This document shows positions 1 through 64,000 of a stretch of 64,000 bases of DNA, piece after piece. Source of the DNA: Antennarius striatus (taxonomy: Eukaryota > Chordata > Actinopteri > Lophiiformes > Antennariidae); the NCBI RefSeq assembly GCF_040054535.1, contig NC_090796.1, positions 16,721,501 through 16,785,500 of the forward strand, in the 5' to 3' direction. The notes under the pieces are model-generated. The model searched no databases, was not told where the DNA came from, and worked only from the letters and a program-made list of their open reading frames with translations. A program made the position numbers and the translations under genes. Position 1 is the stretch's first letter. The number at the start of each line of letters is the position of its first letter.

Positions 1-215
1 GGAGTGGATCTGCTGCAGGAGCCTCTGGGGCTGGACATGCTCCTCCGCCGGGGGCAGTCTCCCCTGCGCACCGGGCCAGCCCGTCAGACCTGGCGGGAGA
101 CACCGAGGGAGGGCTCGGTCAAGCGTTCCGGTGTTCTTTCCGGTCACCGAGCATCATCAGGTAGGTAGTTACCTGTGCACACCGCAGCGAACAGCAAGCA
201 TCTCACAGCCCGCAT
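1..215 (-). CDS. adam11: ADAM11-type metalloprotease-like protein, first two coding exons (partial)
   Basis: ADAM11 is a brain-expressed, catalytically inactive ADAM family membrane protein that binds LGI ligands at the synapse (known of the family). Exon 1 coding is 215-173 and encodes a typical signal peptide, MRAVRCLLFAAVCT, ending in phase 1 at a GTAACT donor. Exon 2 starts at 89 after a good acceptor (ctcccgccag) and runs off the left edge. The phases fit and give 43 residues, ending in VQPQRLLQQIHS, which resembles the start of the ADAM11 pro-domain. No protease, disintegrin or EGF part is in the window. The call rests mainly on the signal exon and on the neighbour: human ADAM11 lies next to DBF4B. 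Another secreted protein cannot be excluded from 43 residues alone. Confidence 0.6.
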
Positions 216-2084
216 GATGCTCTCATAGTCCCGCCGGAATCCCCGGTGCAGCTGTAGACGAGCCGTCTTTGACGGTGGACACGAACACAGCGGCGGGGTT
301 CCTCACCTCCTTCCCCCGGTCAGGCGACTGAGAAGCACCGCGATGCGTCTCCTCCGCTGGGCTCCGGCTGCATGTCGGCGTCACCGAGATCCAGAGCGCG
401 ATCACGTTACCGGGCTCCGTGGAGGCGGCGGGGATGCGCGGGGAGGACCCGGACACGAAGAGCACGTGGGCTCCCCGGGACCACCCCCAGAGTGACACCT
501 GCCGGGTCCGGAGCCCATGACGTCAGCTGATGGTCCGGGGAACAAACAGCACAATCCATCCAGATGTCCATCGGTGATGTTATGGAAATTAATTTATCCA
601 AGACTTTTAATTTTTAACGTTAATTTTATTTCAAACTGTAAATTTTTATTTAACTCACTGATTTTTGGTGAAACCGGGTCCATTTTTGAATACAAACCTT
701 TATTTAAAATTAAAAGAAAATGGTGCTTAGCAATTAACAAACATGCTCAGGAGCTCGTTACGTATCCGTTATAGCAAATTAAAAAAATTCCAACAATGAA
801 TAGATTCTTCCGGTAAAGGAAAAATAAGTTTTGTAATAGTCTGGTCGAAACAAAAACTCTTAACGTTTATGAGACACGAAGCTAACCCGTTAGCCCTAAA
901 GCTAACGCTAGCCCAGTAGCACGAACATCTGTACCGAGATGCTAATTCGTGTGCTAATACTAGTAGCGTTTTTAAATCGGATTATTTTTGGAATTTAATT
1001 TTTAAATCTTAATATTTTGTAGCTAAGAGTCCCCTTCTTTGAAATCCAACTACTTATTCAGCCGTAAACTAATTTTAAAACTAAAACTAATTATGACGGT
1101 AATTCAGGTCCTGATTCTCTGGAGGTCCTTGGTGGCCAGGTAGTGCCTGTCTGTAAATTTAAAATGTTAACTGAACCGGACTACGTGGATAATAAATCTT
1201 CCGGTTAGTGGAGACATGAGAATCTCAGCTTCATGAATGCAACAATAAATAATCCATGGTTTCATCTTTTCTTCCTGAGCCTGACTTACATGAACTTGAA
1301 TGAACAAACATGACATCTTTCATTTCTCACAGTGAATGTTCTAGTTGGATGTTGTTACTTATAGATATCAAATATTGTTTGTGTCAGCTGGAATCTGGGA
1401 TGAGGAGCCAAGGGTACATCGACCCTCTGCTGCCCTCATCCTCCTCCACCACGGCCCGCCCAAATGCTTTTCCTCCAGCCGCCATGCAGAGTCAGCATTT
1501 GGGAAAAGGAAGTGGCCTAAGCACCAGGAAATGACTGGTTAAAAACATTTATTAAAAACACTTTATATAAATACAGGGGCAGTTCCATGCAGACAACATC
1601 CTCTTTGCTTTAAAACGTCTAGCGTGATGTTTGGACTCCATCTGCTCCTCAGGAAGGTGATCTGACACTGGCCATGACACCTCCTGCGACTGCAGTGCTC
1701 TCGTCTCCTTCCGCCAACCTTCAAGAGTCGTTTCCTGACATCAGTTCACCGTCTCGTGTGTGAGTCCTCATCAACGCCAGGGCGGCTGGGATCTGATCCA
1801 GACACAGCACTTACAGTAATTGAGTAATGCCCCCCTTCAGAAAGGCCTCATTAAAGCCTCCAAGTGTTCCCGGACACGGATGCTGAAAGCCTGCAGTCAG
1901 CAGACGCTCACTTCACTCAGGCCTCACTGCACAAAGGGCAGAAATATTGCAGCCTCCACTGAGCATCGTAAAATAAAAATCTGCAATGAAATATTTCATA
2001 GTAGTCTACACTGAGATTTAAATATTTATTCCCTTCGCTGTGGTATTTTGCTGAGTTCAAGTGCTGACTCTTGTTTCATGTCTG
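216..2084. other. adam11 upstream region and interval to dbf4b
   Basis: The first 300 bases (about 216-520) are GC-rich with several CpGs and are the likely adam11 promoter and 5' UTR. Beyond 560 the sequence becomes AT-rich. Around 880-960 it contains repeated GCTAAC/GCTAGC words, a common teleost low-complexity pattern. From 1100 to 2020 I see no exon with credible splice sites and no recognisable repeat family. The dbf4b 3' UTR reaches into the right end of this stretch. Confidence 0.5.
2025..2030 (-). terminator. polyadenylation signal, likely for dbf4b
   Basis: AATAAA on the minus strand, about 55 bases past the dbf4b stop codon at 2085-2087. It is the nearest canonical hexamer and implies a very short 3' UTR. 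Another minus-strand AATAAA lies near 1550. Confidence 0.5.
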
Positions 2085-5000
2085 TCAGTGCTGAACCTCG
2101 ACAACCTGCACCACTGTCCTGTTAAAGGCAGAGGGGTCCTGCTCCTCCCCACACAGAGACGCCCCCTGGTTTGGCGTCTGGAGGACGGTGTGGAGGCGCG
2201 ACTCGTAGTCAGCGTCCTGCATCCAGGCGCCCGGCCTGTGGAGGACCTCCTCGTTGAGTTTGCAGCTCGGCTTGCTGGACAACGGCGCCGACGTGGTCGG
2301 GGCCGCAGAGAGCAGGTTGCAGTCCCACTCGGAGTCTGAGAACGACTGACTGAGGAAGTTTGGGATGAGAGCGGACTCGATGCATGCTGAGGTGGAGTGG
2401 GATAGGCACGGGTGGGAGTCTGGTGTTTCAAGAGGAGGGTTTGCCCTTGAAGAGAGCTGAGAGGCAGCACAAGTTCTACCATTTCTAATGACATCAGTCT
2501 GATCGGGGGCTGATGAGGTGAGAGTCTGCTGCAGATGCACCCGGTTTGAGAATGGCCACACCTCAGGGGGTCCTGGATCGGTCCATCCGTGTGTCCCGCT
2601 CATCCTCCTCCTCTTGTTGTTCCACCTGAGTTCGGGACTGGCCGACCTGCAGCGCTTTTTGGGGTTTGGTGTTCCAGGTGACGTCTGAGGGAGGGAGTGA
2701 GACCTCCGGGAGGGGGTGATGCCATCGGGTCTTCCTTGGTGAGGATGTGGAACAGAGATGGGACCTGCATCTGACTCAAACGCATATTCTGCAGGATCAT
2801 TTTCAGACATGTGTTCGTCCTCTGCAGCGTGGTACTGCTGAGGACTGAGGGCAGGGGGGTCTGAGTAAGAGGAGTGGGGCTCCTGAATGAAGTAGGCGTG
2901 TGGACTGAGGACCGGAGGCAGGGAGTAAGGGTGGGGGGATAAACATGGTGGCTGCTGTCCAGCAGAATCTTGGCCTTCCACATCCAGGACTGGAATGTCT
3001 GGACTGAGAGACGGAGGATGGATGTCAGCGGGAGGAGGGCCTGGATCCTGGATGGGGTCTGCCAGTGATGAGCCCCGTCTCTGCAGCTCCTGAACAGCAT
3101 GCTCTGCCTCAGCATCAGTGAGGGGGTCCAGCTCGCAGACATCTTGGGGGGGCAAGGGGGTTCTAGGAAAACCAACAAACCTTTAGAAACAGAATTCCTC
3201 CTCCCCATCCAATCAGACGGCGTTAAACTCACCGGTTCATCGTTTCTTCTGACTCCCGAGGATCTGGGTCGAATCCTGGGAGCATCTGAGCCAAACACAC
3301 GTCCACCAGGCTGTAGCTGGACGGATCCAGGATGAAGGCTCGGTGCTGATCCGACTGCAGATGCTGAAAAGTATCAAGACACAAAAGATAAGGGGTCTGG
3401 GTTTCCAGTGGACCAGCTGACACCAGTCTGTTTTTCCATCTTTCCTTCATGTCAACACTCCTCCTAACTAATGTGCAACATGAGTGAATAAGAAATCTTA
3501 GTAATTGTTAATGGCTTCCACCTCGTCCAGGCGGGCGAAGGCTTGATGGCAGCATTCACAGTATGACAGGTCCTTTTTACGGCGTCTCCATGGTGACTGG
3601 TTAGAGCTCAGCAGAGATTTGTCCTTCATGCTGTTCTCAATTCTTTTCTTCTGCCTGATTCACAGAGAATGAACAATTACAGGTAAAAAGCAACACCCAA
3701 AATGTTGGGTCAAATCTCCCGACGTCAGGTCAACCAACCTGGGTTTGTTCTGGCCCTGTTCTGTCTGCTGGTTGAACCGAGGAGGAGGAGGACATTCAAA
3801 GGGACTGAAACGACCCCAGTAATACAGGGAGGGGAAGGTCATGGACTGCAGGTGTAAAGGTTTGTACTTCCTGGTGAGAAAATAAATAAACAGCTTTCAG
3901 TGTGAAGTAAAACCATCAGACACCAGGAAATACTACACTGGAAGGATTCTGAACTTTCCCGAGCTCTGGCCCGTTAACTGAGATGAACCGTTAACACATC
4001 GACCCCCCAGAAGGAGCACAGGAGAGCCTCGTCTCAGACACGGTATCCACCTGAGCTCCTGGGGGGTGGAGGATCGTCCCACCACTGGGGGTGTCATCAC
4101 GTTACACAATGGTACTGGTTCAATTATAGAAATCATCCGAGCTGAAACACAAACCTCCCTAAAGAGCAACGAGTGGGGTCCAAAGGGTCGCCCATTGTTT
4201 CACTGTCGTTATGCAGGAAGAGCCAAAAAGCTAATCTGCTAATGACGGACTGGTACACGAACCGCTACATGAACCCGGGCTGGTTCCACGTTAGACTCAG
4301 GATTAAAGCTGCCAGAACAAAACTCCGTAGTGGCTCAAACTGTAAAAAGCTTACATTCATGCTTCATCTTCTGTGAATTATGTTAGTCAGCTCATATCTG
4401 GTGTCACCTCTCTTGTGGGATCTGATCACTGGATCCGATCACAGTCTGAGTCCCATCACTCCTCACCTGCAGAAGACTATTCCATCTACCCCCCCCCCCC
4501 CCACACACACAAACATAGCCAGGATAAAACTCACCTGCTTCGGTCTTCGATTTTAAGATAAGGAGACCTCAGAGCGGCAGCTGCAGATCAGGAACAGACA
4601 AACAGACAGTTAAACTCGCAGAAAGTCAACTCTGTTGTAAAGACACAGCACCTATGGATCCAACTAACCTTTGACAACAGGAGGAGTTTGCTGTTTGGTT
4701 AGGCTCCTCTGCAAGAAAAAGCAGAACAAGGCTCAAATTTGAGAGAAGCAGCTTTTACAGGACATCAGTTGTGTTTTATTTTAAGAGTTTTATTTCTGTG
4801 AATGATCTTCTTTCTTATTCATCTCACCTCCGGCCTCCTGTTGGCTGTGTTGAAGCTCCCTCGTGTCAGTTGTTTCAAATAGAAAAGGACATCTAATGCG
4901 ACATTAAGGAGCAATATCCTGGCTGACAAATATACACAGCAGTCATGTGGCGCCACCTGCTGCGTGCAGAGCTTCACTGCATTCCTGTGAAACAGGCACA

Positions 5001-6489
5001 GGGCATGCATCACATACTGGGTGATGTGAAAAGGATACCATCGACGTACAGAATCTTCACCCCCCACGACCGGGCACTGGCCAAAACGCTGTTCTTCGGC
5101 AACTGTTCCTACGAGACAGCATTAAGTCAAGATGAGGACCGGCATCAACCCATCATGGACACACGAGCTTAAAGCAATCTGACTCACGTTGTTCCGCATG
5201 GCTTTTTCAAGCAGAGCCTTCCCACGGCTGCCACAGGCCTGCGGAGACAGAGAGTTCAGTCCACCCCCAAAGGAACATCATTTCTACACTGAAAAACATT
5301 TCTACTTTCTATGCTGCATGACTGGTGGTGGACACAAATGCTGCTCCCTGTCGAGCTTCTGTAATTGACCTTCAATCCCACACAGTCATCAGCAACTTTG
5401 GCATATTATTGGGTTAAATAATATTCGTGTGTGCATCTCCAAAGCTGTTCAAATCAATCCACTGGACTTTAAGAAAGTTTCTTGAAGTTGATTAGCAGTG
5501 GCTGGTCTTTTCCCAGTTACTAAACCTGTGAGGTGTGGTCAGTGCTATTCATACTCCAACGACCATAATCAAAACCCATCTGGCTCATCAACAGTGGTTG
5601 ATGGGTGTGTCAAAGGGGGTCGTTGAAATGTGTGTGTGTGTGTGTGTGAACTGTGAAAGGTTTTTTTAACGAGTGTGTGATTAGAACCATTGATCTAGGA
5701 GTTCCCGGTCGCCCTTTGTCATCGCTGAGGAGGCTCCCTTGCGTCTTTATGGGATGTTGGGCCTCTCCACTCGGCTCCTTCGTCACAGTTTTGGTGTTTG
5801 GACACTTCAGGTTCTTCAGACTCTCTTGGCTTCCCGTCACAACAAAGCTCACGTCCCGGTGCAGAAAACTCTCCACAGCCTTCAGGGGAAAAAAGGGTTA
5901 CTGACTTTAGTTTCAGTGGGTAACCAAATCAGCTGACAATGTTTTAATGTGTGAATAAATCTAAATTAAAAAATATTCTATTCTAATGTTCCCGCACTTC
6001 TTTCAATTTTCTGCAGGACTTAAAATGAAAAAGTACAAAAAACAAACCATTAAATTTTGTTTAGGTTTGTTTTAAAAATGATGCCAACATTTCAAAACTC
6101 AGAATTCAACTTATCAGTTTTGACTTGTATTATTCAATCCCCCCGTTTGTCAGGTTTAGTAGGAACATCTACAATTGATCACCTGATAATAAACAATACA
6201 TCAGTTTAAATGAATCAATACAACATCAACTGTTGGGACTCCACTGCGAAAGTCTGAAGGTTGTCTCAGTGTGATAATAATGTGTCTATAACAAGAATGC
6301 CCACAGAAGGTCAACACCAGCCTTGTTACCCCAGCAGCTTACCCCTCCAAGCAGAGGTAGGGTCTCCAGGAGCAGGGCCGTGGAGCGCTTCTTCACATTG
6401 TCCAGGTAGAAGGTCTTCCCCTCCAGTTTCTTCCGCCCGGGACCCAGCGGACCCAGAAGGCCCGGCTCCTTCGCACATCGCTGCTGCAT
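2085..6489 (-). CDS. dbf4b: DBF4-type zinc finger protein, CDC7 kinase activator (DBF4B/DRF1)
   Basis: Regulatory subunit of the CDC7 (DDK) kinase that fires replication origins in the nucleus (known of the family). Coding exons are 6489-6343, 5879-5688, 5238-5188, 5108-5039, 4859-4828, 4708-4669, 4580-4535, 3870-3739, 3654-3522, 3363-3233 and 3162-2085. All phases join, giving 683 aa. Motif N is visible as KTFYLD (about 25-30) and VESFLHRDVSFVV, then SRGKALLEKAMRN and SWGVKILYVD (144-153). Motif M is LKIEDRSRKYKPL (about 186-198). The DBF zinc finger has Cys269, Cys272, His282 and His288, with the last two on the next exon (HLQSDQH). The last exon, 359 codons, is disordered and rich in Ser/Pro. 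The start in exon 2 was chosen because the frame entering it from exon 1 has a stop. The 32-base exon 4859-4828 is weak: its phase fits but its acceptor is poor. DBF4 itself is the alternative; the adjacent adam11 and gjc1 favour DBF4B. Confidence 0.87.
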
Positions 6490-6799
6490 GATGGTAACGG
6501 AGACGGGCAGCTCCTCCAGGGTCCAGCTGAAGAGGCAGGAAGCAACTCGTTACTCGACTTCTCCAACTTTTAGCATTTACGCGTCAAAAGAGATCGCTTT
6601 AAAGCAACACTGACCAGTTAGATGAGATGTTTCGTCATTTTGCATTAAAATAATATCGCAAGTTCAGTAAAAACAAACAACAACAACAACAGCCTCTGGT
6701 TGTTTAGCTACTGTGCCTTCTACTAGGTGAGGTTAGCTGACCCGAGCTAAGAGCTAAACCTCCGTTACGATATAAGTTATCTGAGCAACAAATACACAC

Positions 6800-7080
6800 A
6801 AACAGTTTGTAATGACGTCACTTTAAATTTAATCCATTCCCACAGACGTCACGCTTCAGATTATATAAAATACAGAAGAAATGATGCTCACCACTAGCTG
6901 GAAAGAGTTGAAGGACCAACCGCCGCTTTTTAAAAACACTGGCGAGTTGTCCACGTCACATCCGGGTAGACGACACTTGGACGTAATGAGCGTCATATGC
7001 CCCGGAAGTAATCCCCAACCTCGTCTGCTGGCCCCATCCCTCACTGTTAATGACTTTTGACTCGTTTCAAAAAACAAAAT
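6800..7080 (-). promoter_or_regulatory. dbf4b promoter and non-coding first exon
   Basis: A likely untranslated exon 1 ends at 6892 with the donor CTAGTG|GTGAGC on the minus strand. Upstream, at 7002-7009, is CCGGAAGT, an ETS-type site typical of housekeeping promoters. A perfect palindromic CRE, TGACGTCA, sits at 6813-6820 just inside intron 1, with GACGTCA again near 6846. Start-site position is inferred; no TATA box is obvious. Confidence 0.45.
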
Positions 7081-7760
7081 AAAAGAATTGCAAAAATAAT
7101 TTAAATAAAGATTTCAACATCAAAATGACCTGAAAACCTTCAGAGATATGAAACTGTCAGATACTCAGCAGAAATCTGGTTTTATTTTTAATAATCATTA
7201 TTTTACAGAGATTTGGTCTCTTTGGTAAGAACTAATATTTCAATAAATTAACTCATTTCAAGAAATTAACTCATCATCAATACTGTTTTATGATTACAGT
7301 AATTTAAATTCAAATTATTAAATGTAGGTTTTATTTCACAATAGAGTTTCTAATTAAAGTTGTCCTCAGTATACCAGTGTAAAAAAAATGTTTTTGCTCA
7401 GTGAGTTTAACATGTGGATAAACTTGAGGAGAGACAACATGAGGCCCCTAGAAGCCATCAGTTGAAGACTGACGCTGTGGAGAACACATCAAGAAGAGTC
7501 TGAGAGGATGGAGGAGTTTGTTCACACATTATCCATATGATTCTATTATTATTAATCTATTTTTGTCCTTCATCAATATAAATAATCAAGCAACCTCCTG
7601 TCCAGCAGGTGGCGGTATGGCCGTGAGTATCACTGCATAAACTTCACAGGTGAATCTAAAAATGTCTACATGAATTAAATATATTCTTCATTATTCACTA
7701 ACAATGTATTTTATACTCCACAACTGTTAATACAAGACAAAAGACAGAATATGATCAATT
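7081..7760. other. dbf4b-gjc1 intergenic spacer
   Basis: AT-rich spacer between the dbf4b promoter and the end of the gjc1 3' UTR. No ORF or repeat of note. The one distinct element is CCAGCAGGTGGCGG at 7602-7615, which fits the CTCF core consensus. Confidence 0.5.
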
Positions 7761-7761
7761 C

Positions 7762-7767
7762 TTTATT
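7762..7767 (-). terminator. polyadenylation signal, likely for gjc1
   Basis: Minus-strand AATAAA about 860 bases past the gjc1 stop, implying a 3' UTR covering roughly 8628-7745. The UTR is AT-rich and has no other strong hexamer between this site and the stop that I noticed. Confidence 0.5.
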
Positions 7768-8628
7768 CAACACATGCACTTATTTGTTTACAAAAATATT
7801 TCTTCAAAAGAAAACTGGCACAGTGCAAAAGGCGAGCCTTAACGTCATTTCAGTTTGATAATCTGGAAATAAAGAATGCATGAATAATGTCAAATAATCT
7901 GATTCAGTTTCTTCAAATGCATTAAACACAGAAAACATTCAGAACATAAACAAACATAAACAGGCTTGTATTGTGAACATATCTGTTAGCTCAATCCATC
8001 GTAACATTATTAATGTGATCATTGATTTTGTACTGAAACCAAAATCCAGTGACATCGTTCAAAAATATAAAAGGAGGGTTGTTTGTCATTTCAACCAGAA
8101 AATTTAAGACATGGTACCATTTGATAATCATTGGCAATTTGATCAATGTTTAATCTCTCAGCTCTTCCGCATAATGGAAAAACACAATAATTACCAACTG
8201 AAAGCATTTTGTCTTCTTCATTAAACCTGTATTAGTATTAAGTTCTACAACATCATCCCTGGATGATAATGATGCTAATCAGGCATTCACTCCTGTTTTT
8301 GCTCATGTCATCAGGACATTTGGTAGAAAATAAGTTGGAATAAGCAGAATTGACTATTTAAGGCACACTAGGTTACAGTAAATTCATCAAGAATCATAAA
8401 AAGCAGCCACAACTTCCTGAATTGTAATCTAGATCAAGACTGAGCTGGAATTGGGGTATATCCTGCTGTTCTAGCATAAACGTGGCAGAATTTGTGTTGA
8501 AGGGCTCAGTTTGAATGTTTGGACCTGAAAGTAATCCTGTCTTAGCTCAGGGGCCACATCACATATTTGAAGACCCAATGTCGCAGCAATATAAAAAGGC
8601 CACCTGCCATCATTTATTTAGGATCCTT

Positions 8629-9945
8629 TCAGATCCACTCAGAACGTTTGATGACTACATACTTGCTGCTGCTGCCTCGATCTGTAGTCTTACTTGAACT
8701 ATGTTTGGAACCCTGGCGGTATTTGCGTTCATGTTGAGGCTTGTTGTGGTCGCTGCACCGACCGTCAGCCTCTGGCCTGTTCTGAAGCTGACCATTATGA
8801 ACACCTCTGGGAACGTCTCCCATCCGTCCTTTGCACAGGTTCTCGATATTATCGGCGTACTGCTGGCGCTCTTCTTGGGCGATGTTTACGTCGTTCTGCC
8901 GGCATGTGATTTTGGCATTGGTGAGGTCGGTGATGGGCAGGGGTTGCTCTGTGGCTTCACCAGGAGACATGACAACAATGTTGTACCCGGGTGGAGCTGA
9001 TGGTGTGTTCCAAGAAAAAGCATAACTCTTGTAATCCTCGCTGTTAAGTCCTTCTTCGTTAAGAGCTCCCTGCATGAGCCCATAAAAGTCTTCATCGGGC
9101 AGCTTCGTGCGCCGGGAGCGTACAATCCTACACATGGTACTGATGCCCAGGTGCAGCATCTCCCATATGTTGAGGGCCAGACAAAGCAGGGAGACCGTGT
9201 ACATGATGATGAGGAAGATGGTTTTCTCCGTGGGCCGGGACACGAAGCAGTCGACGCTGTGAGGGCAGGGAGTGATCGAGCACATGTAGGTACTGGGCAC
9301 AGCAAACCCATACAGGATGTACTGTCCACACAGGAAGCCCACCTCCAGCACGAATCGCACAATCAGATGGAGGACGTAAATCCGCATCAGTCCATCCTCT
9401 TTGATACGTTGGCGGCCATCGTGACGCACCTTGGCCTTATCTTTCTCATCTTCATTTTCCTTTGCTGGTCCGCCACCGTCACTCTGCACATCTGCCAACT
9501 CATAGATCATGGGGTCTTCCTCGTTGTCTTCCTCAGCCTCCTCGATGCCCCTGTGCTGCATTCTACCAGCGAGATAAAACTTCTTCTTTGATTGCCTCTG
9601 CAACAAAACCCTGGCAGTGCCACTGCCTGCTCGCTCCTCTGCACGAGCAATCTTGTTGACAGCATAGCCCAGGTACATGAGAGAAGGCGTGGCCACCAGA
9701 ATGATCTGGAAAACCCAGAAGCGAACGTGTGATAGTGGAGCAAAGTCATCGTAGCAGACGTTCTCGCAGCCGGGCTGTTCCGTGTTGCAAGTGAACTTGC
9801 TCTGCTCGTCATAGTAGATGGACTCGCCTCCAACGGCCGTGAGAACGATGCGGAACACAATGAGGACGGTGAGCCAGATCTTGCCCACAAACGTGGAGTG
9901 GTTGTGGATTTCATCCAGTAGTCGAGTCAAGAAACTCCAACTCAT
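8629..9945 (-). CDS. gjc1: Gap junction gamma-1 protein (connexin 45)
   Basis: Forms hexameric connexons and intercellular channels in the plasma membrane, important in heart and vascular tissue (known of the family). The coding region is one exon of 438 aa, as usual for connexins. The N-terminus [20 protein letters not shown] is typical of Cx45. Extracellular loop 1 carries [12 protein letters not shown] (C-X6-C-X3-C) and loop 2 carries [12 protein letters not shown] (C-X4-C-X5-C). Four membrane helices are visible. The cytoplasmic loop contains the acidic [11 protein letters not shown] typical of Cx45. After M4 come [18 protein letters not shown] residues. The C-terminus is Ser/Lys-rich and ends SEWI, close to the SVWI PDZ ligand of human Cx45. 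It is about 40 residues longer than human Cx45 (396 aa), mainly in the loop and tail. A splice acceptor (cttcacag) lies at 9990-9991, so about 44 bases of 5' UTR share this exon. Confidence 0.95.
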
Positions 9946-9989
9946 GGTGGTGGATTAACAGCAGCGACAGACAAAATGCAGCTCTTGAC

Positions 9990-12900
9990 CTGTGAAGAGA
10001 GTCAGACCATTATTCTTTAGTCTGACCTCATCTCTGAGAGTCTCTCCAACTCTACACGTGGTTATCAGGGCAGGCATCGCTTCACATTAACAGCACATTT
10101 ATCCTTGATTCTTTTAATAGCTGTACCCTGAAGCTCTTGTGTAAACGTACTGCTGGCATTAATACACACAAGAAGAGGAATGGCTACGATGGAATTTTCA
10201 ACCATAACCATAATGTGTCTGATCGCTATCCTGTTCATAAACTGGAACTTCAAACTCTACAGGTCAAATACCGGCTGCATGAATTACAATCATACCATTT
10301 GCTAAAATAACACCAAATTACAACACTAATAAATATAATCACTCATCATAATGGAGGAGGAGGTGATATCCAGCAAATGAGCACCTCAGTTGGGACTATA
10401 AATGTACTCTTTCAAACATTTACGTCAAACTTTTTGCTGAATTCTTCAGGAACTTGTCAGAACCTGTGCGACTCAGATCTGCCTCCTACTGGTAAACCAG
10501 ACAGGGATCGTTCTCAGGCTGTCACTGCATTCAAACAATCAAACTTAAAAGGAAAACAAATTCTTAAAATTATCAGTATATCAAAAGTCTCCTTCTGCAG
10601 TGGGAGATGTTGATAATGTAGCATGTAACACTCTGGAATCCTCATCTGAGATGGACGTTAGCTTTAGCTACGGTTTGTGCTAACACATTACTTCATGCAT
10701 TCTTCTGGGGCAGACATCTCCACAAGTTGTTCATGTGAGACAAAGGCTTCTGGTGGACGATTTTGTTAAAACTGACTTGTCATCAGTCTAAGAATAAGCC
10801 TGGAGCCTGACGCCAGCAAGATCAGGTGATGAAGGAGCCCCTTCAGCTTCTTCTGGGACGGATGAAGGCAGTGATATCATCACAGTTAGCTGGAATAAAA
10901 GTTTCAGTGTTTAGGAAGAGGCTTGTGATCTTCGTGCGACCACACTGGCAGACCCTCCAGGCATTGCCGAAACAAAACACCAGCTTTGTTTAACAATTGA
11001 AATGATTTCTCTGTTTCGCAATACACGCAGATGGAAAATAAATCAAAATCAGCGCTCGCAACTTGTTTTCTTGAATGTTAATGAAGAATATAAGTAAACC
11101 CTTGCTGTTTCTAGTTTCTCAATTGTGCATCGTCACCAGTAAAAGTGTTTTTCAGCTGTGGTCCAGCCCTGGAGGCGCTCGTCACAGACACAAAGGACAC
11201 ACACATGCATTCAGTGGGTGAATGAAGAACAACCAGGTCCAGCTGCCGTTAAAATGCTTCCTCGTGTCTCTCTCTGCAGAGAAAACACCTTGACCATCTC
11301 ATTAAGAAGCACATGTGCTTCACATCTGCACATCTGGAAGAGTTGTATAATCAGCCATTAGCACCCAAACACAAGTCTCACAATCGGCTAGGAAGTAGAA
11401 AGACAGAAAATGATTTACTCCTTTATCTTCACCTCAGCATCCTGCAGCAGCGCTCCAAAGGAAGCAGCTAGCATGAAATAACACATGGATTAACCTATGA
11501 AAAGCCTGACCCCAGGGTCAATGGATTAGATTTATATCTAATTTTATATATATTAAAAATTTTAAATGAAATTAATTTGTTATTTGTTTATCAAAGCTTT
11601 TTTGGTTTGGAATATTTTTAAATAAAGTTTGGAGTAAATTTTTGAATAAACTACATTTAAACACTGTTTTTTTCCCCAAAATTATTCCGTCAGTCTTAGT
11701 AACTTCTACAGAAATCCACATTTTAGTTACATCAATATAAAAATGGACTTTAAATTAATTCCGTTAGTTTGTTACGTATTTCTATCAACATTGTCCCAAA
11801 AAACAAATGTTTGAGTCAGAAAAATAAGTTTTAAAATTAAAAACAGACATTTAACAACAAAGACAATATTAGCATTTGATGTGATTTAAATGTTTTACAC
11901 ATCCTCTAAGTGTAGCATTAGCTTTGTAGCCGCAATGCTAGCCGTGCCACGTCAAAGGCCTGTAGGTGATCCAGAGAATTTTCCCCAGATGTCTCCCAGT
12001 CTCCAGCTTCCCACAGCGCCAGTAAAAGAACTATTTGAGGAGTGGAACTTTACGAAGCAGTCAGCCTGTCTAAGAAGGCTTTAAGATTGAAATGTGAAGG
12101 CTTGTGGTTTCCTTCCAAGCAGTTAAAACACCACCCTGCCCCAATGTGTTGAGAATGAAACACCCACCGTTAACTAGCAGGCAGTAACAAGGTCGCAGTC
12201 TGCTGATGTGCATGAGGACGCTAGATGGGAAATGACATGAGGTCAATGAGTAATAAAAGTTTGACTGGAGTCACACCAGGATTGTCGGAACCACAATCTC
12301 ACCATTTTCACCCAATACACACCTGCCATGACACGTCAACAGGAAACAGCTTCAAACCAGGGACTAATTCACAACAAACACGGGTGAAAACGACCTCCAG
12401 GGTGGGACTTCCTCATCTGGATGGAAAACCTCACACCAGATTCCAAACTCCACACCAGCCAGTATTCCCATACATCTATGTTTCATCCTCTTCATCAATG
12501 TTTCTTCCTCCAATTTGGAGTCGCTGTTCTGATTTGAAGCGGTGCCCAAAGGAACGTTCAAAGATTTGGAAAAATCTTACTGAATTATTAAACTTTTGAA
12601 GTATTCACCGTGAATTGGTTGTTAATGTTTGTTTGTTAAAATGAGTCTCTACCTGTTTCAGTTGTTTTGGTGAAAACTGTCATGCCGTTTTATTGTGAAA
12701 CTTGCAGGAACCATCCAACAGCTGGAATGACGGACTATTCCTTTAAGGGGTGAAATGCTCCCTTACAGTCAATAGTAATAACAGTAATAACAAGAACCAA
12801 GGCAGTCAGAGACTGCAACATCCTGCGGCTTAGGTCAGGGTACCCTGAAAGTAGTACCTGACAAGTGCATAGCTTCGACCTTTCAGGGTAGGTCAATCAA

Positions 12901-14024
12901 AGTACCAGCTTTCATCTACCTATGCACTAGCTATGATCTATGGTCAAAGCTAGTGCATAGGTAGATCAAAGCACTAGCTTTGATCTCTGGTCTTACACTG
13001 GCCTCCTCCCTCCTCTTCCTATCTTAAAAGTTTAAATTTGACCTTGAACTAGTTTTCTCCAGGTCAAGGTCATCGTCTCATTTTCATCCCCTTTGCCACC
13101 CGAATAATGCGCTTTTTGTCTCATCTTTCTATCTGCAACTGTTGCGAAGATATTGGGTGGACATATGAACAAACAAACACAAAAACACTGACAATTACAA
13201 TACATTGCCGCTTTCAAGCAGGATTTAATTATAGATTATTTGAACGTTCCTGCTCTGATCATGCAGAATCATGAATTCAGTGTATTTATGCATAGCTGAA
13301 GTCAATCCCTTTACCTCTCTGTGTTCTATCCTTCCTTCCCTCCAGGCCAGAGTTTGGCGATGTTTCAAACCCCATGTGCCTGCAAAGCCAGCACCACAAA
13401 CAAAATCGTAAAACATCTGTTAAATCAAATTAAACAGTTATATTATTGGACTGGGACAGAAGTGTGACTGTCATCTCGATTATATCAGCTGTACAATTCA
13501 CTTAGGTTTCACTTTACTGCCTTTGGTTTAAAATCAACAATTTAAAGTTGGATGCTGTGAGTCCTTCGATGATAAACGCTGTAGATGTGAGCGGTTTACA
13601 GATCCACATTGAATAATACTCTAAAATAAGTGAGGATAAAATCATTTAACTTAATTACTTTTTGAGGAATTCAGCCGATCCATCAGTCTCAGCAGTCTCA
13701 TGATAATAAACTGTTTTAAAAACTCAAATACTGATTTTACAAACACAATGCTTTGCTGTTCTTGATTGTTATCACTACTAACTAAACAAACAAGTTCAGA
13801 TCTTCACCATGATGAATAGATAAAAAGTTTAACTATCAGTTAATGCTACGTAACTTTTGTGAAGCCTGTTAAAACTGTATGTCTTAACTCAGACATGTTA
13901 TACTATGACAAAACTTATAATTAGGTAGTTAAACCCGAAGCTAATGGACGACTGTGTGTGTGCCTGTTTGTGTGCATGTGTGTGTGTGTTAGAGAGTGAG
14001 AGATACAGAAAAAGAGAGCTTTAC
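9990..14024 (-). other. gjc1 5' intron (inferred)
   Basis: Sequence between the acceptor at 9990 and the putative non-coding exon at 14025. It is mostly unique, AT-rich DNA, with a GTGTGT tract near 13950-13990 and the inverted repeats at 12841-12970 described separately. I see no coding exon. The longest open stretch (12225-12599, plus strand) lacks any family resemblance. Confidence 0.4.
12841..12970. repeat. Two adjacent inverted repeats (hairpin element)
   Basis: TACCCTGAAAG at 12841-12851 is the perfect reverse complement of 12880-12890. Next, 12910-12932 pairs with 12948-12970 over 23 bases with one mismatch, around a 15-base loop; the arms contain CTACCTATGCACTAGCT. A partial further copy of the arm (GCACTAGCTTTGATC) follows at about 12971. 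This suggests a small palindromic non-autonomous transposon remnant. Confidence 0.6.
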
Positions 14025-14420
14025 CTCCTGTGTGAATTCACATCATCTTCATCCTTCTGACAGCTGATCAATGTTTCCCGCCAAAAACTGCTTGTCAGAA
14101 GAAAAAAAAAATCAAATAATCAAATCACAGAAAAGGAACAGCTAAAATGTTTTAAACAAGTAACGTTTAAAGAGCGTTGAGGTGATTTTTTTGAAAGACT
14201 TCTCCTCAAGACGGACCAGAAGCCAGCGCTCGACTGTAGGCGCTGAGGAAGACTAACTAATCCCACAAGAGGAGGGGCTCAGAGGAAGAGAGACAGACAG
14301 AGAGGGAGAGAGAGACAGGAGGTGAGGGAGAGATAGAGAAATGGAATGAAAGCGGGAGGAGAGAGTGGGAGGGAGGGGAGAGGGATGTACAGTAAAACAG
14401 ATCAAATGAAGAAAAAAAAA
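14025..14420 (-). promoter_or_regulatory. Putative gjc1 non-coding first exon and promoter
   Basis: A minus-strand donor (GGAG|GTAAAG) at about 14024 bounds a possible untranslated exon extending toward 14200. Upstream, 14280-14400 is a GA-rich purine tract (AGAGAGAGG-type) that can act as a GAGA-like promoter element. The assignment is inferred from the gjc1 acceptor at 9990 and from the absence of other genes nearby. Confidence 0.3.
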
Positions 14421-17400
14421 AAGAAAGTAAAATTCATATTAAATAATCCTTAGCCTAGAACGTGGCTAACATGAGTTAGCCGTCAGTGGGGTGATATAGC
14501 CAATAGTAGAGGAGCATTCATATTTTGATAATACTTAACATGGCTAAGAGTTAACGTTAGCTGTAGGTAGGGAAACATTTGTGATTGATAAGTCTTGAAC
14601 ACCGCTAACGATAGCTGGTGTTGGCTGCCAAGAAGGGGATGTATATATTCAATATTACCTCACCCTTCATATATGGCTAACATTAGCCAGTTTTAGCTGT
14701 CAGACAGACATCATTTATGTTTAATAATAGCCTTGAACATGGCTAATGTTAGCTGGAGTTTCATACCAGCCACTTTCAGATTTATAATTTTGATCCAACG
14801 CTGTTGCTCAGCAATTTGTAGCTTTAGCAATTTTTCCACTATAGAAAATTGCTTGTTTTACTCGCTTATTGTTTTACAGCTTATCATTAGCAATAGGAAA
14901 TCGTCCAATGTGAACACACCGTTAGCCATTGTCAGATACAATCAGAAGCCAGTGTGTGCAGCACACCTGTGTCTGTCACCTTTATCTACAGGTGAGTATC
15001 AGTGGAGTCTTCCTCACGAAAGACCAGTTCTACTGCCTCCTAAACAATCACAGACATATCTGTCATCAAGGACACAGCAGCTGCTTTATCAGCACATTAT
15101 CTTCAATCTGAGGAGTTAGACATCTTGCTAACCCATTCTTCTGACTCGTTTCCTCCGGCATCTTCCAGCTCACGAAGGTCAACGACCGAGGCTGTCAAAC
15201 AACGTTTATCACGCCGTTGTCTGTGAGGCTGAACAGCCACCAGCAGCTCTTTCATCGGGCTCTGGATTCAAGTTGTGACTATAAAATTTGTTCTCGTCAG
15301 CTACCAAGTTCTCCACAAGTTTCCTTAACGGGTTAGAATGAATGAATCTTAAATGTGAAGGTCAGTCTGACACAACTCAGCCAGTATAAACAGCGGTGAT
15401 GTCACCAGTATGGTAGAGCTACAAAGAAGAGGATGCCACAGATCCAACAAAGGATTATTCATATTTAATAGTGTTTTGGCTAATGCTGTAGACCATGTTC
15501 AGCAGGCAGGTCGATCCTGTGATGTCAAACTTAACAAATGTAGGGAACACAAAATTGACCAAACTATAACTCAACAGAAGAAGATAATCTGAGGGAGCAT
15601 CAAGCAAAAACGACATATTTAAGATCCCATCATATCAAAGTTCAGCCACTTCTGAGCTAACACAGTAAGTTTGAAAAATTGGTGTACACAGGTACTCTCA
15701 GGTTCCTCATCCTGTTAACACTCTTCACTTCCTCCTGGAGGATACCGAGGCATTCTCGATCTAAATGAGCGTGTTCTTGGCCCATCCTGGGATTTACTCC
15801 AGGAGGATCCAGGCCCCAGGAGGATCCTAAGCAAATATTAAACAACTTGTGTCCTTTGGATGTGAAGGAGGAGCAGGTCTACCTCGAGGTTCTCACATAG
15901 ATGGGGTTGAACCATTGATCCAGACGTTTGGCTAACTAACCCTAACTCTGTCAGGCTGAGAGATAACCAACACATACAAAAGTTTGTTTGATAGGTTTTA
16001 GGAATCACTCAGGACCGTTGCTATTTTCTGTTTTCTTCTGAACACCAGGAACAATCCAAGGATCACATGATGAAGGAACAAGGTCAATAACAAGAAGTCT
16101 TTTCTTCTGGGTTCTCGCACCTGAGCCGATGGACCAGCCCTTCGGGTGCCAAGACACTTTGTTGAGATTTTTCAATACAATGTTTGCTTTTATCAACTGC
16201 TGCATCAGCAGAGCAGAAAGAGAAACTCCTGATCTCATGGAGGGAGGAGGTTTTACTCCTCCTCAAGGACACAGCAGCACTGTTGTAATGTTTGCTTGGA
16301 CAACCAAGCAAAGGAATCTTTGTCACTGTATCTCCGTTGTTCATCTAAAGGACATTTGTTGCTAACTGTTGCTCCTGCTCAAATGTATTTGCTTGACTTT
16401 TGGCTGTCTCCTTTAGCTATCAGCAGAACAATCAAACACAAAGTAGTGGGAACACCGACAAATCAACCCGATGGCATTTGGCAAAGGAAGTCCATGTCCT
16501 AATTCAGAGACCTCCTAACTGAGTTATCTTTCACCTCAGAGGGGAATGGAGACAAATCAATGAGGGTATCAATAAAAGCAATCATCAGATTGACCCACCA
16601 ATTCAAAGCAGCTTCACAGCATCTTCTGTTATTGGTGTTGGTGGTGTTGGGGAGGGCTGTATCAGCTGGTACGGCGTGCACCTATAAGGAGGCGGTTCTG
16701 TCAGCGATCTGCAGATTGGTTAAATTGAGTTTCCTCTTTATCCACTTTCCTCTGGAGGTCACTGGAGTTGGCTTGGAAGTGGAGTTATCTGCTGCCAATT
16801 TAATGCTAATAGATAGACATGTGCAATGTCAGCCTCCATACCACCTAAACTGAAGATCAATACTGGGACAATCAATGGAGCTGAGAGTTCCACATCCAGA
16901 GCTGGCGGTGAGGACAGCCATGAATCCCAAGCAGACCAACGGTGATACGGTTTTTACTGCTGATGTCATCATAACGACCAGTAAGAAGTATGAAGGAACA
17001 CAACATTCAGACATCCACCTGCAGCAGCAGAACATAGTTCCCAGGTCAGAAGAAGTCCTGGAACCCGTCACGACTGGACTTGAGGTGCGTCACAGTAGCT
17101 GATTGATCCATTTTGCAAACCACATATCTACTGTATCTATCTATCTGGTAAAGACTGTCCACATGGATCAAAGCTGTGTCCATCCAACATTATCAGTTCA
17201 ATGATCAATCAATACATCAGAACTTCATGATACTGGTAATCATTAATGTGGCACAGACGCACAGACATCTGAGGAATGATTTACTCTGATGTAAAACCAC
17301 AGAAGAAGAAAAAGATGGAGTTCAAGGTGTTCAGACAAGATCACAAGGAGATGCTGAATCGGCAAACGCCTCAGCCAATCAGCAGTGTCCATTGACAACA

Positions 17401-17609
17401 TAAATATACAACATATGACACCATCACAGCCCCCTGTCCCAGTTTAATGAGTTGTTTACCCCCCACGGGTGTTTCATCATGTCTAATGCTACGTATGCTA
17501 CTGTTTACCCCCTAGGGGGTGTCTTCACCAGTCTGATGCTACATGTTAGCATGTGTCCTCCTGCAGTTGTTGCTGCTCGGGACTCCTTGTGTCAAATGTG
17601 CTGACAAAT
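14421..17609. other. Intergenic region gjc1-znf385c, part 1
   Basis: No credible gene. At about 14455-14760 there are several degenerate copies of a roughly 75-bp unit, each with a GGCTAACnTTAGCTG-like core. From 15000 to 17400 the DNA is apparently unique; open stretches of 60-130 codons occur on both strands but none has splice signals or family resemblance. At 17455-17560 a short imperfect duplication carries TGTTTACCCCC and ATGCTAC. Confidence 0.45.
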
Positions 17610-17815
17610 GAGTCACTACAAAACTAAATAAGAGAGCCCTCTAGTGGTTAATGACTGTCAGTACAACAAGGCAATAACAAGCGCCCTCCAGTAGTCAGTC
17701 GCTACAAATACTGTATTAAATAAGCGAGCCCTCTAGCGGATAGTGACAGTCACTACAACGCTTCAACAAGAATCGCCCTCTGGTGGTAGATGACAGTCAC
17801 TACAAAGGTAAAATG
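17610..17815. repeat. 46-47 bp tandem repeat carrying CTCF-like motifs
   Basis: About four degenerate copies. Each holds GCCCTCTRGYGG-like sequence (17636-17647, 17683-17694, 17728-17739, 17775-17786) and TGACAGTCACTACAA-like sequence. On the minus strand the first and fourth copies read CCACTAGAGGGC and CCACCAGAGGGC, both fits to the CTCF core CCASYAGRKGGC. The third has one mismatch and the second two. Confidence 0.6.
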
Positions 17816-18956
17816 AGAGGACAATATTGTACATGAATTACCGGTACTCGACCCTTTTAAAATGCACAAGTTTTATATTTGAATATCTTAAACTGACTAA
17901 ACTAAGTGTTTTAGCGACATCTAGCGTCCACATGTAGATTACAACCTGAGTCAGTTGGATTTCACTTCACAAAATTTAAGCATGAAACATTTTAAACCGA
18001 ATTAACTTTTAAACCAACTCGAAAATTACTGTATTTGACTATTATTTGTTATAAATGTATGTTAAAACAAAATTTTATTTTACATTCCTTACACTGGTGT
18101 CTTTTGGTTGGTAAAACCTTAGAAAGGGCTTTTACAACGTTTACCGCTGGTGGTGATCAGCTGATTGTTGACGGTGTCTCTCTGGTGGTTGGTTTTACCT
18201 CCGTGATGGATGATGATGATGATGATGATGATGTGACAGATCTGAACTAATAAAAGGAAGGAAGACACAGTTGTGTAAAAACAATACTATCTTTAAGTCC
18301 ATTGAATACACGTCACATAATTTACATTATTGCAGTTACAATAATCATGAACAAACAGGCGACACCTTTGAGGACATATTGCTCAGTGATTCAGCACTGA
18401 CAAATGGGATGACTCCTATTTGTTTTTTAACTTGACAAAAAAATACTAAGTTTAATGAAGATGACTGAAAATTTCTGGATAGTTTTAATTCTGACACATC
18501 AGCTGTTTCTGACAGCGGAGCATCATAAAAGGAGCTGAAGAGCTCATTAATATATGAATAAAATACGATTCTCAAAGGTTCAGACTTAAAACATTTTGTG
18601 CATCAGATGCAGTTTGGCTCATTTCATAAATTATATTGGCTTCACGTCAGAATGGCTGATTGTCGCCTCTGAACCAGAGGAAATATGATGGCACGTCAGA
18701 CACGTAAAGACAAACAGGTTAAGATCCAGAGTTCTGGACTTTACCTCAACTAGAACAGGAATGAAGGTTTGTTCTTGTTGAACTAGGAAACCTTTTTTTT
18801 AATTAACATTTGCTCGAGTGAGTCCTCATCCTTTAAATAAATCTCGGGTATGGCTTCCAGAGTCCTCCCCCAGAAGGGTCGACTGACCCCTGCAGGCCCA
18901 GATCAACCTTTAGTCCTGCTTCTGGGTTGGGCTCTCCATCCTAACGTGGCTCATTG
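17816..18956. other. Interval containing the znf385c 3' end
   Basis: AT-rich. A (GAT)n microsatellite is at about 18204-18230. The znf385c 3' UTR probably occupies the right part; a minus-strand ATTAAA near 18797 is a possible polyadenylation signal. No coding exon seen. Confidence 0.4.
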
Positions 18957-21900
18957 TTAGAATGGAGAGAAGATAATCGGTGCATGTGGGGCCCTCAGAG
19001 GTCCTGGGGGTGGCCTGAAGAGAGCAGGGCTGATCATGGGACCCTGGAAGATGGGGCCCGTCGGCAGCCGTAGAGCCATGGGTCCAGACGCCATGGTGCA
19101 CAAAGCGGCTGGACTGAGGGGCCCGGCCAGGAAACCCGCCGGCAGGGCTTTGGACAGCTGCTTCTGTAGGGCCAGCTTAGTCTGAAACCAGAGACGGGTT
19201 CAGTTGGAACAAGACCGAGGCTCAACGTGGGGTCCAGAACCTAAACTAGCACACCTTGATCCATCCATAACCCCCAACCCTAAACTCTAAACCCAACCGG
19301 TAACCCCAACCCCGATCTGATCTGTATTTAGTTTCTGGAGGTTTCATCAGAGAGAATTTAGTAAGGTCAATGAGTCATTGGACATTGTGACTTTAAACTA
19401 GTCTCTTCTTCAGGTGTTTTAAACTAGTCTCTTCTTCAGGTGTATTAAACTAGTCTCTTCTTCAGGTGTTTTAAACTAGTCTCTTCTTCGGGTGTATTAA
19501 ACTAGTCTCTTCTTTAGGTGCTTTACTGAGCAGCTGCAGAAATGACCGGACTCAGAAACATCCCATCAGGATGAAGATGAGGATGATGGTGAACGTTATT
19601 TTGTATGAACTGTTCTTTTAAGTTACAACACTGTTCCCTGAATCCTTTGACTCAATGAGTTTTGTGAGATTATTTCCTGTTTTCTCCACTGATGATGTCA
19701 CCAGAACAGACGCTGAGTGTCTCACCGCGAGGATGGCGCTGGGCTGCAGCTTCCTGTAGGGCATGACCTTCACCTTGACGGGCCTTCCAGCCAATCGCTC
19801 TCTGTGTCTGCGGCTGTTCATGTGCTGAAAGCAGAGAACCAGTCAGAGTCTTTCTCATTTTAAAGGCTCGTGTTCTTTGTTCCTATTGGTTGGGATGAAC
19901 CGACCTGCTTCAGCTGCGTTTCGGAGTTGACGGACACCCGGCACATTTCACAGTGGAAAGGCTGACTGGACACGCCCACCACTGCTCTGGTCCTGCTGTT
20001 CATTCGCTGGCAGGTGGGCCTGAGTGACGATATCACCTTGACCTTGGATTGTGATTGGCTGCTGCTGTGGCCATGGATCACCTGTTTGTGCTTGGAGCCT
20101 GGTTGAGTCAGAGGATCGGCTGTAGCGTTATGACAACATCAGTTCAATCACACCTGAAACACCAGTACTCACCGCTGCAGTGAGACTCCAGCTGGGAGCT
20201 GGAATTCACCGTCACCTTACAGGCGGGGCAATGGAGATTCTTGTTCACCTCCTCCATCTTTGGCCCTTCCTCCTCCACCTTTGACCCCTCCTTCTCCACC
20301 TTTGGCCCCTCCTCCTCCACCTTTGGCCCCTCCTCCTCATCCTCACCTCCTGTAGAGCCCCTCTGAGGATTAGAAATTAGGGTTGAACTGGTCACCAGTC
20401 TGCTCCCCTCCAAAGGTAGGTCTTCTGGAGGCGGATCAGACACCTGAGGGGCGGGGCCAGTTTGTGGAGGCAGCTGATGAGGGAGGTGGGAGGAGTCTGT
20501 GGATGGACGCTGGGAGGAGGAGCAGCGCAGGAGACGTTCTGTTGGAGCGGGCTGGGGGGAGGTTCTCGATTCTTAAGACAGAACCAGAAGATAAAATCAG
20601 TTCATTCAGCTCTAATGTTCAGGTGCTAATGCTAAGGATAGCATTAGCATTTGTAGTTCTAGCAGCACTTGTTACACAACACGATTCAGATGAATGTTTC
20701 ACAACATAAAGACATGAAATCTACAACATCCAGGAATCAATAAATTCTAAATAGATTTCTGATATCGGCTGATTTGACCTTGACTCTGCTTTATCTTTCT
20801 TTGTTTCTTGTCCTCGTCTGTTTACTTTTATCCTTTATCTGTCTTACATTTGGTGTCGCTCTCTTTGCTCATTCTTCCTGTCGTTCATTCCCTTCTGTTG
20901 AAGACGATACGAAGTGAAATCCAACGAAAAATACATGATCTCCTCTGTGGAGGATCTCTGAGGCTTCCTGCAGAACGTGTCTGTCTGATGGGTATAATTA
21001 TCCATGACAGGTAATAGCTGCTAATCAGCCATCTGAGTGGCAGTTACCAGTTGCTAAAATAAAAGCTAATTACCGAGACTTAAAAACACATTTCTACCCG
21101 TTATCGTCTTCAGGGGACAGTCAGCCTCCGCCGCCCCTCCTCTCGTTTGATCCCTGTCTTTTTCTGGTATCGATGAACCCGATCTGTTCCTCTGCCGGAT
21201 CCTCTGGGTCTCCAGGGCCTTCATCTTGCGAGCGTGTTTGTGACCTTTATAGTGGGCCTCAGCCTGGTTCTGAAAAAACAGCAGAATCAGGATCAGTTCT
21301 CATCTCAATGACCTCAGCAGTTTGTGTCACCATGGCGACAGAAGCCTGCAGCATTACTTTATTTGTAAATCCCATTGGTGACATCATCGTGGTGACATCA
21401 CCATACTGCAGACCTGGACACATCATCTTGAACGCAAATTAATTTTATTATTAGTTATTTTTAAATGTTTTGAGTCCAGCATAGACTAATACCAGCCCCC
21501 CTGTTGGGACCTGAACCACCTCCATCTACTTCCTGGATGGAGCAGTATGTAAGGGGGGGCTAAAAACAGACTTCTGGCACGGGACGTCCAAAAAACACAA
21601 AGAGAGAGAAACAGAATGAGAGTCGTCGCCATTCCAGCCAGCTGGTCCAACAATATAAATGCAAATGAGCAGAAACAGCTCCAACGACGGAGGCAGACGA
21701 GAACGAGGATGGAGGAGCGATAAGGAGCAAAAAGGAGCATAAAAAAAACGAGAGTGATGAGAAGAATAAGAACGTTTGAACCAACGAGTTACAAAAGAGT
21801 GAAATGGGAAGCAAATCCATGGAAGCTGGGCTGCTCTAGACAAAGGCCTGTCACCATCATCATCATCATCATCATCAGCTCTTCTGTCAACAAATGTCAG

Positions 21901-24264
21901 TTGTTAAATTAGAATAACTAATAACAACATCTTGTGTGTGAAGATTTTTGTCTTTTAACTCAATCAGCTGTTTAAGTCATTTGAGCCTCAGACGGAACCG
22001 ACGGGGGCGTGCTGGTGGGCGTGGCATCCTGATGATATGCTATGATTGGGATTTAAAAATCGACCCTGTTCCCTGATATCAGGTCCCCTGATATCAGGGA
22101 ACAGGGTCCAGAGAATGAAGTGTGTGACTCACGGTGGAGTTGAAGCGCAGGTGGCAGATGTTACAGGAAATGATGGGCTTCTTCCTGGGCGGAGCTACAC
22201 CGAAGGTGTGTTTAATCACCGCCTTCTGCACCGGATCCATCTAGGAGGTGACACACAAACACAAATCAACACCAGAGATCTACAAAACCACGGTTTAGAA
22301 ACACCGAAGTCAAAACCAAAGTAAAACAGTAAAGAAGTAAAGTAAACACACAATACAGATAAACTAAACTAAAATTAAATTATTTTACTCTTTGCATAAG
22401 ACCAGCGATGAATTGATGGCGTCTCACCGCGCTGAAGCTGGGGAAGAGGCTGAGCGGCGAGGAGCCATTGACCCGGAGCGGCAGGAGGTGCTCCAGCTGA
22501 GCCTGAGGCTGGAGGGGTCGGCCTGGGAGAGTGAGGGAGCCCAGCAGGGGGTGGACCGGGCTCTGGGACAGGGCACCTACAGATAGAGCGGACGTCAGTG
22601 AACGCACCACCTAACACCTTTTCAGGTGTTCTCATTCTTGTTCGGATTTAAAAGAAGTGATAAGGACGTATTAATGGGACGGATGATGGAAGATAGACAG
22701 CAATGACTCAACATGTGTGTCAATCTGGACAAACATTACATGCGGTTTCAATTGCGTGTAATTCAAACGTTTCCATGTTTCTACGTGTTCCCTGTCTGGA
22801 TTTCTGACATGAGATTTGTTTGAAAGCCTTGAGCTTCAGCTCACTTTTATTAATCTGCTTCATTTTCAAAGAGCCTGTTTCAGCCTGAGGAAGAGGAGGA
22901 GATTGACCTATAAAGGAGGGAAGCGGAAGCCGTCGCCATTAGATGGGGATCAGCTGATCGGCACCGTCATGGCTCCTCTGGTGGTTTGGTTTCACCTGTG
23001 GGTGCTGGAGGACGATGATGATGATGATGATGCGTGGACTGTGTTTACATGGAAATGGTCAAATGACCCGATCTGATTCACTTCAAGGAAATAAGAAGAC
23101 CTAAAGCAACAACGGCTTTAATCCACCATCAGATTCAACACAAATCAGGGATGGATCTCATTGATCTCTGCTGCACGGAGCTCACAAACAGCCAGACGTT
23201 TAATTAACTGCCTTCATCTGAGGGTTTGAAGAGGAACGCCTCTGACGAGACGTCCTCCTTCAACCCGTCCAGAAAAGCGACAAAAGCTTAAAGCTGAGCT
23301 TTTATTGGTCCATCAGATCCAGTCTGGTTTTTATTAATAGTCACTCATCGCCTCATGAACTCATTACCAGAGAGGATTTGTGGAAAAGCTCCCTGGATTC
23401 AGGTTGAACTTCCTGACTTTCATCATGTAAGGCTGTTATTTCTAATTTAGAAATTGTGTTAAGGTGAGATGTTCTCTTTTGTTTGCATCACATGTTGGTC
23501 CGGTTCTAGACAGTCTTTAAGACTTTAAGCTAACATTATCTGCAATACTGCAAACTAACTAAATAAAGCTAACGACTAAACATGATAACAGTATTAGCTG
23601 CTCGTGACTGTAGAACTGCTAGTTAGCAGGACGTGCTAATGACCCATGTCAGAGCAGCTAACACTTTAGCTTTTATATCTGAGGTTTGAGTCAGTTTGAG
23701 TCATGCGTTTCCTCTTGTCGCGCCCATAAATGGAGCCACTTCTTGTTCCCACATTCGCCTTTATGTTCTCTGTGGAGGACGGCTGGAGTTCAGGTCGCGG
23801 CGCTGACCTCCAGTATGAAGATTAAAGCTTTAGAAATTAAAGCGGAGGAAAAGCTTCATTTCCATTCTTCCCAGGATTAGTTTGCGGGTGACTCAACATG
23901 GAAGCAATCAGAGGGAGGAAACAGCATCTTTTCATGCAGGATGGGGAGAAGGGGAGGGAGGAGAGGTTTTCACGGCTGCAAATCGAAGCTGCTTTCACGG
24001 CTGAAGGCATTTCTCTGGATCATCTGAGCCCGATTCTGTCCGGTCTGAACAGCGGCGGCGAAGCAGCGACCTCCTGACGCCTTCGTCACGGCTTCATGTT
24101 GATGCTGGTCACCTCTGATGCTGACAGGATGGGATGCGAGCATTCCAACATCAGAGCTCCAGTCCGACCAGAGGAAGCATGTGATGTCATCACTGGAGCA
24201 ATTTGACACGTTTATATTTAGATGGCCAATCAGCTGATTGAACCATCTGCCCTAATTCAGTGGT

Positions 24265-24353
<89 letters not shown>

Positions 24354-27300
24354 AGGTTGTTATTTTTGAGATTTGTAGTGTTGGTGTTTTGATCCATGGT
24401 CTTCACTGGAAAATTAAAAGAGGATAATGGGATCATTTAATTCTTTGCCAGATGGCATCAGTCACATGCGCTAGCTTAGCCTCCAGCAGAGGAGGAAGAT
24501 GAGGGAATAATGATAACATATGACATCATGCTTCATCAGTTGTTTCTAAACAGATGTCAGAAAACCATTCAAACCTTTTAAAAAGCAGGTTCAGTCCCGA
24601 CTCGGTCAATTGTCAGGGAGTCGCAGTCGGATCGTGAAATAAAACGCGTTCTTCTTCTAACAGCATGAAGCTGCGTTGCAGCTTTCTGACTCAGTGTTCA
24701 GTGCACTGCAATAATGATGATGATGATGATGATGGTACCATGCACTGCTTACACAGCAGACACAGTGCTGGAGAAGGAATTAGCATCCGTTAAAGAGCCA
24801 CTGACGACTCTGCTTTGCTCCGCCCACTGGGAGCAGAAGGCCTGATTCCAAGCCGGCGGGAGCCCCGCCCCCACCTCACGCTGCGCTCTTTAAATAAATC
24901 ATCTTCATTGTGATGAAGGACATGTAGGGCCCCCGCTGGCTCTCAGCGTGGATTTAAACCCGGTCGCTGGAGCGACAGCTTCATGAGCGCTTCATCTGCG
25001 GGGGAACATCCAGAACGGTTCAGCCTCCTCAGCAGGACTCTGCTCTACTTTCAGTTGGGGGGGCCGGGGGCCCATTTTCACCCCGGGGTCCAGAGGCTGT
25101 TCAGTCAGTTCAAGGTGAAACCGGGGAAAACTGTGACAACTGACAAAACAGCTTTTAAAGGTCATAAATCAGACGGCAGAGAGGTTTCTGCTGCTGTGAG
25201 ACCAGTGATGCTAAACAGCACCTCCAGGTAAGAGGGGGCGGAGATGAGCTCTGATTGGCTGACGCTGCATCACTGAGACGATCAACTAATAGTCACACCC
25301 ACAGCATCTAATGGACTGAATTAACAGACGTCTCTGTTAAAGCAGATGAACCCGACTGATTCGAACCTTTGCAGCCGTTTCTATGGCGCTGACATCCAGG
25401 AGCCGAGAGCATCATTAAATTCACGCCATGTGACATCAGCAGGGCTTTTAAGGCGGAGCTGCTCTGCACACATTTCCATACAATTAGAAGAATGAGCCAT
25501 TAACGCTGCAGGAGGACAATCTGAGCCCCAGCAGGAGCATTAATGGACCCATCCAAAGCCTCATCAACAGCAAAAGTTCTGCCACTACACTCACGTTGTT
25601 CACATCGAGGCCGTGATGTCACACAGATGCACAAGTTTAATGTCTCCACATGCACTGCATTATTTCCTCTGTTGTTCTTGTTGCTAGGTTTGGGTTTTTT
25701 TGGTTAATCACACACATGAGAAAAAAAAGTGTAAGCCGAACATAAATAAAAGGTTGAAAATGGCAAAAACTCCCCTGTAGAGATGCTTCTACCTGACGAC
25801 AGCTTCAGACCAGAGCGGGTGATGATTGGTGGAGGTGGGACAGCTGCAGCAGTCTAAGGCTAACGTTATCTTCTGACTTCAGCTGTTGGTGTTTGATCTG
25901 TTTAATCCACCGTTTAGAGGCGAGCCGCCTCAGATCAGTCCAGACAGGTTCCATCAGGACAAACAGATTTAAATACTTCACGTATCAGATGAGGGACGAC
26001 GAATCTCATAATCATCATCATCACAGCATTTCAGCATCTGTCACCACGTTTATCCAAAATGGAAATATAGATCTAATTATTTTCATTCCAGATTAATTTG
26101 TTTTATATCGCCTGATTTTTCTCAAAATGTGTGAAAGCTGAAAAACTGCTCATCCAGAGCTGGAGACGACAGTTAACAATTATTTGTGTTTAATCAATAA
26201 CAGATGGATTAAAATGGAATGTGTCGCAAAAAGCAATCACAAGGAAGAGGAGAAATGAGTCTCTGAAGCCCAGAAACTCGCAGGATAAAGATCAGATTCA
26301 TCACATGGTAACATTGAATTGAATCTCAAATCGTTCATTATAGTTTGGTCACCTATAACGGATCCTACCGGCTGGTACACACAACTTCTTTGCCATGCTA
26401 CCTTCCAGAGACACGTGAGGTCATCACTGACTGGAGAGGATTCTTCCTTCTCACTTCAAATCATTTCACTCCATCTGAAAAGAAACAGCTAAATCCCAGC
26501 GCCGCTTTTATCGCTAACTGGTTCCAATTATAGAAGCTAATCCAAGCAGATTTCCCTCCGAGGAGACGTAACCGCCGGCAACCTGCAGCGATGTCAGCTC
26601 TGCTGAGGCTTTAAACGACTCCTGAAGGAGTTCTCAGCTCCTCCGTTACCAACAAACAGGAGGCGGACTCTGGATGAAGAGGTTCTGGAGCTGCCCTTCA
26701 TCCATGAAGTCACATGCATTCTGACATCCGACCCATAAGGAACGACATCCTTACCGAAGAGCATCTCCACGTGTCTCCTGCAGCTGGTGGCTTGAAACTT
26801 CTCCTCCAATCAGACAAGTTGATCATCAAGTGCCTCCTCCTCTGTAGACGGAGGTGAAACTCCTCCTCCTTCAGTCAGTGGCACACATCTGCTGCTCCTC
26901 AGTTAATAAAAGCTTTGTGAGGCGAAGGAGAACCAGTGGAGAGACTGAAGGAGGAGTGTGTGTTCTGCTCTGTGTGAGCGACAGAGGTAGAGAGAGAAAC
27001 AGAGAGAGAGGCAGAGAACCTGCGCCTGAACATCCCACCTCCCTTCTCCTGCTCCTCCTCAGCAAGGGTTAGTTACTCCTCCGGTGACTCAATGATGTCA
27101 GGCTTCATTTCTGTTTGTCCTGTGACCGACTGACATGTTGACATCATCAGCGTGTTGCTGATTCAGGCTGCAGGTAATTGGTTGATTTATGACTGACTCT
27201 CAGTACAACAACCTAACTTCAGTGAAAGAAAAATCTATGCTAGGCTACACCTAGTTCAGAAAGGCAGCTCCTCACAGATCTAGGGTCAGTGTTTTCCAGC

Positions 27301-28379
27301 TGATGATGATTGTTCAACTGATGTAGATGAGCTGAGTTCTATTAGCTTCATCCTCTGGTTCACACACACTCAGTATCCTTCTGGCTAGCATGTTGCTCAA
27401 AAAGTTTGGTTCTGGGGGAGCTAGGTTAGCTTAGCTTTGCTAACTTAGAGGTAAAAACTGCTAACATGTCCAACCTGATCTAAAGATGCAATCGATTGTT
27501 GTCACGATAACCCCAACGGAGGCTGGAGCAGAAAAGGAAATGCGACAAATGTGATTGTCATTGATCTGGATCAGTTTCTGACGTTAAGTGTGGCTGATGT
27601 TGAGTCACTGAAACCTTGTGATGATGACAAGATGGGAGATGAGAGAATGGATTTAGCATTCAGTGACTAAATATGAGTGGTAGACTCATTCATCCACATT
27701 AACAGTGTTGTCTGATCTGCCAGCTGCTCATTAGAGCTGATTGATCAGCTGATCGGTGTGATGGGGAGACACAGGTGGTGAAGAGTGACGGGGATCAATG
27801 GCCTCCAATCAAATAGCTCTTCTGGGACAGTAAATACTCTTCATCAGGTGCACTTGCTCGACTGCTGGAGGCAGATTCATAATTCACCCAGACTCAACTG
27901 TAAAAACCTTTCCTGTTCTAATGAGTCTGGATTTCTGCAGCGACGCTCTGATAGCAGGGTCACAATCTGGCTTCGTGATGATGATGGATCTCTTTCATGA
28001 AGGATGAAAGCAGCTCTGAAGCCAATCTGAGTGTTCTGGTCATAACTCTCACAGACATGATAAACAAACATGAATATACATCAGCAGCTACCTGGTGGAG
28101 GACTGACGGGCCCCTACCTGAGCTAACGGCCTTGGCCAGCCTCCGCAGCCTCCTCTGGTGGGTTTTCCCCTGGTAGTGGATCCGGGCCTGGGCGCTGGAG
28201 TTCAGCTGTATGCTGCACACCTGACACAGGGTGGCGCTGCTACTGCCGCCGCTGTGGCGACGCTCCCGTTTGAACCGCCGCCCTCCTGCCACCCTCCTCT
28301 CCTCTCCATCCTCCTCCTCTTCTTCCACCTTGGGATAGGGGCTGCTGTCCGTGCAGGCGGGGCTCTTTGGACGCTTCAT
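18957..28379 (-). CDS. znf385c: Zinc finger protein 385C-like (four matrin-type C2H2 fingers)
   Basis: Nuclear protein of the ZNF385 family, whose U1C/matrin-type C2H2 fingers bind RNA or DNA; its exact role is little known. Coding exons are 28379-28118, 22576-22428, 22240-22133, 21269-21098, 20571-20173, 20098-19905, 19824-19726 and 19181-18957. All phases join, giving 535 aa. Fingers: C52, C55, H68, H74; C163, C166, H179, H185; C345, C348, H361, H367; C413, C416, H429, H435. Each is split or bounded by an intron in the family manner. The third coding exon starts with [15 protein letters not shown], the usual start of shorter ZNF385 isoforms, so an internal start is possible. The C-terminus, ending IIFSPF, matches the GPILFSPY-type family tail. 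The linker before finger 3 has a seven-residue acidic repeat. ZNF385C is preferred over A, B or D because rab5c and kcnh4 follow, as in human. Confidence 0.85.
19391..19520. repeat. Minisatellite, about 26-bp unit, in the last znf385c intron
   Basis: Five copies of a unit like AGGTGTTTTAAACTAGTCTC followed by TTCTTC. The same unit, minus one T, forms the much larger array at 52597-53470. Confidence 0.85.
22062..22108. repeat. Perfect 22-bp inverted repeat with a 3-base loop
   Basis: Arms 22062-22083 and 22087-22108 are exact reverse complements (core CCCTGTTCCCTGATATCAGG) around TCC. The hairpin begins about 25 bases past the donor of the znf385c exon ending at 22133, so it would fold in the pre-mRNA beside that splice site. 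Confidence 0.85.
22577..28117 (-). other. znf385c intron 1 of the coding part (5.5 kb)
   Basis: Joins exon 28379-28118 to 22576-22428. It holds GAT microsatellites at about 23010-23030 and 24713-24734 and a long GT tract at 24263-24351. The stretch 24820-25090 is GC-rich (GCCCCGCCCCCACC near 24863) with a TTTAAATAAAT element, which might be an internal promoter on either strand. No coding exon is apparent. Confidence 0.45.
24263..24351. repeat. (GT)n microsatellite
   Basis: About 88 bases of nearly pure GT dinucleotide within a znf385c intron. Confidence 0.95.
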
Positions 28380-29583
28380 ATCTGGAAGAGAATTGATGCA
28401 ATGCTTGTGAATCATCACAAGGGGGCGACAGAGCAGATCCAACTGCAATTTCCGGATTCTTTCTGTGCGAACCGGTGCCGATTCAGTCACGGACCGGTAC
28501 CGGTCCACAACCCGGGGGTTGGAAGCTAAAGGTAAGTCACATTATAGTACTACAGTATTTTATATCATAATGTGTTGCTTTTATACGCTGCAATTGTTTC
28601 TGGTCAAACTTAGAGAATAATACTTTAGTATTTAGAGTATTAATGACATTTTAATAACCTCAAATGGAGATTAGAGATTAATAATTAACAAATAATTTAT
28701 GAAAAATTCAGCTTCCGAGCAACCTCTCAAAACCAATTGTGTTCATAGGTTGAGGACTTCCTGTATTTAAAACCTTTTATTTTGTTACATGCTTAAAATA
28801 TATTTCAGAACAAATCGTTTCAACTGATGCAGCAAATAAAACTAAAAGATCTGCACTGATGTGGATCAATAACAGATGTAAAATAAACCAAAATCAGTCG
28901 ATTTGCAGCCTCCGGACTGATTGACGTTTAATCAGTGATTCACGAATAAATGGTGGAAGACTTCTTTCGCTTTTCAGCAGGCTAAACACTGTTCGCCCTG
29001 TGGTCAGAATGCAGTACTCCATGTGCAGTATTTCATACATATTGTTGTGAAACTAAAGAGCATTGCTTGACACAGGCCTAGGGTTCGGATCAATCTCTTC
29101 TCATCATATTGAAGCTACGGGTCTTCCTCACAGCCGGCTGAGATCTGACACAAATTCCCGATGCTCCAGGTTGGCTTTATGAGCTGGAGCAGCTGCGTGG
29201 AAATGAGCCCTCAGCCTCCTGGGCCTCCTTCAGATGATGTTCTCCCTGTGGAACCTGCACAGGTGACTCATCGTTCTCCTGTCAGCCATCTGTATGGTTG
29301 TGGACCAGAGACGTAACAATGAATCCCTGGACGGCGAGAAATCACTCCAAATGTGTGATGACTCATAATTTCCATTTTGACCAGCAGGGGACGGAACCGA
29401 GCAAGTCATTGTCAGTCAGTGGTTCAGACTGAACGACATTTTGGTGCAGGATCATTTTAGAAACCTTTTTTTATTTTATATCATTTAAGATAAAATGTAA
29501 GTTAACTTGCACTTTTGAGAGGACACATGTTGTTTTACAGTTGATCTCACCTCAGAAGGATAAACATGGATTCTCCTGTTAAC

Positions 29584-29587
<4 letters not shown>

Positions 29588-29675
<88 letters not shown>
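29588..29675. repeat. (AC)n microsatellite
   Basis: About 88 bases of nearly pure AC repeat. On the minus strand it yields a meaningless open frame of alternating Val and Cys. Confidence 0.95.
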
Positions 29676-29677
<2 letters not shown>

Positions 29678-31523
29678 TTGTGCCTTTGGTTCTGGCTGAC
29701 ACAATCTAGATTCTTCGGCTCGGGTCTGGAACAGATGAGTGTTCATCTGGTTGCTTACATCATCTGGATGCTTATATCAGCCATAAAACACCATGATCAT
29801 TGCCTTCATCCCCATGAAGGTCTTAGTTATGGTAGATGGGTGTTTATAAGTGAATCTGTGTTCCTGGGGAGGTAGACGTTCTGACCAGGTTGGTCTTCAG
29901 GTGGACATAAACCAGGAAACGACTTGTTTCAGCAGGCTGCTTTCTGATTGGCTGAGCTGCCGCCTGGTTTCAGAAAGACATTGTTTGTCACGTGTTTCTG
30001 GAGCACAGCTTCACCCATCAAAAACCCCGATCTCACCTACACATCAACCCCAGGGAGGCCGACCCCTCTGGATCAATATGGATCAGGGTCAACCTTTTCA
30101 GACCTGAAGCCGTGATGTGTTCCTGGAAGCAGCAGCCCTAATCCAGATGTGTGAAGAGACGACCCATCAGCGTTTAGACCAACAACTGCTGCGTTGATGT
30201 GGTGTCACTCCATATAGAGGCTTAATCCAAGTCTGCTGCAGCTCACCTGTCATCACCATCACAACCACCACATGATATGGAAACACCAGACGTGGACGAA
30301 GCTCAGAGGACACAATGACATGCTCTCTATGAATATATATATACACACACAAACACACACAGACACACACACACTTCATTTTATTTTCTATTTCTTTGGT
30401 TTCTCTCACATCAAATACAAACAAACACAAACATCACTGTTCTTTTCATCCTTAAAAATCAAAATTAATACCGAGCAACTGAACTGCAGGTGGACTGCAA
30501 TTACAGCTGTGTTGCTAGGCAACCCAGTGCACATGATTTTAAGGCTTTTTCACACAAATTGCAGTTCCATTATTCTGTAATTTGGCAGAAAAATGGACAA
30601 AAAAAAGACGCGCTCGATGAGGAACCGTGAACAACACGACAGAGAAGCCTGCAGAGCTGGAGGAGTGATTCATCCTGGTAACATGAGAAGTATTGATCTC
30701 TAATCTGACATAACGATGAATCATAAACTGTGTTTTTCTTGTATCGTCTTACAGTCGTGGATCCAACGATTAAAAATCAAACTGTACTTATGCTCGACAT
30801 TAAAGCGGAAACAGAGGAGCCTTCCATAAATTCAGCCTACCATCTGAATTTATGCACATCTTATGGAAGACGACCGATGAAGCAGATCAATACCAGCAGA
30901 AACCAATGGGGGCAGTGTGGCATCATTTAACCAAGACATGTAAAATGTTCACAGACATGAAGGAGACATTTCACACCATCCATGCACCTGTTTAAGGTAA
31001 CTAGTCTACATCTCTGGGTTACCTCTGGTCACTAGTTCTACTCGCCTCAGACTCAAACCGGTGCTGGATTTTAACACGCAACACAAAAAACACTAACGAT
31101 CAATAAATGTTGTGTTTCTGACTTTTACAGAAGTTAACTAGTTTAAACTTCATGTTAGAATGTAGCGAAGATTAATCATCAGGGTCATTCCCACCACAAA
31201 TTATAATTATATACTTATTTACTTTTGCATTTTCAAATATAATTCTTGTTTGGATTAGATTCTGTAAAAATATTATGGATAAAATGATTTATTAGATGAA
31301 AAAGAAAATTCAACTTTTATTATCACAAATTTGAAAAACACATTTAAACAACATTAATCATTCCTCTTACTGAATGAGCTTTGTAAAGATGATGCCTGGT
31401 CTTATTTGCTATAAACCGTTAATAACTCAAGCTTTTTAAAATAGAAAAAGATTGAAAGGAGATCAACGGGAAGCATGACTCACCTGTAGAGCTCAGTCAA
31501 ATAAGAATAAAACAACACACACA

Positions 31524-31556
<33 letters not shown>

Positions 31557-33389
31557 CTTACAAGGTGTGTTTAAATTTTACTGACCCAATAATGACCTTT
31601 GAGGGACAAACAGGAAATAAAGAGATAACTCTGGTACTGAACTCTCTGCAGCTCCAGATCAGACCTGATGTCGGACAAAGAGCCAACATGTTTGAGGCAG
31701 CGGCTCTTTAATTAGAACGCTGGTATCTCAGGACACACACTCACTACTAAGTGTGTGTCAGCCTGTCTAGTGTCACAGAGAAGAAGAGCAGCAGCCAATC
31801 AGCTGTCACCTGCTATGATAGTCACATGGGGACCTGCTGGCCCATCACCCCCCCATTAGCACAGGCCTGCTGGACAGTAGAATCCAGTAGATGATCATTA
31901 AACTGATGAGGAATCTGTTCCTCAGAGGTGAGGCACCACTATTTGTCTTCTCACCTGGTGGAGTTATGGGATGTTTGTGGTCTTCATTTGGGATAGACTT
32001 TTCCTGTTTGCGCAGTGTACACATAATCACCATGACGACCCGTCAGGAGAGGAAGCAGAGGTTAAAGATTAGCGAGCTGCGCTCCAGAAACTACATGATT
32101 CCACAGGGGTGGACAGAGATGGACAGACCAACGGACACCCCGATTATGAACCGAGGGGGTTAAAAGGAGAAGAGGTGAGATCAAGTCAAGGATGAGGATC
32201 AGAAGAGTGGAGGATGCTGGGAAACAAAGCTGATATTAATGTTTAAGTAAATAAAACAGAAGAGAAGAAACAAGAGAAATAAATCATGAGCAAATCAAAT
32301 AATCCGGGGAGACTGACTGCCCCTTCACCCCCCCTTGAAGGGCAACAGGAATGGGGTGTAGAGGGGCTCAGGGAGATAATTGTGGGTTAAGGAAGTATCT
32401 GTAGGGTAAGAGTGAATTTGAGATTAATTTCTATAGATACGACAAACTTCCTCTTCTTTTACTCTAAATTTTTAATTTCCTTGACTGGATTTGTTTGACT
32501 CCTGCTCAAAACCATCCAGAATGCCTGGATGGTCGAGTCACAGCCTTTGCTCCTCTCTCTGCAGTGAATAATACACAACTTTACTTTACAAAATATAAAT
32601 TTCCAAGCTTCTAAATATTGAGTCTGTAAAGGAAGGACCGCATACGATCAGCCCTTCCTCTTGGAATCATTTCTACTGCTCTGAATACAAACTAAGAAGA
32701 CGACAAATCGGAACAGAACGCAAGGAATTCCTGCTTGAGGTTCTGCTGGACCTCCTGGATCTGGATGTGAACACGTGTCTCCGTTAGGAGAGAGAAGGGT
32801 TGGATTTCTTCAGCGATGATCAGCCTGGAGCAGCGGCGCTGACGCCTCCATCCCTGCCAGCAGCCTCAGCTCAGCCTCTCTGGCTAAGCGCTAAACGTGT
32901 TCACTGTTTGCCAAGTAGGACATGATTTGGAGGAGGAACGTATGCTTTCCATAACGGGTGACACCAGGAGGTGGGAGGAGGCGCAGATGACTAGCAGGCT
33001 GGTGAACGTGAATGATGAACATCTAGCACTGAACGAACGCCGAAGCAAGGAGAACGTTTACATTTCATCTGCATGCACATGAATATTTGCATAAAGCCTC
33101 TAAATGTTTGTCTGTCATTAAACTGTCAATCACTGCAGCAACACGAGCCGCCGAGCATACGGAGGCTTGTTCTGGTGGTTATCATCTCTATGACGACTCG
33201 TGAACGCAGCATTCTGCAACACGTGTGAGGGGAAATTAAATCACTGCTGCCGGGCTGAATGCATTAGAACATCAAGTGTCTCCTCAGGTGAGAAGCACTG
33301 ATGTTCCGCCTTTCTGTGATGCAGTACTTCCTGTTAGACTGGATGGACACCAGTAAACAGATATGCTAATGTGACTAAATATTTTGTTT

Positions 33390-33445
33390 CCGTGGCTTAC
33401 GGAAATTCCATTGGGATCAATAAAGTATATATCTATCTATCTTAC
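33390..33445. repeat. Retroposon-like tail ending in (TATC)n
   Basis: TTCCATTGGGATCAATAAAGTATATATCTATCTATC resembles the 3' tail with ATCT repeats of widespread teleost LINE or SINE copies. Related tails occur at about 51055-51107 and, shorter, at 58236-58262. The family is not identified. Confidence 0.45.
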
Positions 33446-35479
33446 GACATAAAGGTGCTCTGAGCTCCCCAGAGGATGCACTAGCAGCAGAGTTCCTCCA
33501 TCAAATAGGTTATCAGTTGTTGTTATCACAGTCTGGATGAGATTTAAATAAAGTTATTTCATGGTCATATCTTGTTGGTATCAGCTCCCTCTGATCCAGT
33601 CCACTTAAAGACATTCTCATTTAGCTGCTTCATGGCCTTTAGTTCTTGTTCGCTAGGGAGAATCTATATCACTGCAATTAATGGAGGGAAACGAATTGTA
33701 ACGATCAGCTGATGAATCAATCAGCTGATCAAAAGTAAATCAGTTCTCTGAACGATAGACATGATCAATTCTTTCTGTTTCTTGTTGCTATCTCATTCTT
33801 CTGTATGGCGGCTCATTGTGTTCGATAGTGAATTAAGAGTGTGTGTAATTTATTGTGCATGTGATCACACATACACACACACATACACATACACTCAGAA
33901 GCAAATTGATTCAACACTCTGTATTTTAGGTTCATCAGTAAAATATTTTGATAATAATAAGCTTATTAATCAATAATCAAAATTTCCTCCTGGTTTGTGT
34001 CCACAAACTGCTGCAGGGCTTTTAATTTAAAAATCCTCGCATGAGTGCATCGATATTAATCCCAGCAGCTGATTTCGATCAGCAATCTCTAAGCTATTAT
34101 GGACCGTCTGTTAGAAATTATTTCATTCTGAACATGTGGAGAAATTAGTTTTCCAAACATTTAATCCATTCACTGCAGAAATAAGAGGAAATAATCTCAG
34201 CTGAACCCTCACAAAGACAAGCGGCTCATTTTCAACCAAATAAACTGCAGCAATGTTATCTGGATGGGGATGCTAGCAGCGACTCAACCCATCGGTTTAA
34301 TTAAGAGTCCAGGACTAATTAGTCTTTTGGCTCATTCGTCGCCCCGAGTCTTTGCAGAGGACACCCCCTCCACGAGGGGATCTGGGGTGACAATGGGAGC
34401 TGAGCTCTTCCTGCATTTTTACCACTGTTACTCTACAAAGAGAAAACCTCTGCGTTCACGATGCACACAAAAAGCAATATTCCTCACACGTCAACAGGAA
34501 TTTTTGGGGTGATTGCTCGGCGCTCGATGGACTTTATCAGCGGGACTCCTCCGACTGAAGGGCTGCAGCTCAAGCTGCTCCTGTCCCAATCTCGTTCCAC
34601 ATGATTATTCCCAATTTCACAGCTGACGGGTTTTACTGAGACAGACGGCAGCAGCCAAACGTCGAAATACAGCGAGAGCAGAACGCCAGGGCGGCAGGGA
34701 AAGACCATCATGATGGATAGCGGTGGGCTAAAATAAATAAAAATAAATAAATAGAAACAATTGTCGATCAATTTTTATGAAAACTAGGATGAAAGACATT
34801 TTTCCATCATGTCATCAAACTGTGACTAAACCAACATGAAATGTTATCGTGGAAAAGATGAGAATAAATAAAAACTAGCAAAATCTCCTTCTATTTAAGG
34901 GAGACTAAAATATTTGTCGTTCTTTCCGTCTGAATATTCTGTGGTTGGACAGCGTGAGCAGCAGCTTCCCGTGCTGTGGCGAATTCAAAGGAAGATTCTA
35001 GAATAAATCAGCCAATCAGAACGTGTTCCACATCTGAACGTGTTCCTTTACCTGATATCATCAGATGCTTTCTGTAGAGCTGCTTCTGAATCATTCAAGC
35101 TGTTTCTATCAGATAACGATCCGACCGAACAGAACGTTGGTTTGGTTCCACCAGATTGACAAAGGTTGATAAGAACCTGACGGATTTCTTTCATAGTAAC
35201 AATAAAACAGACAAAAAATAGGATCATGTGACTAAATATGATTAAAACAATAATGAAGACTACAAACAGCAGCTGATGCTCTGATGACACGTTAAAACAC
35301 ACCTATGAACAAATAAGACAAACATCGACTTCAGCTCGTCACCTACGTGTCTGCACACGTCGACCAGGAAATCTGACCCTTACATTTATTTTTTAACGTG
35401 TTTAGGTTTGCTTTCTGCTGCTGTTTCTATCGTCGAGCAGCTTCAGCTTCATTTCTTGAATTCAAGTTGTTAATTTAAA

Positions 35480-35520
35480 AGCTATAAGATAAGATAATAA
35501 TCCTTTATTGTCCCACAGTG
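35480..35520. repeat. Retroposon-like tail, opposite orientation
   Basis: ATAAGATAAGATAATAATCC followed by TTTATTGTCCCACAGTGGGG resembles the reverse complement of a common teleost retroposon end. Only the end is recognisable. Confidence 0.4.
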
Positions 35521-37032
35521 GGGATATCTATATGCTATGTTACATATACAACGCTATCATGGATACTGTGGAGCTCTGGGAGTGGACCCCCACTCCCCCC
35601 TCCACCGATTTCACCCCACGGGATGCTGATGAAAATTACAGCATCACTCTGGAGAGTGGGCAGCAGAGGTGATGAATCAAAGACCTTTTGTTCACCGTGA
35701 AAACCACACTTGCATGAAGGTGGAAAGAACAGTTTGACGAGTGGGGGTGGAGGGGTGGGGGGATTTGGACCACTTATGCACGGTGGGGGGGGGGGCAGCA
35801 CATAGCGAGGTCATTTAGACGGGATCCAGTAGAAGATGATGATGGTGGTGATGGGTGTTTAAGTGGGTCTGCTCTGCTTGAATTGAGCAGCCAAGTACGC
35901 CATGGCAACAATCACAGTAATGACACACAAGACCTGAAGCATCACAAGCAGCAAAGTCCTCATCATCAGGAACCACCAGACCAGAAATCAATTTCTCTCT
36001 TGATTAATCATCCAAAAAATAAAAAATAAAATATGTCTGAGTGAACATATCAAGATGCAAAATATTCAGGGATTCCAGCCTTTGAAATTTGAATATTTAC
36101 CTTTTTTTCATTGACTAAAATGTGACCTTCAGGTTTTAAACAGTCCTTTTACACACCTAATAATCAATATTTCGGTCAATAATAACAGCTGATCTCACGT
36201 GGTTAACGTCACGTGATGTCATGGCGAGGCCAACCTCCTTTAGCCGATCTGACGATAACACGACCAACACGTTAACGGATTTTAACAAATCACTTAATGT
36301 TTAATTCAGGCTAATGTGCACATCATGGCCATTTCCCTTTTAGAATTACTGTATTTAGTAGAACCTTGAACGCAGCAGTGACATCATTTATATTTTCCTC
36401 TCACATTTACTGCAGAGACAATATTAAACTTATTCAGATATATTAAAACAAGACACAAATATAAATGAAATGTGTTAAGTATTGCTGGAGTTCAGATCTA
36501 TCCAGACGGGATTATTTTAATCTCATACCCTACCTCTGATTCCCTGGGGGGGGGGGGGGGTCCACGGCCCTTGCTGTTAATGCCCTTGCCCTCCAAAGTT
36601 TAAATATTTTCCTTCACTAATATTGAAGACAAACTCAAAACGCAACGTTTGAACACAAGCCAGAACGACTTGCTGTTTGAGAAACTGAAATAGCTTTTTT
36701 AAAAAGTAATTTCTCTTAAATGTAAAATATTTTAAATTGAAGACAATTAGCGTTAATTTGCCAGTTTGTTGCCTGGGAGAAATAATCTACACGTTTACTG
36801 CAGGTTGATGTCGGAGTCGAACCAAAAACTGAAGGTTAAACCATTTCTCGTTAGCTTAATTGCTAGTTTTTGACCGCTTTAGCAAAAATTACCGAGTTTT
36901 TATTTATTTATTTTTTTAACCTCGTTCGGCAGTCAGAACCAATGCACAACAAGACTCACAACGGACACACTACGGACTCACAACGGACACACAACCGACC
37001 CCCGGACGCGGCCGCTGATCCCGGGTTCCTAC

Positions 37033-37260
37033 CTGCTTCCGTCGGTCCCCGTCCGTCTCCGGCTGCTGCGGACTACAAACGGCACGCGCTGGGCTTCAGG
37101 CGCCTCAGTCCCGCGTGAGTCAGGAGGACCCGAGCCACTGGTGGTGAGCGGCGCGCGCGTGCCATCAAGTAGCCCGCGCGACAGAGACGTCAAGATCGCT
37201 GCGCGCGAGGATGAGAGAGACGGAGAGAGAGATGGAGTGACGGAAAGACCGCTAAAATGT
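37033..37260 (-). promoter_or_regulatory. CpG-rich putative first exon and promoter of znf385c
   Basis: A minus-strand donor (GGAAGCAG|GTAGGAAC) at 37032 ends a probable untranslated exon. From 36960 to 37210 the DNA is rich in CpG (GGACGCGGCCGC, GCGGCGCGCGCG), unlike the AT-rich flanks, as expected of a CpG-island promoter. It has no in-frame ATG linked to the 28379 start. Linking it to znf385c is an inference from strand and the absence of other genes. Confidence 0.45.
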
Positions 37261-40200
37261 AGAAATAATAAAGTTTTTTTTTTTTTTTTAAAATACAAAC
37301 AACTTTTTAAAGGAGCAATTCGCCAAATTAAATTTTAAAAAAAACAACAACAATAAAATAACTTGTTTACTGTTTATCTGCCTCCGTGATGCGTTCACGT
37401 CACCTGTTTTTACCCCAACATGGCACAGCTCGAGTTTTTCAGGAGACATCAGAGGCTATTGGTGAGAAATTTTAAATTTCCAAAGAAAGAATTTTCATTT
37501 AAAAGGAAGCTGTACTCACGTGTGTTCTAGAAAATTTTCCTAAAATAACAGATAATATATAGATAACTACTGACTGAATGCACGTATTGAAAGAAAATGG
37601 TTGTGTTTTTTATTATGTTCAGTGGACCTTTCAAATATTTTTCTCTTGTTTTATTCTGTCCGTTTCCGTGGGATCTGCACTCATATTTTACATCAGGGAG
37701 AATTTGGGCCTTCAGTTGATTTATTTAAAGAATAAATCAAATTTGATAATAAACATTAAATAAGGTCTCGTTCTGGGTCACAACGACAAGCATAAAATCC
37801 TTTAACTTTCCTTCAGGCTCCAGGTTTATGATGTCATGTGGTTTAAAGAAATTAATATCTCAATAATGGGCTAAAATCATGCTTAAGAATATGTAAAACG
37901 GGAGGACCCCTTCAACTACTATTAAAGGTTTTACTTTCAGTTTGTCATAAAAGTTCGTTCAAAGTCTGTAAATCCTTGAAACAACATTGATGTAAAATAA
38001 AACCTTGAATGGATGGATGGTCAGAGTCAAAGCTCCCCCCCTGCTCCACGTTCAAGGCCTGTTTCTGTGCTGGGCCAGTCGCACCCATCACCCCCCTCTG
38101 CTCCCCCCTTAGAGCCCCTCATTAACATTGTTGATCTGTGTTCAAAAACACATGCCAGCAGATGAATCTGGGATGCAGTGACATGCACACATGTCGTCGG
38201 GGTCAGCTGTCAAGCAGACGATGACGAGCGCTCGGTGGAAACATACTTGGAGTTTGAGCTATGTCCTTCTCACTGTAGTCCTCTGGCACCCTGCTTCACC
38301 CCCCACCCTAAAAATAAAGGTGCACATGTGCTCCTGTGCACAAGCAAGCATGCAGGAGGGAAGGGTGTAAGGTGTCATCAGGTGTCTGTTGTGTGGGTGC
38401 AAAATACAAGTGAGGGCAAGTGAGTTTCATTTAAAAGACATTTTATTCCACTGGTTGCCGTAAAATTATGAACCTGAGAGTTCCTCAGGTAACAAGTTTT
38501 ATTTTACTTTACGTCTCTGGATTCATCACATCGGAATCAATTTGATGTCATCTCTTGTGGTGCCTCAGGACTTATCAGGAAGATGCTGCTTTACTCCAAA
38601 CTGTTTCACTGCGTGAACCTGGACTGTTTTACTGTGTGAACCTGGACTGTTTTACTGTGTGAACCTGGACTGTTTCACAATGTGAACCTGGATAATTTCA
38701 CTGTGTGGACCTGGACTTTTTCACCAAGTGAACCTAGACTATTCTCTCACCTGTGTCCCTTCAGCTGTCAGAACGGTCACATTGATTAGGTAATCGATCA
38801 CATTGACGAGGTGATGGATCACATTGATGAGGTGATCGTTGGTCCTGTGTTGGCCTGGTTCTTCCTCACCATCCCAGTCAGATGTTTCCCTCTTCGGTCA
38901 CATACACTGCCCACCGGCGTTGGTTCTATCAGACATCTTCAGCCCACCAAGCTGACCAGATAGCGTTTGGGAATTAATCACTTTTCTGTCCAGGTGGATA
39001 GAAGGACTCCATCGGAGCGACTGGAAGTGTTCGACGGGTATCTGTCAGCCTGAACTGCTTATTTCCAGCACTGACACTAATCCTATAAATCTTTGTTGGC
39101 ATGGCAACCATGCCATGCACAACACTTATGAGCCATTTTATCAAAAAAAAGAACTAATTATATGGGATGTAAAGGTTTGAGATTGCATTTATGTTCAGGG
39201 CACATTTCCTTTCTTCTGCACCTCATTATGATTCAGAGGCTTAAGTAGGAAAAATGACTTTTGCAGACCAAACGTTTTGACTGGCAGCTGAACAAATGAG
39301 AAATCATCGCCTGTGAGCGGCGGTGTGCTTTTGCTGGAGATGCTGTGTGTCTCCCAGGCTTTAAAAGTGGATGTAATGTTAGGCCTGAGCCGTCAAACCA
39401 CAATAGAACGTCTGTCAGCCTTAAAAACGCTTCATCCTTTACTGAAGCTCTGCTTTTATTTCTACGTGTTTACATGGAGGCTCAACACAGCAGTTTTCAC
39501 ATCTACTAAATTCATTGTGTGCAAACAAAGAGAATCACAGCAAACTTTTTCTTTCTCCAACGACTAAAATGCTTCAGCCTGTGAATGAAGCGTTTTGAGT
39601 CTGGAAACAGGAGAATTCAAACCTCCAACCCTCGCCTGTCTTCAAATGTCTTGTCGGTTGTTGGCTGTCACATACGACCCTGGATACTGAAAATATGTCC
39701 TGCAATCAATACCAATGGGATCTGGATTGTTTAATTCAACAACAGGGCAGTGAACACACCATTAAACCAACACAGGGTATTCTGTGTTCCTGCATCAGCC
39801 TCCATTCATGTTCAACCTGCTGCTGCAAATCCTTGTCATAACTGTGAAATGCCAGCGAACCTCTGCTCGGATTCAATTTGCTGTACTGTCCAGTTCCTTC
39901 AGCCGACTTAAAAGCTCAAAGAGCTTCTGGCTCGTCTTTGAAAGGTCGCTGCAGACAGAGCTGTAAATGTTCTCAGGTGAGCTCACAGGAGCAGCTGATC
40001 TTTGTCCTTTGCTTCATGTTATACAATTAATTTATTATTTTTAATTTAGATTTTTAAATATACATTAAATATCTTAAAAAATATTGAATTAATTTTTTCA
40101 GATGAGTTCATTTTTGTTTTCTTTATAGGGTTAAATACAGATCCAAGGACCTACTTGAGTGTGGAATCAGGCACAATGCTGCCCTCTGCTGGTCGAACAC

Positions 40201-41049
40201 GGGTTCTGCTGTTTCAGAACCACAAATAAAAGCCATATCTGATTCACACATTAAATACTATAGACGTCCAAATTCTGATTGCTTTTTTCCCATCATGCAA
40301 AGCTTTATGAATAACACTATATTGTGAAGAATTGTCTGGAGTTCTGAAAAGTGTCAAAACAAGACTCGCCTGAAGGAGGAGGCAGGGCTAACAAACCACT
40401 GAGTCAGCTGCCAAACAAGAACATCAAGTATATTCGAGTATATTTAGAGAAGTAGTGCTTGTTAAAATGTGCCAGTCAGAATTACTCACACTGAAGATAT
40501 TCTGGAGATTTACGGTCAAACTTTAGGTCAGAGCAGAACCAGAACTGAAGCTTTGGGTGGACTGATGTTTGGATATTAGACTGGAGTCATGGGACACAAA
40601 TAATCCATATTTATTATTGTAAAGATTCCACCTTGGATTAAAAAATTTATCAAGGTCAAAACTGTAAGGACTCTAGTATTCTAGTCTAGTCCTGGATTTT
40701 AGATGACATGTTGATGATTGAGCTTCAGGTTCTTGAGTTTTGAGTTTCCTGGCCTCGCCAGTGGAGGAATGCGCCCTCTCATCACCGAGGAAACGATTTG
40801 GGTATCCTGTCCCCGCCACTTCCCTTGATTGCGTTGAGGGAAGCTAACTTCCTGGATTCACCCCTCGAAAGAAAGAACGCTTCCTCCCCCATCTCACTGT
40901 CCTTTTCCCTACAAAATCCACCCTGTTAACAGTCCAATCTGTCTTTCTGGAACGGTTTCTTCCAAACAAACCGGATCGGCACTGGTCGATCTGGTCAAAA
41001 TGACCACAACGCTGCAAAACAACTCGGCACAAACAGAATCTTCCATGTT
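37261..41049. other. Intergenic region znf385c-rab5c
   Basis: No gene seen. Contents: a poly-T tract near 37276; a degenerate 27-28 bp tandem repeat at 38592-38745 (GTGTGAACCTGGACTGTTT-like); a 24-25 bp repeat at 38775-38840 (ATCACATTGATGAGGTGAT-like); and a CTCF-like motif at 40179-40192 (minus strand CCAGCAGAGGGCAG). DHX58 and KAT2A, which lie between these genes in human, are not here. Confidence 0.5.
38592..38745. repeat. Degenerate 27-28 bp tandem repeat
   Basis: About five copies of TTTACTGTGTGAACCTGGAC with short variable spacers; later copies carry substitutions such as CACAATGTGAACC and CACCAAGTGAACC. Confidence 0.75.
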
Positions 41050-41055
41050 ATTTAT
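41050..41055 (-). terminator. polyadenylation signal, likely for rab5c
   Basis: Minus-strand AATAAA about 650 bases past the rab5c stop. The implied 3' UTR contains a CA/GT microsatellite at about 41346-41400. Confidence 0.4.
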
Positions 41056-41346
41056 TACTTTTTTAGATTCACATTAGTTTTTTAAAAAAGGCTGACAACT
41101 CTGGTGTTACAGGAATCAACACACAATGAATGCAAACACCTGCGTGTTCGCGTGTAGCCTCTTACATCATGACCCGCTTTTCTTTTCTTTTTTTATGGTC
41201 ACGTTTCAGGTCCCGAACAGAGCAGACGAACCGCCCAGGAGTTCAACGGTGTCTGTAGGTGTCTGTAGCTTTGTGATGATGATGATCGGCGTAGGGAGAA
41301 GTAGAAGAGTAGAAAACTGTCGTCTTACATGCGTGTGCTGCGTACA

Positions 41347-41387
<41 letters not shown>

Positions 41388-41703
41388 ACAGACAACAGAC
41401 ACACAGACACTCGCACCACCCTTCCAGAAGTTAATACAGGATTCAATCAACAGACAGATCAGGGAGGTAGATAGAGACTCAGGGGAGAGACAGAAGAGAA
41501 GTCATGTGGAATTCTGGGTAATTCCCTCTAGCTTATGATTCTTTATAAAATGTTCCTTAAATCAAAGAGGATCCAGATAATCTCATCTGTAATCTCGGTT
41601 TGAGGGCAGGGTGGCGAGTGTCTCTGCCCTCTCCTGCCTCTCTGGCTACGTTCTGTCCTAAAACGCTGTTCAGGGCTCCTTCTCTAACTTCTTCCTGGCC
41701 TCG

Positions 41704-42919
41704 CTAATTGCCACCGCCGCAGCACTGGCCGTGACGCCCCTGAGGAGCAGCCTCCTGTAGGTCCACTCCTGTCCTGGTCCGCCCTGCCGGCCCCGGCCCC
41801 GCCTGAGGATCGTTCTTCGGGAGCTTCTTTGCTGCAGAGAACAAGATGGCAGACGTTTTAAAAACCAATCAAACACCTGTTGGGAGCAGAAACAAAAGCG
41901 TGGGAACTCTGACTCACCGATAGCCATGAAAACTTCATTGACATTCATCGCGGTCTTGGCCGAGGTCTCCATAAAGAGCAGGCTGTTGTCATCGGCGTAC
42001 GCTTGCGCCTCCTAACAACAAAAAACACACATCTCAGCCATTTCATTAATAGAATGTTGCCATAATGAAACGTCCGGAATTGTTTCCCCACTTGAAGCTC
42101 GACGGCTCTCTTGTTGGCGATGTCCGCCTTGTTCCCTGCCAGAGCGATCACTATGTTGGGACTGGCTTGTCTCTGCAGCTCCTTCACCCAGTTTTTCGCT
42201 CGTGCAAAAGTGTCCTAGTGAAGAAGCAAACCTGATCAATACCGATTTCAACCGGTGGCGACTGTTGCTCCTTCATATCTAAAAGATGCCTTTCAGAAGG
42301 CTTGGTGTTTAATTAGAACATCTCAGGGACTCCCTTTGGAGGTTTTCTGGACTAGGAGGAGACGACGGAGGCCGACACCACGACTCAACCCGAGAACAGC
42401 CCCCGGTCTGAGCTCCGTGAAGTTATTCTAACATTCACTCACATCCTGCTTTAAAACAACAGAACTGATTGATCGACTGATTGATTTCATCGCCCTGCAG
42501 GTGGAACCTACCGCGTTGGTGATGTCATAGACCACAATGGCTGCCTGAGCTCCTCTGTAGTACATCGGGGCCAGGCTGTGGTAGCGCTCCTGACCCGCCG
42601 TGTCCCAGATCTCAAACTTCACAGTGGTGTCATCCAGACAGACGGTCTGAGTGAGGAAGGCGGCTGAGGACAGATCAATACAATTATCAGGTGTTTCATC
42701 AGCAGAGCAGGTCAGGTACAGGTCACGCCCTGGGTGTAAACGGGACTAACCTCCGATGGTGCTCTCCTGGAACTCCTGGAACTGGCCTTTGACGAAGCGC
42801 AGCACTAAGCTGGACTTCCCCACAGCCGACTCCCCCAGCAGCACCAGTTTGAACTGGCAGATTTTGTTTGCCGCGGCGGCGCCGTTGGGCCTCGTTGCTC
42901 CTCCGCTTCGCCCAGCCAT
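41704..42919 (-). CDS. rab5c: Small GTPase Rab5C
   Basis: Rab5 GTPases control early endosome fusion and endocytosis at the plasma membrane and endosome (known of the family). Exons 42919-42751, 42663-42512, 42214-42092, 42011-41918 and 41831-41704 join in phase to give 221 aa. Visible motifs are the P-loop GESAVGKS (29-36), switch I around ESTIGAAFLTQ, switch II WDTAGQE (76-82), NKAD (135-138) and ETSAK (163-167). The C-terminus is GQCCGGGN, with the geranylgeranylated Cys pair at 216-217, as in Rab5C (QCCSN in human). The N-terminus [19 protein letters not shown] matches Rab5C rather than Rab5A or B. All catalytic residues, including Gln81 of switch II, are intact. The ATG exon extends 5' to an acceptor at 43037, so part of it is 5' UTR. 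Confidence 0.95.
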
Positions 42920-43855
42920 TGGCAAAGACAGAAGATTTCACAGGCGAGATGAAGCTACAGGCGAGGAGCGCAGAGACGCTGTCGGGATAGAAGTCCTGGT
43001 CGGATCGCAGCGCGGCGGTGGAGCGACCCGGGCTACCTGGAAACGGAGGGAAAATTATGGTGATTAGTTTTACAGTCTGCTGAATAGTTAATCATATATG
43101 TGCCTAAAAGTTGCTTTGGCTCACCACTAATAATTAAAAGAACTATGCAGACTGTAATGTCAGGGCTGGGGATAGGGGAAAAAAATCATTTGTAATTTTA
43201 TACCTACAAAATAATTATTATTACTGCTGGAAGTATTTATCCATTACTGTTTGACAGTGAACGATCAAGGGAAATAAAAACACAGAGCTCTACAATCAAC
43301 AAAGTATTCTGTAAAATTAATTTAGAAAACAAAAGAATATCTTGCAAGATCTTGCTTTTTAATTTCATCATAGAAACTAAGAAGTTATCTTTTCTACACG
43401 CCTGATTTTAATTTACAATAATAATTACCCAGGGACATTTACCTAAAGTCAATTTCCTATTACTAATAACGACTTAGAGCGTTATAATGAAGAGATTAAT
43501 CATCCACTCCCTGCTGACGGTGACCGTGCTGACATGGAAAAAGGCCAGAAAGTGTTTTAAAGTTTATGATCTGATGTTACCGGACACAGTTTGACATTAC
43601 TCCAGCAGCTTCATGTAGTTTCTAACGACACATCGTGTTAAATAAACCGTAAAGCAGCGATAAATACAAAACAGACACCCACAGAGACCTGATCACAAAC
43701 CCGTTTCTTAACTTTGACCACACTGAACAGCAGCAGCGGAGTTAGCTCCGATGCTAACGCTGCTCCGACACAGGGAACAGACGGGTTAGCAATGCTAGTC
43801 TCGGCTAGCAGGAGCAAAAACTACGAAGGAACAGAAAAGCTGTTGTTGTTTGTAC

Positions 43856-44040
43856 CGATTAGTCAAGGCGACGTCCCGTCCAGCCGCTGAACACACGGTC
43901 AGAACCGAGTCGTTCTTCTTTATGAACGTTTTCTCCCGAAACACTTTCAGCTTGAGTCAAACAAACGCTTCCGCCTTGGAGGAAGAAAACACTTCCTGGA
44001 TCTGTCGCTCATGTGACTCCGGTCACAGCCAATCAGATGC
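43856..44040 (-). promoter_or_regulatory. rab5c non-coding first exon and promoter
   Basis: A minus-strand donor, ACTAATCG|GTACAAAC, at 43855 fits the 5' UTR acceptor at 43037. Upstream, 44026-44037 reads GATTGGCTG on the minus strand, an inverted CCAAT box. The region 43860-44050 is CpG-containing and is the likely promoter. Confidence 0.45.
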
Positions 44041-44279
44041 GGGGACGGCAGTCCGTCACGATCAGAGCCAATATACTGTACGTACCACAATCTATTCATT
44101 ATGATAAATAGCTATTATTGTTATTTTATTATTGGATTGTGATACACTGTAAATTTATTAATGTCCATCATAATATTATAATTTATTAGAGAAGGGTTCA
44201 TTTGAATGTAATACATGTCTTATTTCATAGTAGTGTACAGTATTTAAGTAGTGTTTTTCCCAATCATGTGTGACTAACA

Positions 44280-44361
44280 TCATCCATCCATCCATCCATC
44301 CATCCATCCATCCATCCATCCATCCATCCATCCATCCATCCATCCATCCATCCATCCATTC
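44280..44361. repeat. (CATC)n microsatellite
   Basis: About 20 copies of CATC. In teleosts such arrays often adjoin a retroposon, here the element just to the right. Confidence 0.95.
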
Positions 44362-44464
44362 ATCTTCGAGTTTACACATGTGATGGACAAACTATAGTGG
44401 AAAGATTATTTCCCTGAGGGGGGATGAATAGAAGGTTTATTATTATTATTAATATTATTTTTAT

Positions 44465-44660
44465 TATTACAGCCGCTTGCGACTGTGCTGGAGCCTATTC
44501 CAGCAAGCTACGGGTGAGAGGCAGGGTACACCCTGGATGAGACGCCAGCTCATGGCAGGGCCAGATTAAACACAAACAACCATACAATGCCAGTCATACC
44601 TAGCGATTCAGTGTGATTCGGCTGAAAGGAAACAAGCCCGTCTGGCTGTGAGGCAACAGC
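44465..44660. repeat. Dispersed teleost repeat (GTGCTGGAGCCTATTCCAGC type)
   Basis: Contains GTGCTGGAGCCTATTCCAGC, then GGGTACACCCTGGATGAGACG and CCAGCTCATGGCAGGGCC, ending near ACACCACCAT. This wording recurs in many fish genomes as an interspersed element. I recall the pattern but cannot name the family with confidence. Confidence 0.55.
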
Positions 44661-46121
44661 GTCACCCATTACACCACCATCCTAACATTTATCCATTCAC
44701 TAGAAAATCCTGATTGTTGGTGAAAAACCTCTCATGTATTCTTCTTAATGCAGAAATATTTATTTAGAAAAACTCATGATTTGTACTTGAACAGAATTCC
44801 ACTGCGATCACAACTTTTCTTTTCAGATAAAGGGGGGCTGGGGTTGGACCGGAGCTGCAAAAACATTGAGTTTGAATGTCAGTCATTTTTTAACCCAGAT
44901 GGGACAACAGAAGGCTGCACCAGATCCAGGCAACAGGGGGTAAAGAGGACAACATGAAAAACAGAACTGGGTCGTTCTGCAGAGACAGAATCTGGGTGAT
45001 ACAAAACTGCTGAAATGTATTCCTAACTCCAGAAAAGAACAATTGCTGACGTGTTAAAAGAATCGGATCCCTAAAGATGAACCACCTGAGTGGAGACGAG
45101 TATCGTAAATCTATAGGAAGCTTCAGGAGGATCAACGGATGTGATCGGCAGATGTTCACCAGACCGTCAAAATGAAGCTGCTGCAATATTTTTACTGAGT
45201 CATCAATCAGAGGTGTCAGTTGGTTTGATATCAGACAGCCTCTCTCAATCTGGACTTTGTCATCAATCAATAAAGTGTGTCATTAATTCAAACTGAGTCA
45301 GAGATGCATTTAAAAATTGATTCAGTGTTAAATTTAGATTCAAACAGAGTATTTTTAAAAGTATTTTCCGACAAAACACCTCAGGAACAAAACAAATAAA
45401 CTTCAGGCCTGTTGAGTGAATGGCTCCAAATAAAGCTTCGACTTATTTAAAAATCATGTATAAATGATTAATTTTTAATGTGTGGCTGTAATGAAGACAC
45501 AAACTCACCCTCCTGTTTCAATGAATGACCTCCCTGAACATGCAGTTCTGTTCTGAGTTTTAAATTAAAAATAAATCAGCTGCTTGAATAGTGGTTTGAC
45601 AGGCTTGAGAGACTTATTTCCATTAAACTGATTATGCATCTAATATCTAGATTTGTGTTTTAAATTCAGAATAAATTATACACAGTTAAACAACAAACAG
45701 CATTTTTTAAATTGTCACTTTTCTTTAAAACTTTCAGGAAACAAGTCTTGAAAATAAGATTCACATAGTTGGAGAAAGGATGTAGTTTTATCTGTTAATG
45801 TTTTTCTGTCGTTTGAAAAAGGAAAGTAACGTTAGTGTGGATGAACTCGACTGGTGCAACACTTACCTCGACCACAACAGGGCGCAACAGCAAAATTTAA
45901 CAAAAATGATCTTAATCTTAACACGTTGTTGGTTTTTACATTTCTGCCTAAATTCACCATCTCTAACTGGTTTTGAGAGGTTATTCACCTCAATTTATGG
46001 ATATAGCTAAGAAAGAGTGGAAACAAAAAGTCTTTTATCCATATCCTTTCATTCAATTTTTTTCACAGGACATCAGGAACATGAATATTGATCGATCGAT
46101 CAGTTTTATCAGCTCCTTTTA

Positions 46122-47050
46122 TCAGTTACACAAGTCCTTCCCGCAGCAGGTGATGGTTAAAATCCCCGGCTGGTTCATCAGACTACAGTCCCTGGCCTCA
46201 AGGCATCCTTTGACGTAGTTGGGGTCTGTGGAAGCAAGACAGGAAGCCTCAGCAACCAAGAACAACGCTTCTCCTTACTGGTGCTATACTGGTACTACTG
46301 GTGTTATACTGGTACTACTGGAGCTATACTGGTACTACTGGTGCTACTGGTGCTACTGGGGCTATACTGGTGCTACTGGGGCTATACTGGTACTACTGGA
46401 GCTATACTGGTACTACTGGTGCTACTGGTGCTACTGGGGCTATACTGGTACTACTGGGGCTATACTGGTACTACTGGGGCTATACTGGTACTACTGGTGT
46501 AATACTGGTACTACTGGGGCTATACTGGTACTACTGGTGCTACTGGTGCTACTGGGGCTATACTGGTACTACTGGGGCTATTCTGGTACTACTGGTGCTA
46601 TACTGGTACTACTGGTGCTATACTGGTACTACTGGGGCTATACTGGTACTACTGGTGCTATTCTGGTACTACTGGTGCTATACTGGTACTACTGGTGCTA
46701 TACTGGTACTACTGGTGCTATACTGGTACTACTGGTGCTATTCTGGTACTACTGGTGTTACACTGGTACTACTGGGGCCCAGTGAGCTACTTACTGGATC
46801 CAACGTGGAAGATGACGCTGGCGCAGACGCTGTCGGGACCGACGCAGGTCTCCACAGGATTGGGGCAGTGCCTCTTTCCTCCACACCTACACCTCAACGC
46901 ATCACCTGCACAGGAGCACACAGGTTGGGTTAAATCAGCTCAAGCTTTGTTTGTTTGTTTGTTTGTTTGTTTGTTTGTTTGTTGATTGGAGGTTTACTCA
47001 CTCTGGCTGACAAACAGCAGAAGAAGAAGAGCACAGATCACAGCCTTCAT
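46122..47050 (-). CDS. Secreted Ly6/uPAR-domain protein, copy A
   Basis: Predicted small secreted three-finger (LU domain) protein. Exons 47050-47002, 46905-46795 and 46225-46122 give 87 aa in the classic Ly6 three-exon plan: signal peptide, fingers 1-2, finger 3. The signal is MKAVICALLLLLFVSQ. Ten cysteines sit at 22, 24, 30, 37, 44, 61, 67, 80, 81 and 86, ending CCGKDLCN, the LU-domain signature. The chain stops right after the last cysteine pair, so there is no GPI-anchor tail and the product should be secreted, like SLURP or Lynx-type modulators. Its target is unknown. Exon 3 differs clearly from copies B and C. The polyadenylation hexamer of the other copies is changed here to AATGAA at 46048-46053. 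I do not recognise an orthologue. Confidence 0.8.
46275..46779. repeat. Intronic minisatellite of Ly6 copy A (about 25 x 20 bp)
   Basis: Units of 20 bp such as TATACTGGTACTACTGGTGC, with 10-bp half-units, fill 505 of the 569 bases of intron 2. The array lacks stops in all plus-strand frames and creates a long false ORF rich in Tyr, Trp, Gly and Thr. Confidence 0.95.
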
Positions 47051-47851
47051 GTTTCCTCACGTCTGCAGAGAGAAGATCCGACACTGTTTTAGCTCCGTTA
47101 CCGTCTGTTGACTGAAGGCGTTGCTCCTGAACCGATGGGATGGATCTGGAGCTGGAGCTGCTCCTTTTTATCCTCCAGGCGTTCCATGTTTACAACGCTG
47201 CTCATTTTGGGTTTTGGAGGACGGGAAACAGTCGCTCCCCCAGGAACACAATGATCTTATTATCGAGGGTTTCATGTCTTAATAACAAAACACACCTTCA
47301 TAGGGAGGTTATAACACCAGGAATAACAGCTGGACTCTGTCCTGTCCTCTCTGGTTTTGACACTAAGTCTCTGAATCAACATGTTTGTTTTTACTTTGGC
47401 ACATATCAGGAACAGCAGTCAAAATTTCCTTTGTTAAGAAACACAGTCTGCTGTCAACAACAACGATCACATGACCTTAAACCCAGAAATACTCAGTCAT
47501 GGATTTAAATACAAATACATCTTTTATAGATTACATCTTCTGGCAAATAAATGAGTCCTCAACGTATGAACACAATGTTTTCAGATCGGATGTTCATAAG
47601 ATGAATTGTTCTTAAGTCGTTATTTAAAAAGTAAAGTCAGTGTGGATGAACTCGACTGGTGCTGACCACTGACATCGACCACAAGAGGGCGCACAGAAAG
47701 ACAAAACAGCAAAACTGTTAACACGTTGTTGGTTTTTACATTTCTGCCTAAATTCACCATCTTTAACTGTTTCTCAGAGGAGGGTTATTCACCTCGATTT
47801 ATGAAAAAAGCTAATAAAGAGTGTAAACAAAAAGTGTTTTTATCCATTTCC
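47051..47851. other. Spacer between Ly6 copies A and B
   Basis: Holds the promoter of copy A and the 3' flank of copy B. It is nearly identical to the spacer 48676-49476, and a CTCF-like CCACAAGAGGGCGC is at 47679-47692. No further gene. Confidence 0.6.
47163..47172 (-). promoter_or_regulatory. TATA-like box of Ly6 copy A
   Basis: GGATAAAAAG on the minus strand, about 115 bases before the ATG. The same element occurs before copies B (48790-48798) and C (50322-50331). Confidence 0.5.
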
Positions 47852-47857
47852 TTTATT
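47852..47857 (-). terminator. polyadenylation signal of Ly6 copy B
   Basis: Minus-strand AATAAA about 65 bases past the copy B stop; the same site is at 49477-49482 for copy C. Confidence 0.6.
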
Positions 47858-47918
47858 TAAATATTGTCACAGGACATCAGGAACATGAATATTGATCTAT
47901 CAGTTTTATCGGCTCCGT

Positions 47919-48675
47919 TTATCGGTTGCACTCGTTGGTCCTGCAGCAGGTGGCGGTTGAAATCCCCGGCTGGTTCATCTGACTACAGTCCCTGGCCTGA
48001 AGGCATCCCTTGAAGTAGCCGGGTCCTGTGGGAGCAAGACAGGAAGCCTCAGCAACCAAGAACAACGTTTCTCCTTACTGGTGCTATACTGGTACTACTG
48101 GTGTTATACTGGTACTACTGGTGTTATACTGGTACTACTGGTGCTATACTGGTACTACTGGTGCTATACTGGTACTACTGGTGTTATACTGGTACTACTG
48201 GTGCTACTGGTGCTACTGGGGCTATACTGGTACTACTGGTGCTATACTGGTACTACTGGTGCTATACTGGTACTACTGGTGCTATTCTGGTACTACTGGG
48301 GCTATACTGGTACTACTGGTGCTATACTGGTACTACTGGTGCTATTCTGGTACTACTGGGGCTATTCTGGTACTACTGGGGCTATTCTGGTACTACTGGT
48401 GCTACTGGGGCCCAGTGAGCTACTTACTGGATCCAACGTGGAAGATGACGCTGGCGCAGACGCTGTCGGGACCGACGCAGGTCTCCACAGGATTGGGGCA
48501 GTGCCTCTTTCCTCCACACCTACACCTCAACGCATCACCTGCACAGGAGCACACAGGTTGGGTTAAATCAGCTCAAGCTTTGTTTGTTTGTTTGTTTGTT
48601 TGTTTGTTGATTGGAGGTTTACTCACTCTGGCTGACAAACAGCAGAAGAAGAAGAGCACAGATCACAGCCTTCAT
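47919..48675 (-). CDS. Secreted Ly6/uPAR-domain protein, copy B
   Basis: Exons 48675-48627, 48538-48428 and 48025-47919 give 88 aa with the same phases as copy A. Exons 1 and 2 encode the same residues as copy A. Exon 3 differs: it reads PGYFKGCLQARDCSQMN, then TATCCRTNECNR, so finger 3 loses the Lys-Asp-Leu of copy A and gains a final Arg. All ten LU-domain cysteines are kept and the terminal CC-X4-CN pattern is intact. There is no GPI signal. The TATA-like box is at 48790-48798 and AATAAA at 47852-47857, so the gene looks complete and expressible. Its function is unknown; it is inferred to be a secreted receptor modulator by fold. Confidence 0.8.
48075..48410. repeat. Intronic minisatellite of Ly6 copy B (about 17 x 20 bp)
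   Basis: The same TATACTGGTACTACTGGTGC unit as copy A. It fills 336 of the 402 bases of intron 2. Confidence 0.95.
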
Positions 48676-49476
48676 GTTTCCTCACGTCTGCAGAGAGAAG
48701 ATCCGACACTGTTTTAGCTCTGTTACCGTCTGTTGACTAAAGGCGTTGCTCCTGAACCGATGGGATGGATCTGGAGCTGGAGCTGCTCCTTTTTATCCTC
48801 CAGGCGTTCCATGTTTACAACGCTGCTCATTTTGGGTTTTGGAGGACGGGAAACAGTCGCTCCCCCAGGAACACAATGATCTGATGATCGAGGGTTTCAT
48901 GTCTTAATAACAAAACACACCTTCATAGGGAGGTTATAACACCAGGAATAACAGCTGGACTCTGTCCTGTCCTCTCTGGTTTTGACACTAAGTCTCTGAA
49001 TCAACATGTTTGTTTTTACTTTGGCACAAATCAGGAACAGCAGTCAAAATTTCCTTTGTTAAGAAACTCAGTCTGCTGTCAACAACAACGATCACATGAC
49101 CTTAAACCCAGAAATACTCAGTCATGGATTTAAATACAAATACATCTTTTATAGAGTACATCTTCTGGCAAATAAATGAGTCCTCAACGTATGAACACAA
49201 TGTATTCAGATCGGATGTTCATAAGATGATTTGTTCTTAAGTCGTTATTTAAAAAGTAAAGTCAGTGTGGATGAACTCGACTGGTGCTGACCACTGACCT
49301 CGACCACAAGAGGGCGCACAGAAAGACAAAACAGCAAAACTGTTAACACGTTGTTGGTTTTTACATTTCTGCCTAAATTCACCATCTTTAACTGTTTCTC
49401 AGAGGAGGGTTATTCACCTCGATTTATGAAAAAAGCTAATAAAGAGTGTAAACAAAAAGTGTTTTTATCCATTTCC
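48676..49476. other. Spacer between Ly6 copies B and C
   Basis: Near-identical to 47051-47851, with only scattered base changes. It carries the copy B promoter, the copy C 3' flank and a CTCF-like CCACAAGAGGGCGC at 49303-49316. Confidence 0.6.
48790..48798 (-). promoter_or_regulatory. TATA-like box of Ly6 copy B
   Basis: GGATAAAAA on the minus strand at the same distance from the ATG as in copies A and C. Confidence 0.5.
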
Positions 49477-49482
49477 TTTATT
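49477..49482 (-). terminator. polyadenylation signal of Ly6 copy C
   Basis: Minus-strand AATAAA at the position equivalent to the copy B signal. Confidence 0.6.
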
Positions 49483-49543
49483 TAAATATTGTCACAGGAC
49501 ATCAGGAACATGAATATTGATCTATCAGTTTTATCGGCTCCGT

Positions 49544-50208
49544 TTATCGGTTGCACTCGTTGGTCCTGCAGCAGGTGGCGGTTGAAATCCCCGGCTGGTT
49601 CATCTGACTGCACTGCCTGGCCTGAAGGCATCCCTTGAAGTAGCCGGGTCCTGTGGGAGCAAGACAGGAAGCCTCAGCAACCAAGAACAACGCTTCTCCT
49701 TACTGGTGCTATACTGGTACTACTGGTGCTACTGGTGCTACTGGGGCTATACTGGTACTACTGGTGTTATACTGGTACTACTGGTGCTATTCTGGTACTA
49801 CTGGTGCTATACTCGTACTACTGGGGCTATACTGGTACTACTGGTGCTATACTGGTACTACTGGTGCTATACTGGTACTACTGGTGCTATACTGGTACTA
49901 CTGGTGCTATTCTGGTACTAGTGGTGCTACTGGGGCCCAGTGAGCTACTTACTGGATCCAACGTGGAAGATGACGCTGGCACAGACGCTGTCGGGACCGA
50001 CGCAGGTCTCCACAGGATTGGGGCAGTGCCTCTTTCCTCCACACCTACACCTCAACGCATCACCTGCACAGGAGCACACAGGTTGGGTTAAATCAGCTCA
50101 AGCTTCGTTTGTTTGTTTGTTTGTTTGTATGTTTGTTTGTTGGTCGCAGGTTTACTCACTCTGGCTGACAAACAGCAGAAGAAGAAGAGCACAGATCACA
50201 GCCTTCAT
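49544..50208 (-). CDS. Secreted Ly6/uPAR-domain protein, copy C
   Basis: Exons 50208-50160, 50063-49953 and 49650-49544 give 88 aa. The protein is almost the same as copy B; the visible change in exon 3 is ARQCSQMN in place of ARDCSQMN (Asp to Gln). Exon 2 has one silent change. All ten cysteines, the signal peptide, TATA-like box (50322-50331) and AATAAA (49477-49482) are present. The near-identity of the B and C genes and their left flanks points to a recent duplication or gene conversion. Function unknown, as for copies A and B. Confidence 0.8.
49700..49935. repeat. Intronic minisatellite of Ly6 copy C (about 12 x 20 bp)
   Basis: Same unit as in copies A and B. It fills about 236 of the 302 bases of intron 2. 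Confidence 0.95.
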
Positions 50209-50321
50209 GTTTCCTCACGTCTGCAGAGAGAAGATCCGACACTGTTTTAGCTCCGTTACCGTCTGTTGACTGAAGGCGTTGCTCCTGAACCGATGGGATG
50301 GATCTGGAGCTGGAGCTGCTC

Positions 50322-50331
50322 CTTTTTATCC
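50322..50331 (-). promoter_or_regulatory. TATA-like box of Ly6 copy C
   Basis: GGATAAAAAG on the minus strand, about 115 bases before the ATG. Confidence 0.5.
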
Positions 50332-50841
50332 TCCAGGTGCTCCATGTTTACTACGCTGCTCATTCTGGGTTTTCCTCAGTGACTCATGGAGGACGGGAAA
50401 CAGTCGCTCCCCCAGGAACACAACGATCTGATTATCAAGGGTTTCATGTCGTAATAACCAAACACACCTTCATAGGGAGGTTATAACACCAGGAATAACA
50501 GCTGGACTCTGTCCTGTCCTCTCTGGTCTTGACAGGAAATCTCTGAATCATCATGTTTGTTTTACTTTGGCACAAATCAGGAACAGCAGTCAAAATTTCC
50601 TCTGTTAAGAAACACAGTCTGCTGTCAACAACAATGATCACATGACCTTAAACCCAGAGATACTCAGTCATGGATTTAAATACAAATACATCTTTTATAT
50701 TGTAAATAAGTCCTCAACGTATGAACAAAATTGTTTCAGATCAGTTGTTCAATAGATGAATTGTTCTTAAGTCGTTATTTATTAAATTTCAATCTATAAT
50801 CTCCATTTGAGGTCATTTAAATGTCATTATAATTTATAATA

Positions 50842-51127
50842 TACAGTATTTTCCGCACTATTAGGCGCACCTAAAAGCCTTTTTCTCAATTTCTTATCAT
50901 CCAATGTGCCCTATATATGAAAAAAGTTTTAAAATAGACCATTCATTGTAGATGAGTTCTCAGATGCATTTTATAATCTAGTATGCTTTATGTATGAAAA
51001 TGTTTTTTTAAGTAGGCCATTCATTGAAGGTGCACTTTATAATCCAGTGCGCCCAATTTCCTCCGGGATTAATAAAGTATCTATCTATCTATCTATCTAT
51101 CTATCTTATAGTGTGGAAAATACTGTA
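50842..51127. mobile_element. MITE with 20-bp terminal inverted repeats
   Basis: TACAGTATTTTCCGCACTAT at 50842-50861 is matched by ATAGTGTGGAAAATACTGTA at 51108-51127, an inverted pair with one mismatch. Terminal TA on both ends would fit a Tc1/mariner-type TA duplication. Internal wording (AGGCGCACCTAAAAGCC, then AATCCAGTGCGCCC) is typical of a frequent teleost MITE. A retroposon-like tail with (ATCT)n occupies its right end at 51055-51107. Confidence 0.75.
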
Positions 51128-52369
51128 ATCCTTAAGGAGGAGGAGAAGAAGAAGAAAACACTTGAAGGAACTCTCCACCAGTTTTTAAGATCATTAACAA
51201 CAAGTCAGTCACTGTTGATGATGCACTGTAGCTACTGTAGCATGTAGCATAGCTTTAGCGTGAGGGAAAATGAGGAGGAAGCAGTTATTGTGGGTCAGAG
51301 TCAGAGATGTCATCAGAGAGATGGTCACCACTACCACTATCTTCACTAGGCTTTATCGTTCATGATAAACAGTAAAGTATCCAAGGTAGGAAGCCTGACG
51401 CTCTGAGATGCTAACAGAGACAACAACAAACAACAACAAGAGGGGGAGACGAGTGTTGGGGCTGCGATTGCAGAGGTCCTGCCACCACGAGGGTTGTGGC
51501 AGAAAGGGGAACTGCAGGACGATAGTCAGATATGGTGGCGCGCATTTGTTCGTATCTTTGAATGTTCGTAAGTTGAGGACTAACTATACATTTTCTAATA
51601 ATCAATTATTACAAGTGACTCATCTCAAACTATTTCCTGACGTTCAGGCTCTCCAGGAGGATTGTAAAGGACAAATATTGAGTTGTGATGTCCTAGAAAA
51701 AGACACAGTCACACATTTCTACAAACTTTATTCATCAGCCGTGTTAAAATCAGTCAAAAAGTAATCTGAGTATTGTGGGACGGTTGTTCCTGCATTGACA
51801 TTCAGCAGATTAACAACATTTCTGAGGACGTCTTTGTTTAAAAGTCTCTCTGTTTGTGTGATCCCAGCGTCAGACCAGGGGTTGAACGTTGAACGAGTTC
51901 AGACGACACATTTTAATAATTAACGCATCGACCGGACAGAAACATTCAGTTTGACCCCACAGGCGTGTTCACCCCCCCCCACCCCCCCCCCCCCACTAAT
52001 ACAGTTTCTGGGCTCACAATCAGAAGGTTGTCATGTGGAATGTTCACACGTCGATCTGGAAACCTTTTCCTTAGGAAAAAAGAATAAATAACTTTACCGT
52101 GCCAGAAGGTAAGAGGGATTAAACCGCTGTGAGGGTGCTGGAGAACATCAGTCCATACTGGAACCAGTGCTAAACCAGTGCTGCTTGTGAAGACACCAGT
52201 GAAGCTCACTTAATGCACAGGACATGCGTTTGCATAGAAATTATGAAAAGTCCAGGAGTGAAGAGGAAAGAATTAAACACTGTAAGGAGCAGCATTAAAG
52301 GAGCAGTTCACCCAAAACCACCTCCAGCCTTTAAGTCCAGTACGGAGCAGGAAGATCTGATGGAGCGTC
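51128..52369. other. Spacer left of the minisatellites
   Basis: No gene. There are poly-C runs at about 51970-51995. A minus-strand AATAAA at 51727-51732 could end a long kcnh4 3' UTR. Confidence 0.4.
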
Positions 52370-52535
52370 GATCACACCTGGAGCTCCATCCACCAATCAC
52401 ACCTGGAGCTCCACCCACCAATCACACCTGGAGCTCCATCCACCAATCACACCTGGAGCTCCATCCATCAATCACACCTGGAGCTCCATCCACCAATCAC
52501 ACCTGGAGCTCCACCCACCAATCACACCTAGAGCT
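52370..52535. repeat. 25-bp minisatellite (CACACCTGGAGCTCCA type)
   Basis: About seven copies of ATCACACCTGGAGCTCCATC followed by CACCA. Each contains the palindrome TGGAGCTCCA. Confidence 0.9.
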
Positions 52536-52596
52536 TCACAGCAAAACAAAACACCTGAAGAAGAGAGTACTTTAAAACACCTAGTCTTTATCGCCT

Positions 52597-53470
52597 TCAG
52601 GTGTTTAAACTAGTCTCTTCTTCAGGTGTTTAAACTAGTCTCTACTTCAGGTGTTTAAACTAGTCTCTTCAGGTGTTTAAACTAGTCTCTTCTTCAGGTG
52701 TTTAAACTAGTCTCTACAGGTGTTTAAACTAGTCTCTTCTTCAGGTGTTTAAACTAGTCTCTACTTCAGGTGTTTAAACTACTGTAGTCTCTTCTTCAGG
52801 TGTTTAAACTAGTCTCTTCTTCAGGTGTTTAAACTAGTCTCTTCAGGTGTTTAAACTAGTCTCTTCTTCAGGTGTTTAAACTAGTCTCTACAGGTGTTTA
52901 AACTAGTCTCTTCTTCAGGTGTTTAAACTAGTCTCTTCTTCAGGTGTTTAAACTAGTCTCTACAGGTGTTTAAACTAGTCTCTTCTTCAGGTGTTTAAAC
53001 TAGTCTCTACAGGTGTTTAAACTAGTCTCTTCTTCAGGTGTTTAAACTAGTCTCTTCAGGTGTTTAAACTAGTCTCTTCTTCAGGTGTTTAAACTAGTCT
53101 CTACAGGTGTTTAAACTAGTCTCTTCTTCAGGTGTTTAAACTAGTCTCTACAGGTGTTTAAACTAGTCTCTTCTTCAGGTGTTTAAACTAGTCTCTACAG
53201 GTGTTTAAACTAGTCTCTTCTTCAGGTGTTTAAACTAGTCTCTTCTTCAGGTGTTTAAACTAGTCTCTACAGGTGTTTAAACTAGTCTCTTCTTCAGGTG
53301 TTTAAACTAGTCTCTTCTTCAGGTGTTTAAACTAGTCTCTACAGGTGTTTAAACTAGTCTCTTCTTCAGGTGTTTAAACTAGTCTCTACAGGTGTTTAAA
53401 CTAGTCTCTTCTTCAGGTGTTTAAACTAGTCTCTACAGGTGTTTAGACTAGTCTCTTCTTCAGGTGTTTT
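52597..53470. repeat. Large minisatellite, 22- and 25-bp units
   Basis: About 36 copies of AGGTGTTTAAACTAGTCTCT followed by TCTTC or AC. Each unit holds the overlapping palindromes GTTTAAAC and ACTAGT. The array ends about 150 bases past the kcnh4 stop, so it lies in its 3' UTR or just downstream. Confidence 0.95.
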
Positions 53471-53619
53471 CGTTTGCTGCTGTTGTTTGATGGACTTTTC
53501 ATCAACATGATGGTGACATAAAGAAGAGAATCTGATCTGTGATTGGTCGGTTCTCCTAATAGCTGGTCTGGTCTTCAGGTCTGGTTTCTGGTCTAGTCTC
53601 AGGAGCCCCCCCTGCAGGT

Positions 53620-56600
53620 TTAATCTGTGAGGTCCAGACACCAGGACTGCTCGGTACTCTGAGTCTGGACTCCGATGCTGGACCTCCGTGAAGACGCACT
53701 TTCGCTGTCCCTGCTCTCCACAGACCCCCCCAGGAGACACTCCAGACTGGTGTGTTGTATGGCTGACGGGTCCCCCAGCGGTAGGTGGGGGGGCCCCAGA
53801 GCGTCCGACGGTGGTGATCCTGAATCCAGGGACGATCCCAGAGGCACGCCGATCAAAACGGGCGGAGACGCAGGCACAGGGCGGATGGAGGGGTGGGGGT
53901 CGTCCATCGGGAAGATGTTGGAGTCCTGGATCAGGTGATGAGAGGTCGGGGGTCGGGAGACGTTGACACCAGGCTCAGGGGGCGGGCACAGGCGGGGGGG
54001 TGGGCTGGCGTCCAGCAGGCTGTGTGTGGATGAACCAGTGGGGGCGCTGGACAAAAGGCAGGAGAAGTCATCGCCATCGCTGGGGGGCTGCAGGCACAAC
54101 ATGGGCTGGGATTGGCTGATGGTTGTTCTGATCGCACCGAGGGGTGCAAGGGAACGGCTGGGCCACGGGGGGGCTGTCACGCCCTCTGAATCGTGACACG
54201 GGGTTAATCTGGGGGCAGAGATTAAAGGCGGGCGTGGGCAGGAGGGGGCCGGTGGACTGGGGGTCTGAGGCTGATGGGGGCCCTCAGCTGGGTGGGTGGC
54301 TGAAGCCCGGCTGAAAGGCGTGTCTGTGGTGGGGGCTGCGGGGGTCCTGGACACCCCCGGGACGCCATAGGGGTATGAAGGGAGGGGGGTTTGGTAGCGA
54401 TGCAGCGACAGGTGGGCCTGGAGGAGGTGCATCATGTGGTGTAGCCCCTTCGTCAGCTCGGACACTTCCTGGTTCAATGCGCTCATCTGGGGGCAGAGGT
54501 CACATGACCAGTAAACACAAAACAGGAGCAGTTCACCCCCCATCAGGGCGGGGCTCCACTTTGTTTTAGGGTGACCTGCTTCTTCAAGTTTCGGCGCAGA
54601 GCGATAAATTCATCCACTTTGACTTAGAAGGAGTTTTTCTGCTGACCTCCCAAAAATAAAGCAGAGTAATTACCCCCCCACCACCGACACCCCCCACCCC
54701 CACTCCCAGAGGAGGCAGCGAAACCATAGAGGAAGAGAAAGGCTGTCATCGCATGCCGAGTCAGCGCTCCTGCTATGCATTACAGGCCGTTCTGCTGACT
54801 CATCAATGTGGGGCTGAGGCGACGCCCACCTGAGACCATCTGGAGGCCCCGCCCACCTCACACCCACAGCCTGACCTCACTCTGGTTTGTACGCCGCTGC
54901 TGATTGGACGACATGTTGTCTGCGGATTGGATCGCTCTGCGCCGAAGACCTTCTAAACACCAACACGCCGCTCGTCTTCATCGGTGTCTCACCTTGTGGT
55001 TGAGCTGAGTGACGCTTTGGCGGAACTCCTCCGTCTCCAGCAGCAGGGAGGGGCTAGTCTGGGAGGAGTCTGGAGGAAGAGGAGGGCACTTTAGAGGACT
55101 CACCTTCATCGTTCTTTACCACGTGTTGGCGGATGGATACGACATCAGTGAGACCGGATCTCGTTCTTTACCACGCGGATGTCGGCGGTGGGACTAACCT
55201 CGGCCGCTGCCTCCGGCGCCGGCTTTCGTCCCGCTGCGCTCCACGTTGAAATAGAAGGCGTGTCCGTTGTCCTCGATGCCGTCTACGACCCTGGAGGAAA
55301 GAGTTAAAGAACAGGTGAGATATTTTTACTGGAGCTAGCCGCCTCCCTCTCCTGGGGGCGGGGTGCACCTGAGCCCCCTGGATTCTGCATCACTTCAGGT
55401 GTCCTCCTCCTGCAATGAGTCACTGGTCAACGCCCACTTCCTCCCAGGTGATCCCTGTTGACATTAATACACCCACAAGATGAACTTCACTGCCCCCACT
55501 GGTTCCTGGTGGTACTGCACTGCTTTATCCATAAGTTAAAAAATGTTTAATGTTGTTTATTTATTTTTATGGTGTTGGTGTGACTCTTCATCACCATCCT
55601 CATCATGAAGGTGACGCTCCTGCTGGTCTCACCTGGGACTGAGGTCTGGGGGTCCAAAGCAGGCCACGGTCGGGATCAGCAGCTTTGAGGGTTTCTGTTC
55701 GGGCGCCGAGGTCGGGGTCCGGGTCGGGGTCGCCGTGGGGTTATGGTGCTCTCGTTTTGACGGCGGCTGAGGCGATGCGTTCTGACCGTGGAGGGCGCGG
55801 CTCAGGTTGGGCGAGCGGCACCGCCTCAGGGCGTTGAACTGTCGCAACTCGTCCCCCAGCAGGTTCCCCAGGGAGGTGCGGCGAACCGGGCTGCTGAAGC
55901 TGGGCAGCAGGAGGTTCCGGCGGGAGTGAGACGCCGGAGACAGACGGAAGGACTCGTCCAGGGCGTCGCCCTTCATTTCCACAATGGAGGGGAGGCGGGG
56001 CTCCTGGAAACAGAGAAACACGACCGACACTTGTCATGTGACACCTATCTATTTATCTATCTACCTGTCTATCTATATAACCCGCTGGTAAACGATGATC
56101 CCCTTTAGACGTTAACTACTTGCTGCTGAGGGTTTTTAATGACCAAACCAGCAGAAAAGTAGCTCACAAGCGACCCAGTTAGCGAGCTAATTCCTTCAGA
56201 CCTTCAGGGGAAGTCCCGCCTCCCACAGTAACCAGCAGCGATCCAAGAACGTCCCTGAAAAACCACCTTTACAACCAGAAACGTGCCCCAGAGAGCCACC
56301 GGAGTGACACACTTACACCGTATGAGGAGGAAACAACACGAATGAGAGGAGAAGGAGAAGGAGGAGAAGGAGAAGAACTGACCAGGGAGAGTCTGGGCGA
56401 CCTCGATAACCTACTGTGGCCCTAAAGGGACAAAAAGAAAGAACCATCCGTCAGGCGAAGTCATTCATTTCATCCTTATTGAACTTGAAAAATGGAAAAC
56501 AACCGTTACCATGACATCTATTGGATTAAAGGTGAAGAGTAAATGTTTCAGTTTGTCCTGACCTTCACAGATTGATTAAACCCCAAAATAAAATCACTTA

Positions 56601-59600
56601 ATTCCACTAAAACCTGCTCCAGATGAAGACCCAGATGTCCTTCATCACAGACTTTGTGCATATTTGGGTTTTTCCCTCCTCTGGTCGTTTCATTCCTGAC
56701 CAGCTGGAGGTCAGGAGTTCCGAAGGGAGGCAGGAATTACTTCACAAATGTTTGTTGCTTTTACTTGAAGTTTGCGGTCAGAGTCAGAAAGTGAAACATC
56801 GGAGGTCATCGCGATCATGTGACTCCTCTTTTTTAAAAGCAGGTGCGGCAGGCCGGAACACCAAGCGGGTCGAGCATCACCTGAATCAGCTGAGAGTCTA
56901 TTTTTATTAGCGCTGAGCTCATCTCGTCTCAAGCTTTTTTGTTTTTTCTGCAGCTGCTGCCTGTGTCACCGTTATTAAACGGCTACTGTCGCGTGGATTC
57001 GGAGGGGGGTGGTGTGACCGTTGTGTTCATCAAACCCCCACCCCCTGACGCCCCTGCGGCAACACACTCATTACAGTCCAACTATCTGGGCTCCCTGGCG
57101 GTGGGATGACCTTCTCTCTCTGCCCAGAACGCCTCCAGAATCCTTCATCTGTAGGAACTCTGAGGGAATAAAACAAACCAGCTCCAGCACCCCTGTAATA
57201 GCAGCTGTTGGCCACTGGGGGGCAGCAGAAACAAACTATAGCCACTTTTTTTTTTGACATCACATAAATTTAAATTGATGCTAACCATCAGGAGGATAGC
57301 TGATTAGCATGTTGTGCTAACTATCAGTGACATCTTGCATGTGATTACTTTGGCATTATAATTTATCTTTTTATTTAACCAGTGTTGTAAATATTTAGCT
57401 CCCGTTAGCACTAGCGGGCTATCACATGGAGAAAGAAGGCGTTTATGTTCTGCACCCAAACGGCAATAAAAGTTGAAATTGAATTATCGAGTTGAAAAAA
57501 GAAAATCCTCGTCTCCCATCTGGCAGCGTCTCTCTCTCTCTCCGTCCACGTCGAGGATTCTCATTTGGATGCTGCGATTGAAACGTCCCAACAATCTGTT
57601 CTTCTGGCAGCGTTTCTCTGCTGCTTCCTGCCGACAGTTCTTCAGCACCTCAGGAGCAACGTGGCAACAGTTCATACCCCAAATCTTCATCATCATCATA
57701 CCAGTCGACCTGAGGAAGACTGGTGTGTGTGTTTGTCAGTAGTCCTGATGACAGAAACCCAACTGCTCCTCTAAATCAGCTGCTCTGCCTGGTAAATGTG
57801 GAATAAAACCCCTCAAACATCTGGAGCAGTTTTCCCTTCAGCTTGACTGACAGGAAGGCATCCCACAGCTAAAGCAGCACAGATGTCCTCCTGAACAAAC
57901 CCCCAAAAAATAAGCCAGTAAAGGAGACAACAGAACAAACCAACCAGCAACAAGAGCTCCGAACGATGGGAATGTCTGATGGGAAACTGCAGCGTGAGAC
58001 GAAACATAGGGGCGCGGCTGGCGAGGGCGTTTGGGGGTGATGATGTCATCACAGCGTTAAGCTTTTTGCTTGAATCAAGGAGACTTGAGGTTCTAACAGC
58101 ATCTTTTCAAACCATCTCAGGCCTTTTGGAGACCTCTAAAGTACCTGATGCGCTAATGGTAGCATTAGCTTTGGGAGGTACATGTTTCTCTTTGAATTGT
58201 TGGTCCTAAAGATGTTTTTAAAATTTAATTTCCATTCTTAATTTCCCTTCGGGGATCGTAATAGTGTAAAAGTGTAAAAAAAAAAAATTTAATTAAAAAA
58301 ACCCACGTGTGAACGGATTCATTCTGGATTCATTCTGGATTGACGTTTGTGAGGTGTGGTGGACGTGTGAGCCGAACCTCATCCTGGCTGCCCTCCCGCA
58401 GGTTGTAAGTGAGGTTGTTGTGGATGTCAGCGGCGAACACGCTGCCGTACTCGGGGTAGAGGTCCAGCACCTCCCTCAGGCCGCGGACGCTGATGTACTG
58501 GAGGTCGCAGTAGGTCAGCGCCTTCACGTCCGCGTTGGTCTTGATCACCTGATCCGATCCCGGCAGGTCTGACCCAATCAGGTCCCCTTTTCCTGAAATC
58601 AGAACAGGAAGTATGGGCGTGGCTGCTTGTGATGCTAAGCTAACGCTTTACGCACCTAAAGGAGACCCACCTAGGATCGCCAGCACCATGCTGTCCTTCA
58701 GGACCTCCAGCGATCCGGAGCACACAAAGTAGTTAGCATGCAGGGCGTCGCCCTGGCGGATGAGGTACTCCCCAGGGACGCAGAAGGAGGTTTTTATGTG
58801 GAGGGACATGGAGCGCAGACACCCCCGGCTGGCCCCCTTGAAGACGGGCAGCTGCAGGATGTCCTTATTCAGATGCATGGCGATGTCGGCGCGCAGCTCG
58901 TCAGGGAAGTCATGCAGGAGCTAAAGGGGAGGGACAGGGGGGAGGGGGGGTGTTAGAGGGGTCGACCTCGGGGTCAAACTGCAGGCGTCACATGACGGCT
59001 CAGGGAATTGGCGTACCTCGTTGACGTCGATGCCGTTGTTGACGGACCAGGTGGTCTGGAAGTACTCCAGCATGCGCTGCTTGAGCTGCTGGGACAGGCG
59101 GTGGACGCGGATGAAGTCCTTCAGGTCCTTCATGCGGGTGTGGTAGAGCGAGCGGCGCGAGTACATGCGCTGAATGATGGCCGTCACGTTACCGAAGACC
59201 AGAGCGTGCATCAGCGCTGCCAGACAGCATGAAAAATAATAGAAAATAAATGGAAATCGAAAGAAATTTACAGCTGGTTTTAATGACTGAAATTAATTTT
59301 TGTTAAATTTCAGAATGAGTTAAGAGTAGATCAGATTTTTTAAAATCAAAATACAACATTTTCATAATTTATCTGCTGATTTTTAAATATTTTATTCCAT
59401 CCCCATGGGTGTGTTTCATATATACCCAAAAAAAATCATTAAGAAACACCAGAGCTGATAAGTTCCAGATGATTGATCACAGATCAATCATAAAGGGCTG
59501 AAACCATCTGATGGAAACAAGCTGTGTCTTAAATTCGTCCTCTGGCGCCGGCGTGCAGACCAGAACGCCGCTCCGCCGGGCGCCCAAACGCCCCCTGGCA

Positions 59601-62600
59601 TCAGACATACCCCCCACCAGCATGGTGCAGATGGAGAAGATCTTCTCGGCGTCGGTGTTGGCGCAGACGTTCCCGAAGCCCACGCTGGTCAGGCTGCTGA
59701 GGGTGAAGTAAAGGGCGGCGATGTAGGAGCTGCGAACCGTCGGGCCGCCCACCGTGCCGTTGGTGTAAGGCATCTCCAGACGTTTGCCCAGCTCGTGGAG
59801 CCACCCTGGAACCAGACGCCAGAGACCATCAGAAGGCTTACATGACGAGGACTCAGAGTCAGGAGAAGAACCGGACCGGGTCCGACCCGTAACACCAGGG
59901 AGACGCCACCGGAGTCCAGATCAGACCCGGTTTCACCACAGATGATCTCCACCAGGATCTGATGAAGCCTCTCGTGTCGGAGGCAGCAGTGAACGCCTCA
60001 CCTACCAAAAGTAACTGAACGATGTCAATGCAATGACTGACGGCGTTGCCATGGCGACCGTCTGACTTCAGATGAAGTCTAAACTGTTAGGCAGAGATGG
60101 CTCCAGTCTGGTTGGACGGACTCCATCCTTTCCTGCTTGTTTTTGTTGACAGAGCTGAGGTCCAAACCGACCAATCACAGCAAAGGTTAAAACCGACTGA
60201 AGAAAACATTCATTAAAGGGATCTGTCACATTCCTCAAGAGAAACCGTCTCTGATTGGCTGATTTGCATATAGAGTCTGTGTTTGATCAGTTGGGACTGT
60301 CAGGTGATGGGGGCTCGCCTCATCAGTGGGGGGTCGCTGACCGAACCCTGAATCAGACGTCCCAAAGCGCCCGCTGCTGCTGCTGGTGGGTTTATTTATC
60401 CGTCACTTTAGTGGTGATAAAAATCCAAACATGGTTTAACTTTTTTCACCGGATTCCTCACATTTATATATAGAATAGAAAAGCCTGTCAGCTCTTGATT
60501 AGTGGTTTTTATTCCTCGCCATGTTGAACCATTTTCAAACACCGACACAAACAAGTCATTAGCGAGCTGCTTGTCTGGTTCCCAGCTTTTGATCGGGTAT
60601 CTGGCGGCCCCTCGTTAGAGCGGCCGAGTCTGGGGCTTCACGCCATCACAGCGGTGAACGGCGCGAGACACCCCAACAGGTGCGCCGGGGACTATGTATA
60701 ACCCAGAGTGGACGCGGTAAACGACTATCGATGGATCTGCTGCCTGACAAATCAGCTGTGGCAGCAGGATCAGCTGTGGGTAGGTGGCGCTGTTGTCGTC
60801 TAATGAAATATTTACATCCCATCAGACGGAACGGAGAACACAATGAATAACTGTCGACGGAAGGAGGAGGAAACAACAGAACTGACTCCATAATTACAAA
60901 CACAAACTTTCTTTCTACGCTTGTTATTTATGGATAGAACGAGATCTTTCCTCATAATGTTGAGATTAAACTTGGATTATTCTTTATTGCTATGATTATG
61001 AGATCTTTTGGCATGAGACAACATATTTCTTTGAATTATGAAATGTTCTAATCATAATGTTTTTTTAATTTTGAGATCTTTTTTGCACATTGTCCACAGA
61101 TGTGAGTGGTCGTTTGTCTTTTGTGTGGTTTTGCGATGGCCTGGCCACGTGTCTCGAGCGTCTCCCAGACGTCAATCTTTTCTCGTAACTCGGCGATTGT
61201 TTCTCAGATTAAAATAAAACTGAGGTAGAGGATCTACTTACCTAACAGACAGGAAATACTGCCCCGCCCCATCCCCAGACTCACCTATCTCCCAGTTCTG
61301 ATTGGTCTCGATCTCCTTGCGTCCAATCATGTACCAGATACACGCCATCCAGTGCGCCAGCAGGGCGAACACGGACATCAGTAAGGTCAGCACCATGGCG
61401 CTGTACTGGGAGTAGCGGTCCAGCTTCTGGAGCAGGCGGAGGAGGCGGAGCAGCCGGACGGTCTTCAGCAGGTGGACCAATGACGTCTGAGGACGTTTGA
61501 TATGGAAACGCGTTGACTGCACGCCCACTCCGGCGTGGAGAAAGTGGGGCGTTTCTGACACTCACCACTGTGATGTTGAAAGCGTACAGCAGGTCAAAGG
61601 GCAGCGCCGCCACCAGGTCCACGAAGAACCAGGTGGTGGCGTAGTGGATGCAGATGGAGCGCGACTCGTACACCACCTGGCCCGACTGGCTCACATAGGT
61701 GGTGCGGAAGTTCAGGATGATGTCTGCAAACACAAAAGCTGAGTCAGCGACTGGAGGAGATAGCAGGATAAAACAGGTAGTGTGGGGCGTCAGGTGTTTA
61801 ATGGCGTTCACATGGATCCGTTTGACAGACACATCATCCAGACCCCCGGGGGTCTCAGGAAGCAAAGCCTAATCTGGTCATAATTGAAGAGACGGCGGTT
61901 CATCAATACTGTTTAGAGATGAGACGTTTAGAGAAGAAACATTAGAAGCCCCCCCAGGGCAACACAACCGATGAACTCACAGCGTGGCTTATTGTTCTGT
62001 TCACATATTCTAAGAGACAATTATCTGATAGTCATGTGACTCCAGAAAAGTAGCATTGATTAAATTGGGTAAAGATGTCCATGATGCAGCAAGTTCTAGA
62101 GACATCCACCAGAGGTAAACCAAGGACTCTCTGAGAGGAAACCCTGATAGGACTACAAAACCCAGAGTCTGCAACTGGGGTATTTGTTTGGACATGTGGT
62201 TGCTGGGTGAGATGGTGATGCCGTATGAGGCTCTACAAGGAGGTTCCTTTCGTGTTTAGGATGGTTTTTGTGACCATCAGTGAGGTTCTAGAGGTCCTCT
62301 GAGAGACCTCAGTGCTCATGAGGGTCTCCTTTTTGTTCTAAGTCCATTAGAAGGTACTGAGGTCAATGTAAAGCATATTTTGGGTCTTCTAAGAGATTGT
62401 AGGGGTCATTGGGCCTTCAGGATGTCCTTTCAGTCCTTTACGGGGCTCTGGTGTCAGTATTAAGGTTCTAGAGACCTTTAGCATGTCCTGTCAATCCAAG
62501 TGTCCTTTAGGGTGTTCAGAGGACAGTATTAGGGTTCTAGAGACCTTTAGGATGTCGTGACAGTCCTTTGGGTGACTTAGCGTTTATTAAAAAGGTTTTG

Positions 62601-63030
62601 ACAGAACATTAAATGATAGAAGAGGTGACCGTCAGTGTTTTCAAAGAGACTTTGCTGGGGACATTCAGATAGTTGAGGTTCTGTCGGACGTTCTGGGTCT
62701 TTTACATCAGCTGACTTGTTTGGAATTACCTTGACATTGGTTCTACTTGGTAGGAACCAGGACCAGGAGGCCACTCCCACAACACTCACCTAAAATAAAG
62801 AGCATTTCCACCACAATGTCGCTGACGATGGTGGAGCGCTCGGCGGTGACGGTGTCGTCGTACGGCGTGAAGCTGACATTGTAGGGCACGGTGACGGCCA
62901 CGTAGAAAGTGGCCAGCAAGATGAGCCAATCCCAGAGGGCTTTGGACACGCTGTAGTGAAGCAGGATGAAGCGAGACTTCTGCACCGCCGCCACCTTGTA
63001 CTCGGGTATGGAGGGCTTGTCAATCATACC
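53620..63030 (-). CDS. kcnh4: Voltage-gated K+ channel KCNH4 (ELK1), partial at the 5' end
   Basis: Pore-forming ELK-type potassium channel subunit, a plasma-membrane tetramer in neurons (known of the family). Twelve exons: 63030-62790, 61723-61566, 61486-61285, 59805-59611, 59216-59017, 58920-58671, 58592-58378, 56421-56383, 56003-55633, 55290-55199, 55069-54993 and 54486-53620. They join without a break into 968 codons plus stop. In order: a stretch before S1 ([18 protein letters not shown]), S1-S3, the S4 arginines ([14 protein letters not shown]), S5, the pore filter SVGFGN, S6 ([13 protein letters not shown]), the C-linker, the cNBD homology domain ([20 protein letters not shown]), then [24 protein letters not shown] and a short coiled coil ([20 protein letters not shown]). 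The Pro-rich tail ends CLDLTD. The PAS/eag-domain exons lie beyond the right edge. The tail motifs and the rab5c neighbour favour KCNH4 over KCNH3 or KCNH8. Donor GTTCGG at 58377 is weak. Confidence 0.93.
62230..62575. repeat. Degenerate 60-75 bp tandem repeat in a kcnh4 intron
   Basis: Repeated blocks of GGTTCTAGAGACCTTTAG with ATGTCCTGTCAGTCCTTTRGG-like continuation, for example at about 62465 and 62532, with weaker copies to the left. Confidence 0.6.
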
Positions 63031-64000
63031 CTGGAAGAGCGAGGGATGACACACAAACCCATCAAGCACACAACCTCAGGATGAGCACCAGCAGCATGAA
63101 GGAGTGAGGTGATAACCAGATGGTCAGGAGTAATCAGACAGACATGGTGAAGCCAAATGTTTGTAGGAAAGGACGGTGTAAATGTCAACGGCCGCTCTGC
63201 AGCGCTGCCTGTTGGTGATTTAGGATGAAGGGAACTCTGCTGGTTATCGGTCCCTCCAGCCCCCAGCAGACATGATGAAGCGTTCAAACGGCATTAAAAC
63301 TTAATGGTATGGACGGGACGGTGGCCAGTGAGGGGGAAACTCAACGACCACGGCCCTAACTTGGCTTCATCCCACCTCGAGTTTCCGACGGTACGTATGG
63401 AATATGAGCGAAATATTCCTTTTATTTCCTCACTCATTCAAACCATTTGGTTTTTATTGAGCAAATCCAATTGCAGAAAGTATAAATTGCGACTCTTGAT
63501 GAGGTGGGGGAGTCCATTCAGCTCATAATTATACTGCAGCTTTCCAAATGGGGCCGTGCTCTTGGCATATAATAGCCCTATCCCTGTTTAGGAGAGGGGG
63601 GAGAAGCTATTACTTTTGACAGAGGAGAGAGGGACACAGAATGGGGAGATAAATGAGCAGTAATCCATCCAGAAATAATGCAGCAGCGTCAGAAACAGGT
63701 GAGGGCAGCAGCGAGGAGGCTGGTTAATGAAGTCTTCACCTGCAGGCGATGCTGGATGGAGAGAATAGACGAACTGGAGGAAAGTAATTAGGAGAAAATG
63801 GACAAAATGCACAACCTTTACTTTTTCAAAGAGGGAGAGAACAATGACGCCTTCAGAAGCAGGAAAGTAAAGTGGTCTAATTATATTTGGCTAAACTAAG
63901 AGCTAAAAAACACGATGGCTGCTGGACACTGGAGGATTCCTGGTCAGATCTGTAGCAGTGGATGAGAACTAGGGATGCTGAGCTCCTAAAATAGATGGAA
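63031..64000 (-). other. kcnh4 intron running off the right edge
   Basis: Upstream of the acceptor at 63031. No coding exon with splice sites is seen; the PAS-domain exons must lie further right. The right third is purine-rich unique DNA. Confidence 0.5.

Follow-up and report, generated by a model that had tools for sequence, protein, structure and literature searches.

The window, a 64,000-nucleotide stretch of the Antennarius striatus genome (contig NC_090796.1), carries on its minus strand three complete side-by-side genes that appear to encode small secreted proteins of the Ly6/uPAR (LU) type, the middle of which (gene 2) appears to be the product of a crossover between minisatellites; we give this joint reading a probability of about 0.8. 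As an intact Ly6-type trio with an apparently hybrid middle gene, the locus is a tidy, fresh example of an already known kind of gene cluster. Literature searches showed no report of it among the papers listed (for the flanking genes, 20 of 48), and an entry in a fish proteome database may well exist.

Gene structure and family assignment

Each gene has three coding exons and two phase-1 introns bounded by GT...AG, and no frame break occurs in any of the three, giving products of 87 (gene 1), 88 (gene 2) and 88 residues (gene 3). The TATA-like GGATAAAAAGG lies 123 nt 5' of the ATG in all three alike, and an AATAAA follows genes 2 and 3, whereas neither AATAAA nor ATTAAA is present within the stretch scanned for gene 1.

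47163..47173, minus strand: TATA-like GGATAAAAAGG of gene 1
47002..47050, minus strand: gene 1 exon 1, coding part (signal peptide); splicing model
46795..46905, minus strand: gene 1 exon 2 (finger I and first half of finger II); splicing model, genome exon search
46122..46225, minus strand: gene 1 exon 3, coding part (remainder of finger II, finger III, stop); splicing model, genome exon search
48788..48798, minus strand: TATA-like GGATAAAAAGG of gene 2
48627..48675, minus strand: gene 2 exon 1, coding part; splicing model
48428..48538, minus strand: gene 2 exon 2; splicing model, genome exon search
47919..48025, minus strand: gene 2 exon 3, coding part; splicing model, genome exon search
47852..47857, minus strand: AATAAA 3' of gene 2
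50321..50331, minus strand: TATA-like GGATAAAAAGG of gene 3
50160..50208, minus strand: gene 3 exon 1, coding part; splicing model
49953..50063, minus strand: gene 3 exon 2; splicing model, genome exon search
49544..49650, minus strand: gene 3 exon 3, coding part; splicing model, genome exon search
49477..49482, minus strand: AATAAA 3' of gene 3

The predicted mature proteins (68-69 residues, pI 8.1-9.0) each have ten cysteines in LU order, opening with the spacing C-x-C and with CC and C-N near the end, while an eleventh cysteine lies inside the signal peptide, whose exon is the same in genes 2 and 3 as in gene 1. The chains end at C-N (gene 1) or C-N-R (genes 2 and 3) with no hydrophobic tail, and mean hydropathy in gene 1 is 3.4 over residues 3-14 and 0.36 over the last 20. 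Judged on hydropathy and chain ends, the products combine a predicted signal peptide with the absence of a GPI signal, as do secreted LU proteins of the SLURP/Ly2 type. According to a review, LU genes have three exons, their introns are mostly of phase 1, and one intron falls at the tip of loop 2 (PMC6600238); intron 2 of the trio interrupts the domain after Cys 5 and before Cys 6, which, judged from cysteine order, is that tip. This reconstruction of exons and proteins bears out an earlier note on the same DNA, which had claimed three complete genes with a signal exon, ten LU cysteines and no GPI tail, as well as intact splice sites, TATA-like boxes and open frames.

The window contains three occurrences of the last-exon pattern C..C..CC..CN, whereas 100 dinucleotide-preserving shuffles average 0.01 and never give more than 1, and the three places of a slightly altered form of it are genes 1, 2 and 3. 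Family scores we grade as suggestive only. Against PF00021, gene 1 reaches 24.0 bits over residues 21-87, 0.8 bits under a cut-off (24.8) that is a score threshold and no biological feature, and genes 2 and 3 are without a listed match even at E 10. PF00087 (Toxin_TOLIP, snake-type three-finger toxins) gives 20.1 bits for gene 1 and 15.2 for gene 3, under its cut-off of 21.2, and no match for gene 2; the unrelated family Nodulin_late matches all three weakly (11.7-15.8 bits, cut-off 30.4), and the prokaryote library NCBIfam none. Among solved chains gene 1 has no match at E 10, while a profile of the three proteins has eight, of which seven are Ly6- or BMP-receptor-type (E 0.45-1.0) and stand behind one unrelated chain at E 0.076. 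The ectodomain of the BMP type I receptor BMPR1A shares the C-x-C start in an alignment spanning residues 20-87, but the match is not significant (E 0.6-0.9) and the trio lacks a membrane or kinase part. Going by how its cysteines are ordered and its exons laid out, the trio is of the Ly6/uPAR kind, though diverged. Small secreted Ly6 proteins easily escape standard family models, and here none of the three reaches a Pfam cut-off.

The placement of the trio between rab5c and kcnh4, made in the earlier note, stands: for a 39-residue piece of the Rab gene the top match is Rab-5C, narrowly ahead of Rab-5A (54.0 vs 52.0 bits), and an 80-residue piece of the channel gene has as its best match 3ukn, a subfamily-H potassium channel. 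One paper, in a passage that lists only shared genes, has rab5c and kcnh4 as neighbours in human, mouse and gar (PMC13398235); human may, as the earlier note supposed, carry no Ly6-type gene between them. Genome-wide searches with exon 2 and with exon 3 recovered, among the best candidates scored, only the three copies at useful scores; a further exon-2 candidate (L005, E 0.303) has an internal stop and looks like chance. A genome-wide run of PF00021 yielded a single place with E of 0.001 or less and, from 13 scored candidates, 11 places with E of 10 or less. The trio is absent from these, exons being scored one by one, which makes this search insensitive to genes of this kind. One of the 11 (L018) looks by eye like a retroelement frame. 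Channel-exon paralogues occupy 17 places in the genome, and none of the 11 lies near the four next-best of these, a weak check made on coordinates only.

LU exons elsewhere in the genome (C3, C4, C9 and C14) share C..C..CC..CN with the trio, and several lie in small groups. Unlike the trio, however, eight of the ten last-exon frames read continue, by eye, into a hydrophobic tail; one (L009) is ambiguous, and one of the two in L001 has no such tail. The finger-I stretches differ likewise, four of five having C-x2-C, one having no second cysteine and none having the C-x-C of the trio.

The probable hybrid origin of the middle gene

Intron 2 of each gene holds a 20-bp minisatellite that is nearly unique to the locus, within which 47 of the 51 genome matches to its unit fall.

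46276..46775, no strand: 20-bp minisatellite, gene 1 intron 2, 25.3 copies
48076..48404, no strand: 20-bp minisatellite, gene 2 intron 2, 16.5 copies; putative crossover joint, gene-1-like 5' half / gene-3-like 3' half
49701..49929, no strand: 20-bp minisatellite, gene 3 intron 2, 11.6 copies

Long plus-strand frames across these arrays (up to 239 residues) were rejected as mere translations of the repeat.

Gene 2 is like gene 1 in its 5' half and like gene 3 in its 3' half, with a difference of about 1% in both. Counted over aligned positions with gap columns and the minisatellite excluded, genes 1 and 2 differ at 9 of 838 on the 5' side and at 60 of 377 on the 3' side, the corresponding counts for genes 2 and 3 being 43 of 816 and 4 of 386; genes 1 and 3 are 6% apart upstream and 15-21% apart in the 3' half. 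The two low rates, 1.07% and 1.04% (p = 1.0), fit what a single duplication predicts, and self-comparison at a shift of 1625 bp gives, between 47000 and 48099, an identity of 97-100 in every 100 bp. This pattern is accounted for by one unequal crossover between minisatellites. The history, which we infer with good support from the sequence, would have started from an older gene pair, the ancestors of genes 1 and 3, whose two intron-2 minisatellites paired with each other out of register. Crossover there would have doubled a stretch of about 1625 bp, turning two genes into three and leaving gene 2 as a hybrid of gene 1's 5' half and gene 3's 3' half.

A block of 1625 bp present twice, about 1% apart and with its joint in a minisatellite, is also what would be expected of wrongly joined alleles, had the assembler linked two haplotypes of two genes each within the repeat. 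We think this improbable, as the array occupies less than 5 kb within an 18.29-Mb contig, short enough for a modern long read to cross, and as the three minisatellite copy numbers are all unequal. A genuine crossover is preferred, and the locus offers a readable case of exon mixing in the family, with a hybrid gene jointed in an intron minisatellite. That this minisatellite is moreover a standing crossover site, at which an unvarying finger I/II exon is shuffled with a finger III exon that changes, is a speculative extension that we rate as rather unlikely. Were it true, the number of genes and the repertoire of secreted three-finger proteins would vary among individuals of the species, and the molecular site at which three-finger genes exchange exons would be directly visible; a copy number that differed among individuals would also provide a natural test of the role of finger III.

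Constraint and change among the exons

The finger I/II exon is frozen across the trio, while the finger III exon comes in two versions; exon 3 distinguishes gene 1 from the other two, and codon 66 distinguishes gene 2 from gene 3. In a comparison of gene 1 with gene 3, the core promoter and exons 1-2 carry one change in 283 nt against 39 in 541 in the adjoining noncoding DNA. The coding positions of exons 1-2 carry one change in 160, synonymous, against 39 in 664 noncoding (p = 0.003). These tests presuppose that gene conversion acts alike on all parts. Together with the gene anatomy, the first of these comparisons supports the earlier reading of the genes as secreted, Ly6-type and probably functional. 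It is very unlikely that they are instead decaying duplicates, pseudogenes intact by chance. Such decay would agree with the missing AATAAA or ATTAAA of gene 1 and with the pace of exon 3, which is about that of the 3' flank (22/104 vs 40/273 changes, p = 0.16), but not with the single synonymous change in the coding part of exons 1-2, nor with the unbroken frame of every copy and the retention of all five exon-3 cysteines, two of them despite synonymous change.

A test for positive selection on exon 3 gave no significant result: dN exceeds dS between genes 1 and 3 (0.258 and 0.180, p = 0.47) and between genes 1 and 2 (0.224 and 0.124, p = 0.22), in neither case significantly, and nonsynonymous sites set against the 3' flank give a one-sided p of 0.077.

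Possible functions and comparison with known systems

The zebrafish genes Ly2.1-3, as described in PMC5240587, resemble the trio in being three in number and in encoding a signal peptide and one ten-cysteine LU domain, in secreted and cationic products of 91, 95 and 94 residues, against 87-88 here, a likeness of features. The refolded zebrafish proteins are reported to be active against Gram-negative bacteria (PMC5240587). By analogy, an epithelium might release the trio products, which would act on microbe or host-cell surfaces in the Ly2.1-3 manner, with finger III choosing the target, a suggestion we make tentatively. We regard as somewhat doubtful a role as receptor modulators, in which SLURP- or prototoxin-like secreted proteins would bind nicotinic or other ligand-gated receptors; the trio has the secreted single LU domain of members described with such activity (PMC6600238) and the weak Toxin_TOLIP matches of genes 1 and 3, but no match above any family cut-off and no significant solved relative. 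Unlikely, in turn, is a role in reproduction, with the products acting on gametes as Ly6 proteins of seminal or ovarian fluid. Peptide sequencing and RNA-seq are reported to have found a Ly6/uPAR-like protein of an estimated 91-94 residues in catfish seminal vesicle fluid (PMC12091868), and a fast-changing exon in an open frame is consistent with such a role, though not specific to it; yet the catfish RT-PCR band was only faint, the protein is not fully identified according to the authors of that study (PMC12091868), and the surplus of amino-acid replacements in exon 3 falls short of significance.

Snake three-finger toxins with exon segment switching (ASSET) are a further known system to set beside the trio. 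Nothing suggests a venom role for the trio. As described in PMC2711939, these toxins share with it a cysteine-pattern family, three exons, a conserved signal exon and a concentration of change in the exons of the mature domain. In ASSET, however, short segments within exons II and III vary (PMC2711939), whereas in the trio exon 2 is frozen, exon 3 differs over its full length, and the joint is in an intron minisatellite.

Three complete genes of an ordinary kind

The three tandem Ly6-type genes described in the earlier note (gene 1, gene 2 and gene 3, here the trio) are real and were well read; the genes are of an ordinary kind, and it is their recombination history that is the neat part. As claimed, all three are complete. 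Each has three coding exons (49, 111 and 104-107 nt) separated by two phase-1 introns with GT-AG borders, and the open frames span 87 (gene 1), 88 (gene 2) and 88 (gene 3) codons.

47050-46122, minus strand: exons of gene 1
46276-46775: 20-bp minisatellite in gene 1 intron 2, 25.3 copies
48675-47919, minus strand: exons of gene 2
48076-48404: 20-bp minisatellite in gene 2 intron 2, 16.5 copies
50208-49544, minus strand: exons of gene 3
49701-49929: 20-bp minisatellite in gene 3 intron 2, 11.6 copies

The signal exon, ten cysteines and missing GPI tail reported earlier were likewise found: exon 1 encodes a hydrophobic signal (mean hydropathy 3.4, residues 3-14), and the mature chain of 68-69 residues carries ten cysteines and ends in C-N or C-N-R, a C-terminal tail for a GPI anchor being absent from all three chains. 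With cleavage after residue 19 assumed, the computed charge is +2 (gene 1), +5 (gene 2) and +6 (gene 3), and the pI 8.1-9.0. Two protein types are present, gene 1 versus genes 2 and 3, the latter pair differing at residue 66 only. AATAAA is present for genes 2 and 3; a scan of 45700-46122 found neither AATAAA nor ATTAAA for gene 1.

The trio, in tandem on the minus strand of the window (C21:16721501-16785500), is flanked by a Rab gene and a subfamily H potassium channel gene, in line with the proposed position between rab5c and kcnh4. A 39-aa piece of the former best matches Rab-5C (1z0d, 54.0 bits; Rab-5A, 52.0 bits), in agreement with the Pfam match of this exon to Ras (25.7 bits), and an 80-aa piece of the latter best matches 3ukn (E 1.4e-24), which we take to be an ELK-type fish channel. 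Two of the four channel frames agree with this identity in Pfam, one above its cut-off, and the remaining two are without any Pfam match.

Family assignment and relatives in the genome

We assign the trio to the LU (Ly6/uPAR three-finger domain) family chiefly for its order of cysteines, its exon arrangement and the phase of its introns; scores count for less, as every Pfam match lies below cut-off. Gene 1 matches u-PAR/Ly-6 best (24.0 bits, cut-off 24.8), followed by the snake-toxin-like family Toxin_TOLIP (20.1, cut-off 21.2), Nodulin_late (15.8, cut-off 30.4) and then CD59, Activin_recp and Toxin_cobra-type, all under cut-off; gene 2 matches Nodulin_late alone (14.9 bits, cut-off 30.4), and gene 3 Toxin_TOLIP (15.2 bits) and Nodulin_late (11.7 bits). 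Within the window there are three instances of the last-exon cysteine pattern, versus an average of 0.01 and never more than 1 in 100 dinucleotide shuffles, and a slightly different form of it finds three places, all in the trio. The layout matches that described for LU genes in a review (PMC6600238), namely three exons, mostly phase-1 introns and an intron 2 placed at the loop 2 tip. When the trio is aligned with ten last-exon peptides from elsewhere in the genome, six columns (C, C, CC, C and N) are invariant, a likeness and no independent test, as these peptides were chosen for their C-N end. Gene 1 matched none of the solved chains, and a profile of the three genes gave eight matches, none significant (an unrelated chain, E 0.076; prostate stem cell antigen, 0.45; six BMP-receptor-type chains, 0.6-1.0). 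The first two cysteines are spaced C-x-C in the trio; elsewhere in the genome four of the five finger-I stretches read have C-x2-C and one has no second cysteine. This C-x-C start also occurs in the BMP type I receptor chains matched by the profile, a likeness to which we give no weight.

Searches of the genome (548 Mb, 42 contigs) with exon 3 and with the 3' flank each found three places, all in the trio, and a 37-aa exon 2 query found four, three of them in the trio, these counts being among the best candidates scored, so that distant relatives may be missed. The fourth exon 2 place was rejected as chance-like (E 0.303, internal stop). Other LU exons, on contigs C3, C4, C9 and C14, are distant, and eight of the ten last-exon frames read there continue, as judged by eye, into a hydrophobic tail. 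One such place, L001 (G000:C4:19503349-19506534, minus strand), holds two adjacent LU frames, one apparently without the second finger-I cysteine, and L009-L017 (C3, C9, C11, C14) comprise several small LU-exon groups with hydrophobic tails on most last exons read. The far upstream part of the gene 1 unit (47554-47626, about 73 nt) is a dispersed repeat: among 132 candidates 40 matches were scored, and 37 of these are outside the trio.

Gene 2 as a hybrid, and uneven constraint

Judged from its sequence, gene 2 is a hybrid joined in or beside the intron 2 minisatellite, because its 5' half (the gene unit on that side of the minisatellite) agrees with gene 1 and its 3' half with gene 3. In pooled piecewise comparisons, which exclude gap columns and the minisatellite, genes 1 and 2 differ at 9/838 positions in the 5' half and 60/377 in the 3' half, and genes 2 and 3 at 43/816 and 4/386, respectively. 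The minisatellite unit is nearly unique to the trio, which has 47 of its 51 matches in the genome at two or fewer mismatches. Among the three genes, aligned positions of the minisatellite differ by 3.3-4.7%, and the alignments contain many gaps. A single block duplicated once would create a gene 2 with a gene-1-like 5' half and a gene-3-like 3' half, and predicts both the near-equal low rates (1.07% and 1.04%, Fisher p = 1.0) and the identity seen at a straight shift of 1625 bp (97-100 identities per 100 bp, 47000 to 48099). The same difference of about 1% between the duplicated blocks is within the range that one individual's alleles may show, and a false assembly join in place of a true third gene is a possible alternative. 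Genes 2 and 3 differ at four 3'-half positions, three of which fall within six bases (49610-49615 versus 47985-47990) and give the sole residue change, at codon 66; the origin would be a short conversion event or locally clustered mutations.

The older pair, genes 1 and 3, differ by 6.0% in upstream sequence and 5.2% in intron 1 but by 14.7% in downstream sequence and 21.2% in exon 3, an unevenness that hints at an earlier exchange in their 5' half. Exons 1-2 (exon 2 encoding finger I and the first half of finger II) differ at 1/160 positions, synonymously, versus 39/664 in 5' noncoding sequence (p = 0.003), and 0/123 differ across the TATA-like box and the leader that follows it; box, leader and exons 1-2 together give 1/283 versus 39/541 noncoding, with p = 1.2e-6 flattered by a box boundary picked after viewing the alignment. 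Exon 3, encoding the rest of finger II and finger III, differs at 22/104 versus 40/273 in the 3' flank (p = 0.16; nonsynonymous sites versus flank, one-sided p = 0.077), with dN 0.258 and dS 0.180 (p = 0.47), and retains all five cysteines, two of them with a synonymous codon change. These p values assume independent sites and regions equally free of conversion. The plain reading is that the first half would be fixed, and the second free or shifting.

Possible function and known parallels

The closest described parallel of the trio is zebrafish Ly2.1-3, which one study (PMC5240587) describes as secreted, cationic, ten-cysteine proteins of 91-95 aa from digestive tract, liver and pancreas; refolded, they bound LPS and killed Gram-negative bacteria, though less strongly than did a standard antibiotic. 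We would give a putative host-defence or epithelial role of the products roughly one chance in three. Putative receptor modulation is in our judgement slightly less likely than that, and a putative reproductive role unlikely; a Ly6-like protein is reported from the seminal vesicle fluid of a catfish (PMC12091868), although its authors regard it as not fully identified.

The exon-level change in the trio recalls segment switching in snake three-finger toxins, where recombination did not satisfy the authors as an explanation for the short switched segments (PMC2711939). In the trio a recombination joint is visible, but its position is intronic and an entire exon is moved.
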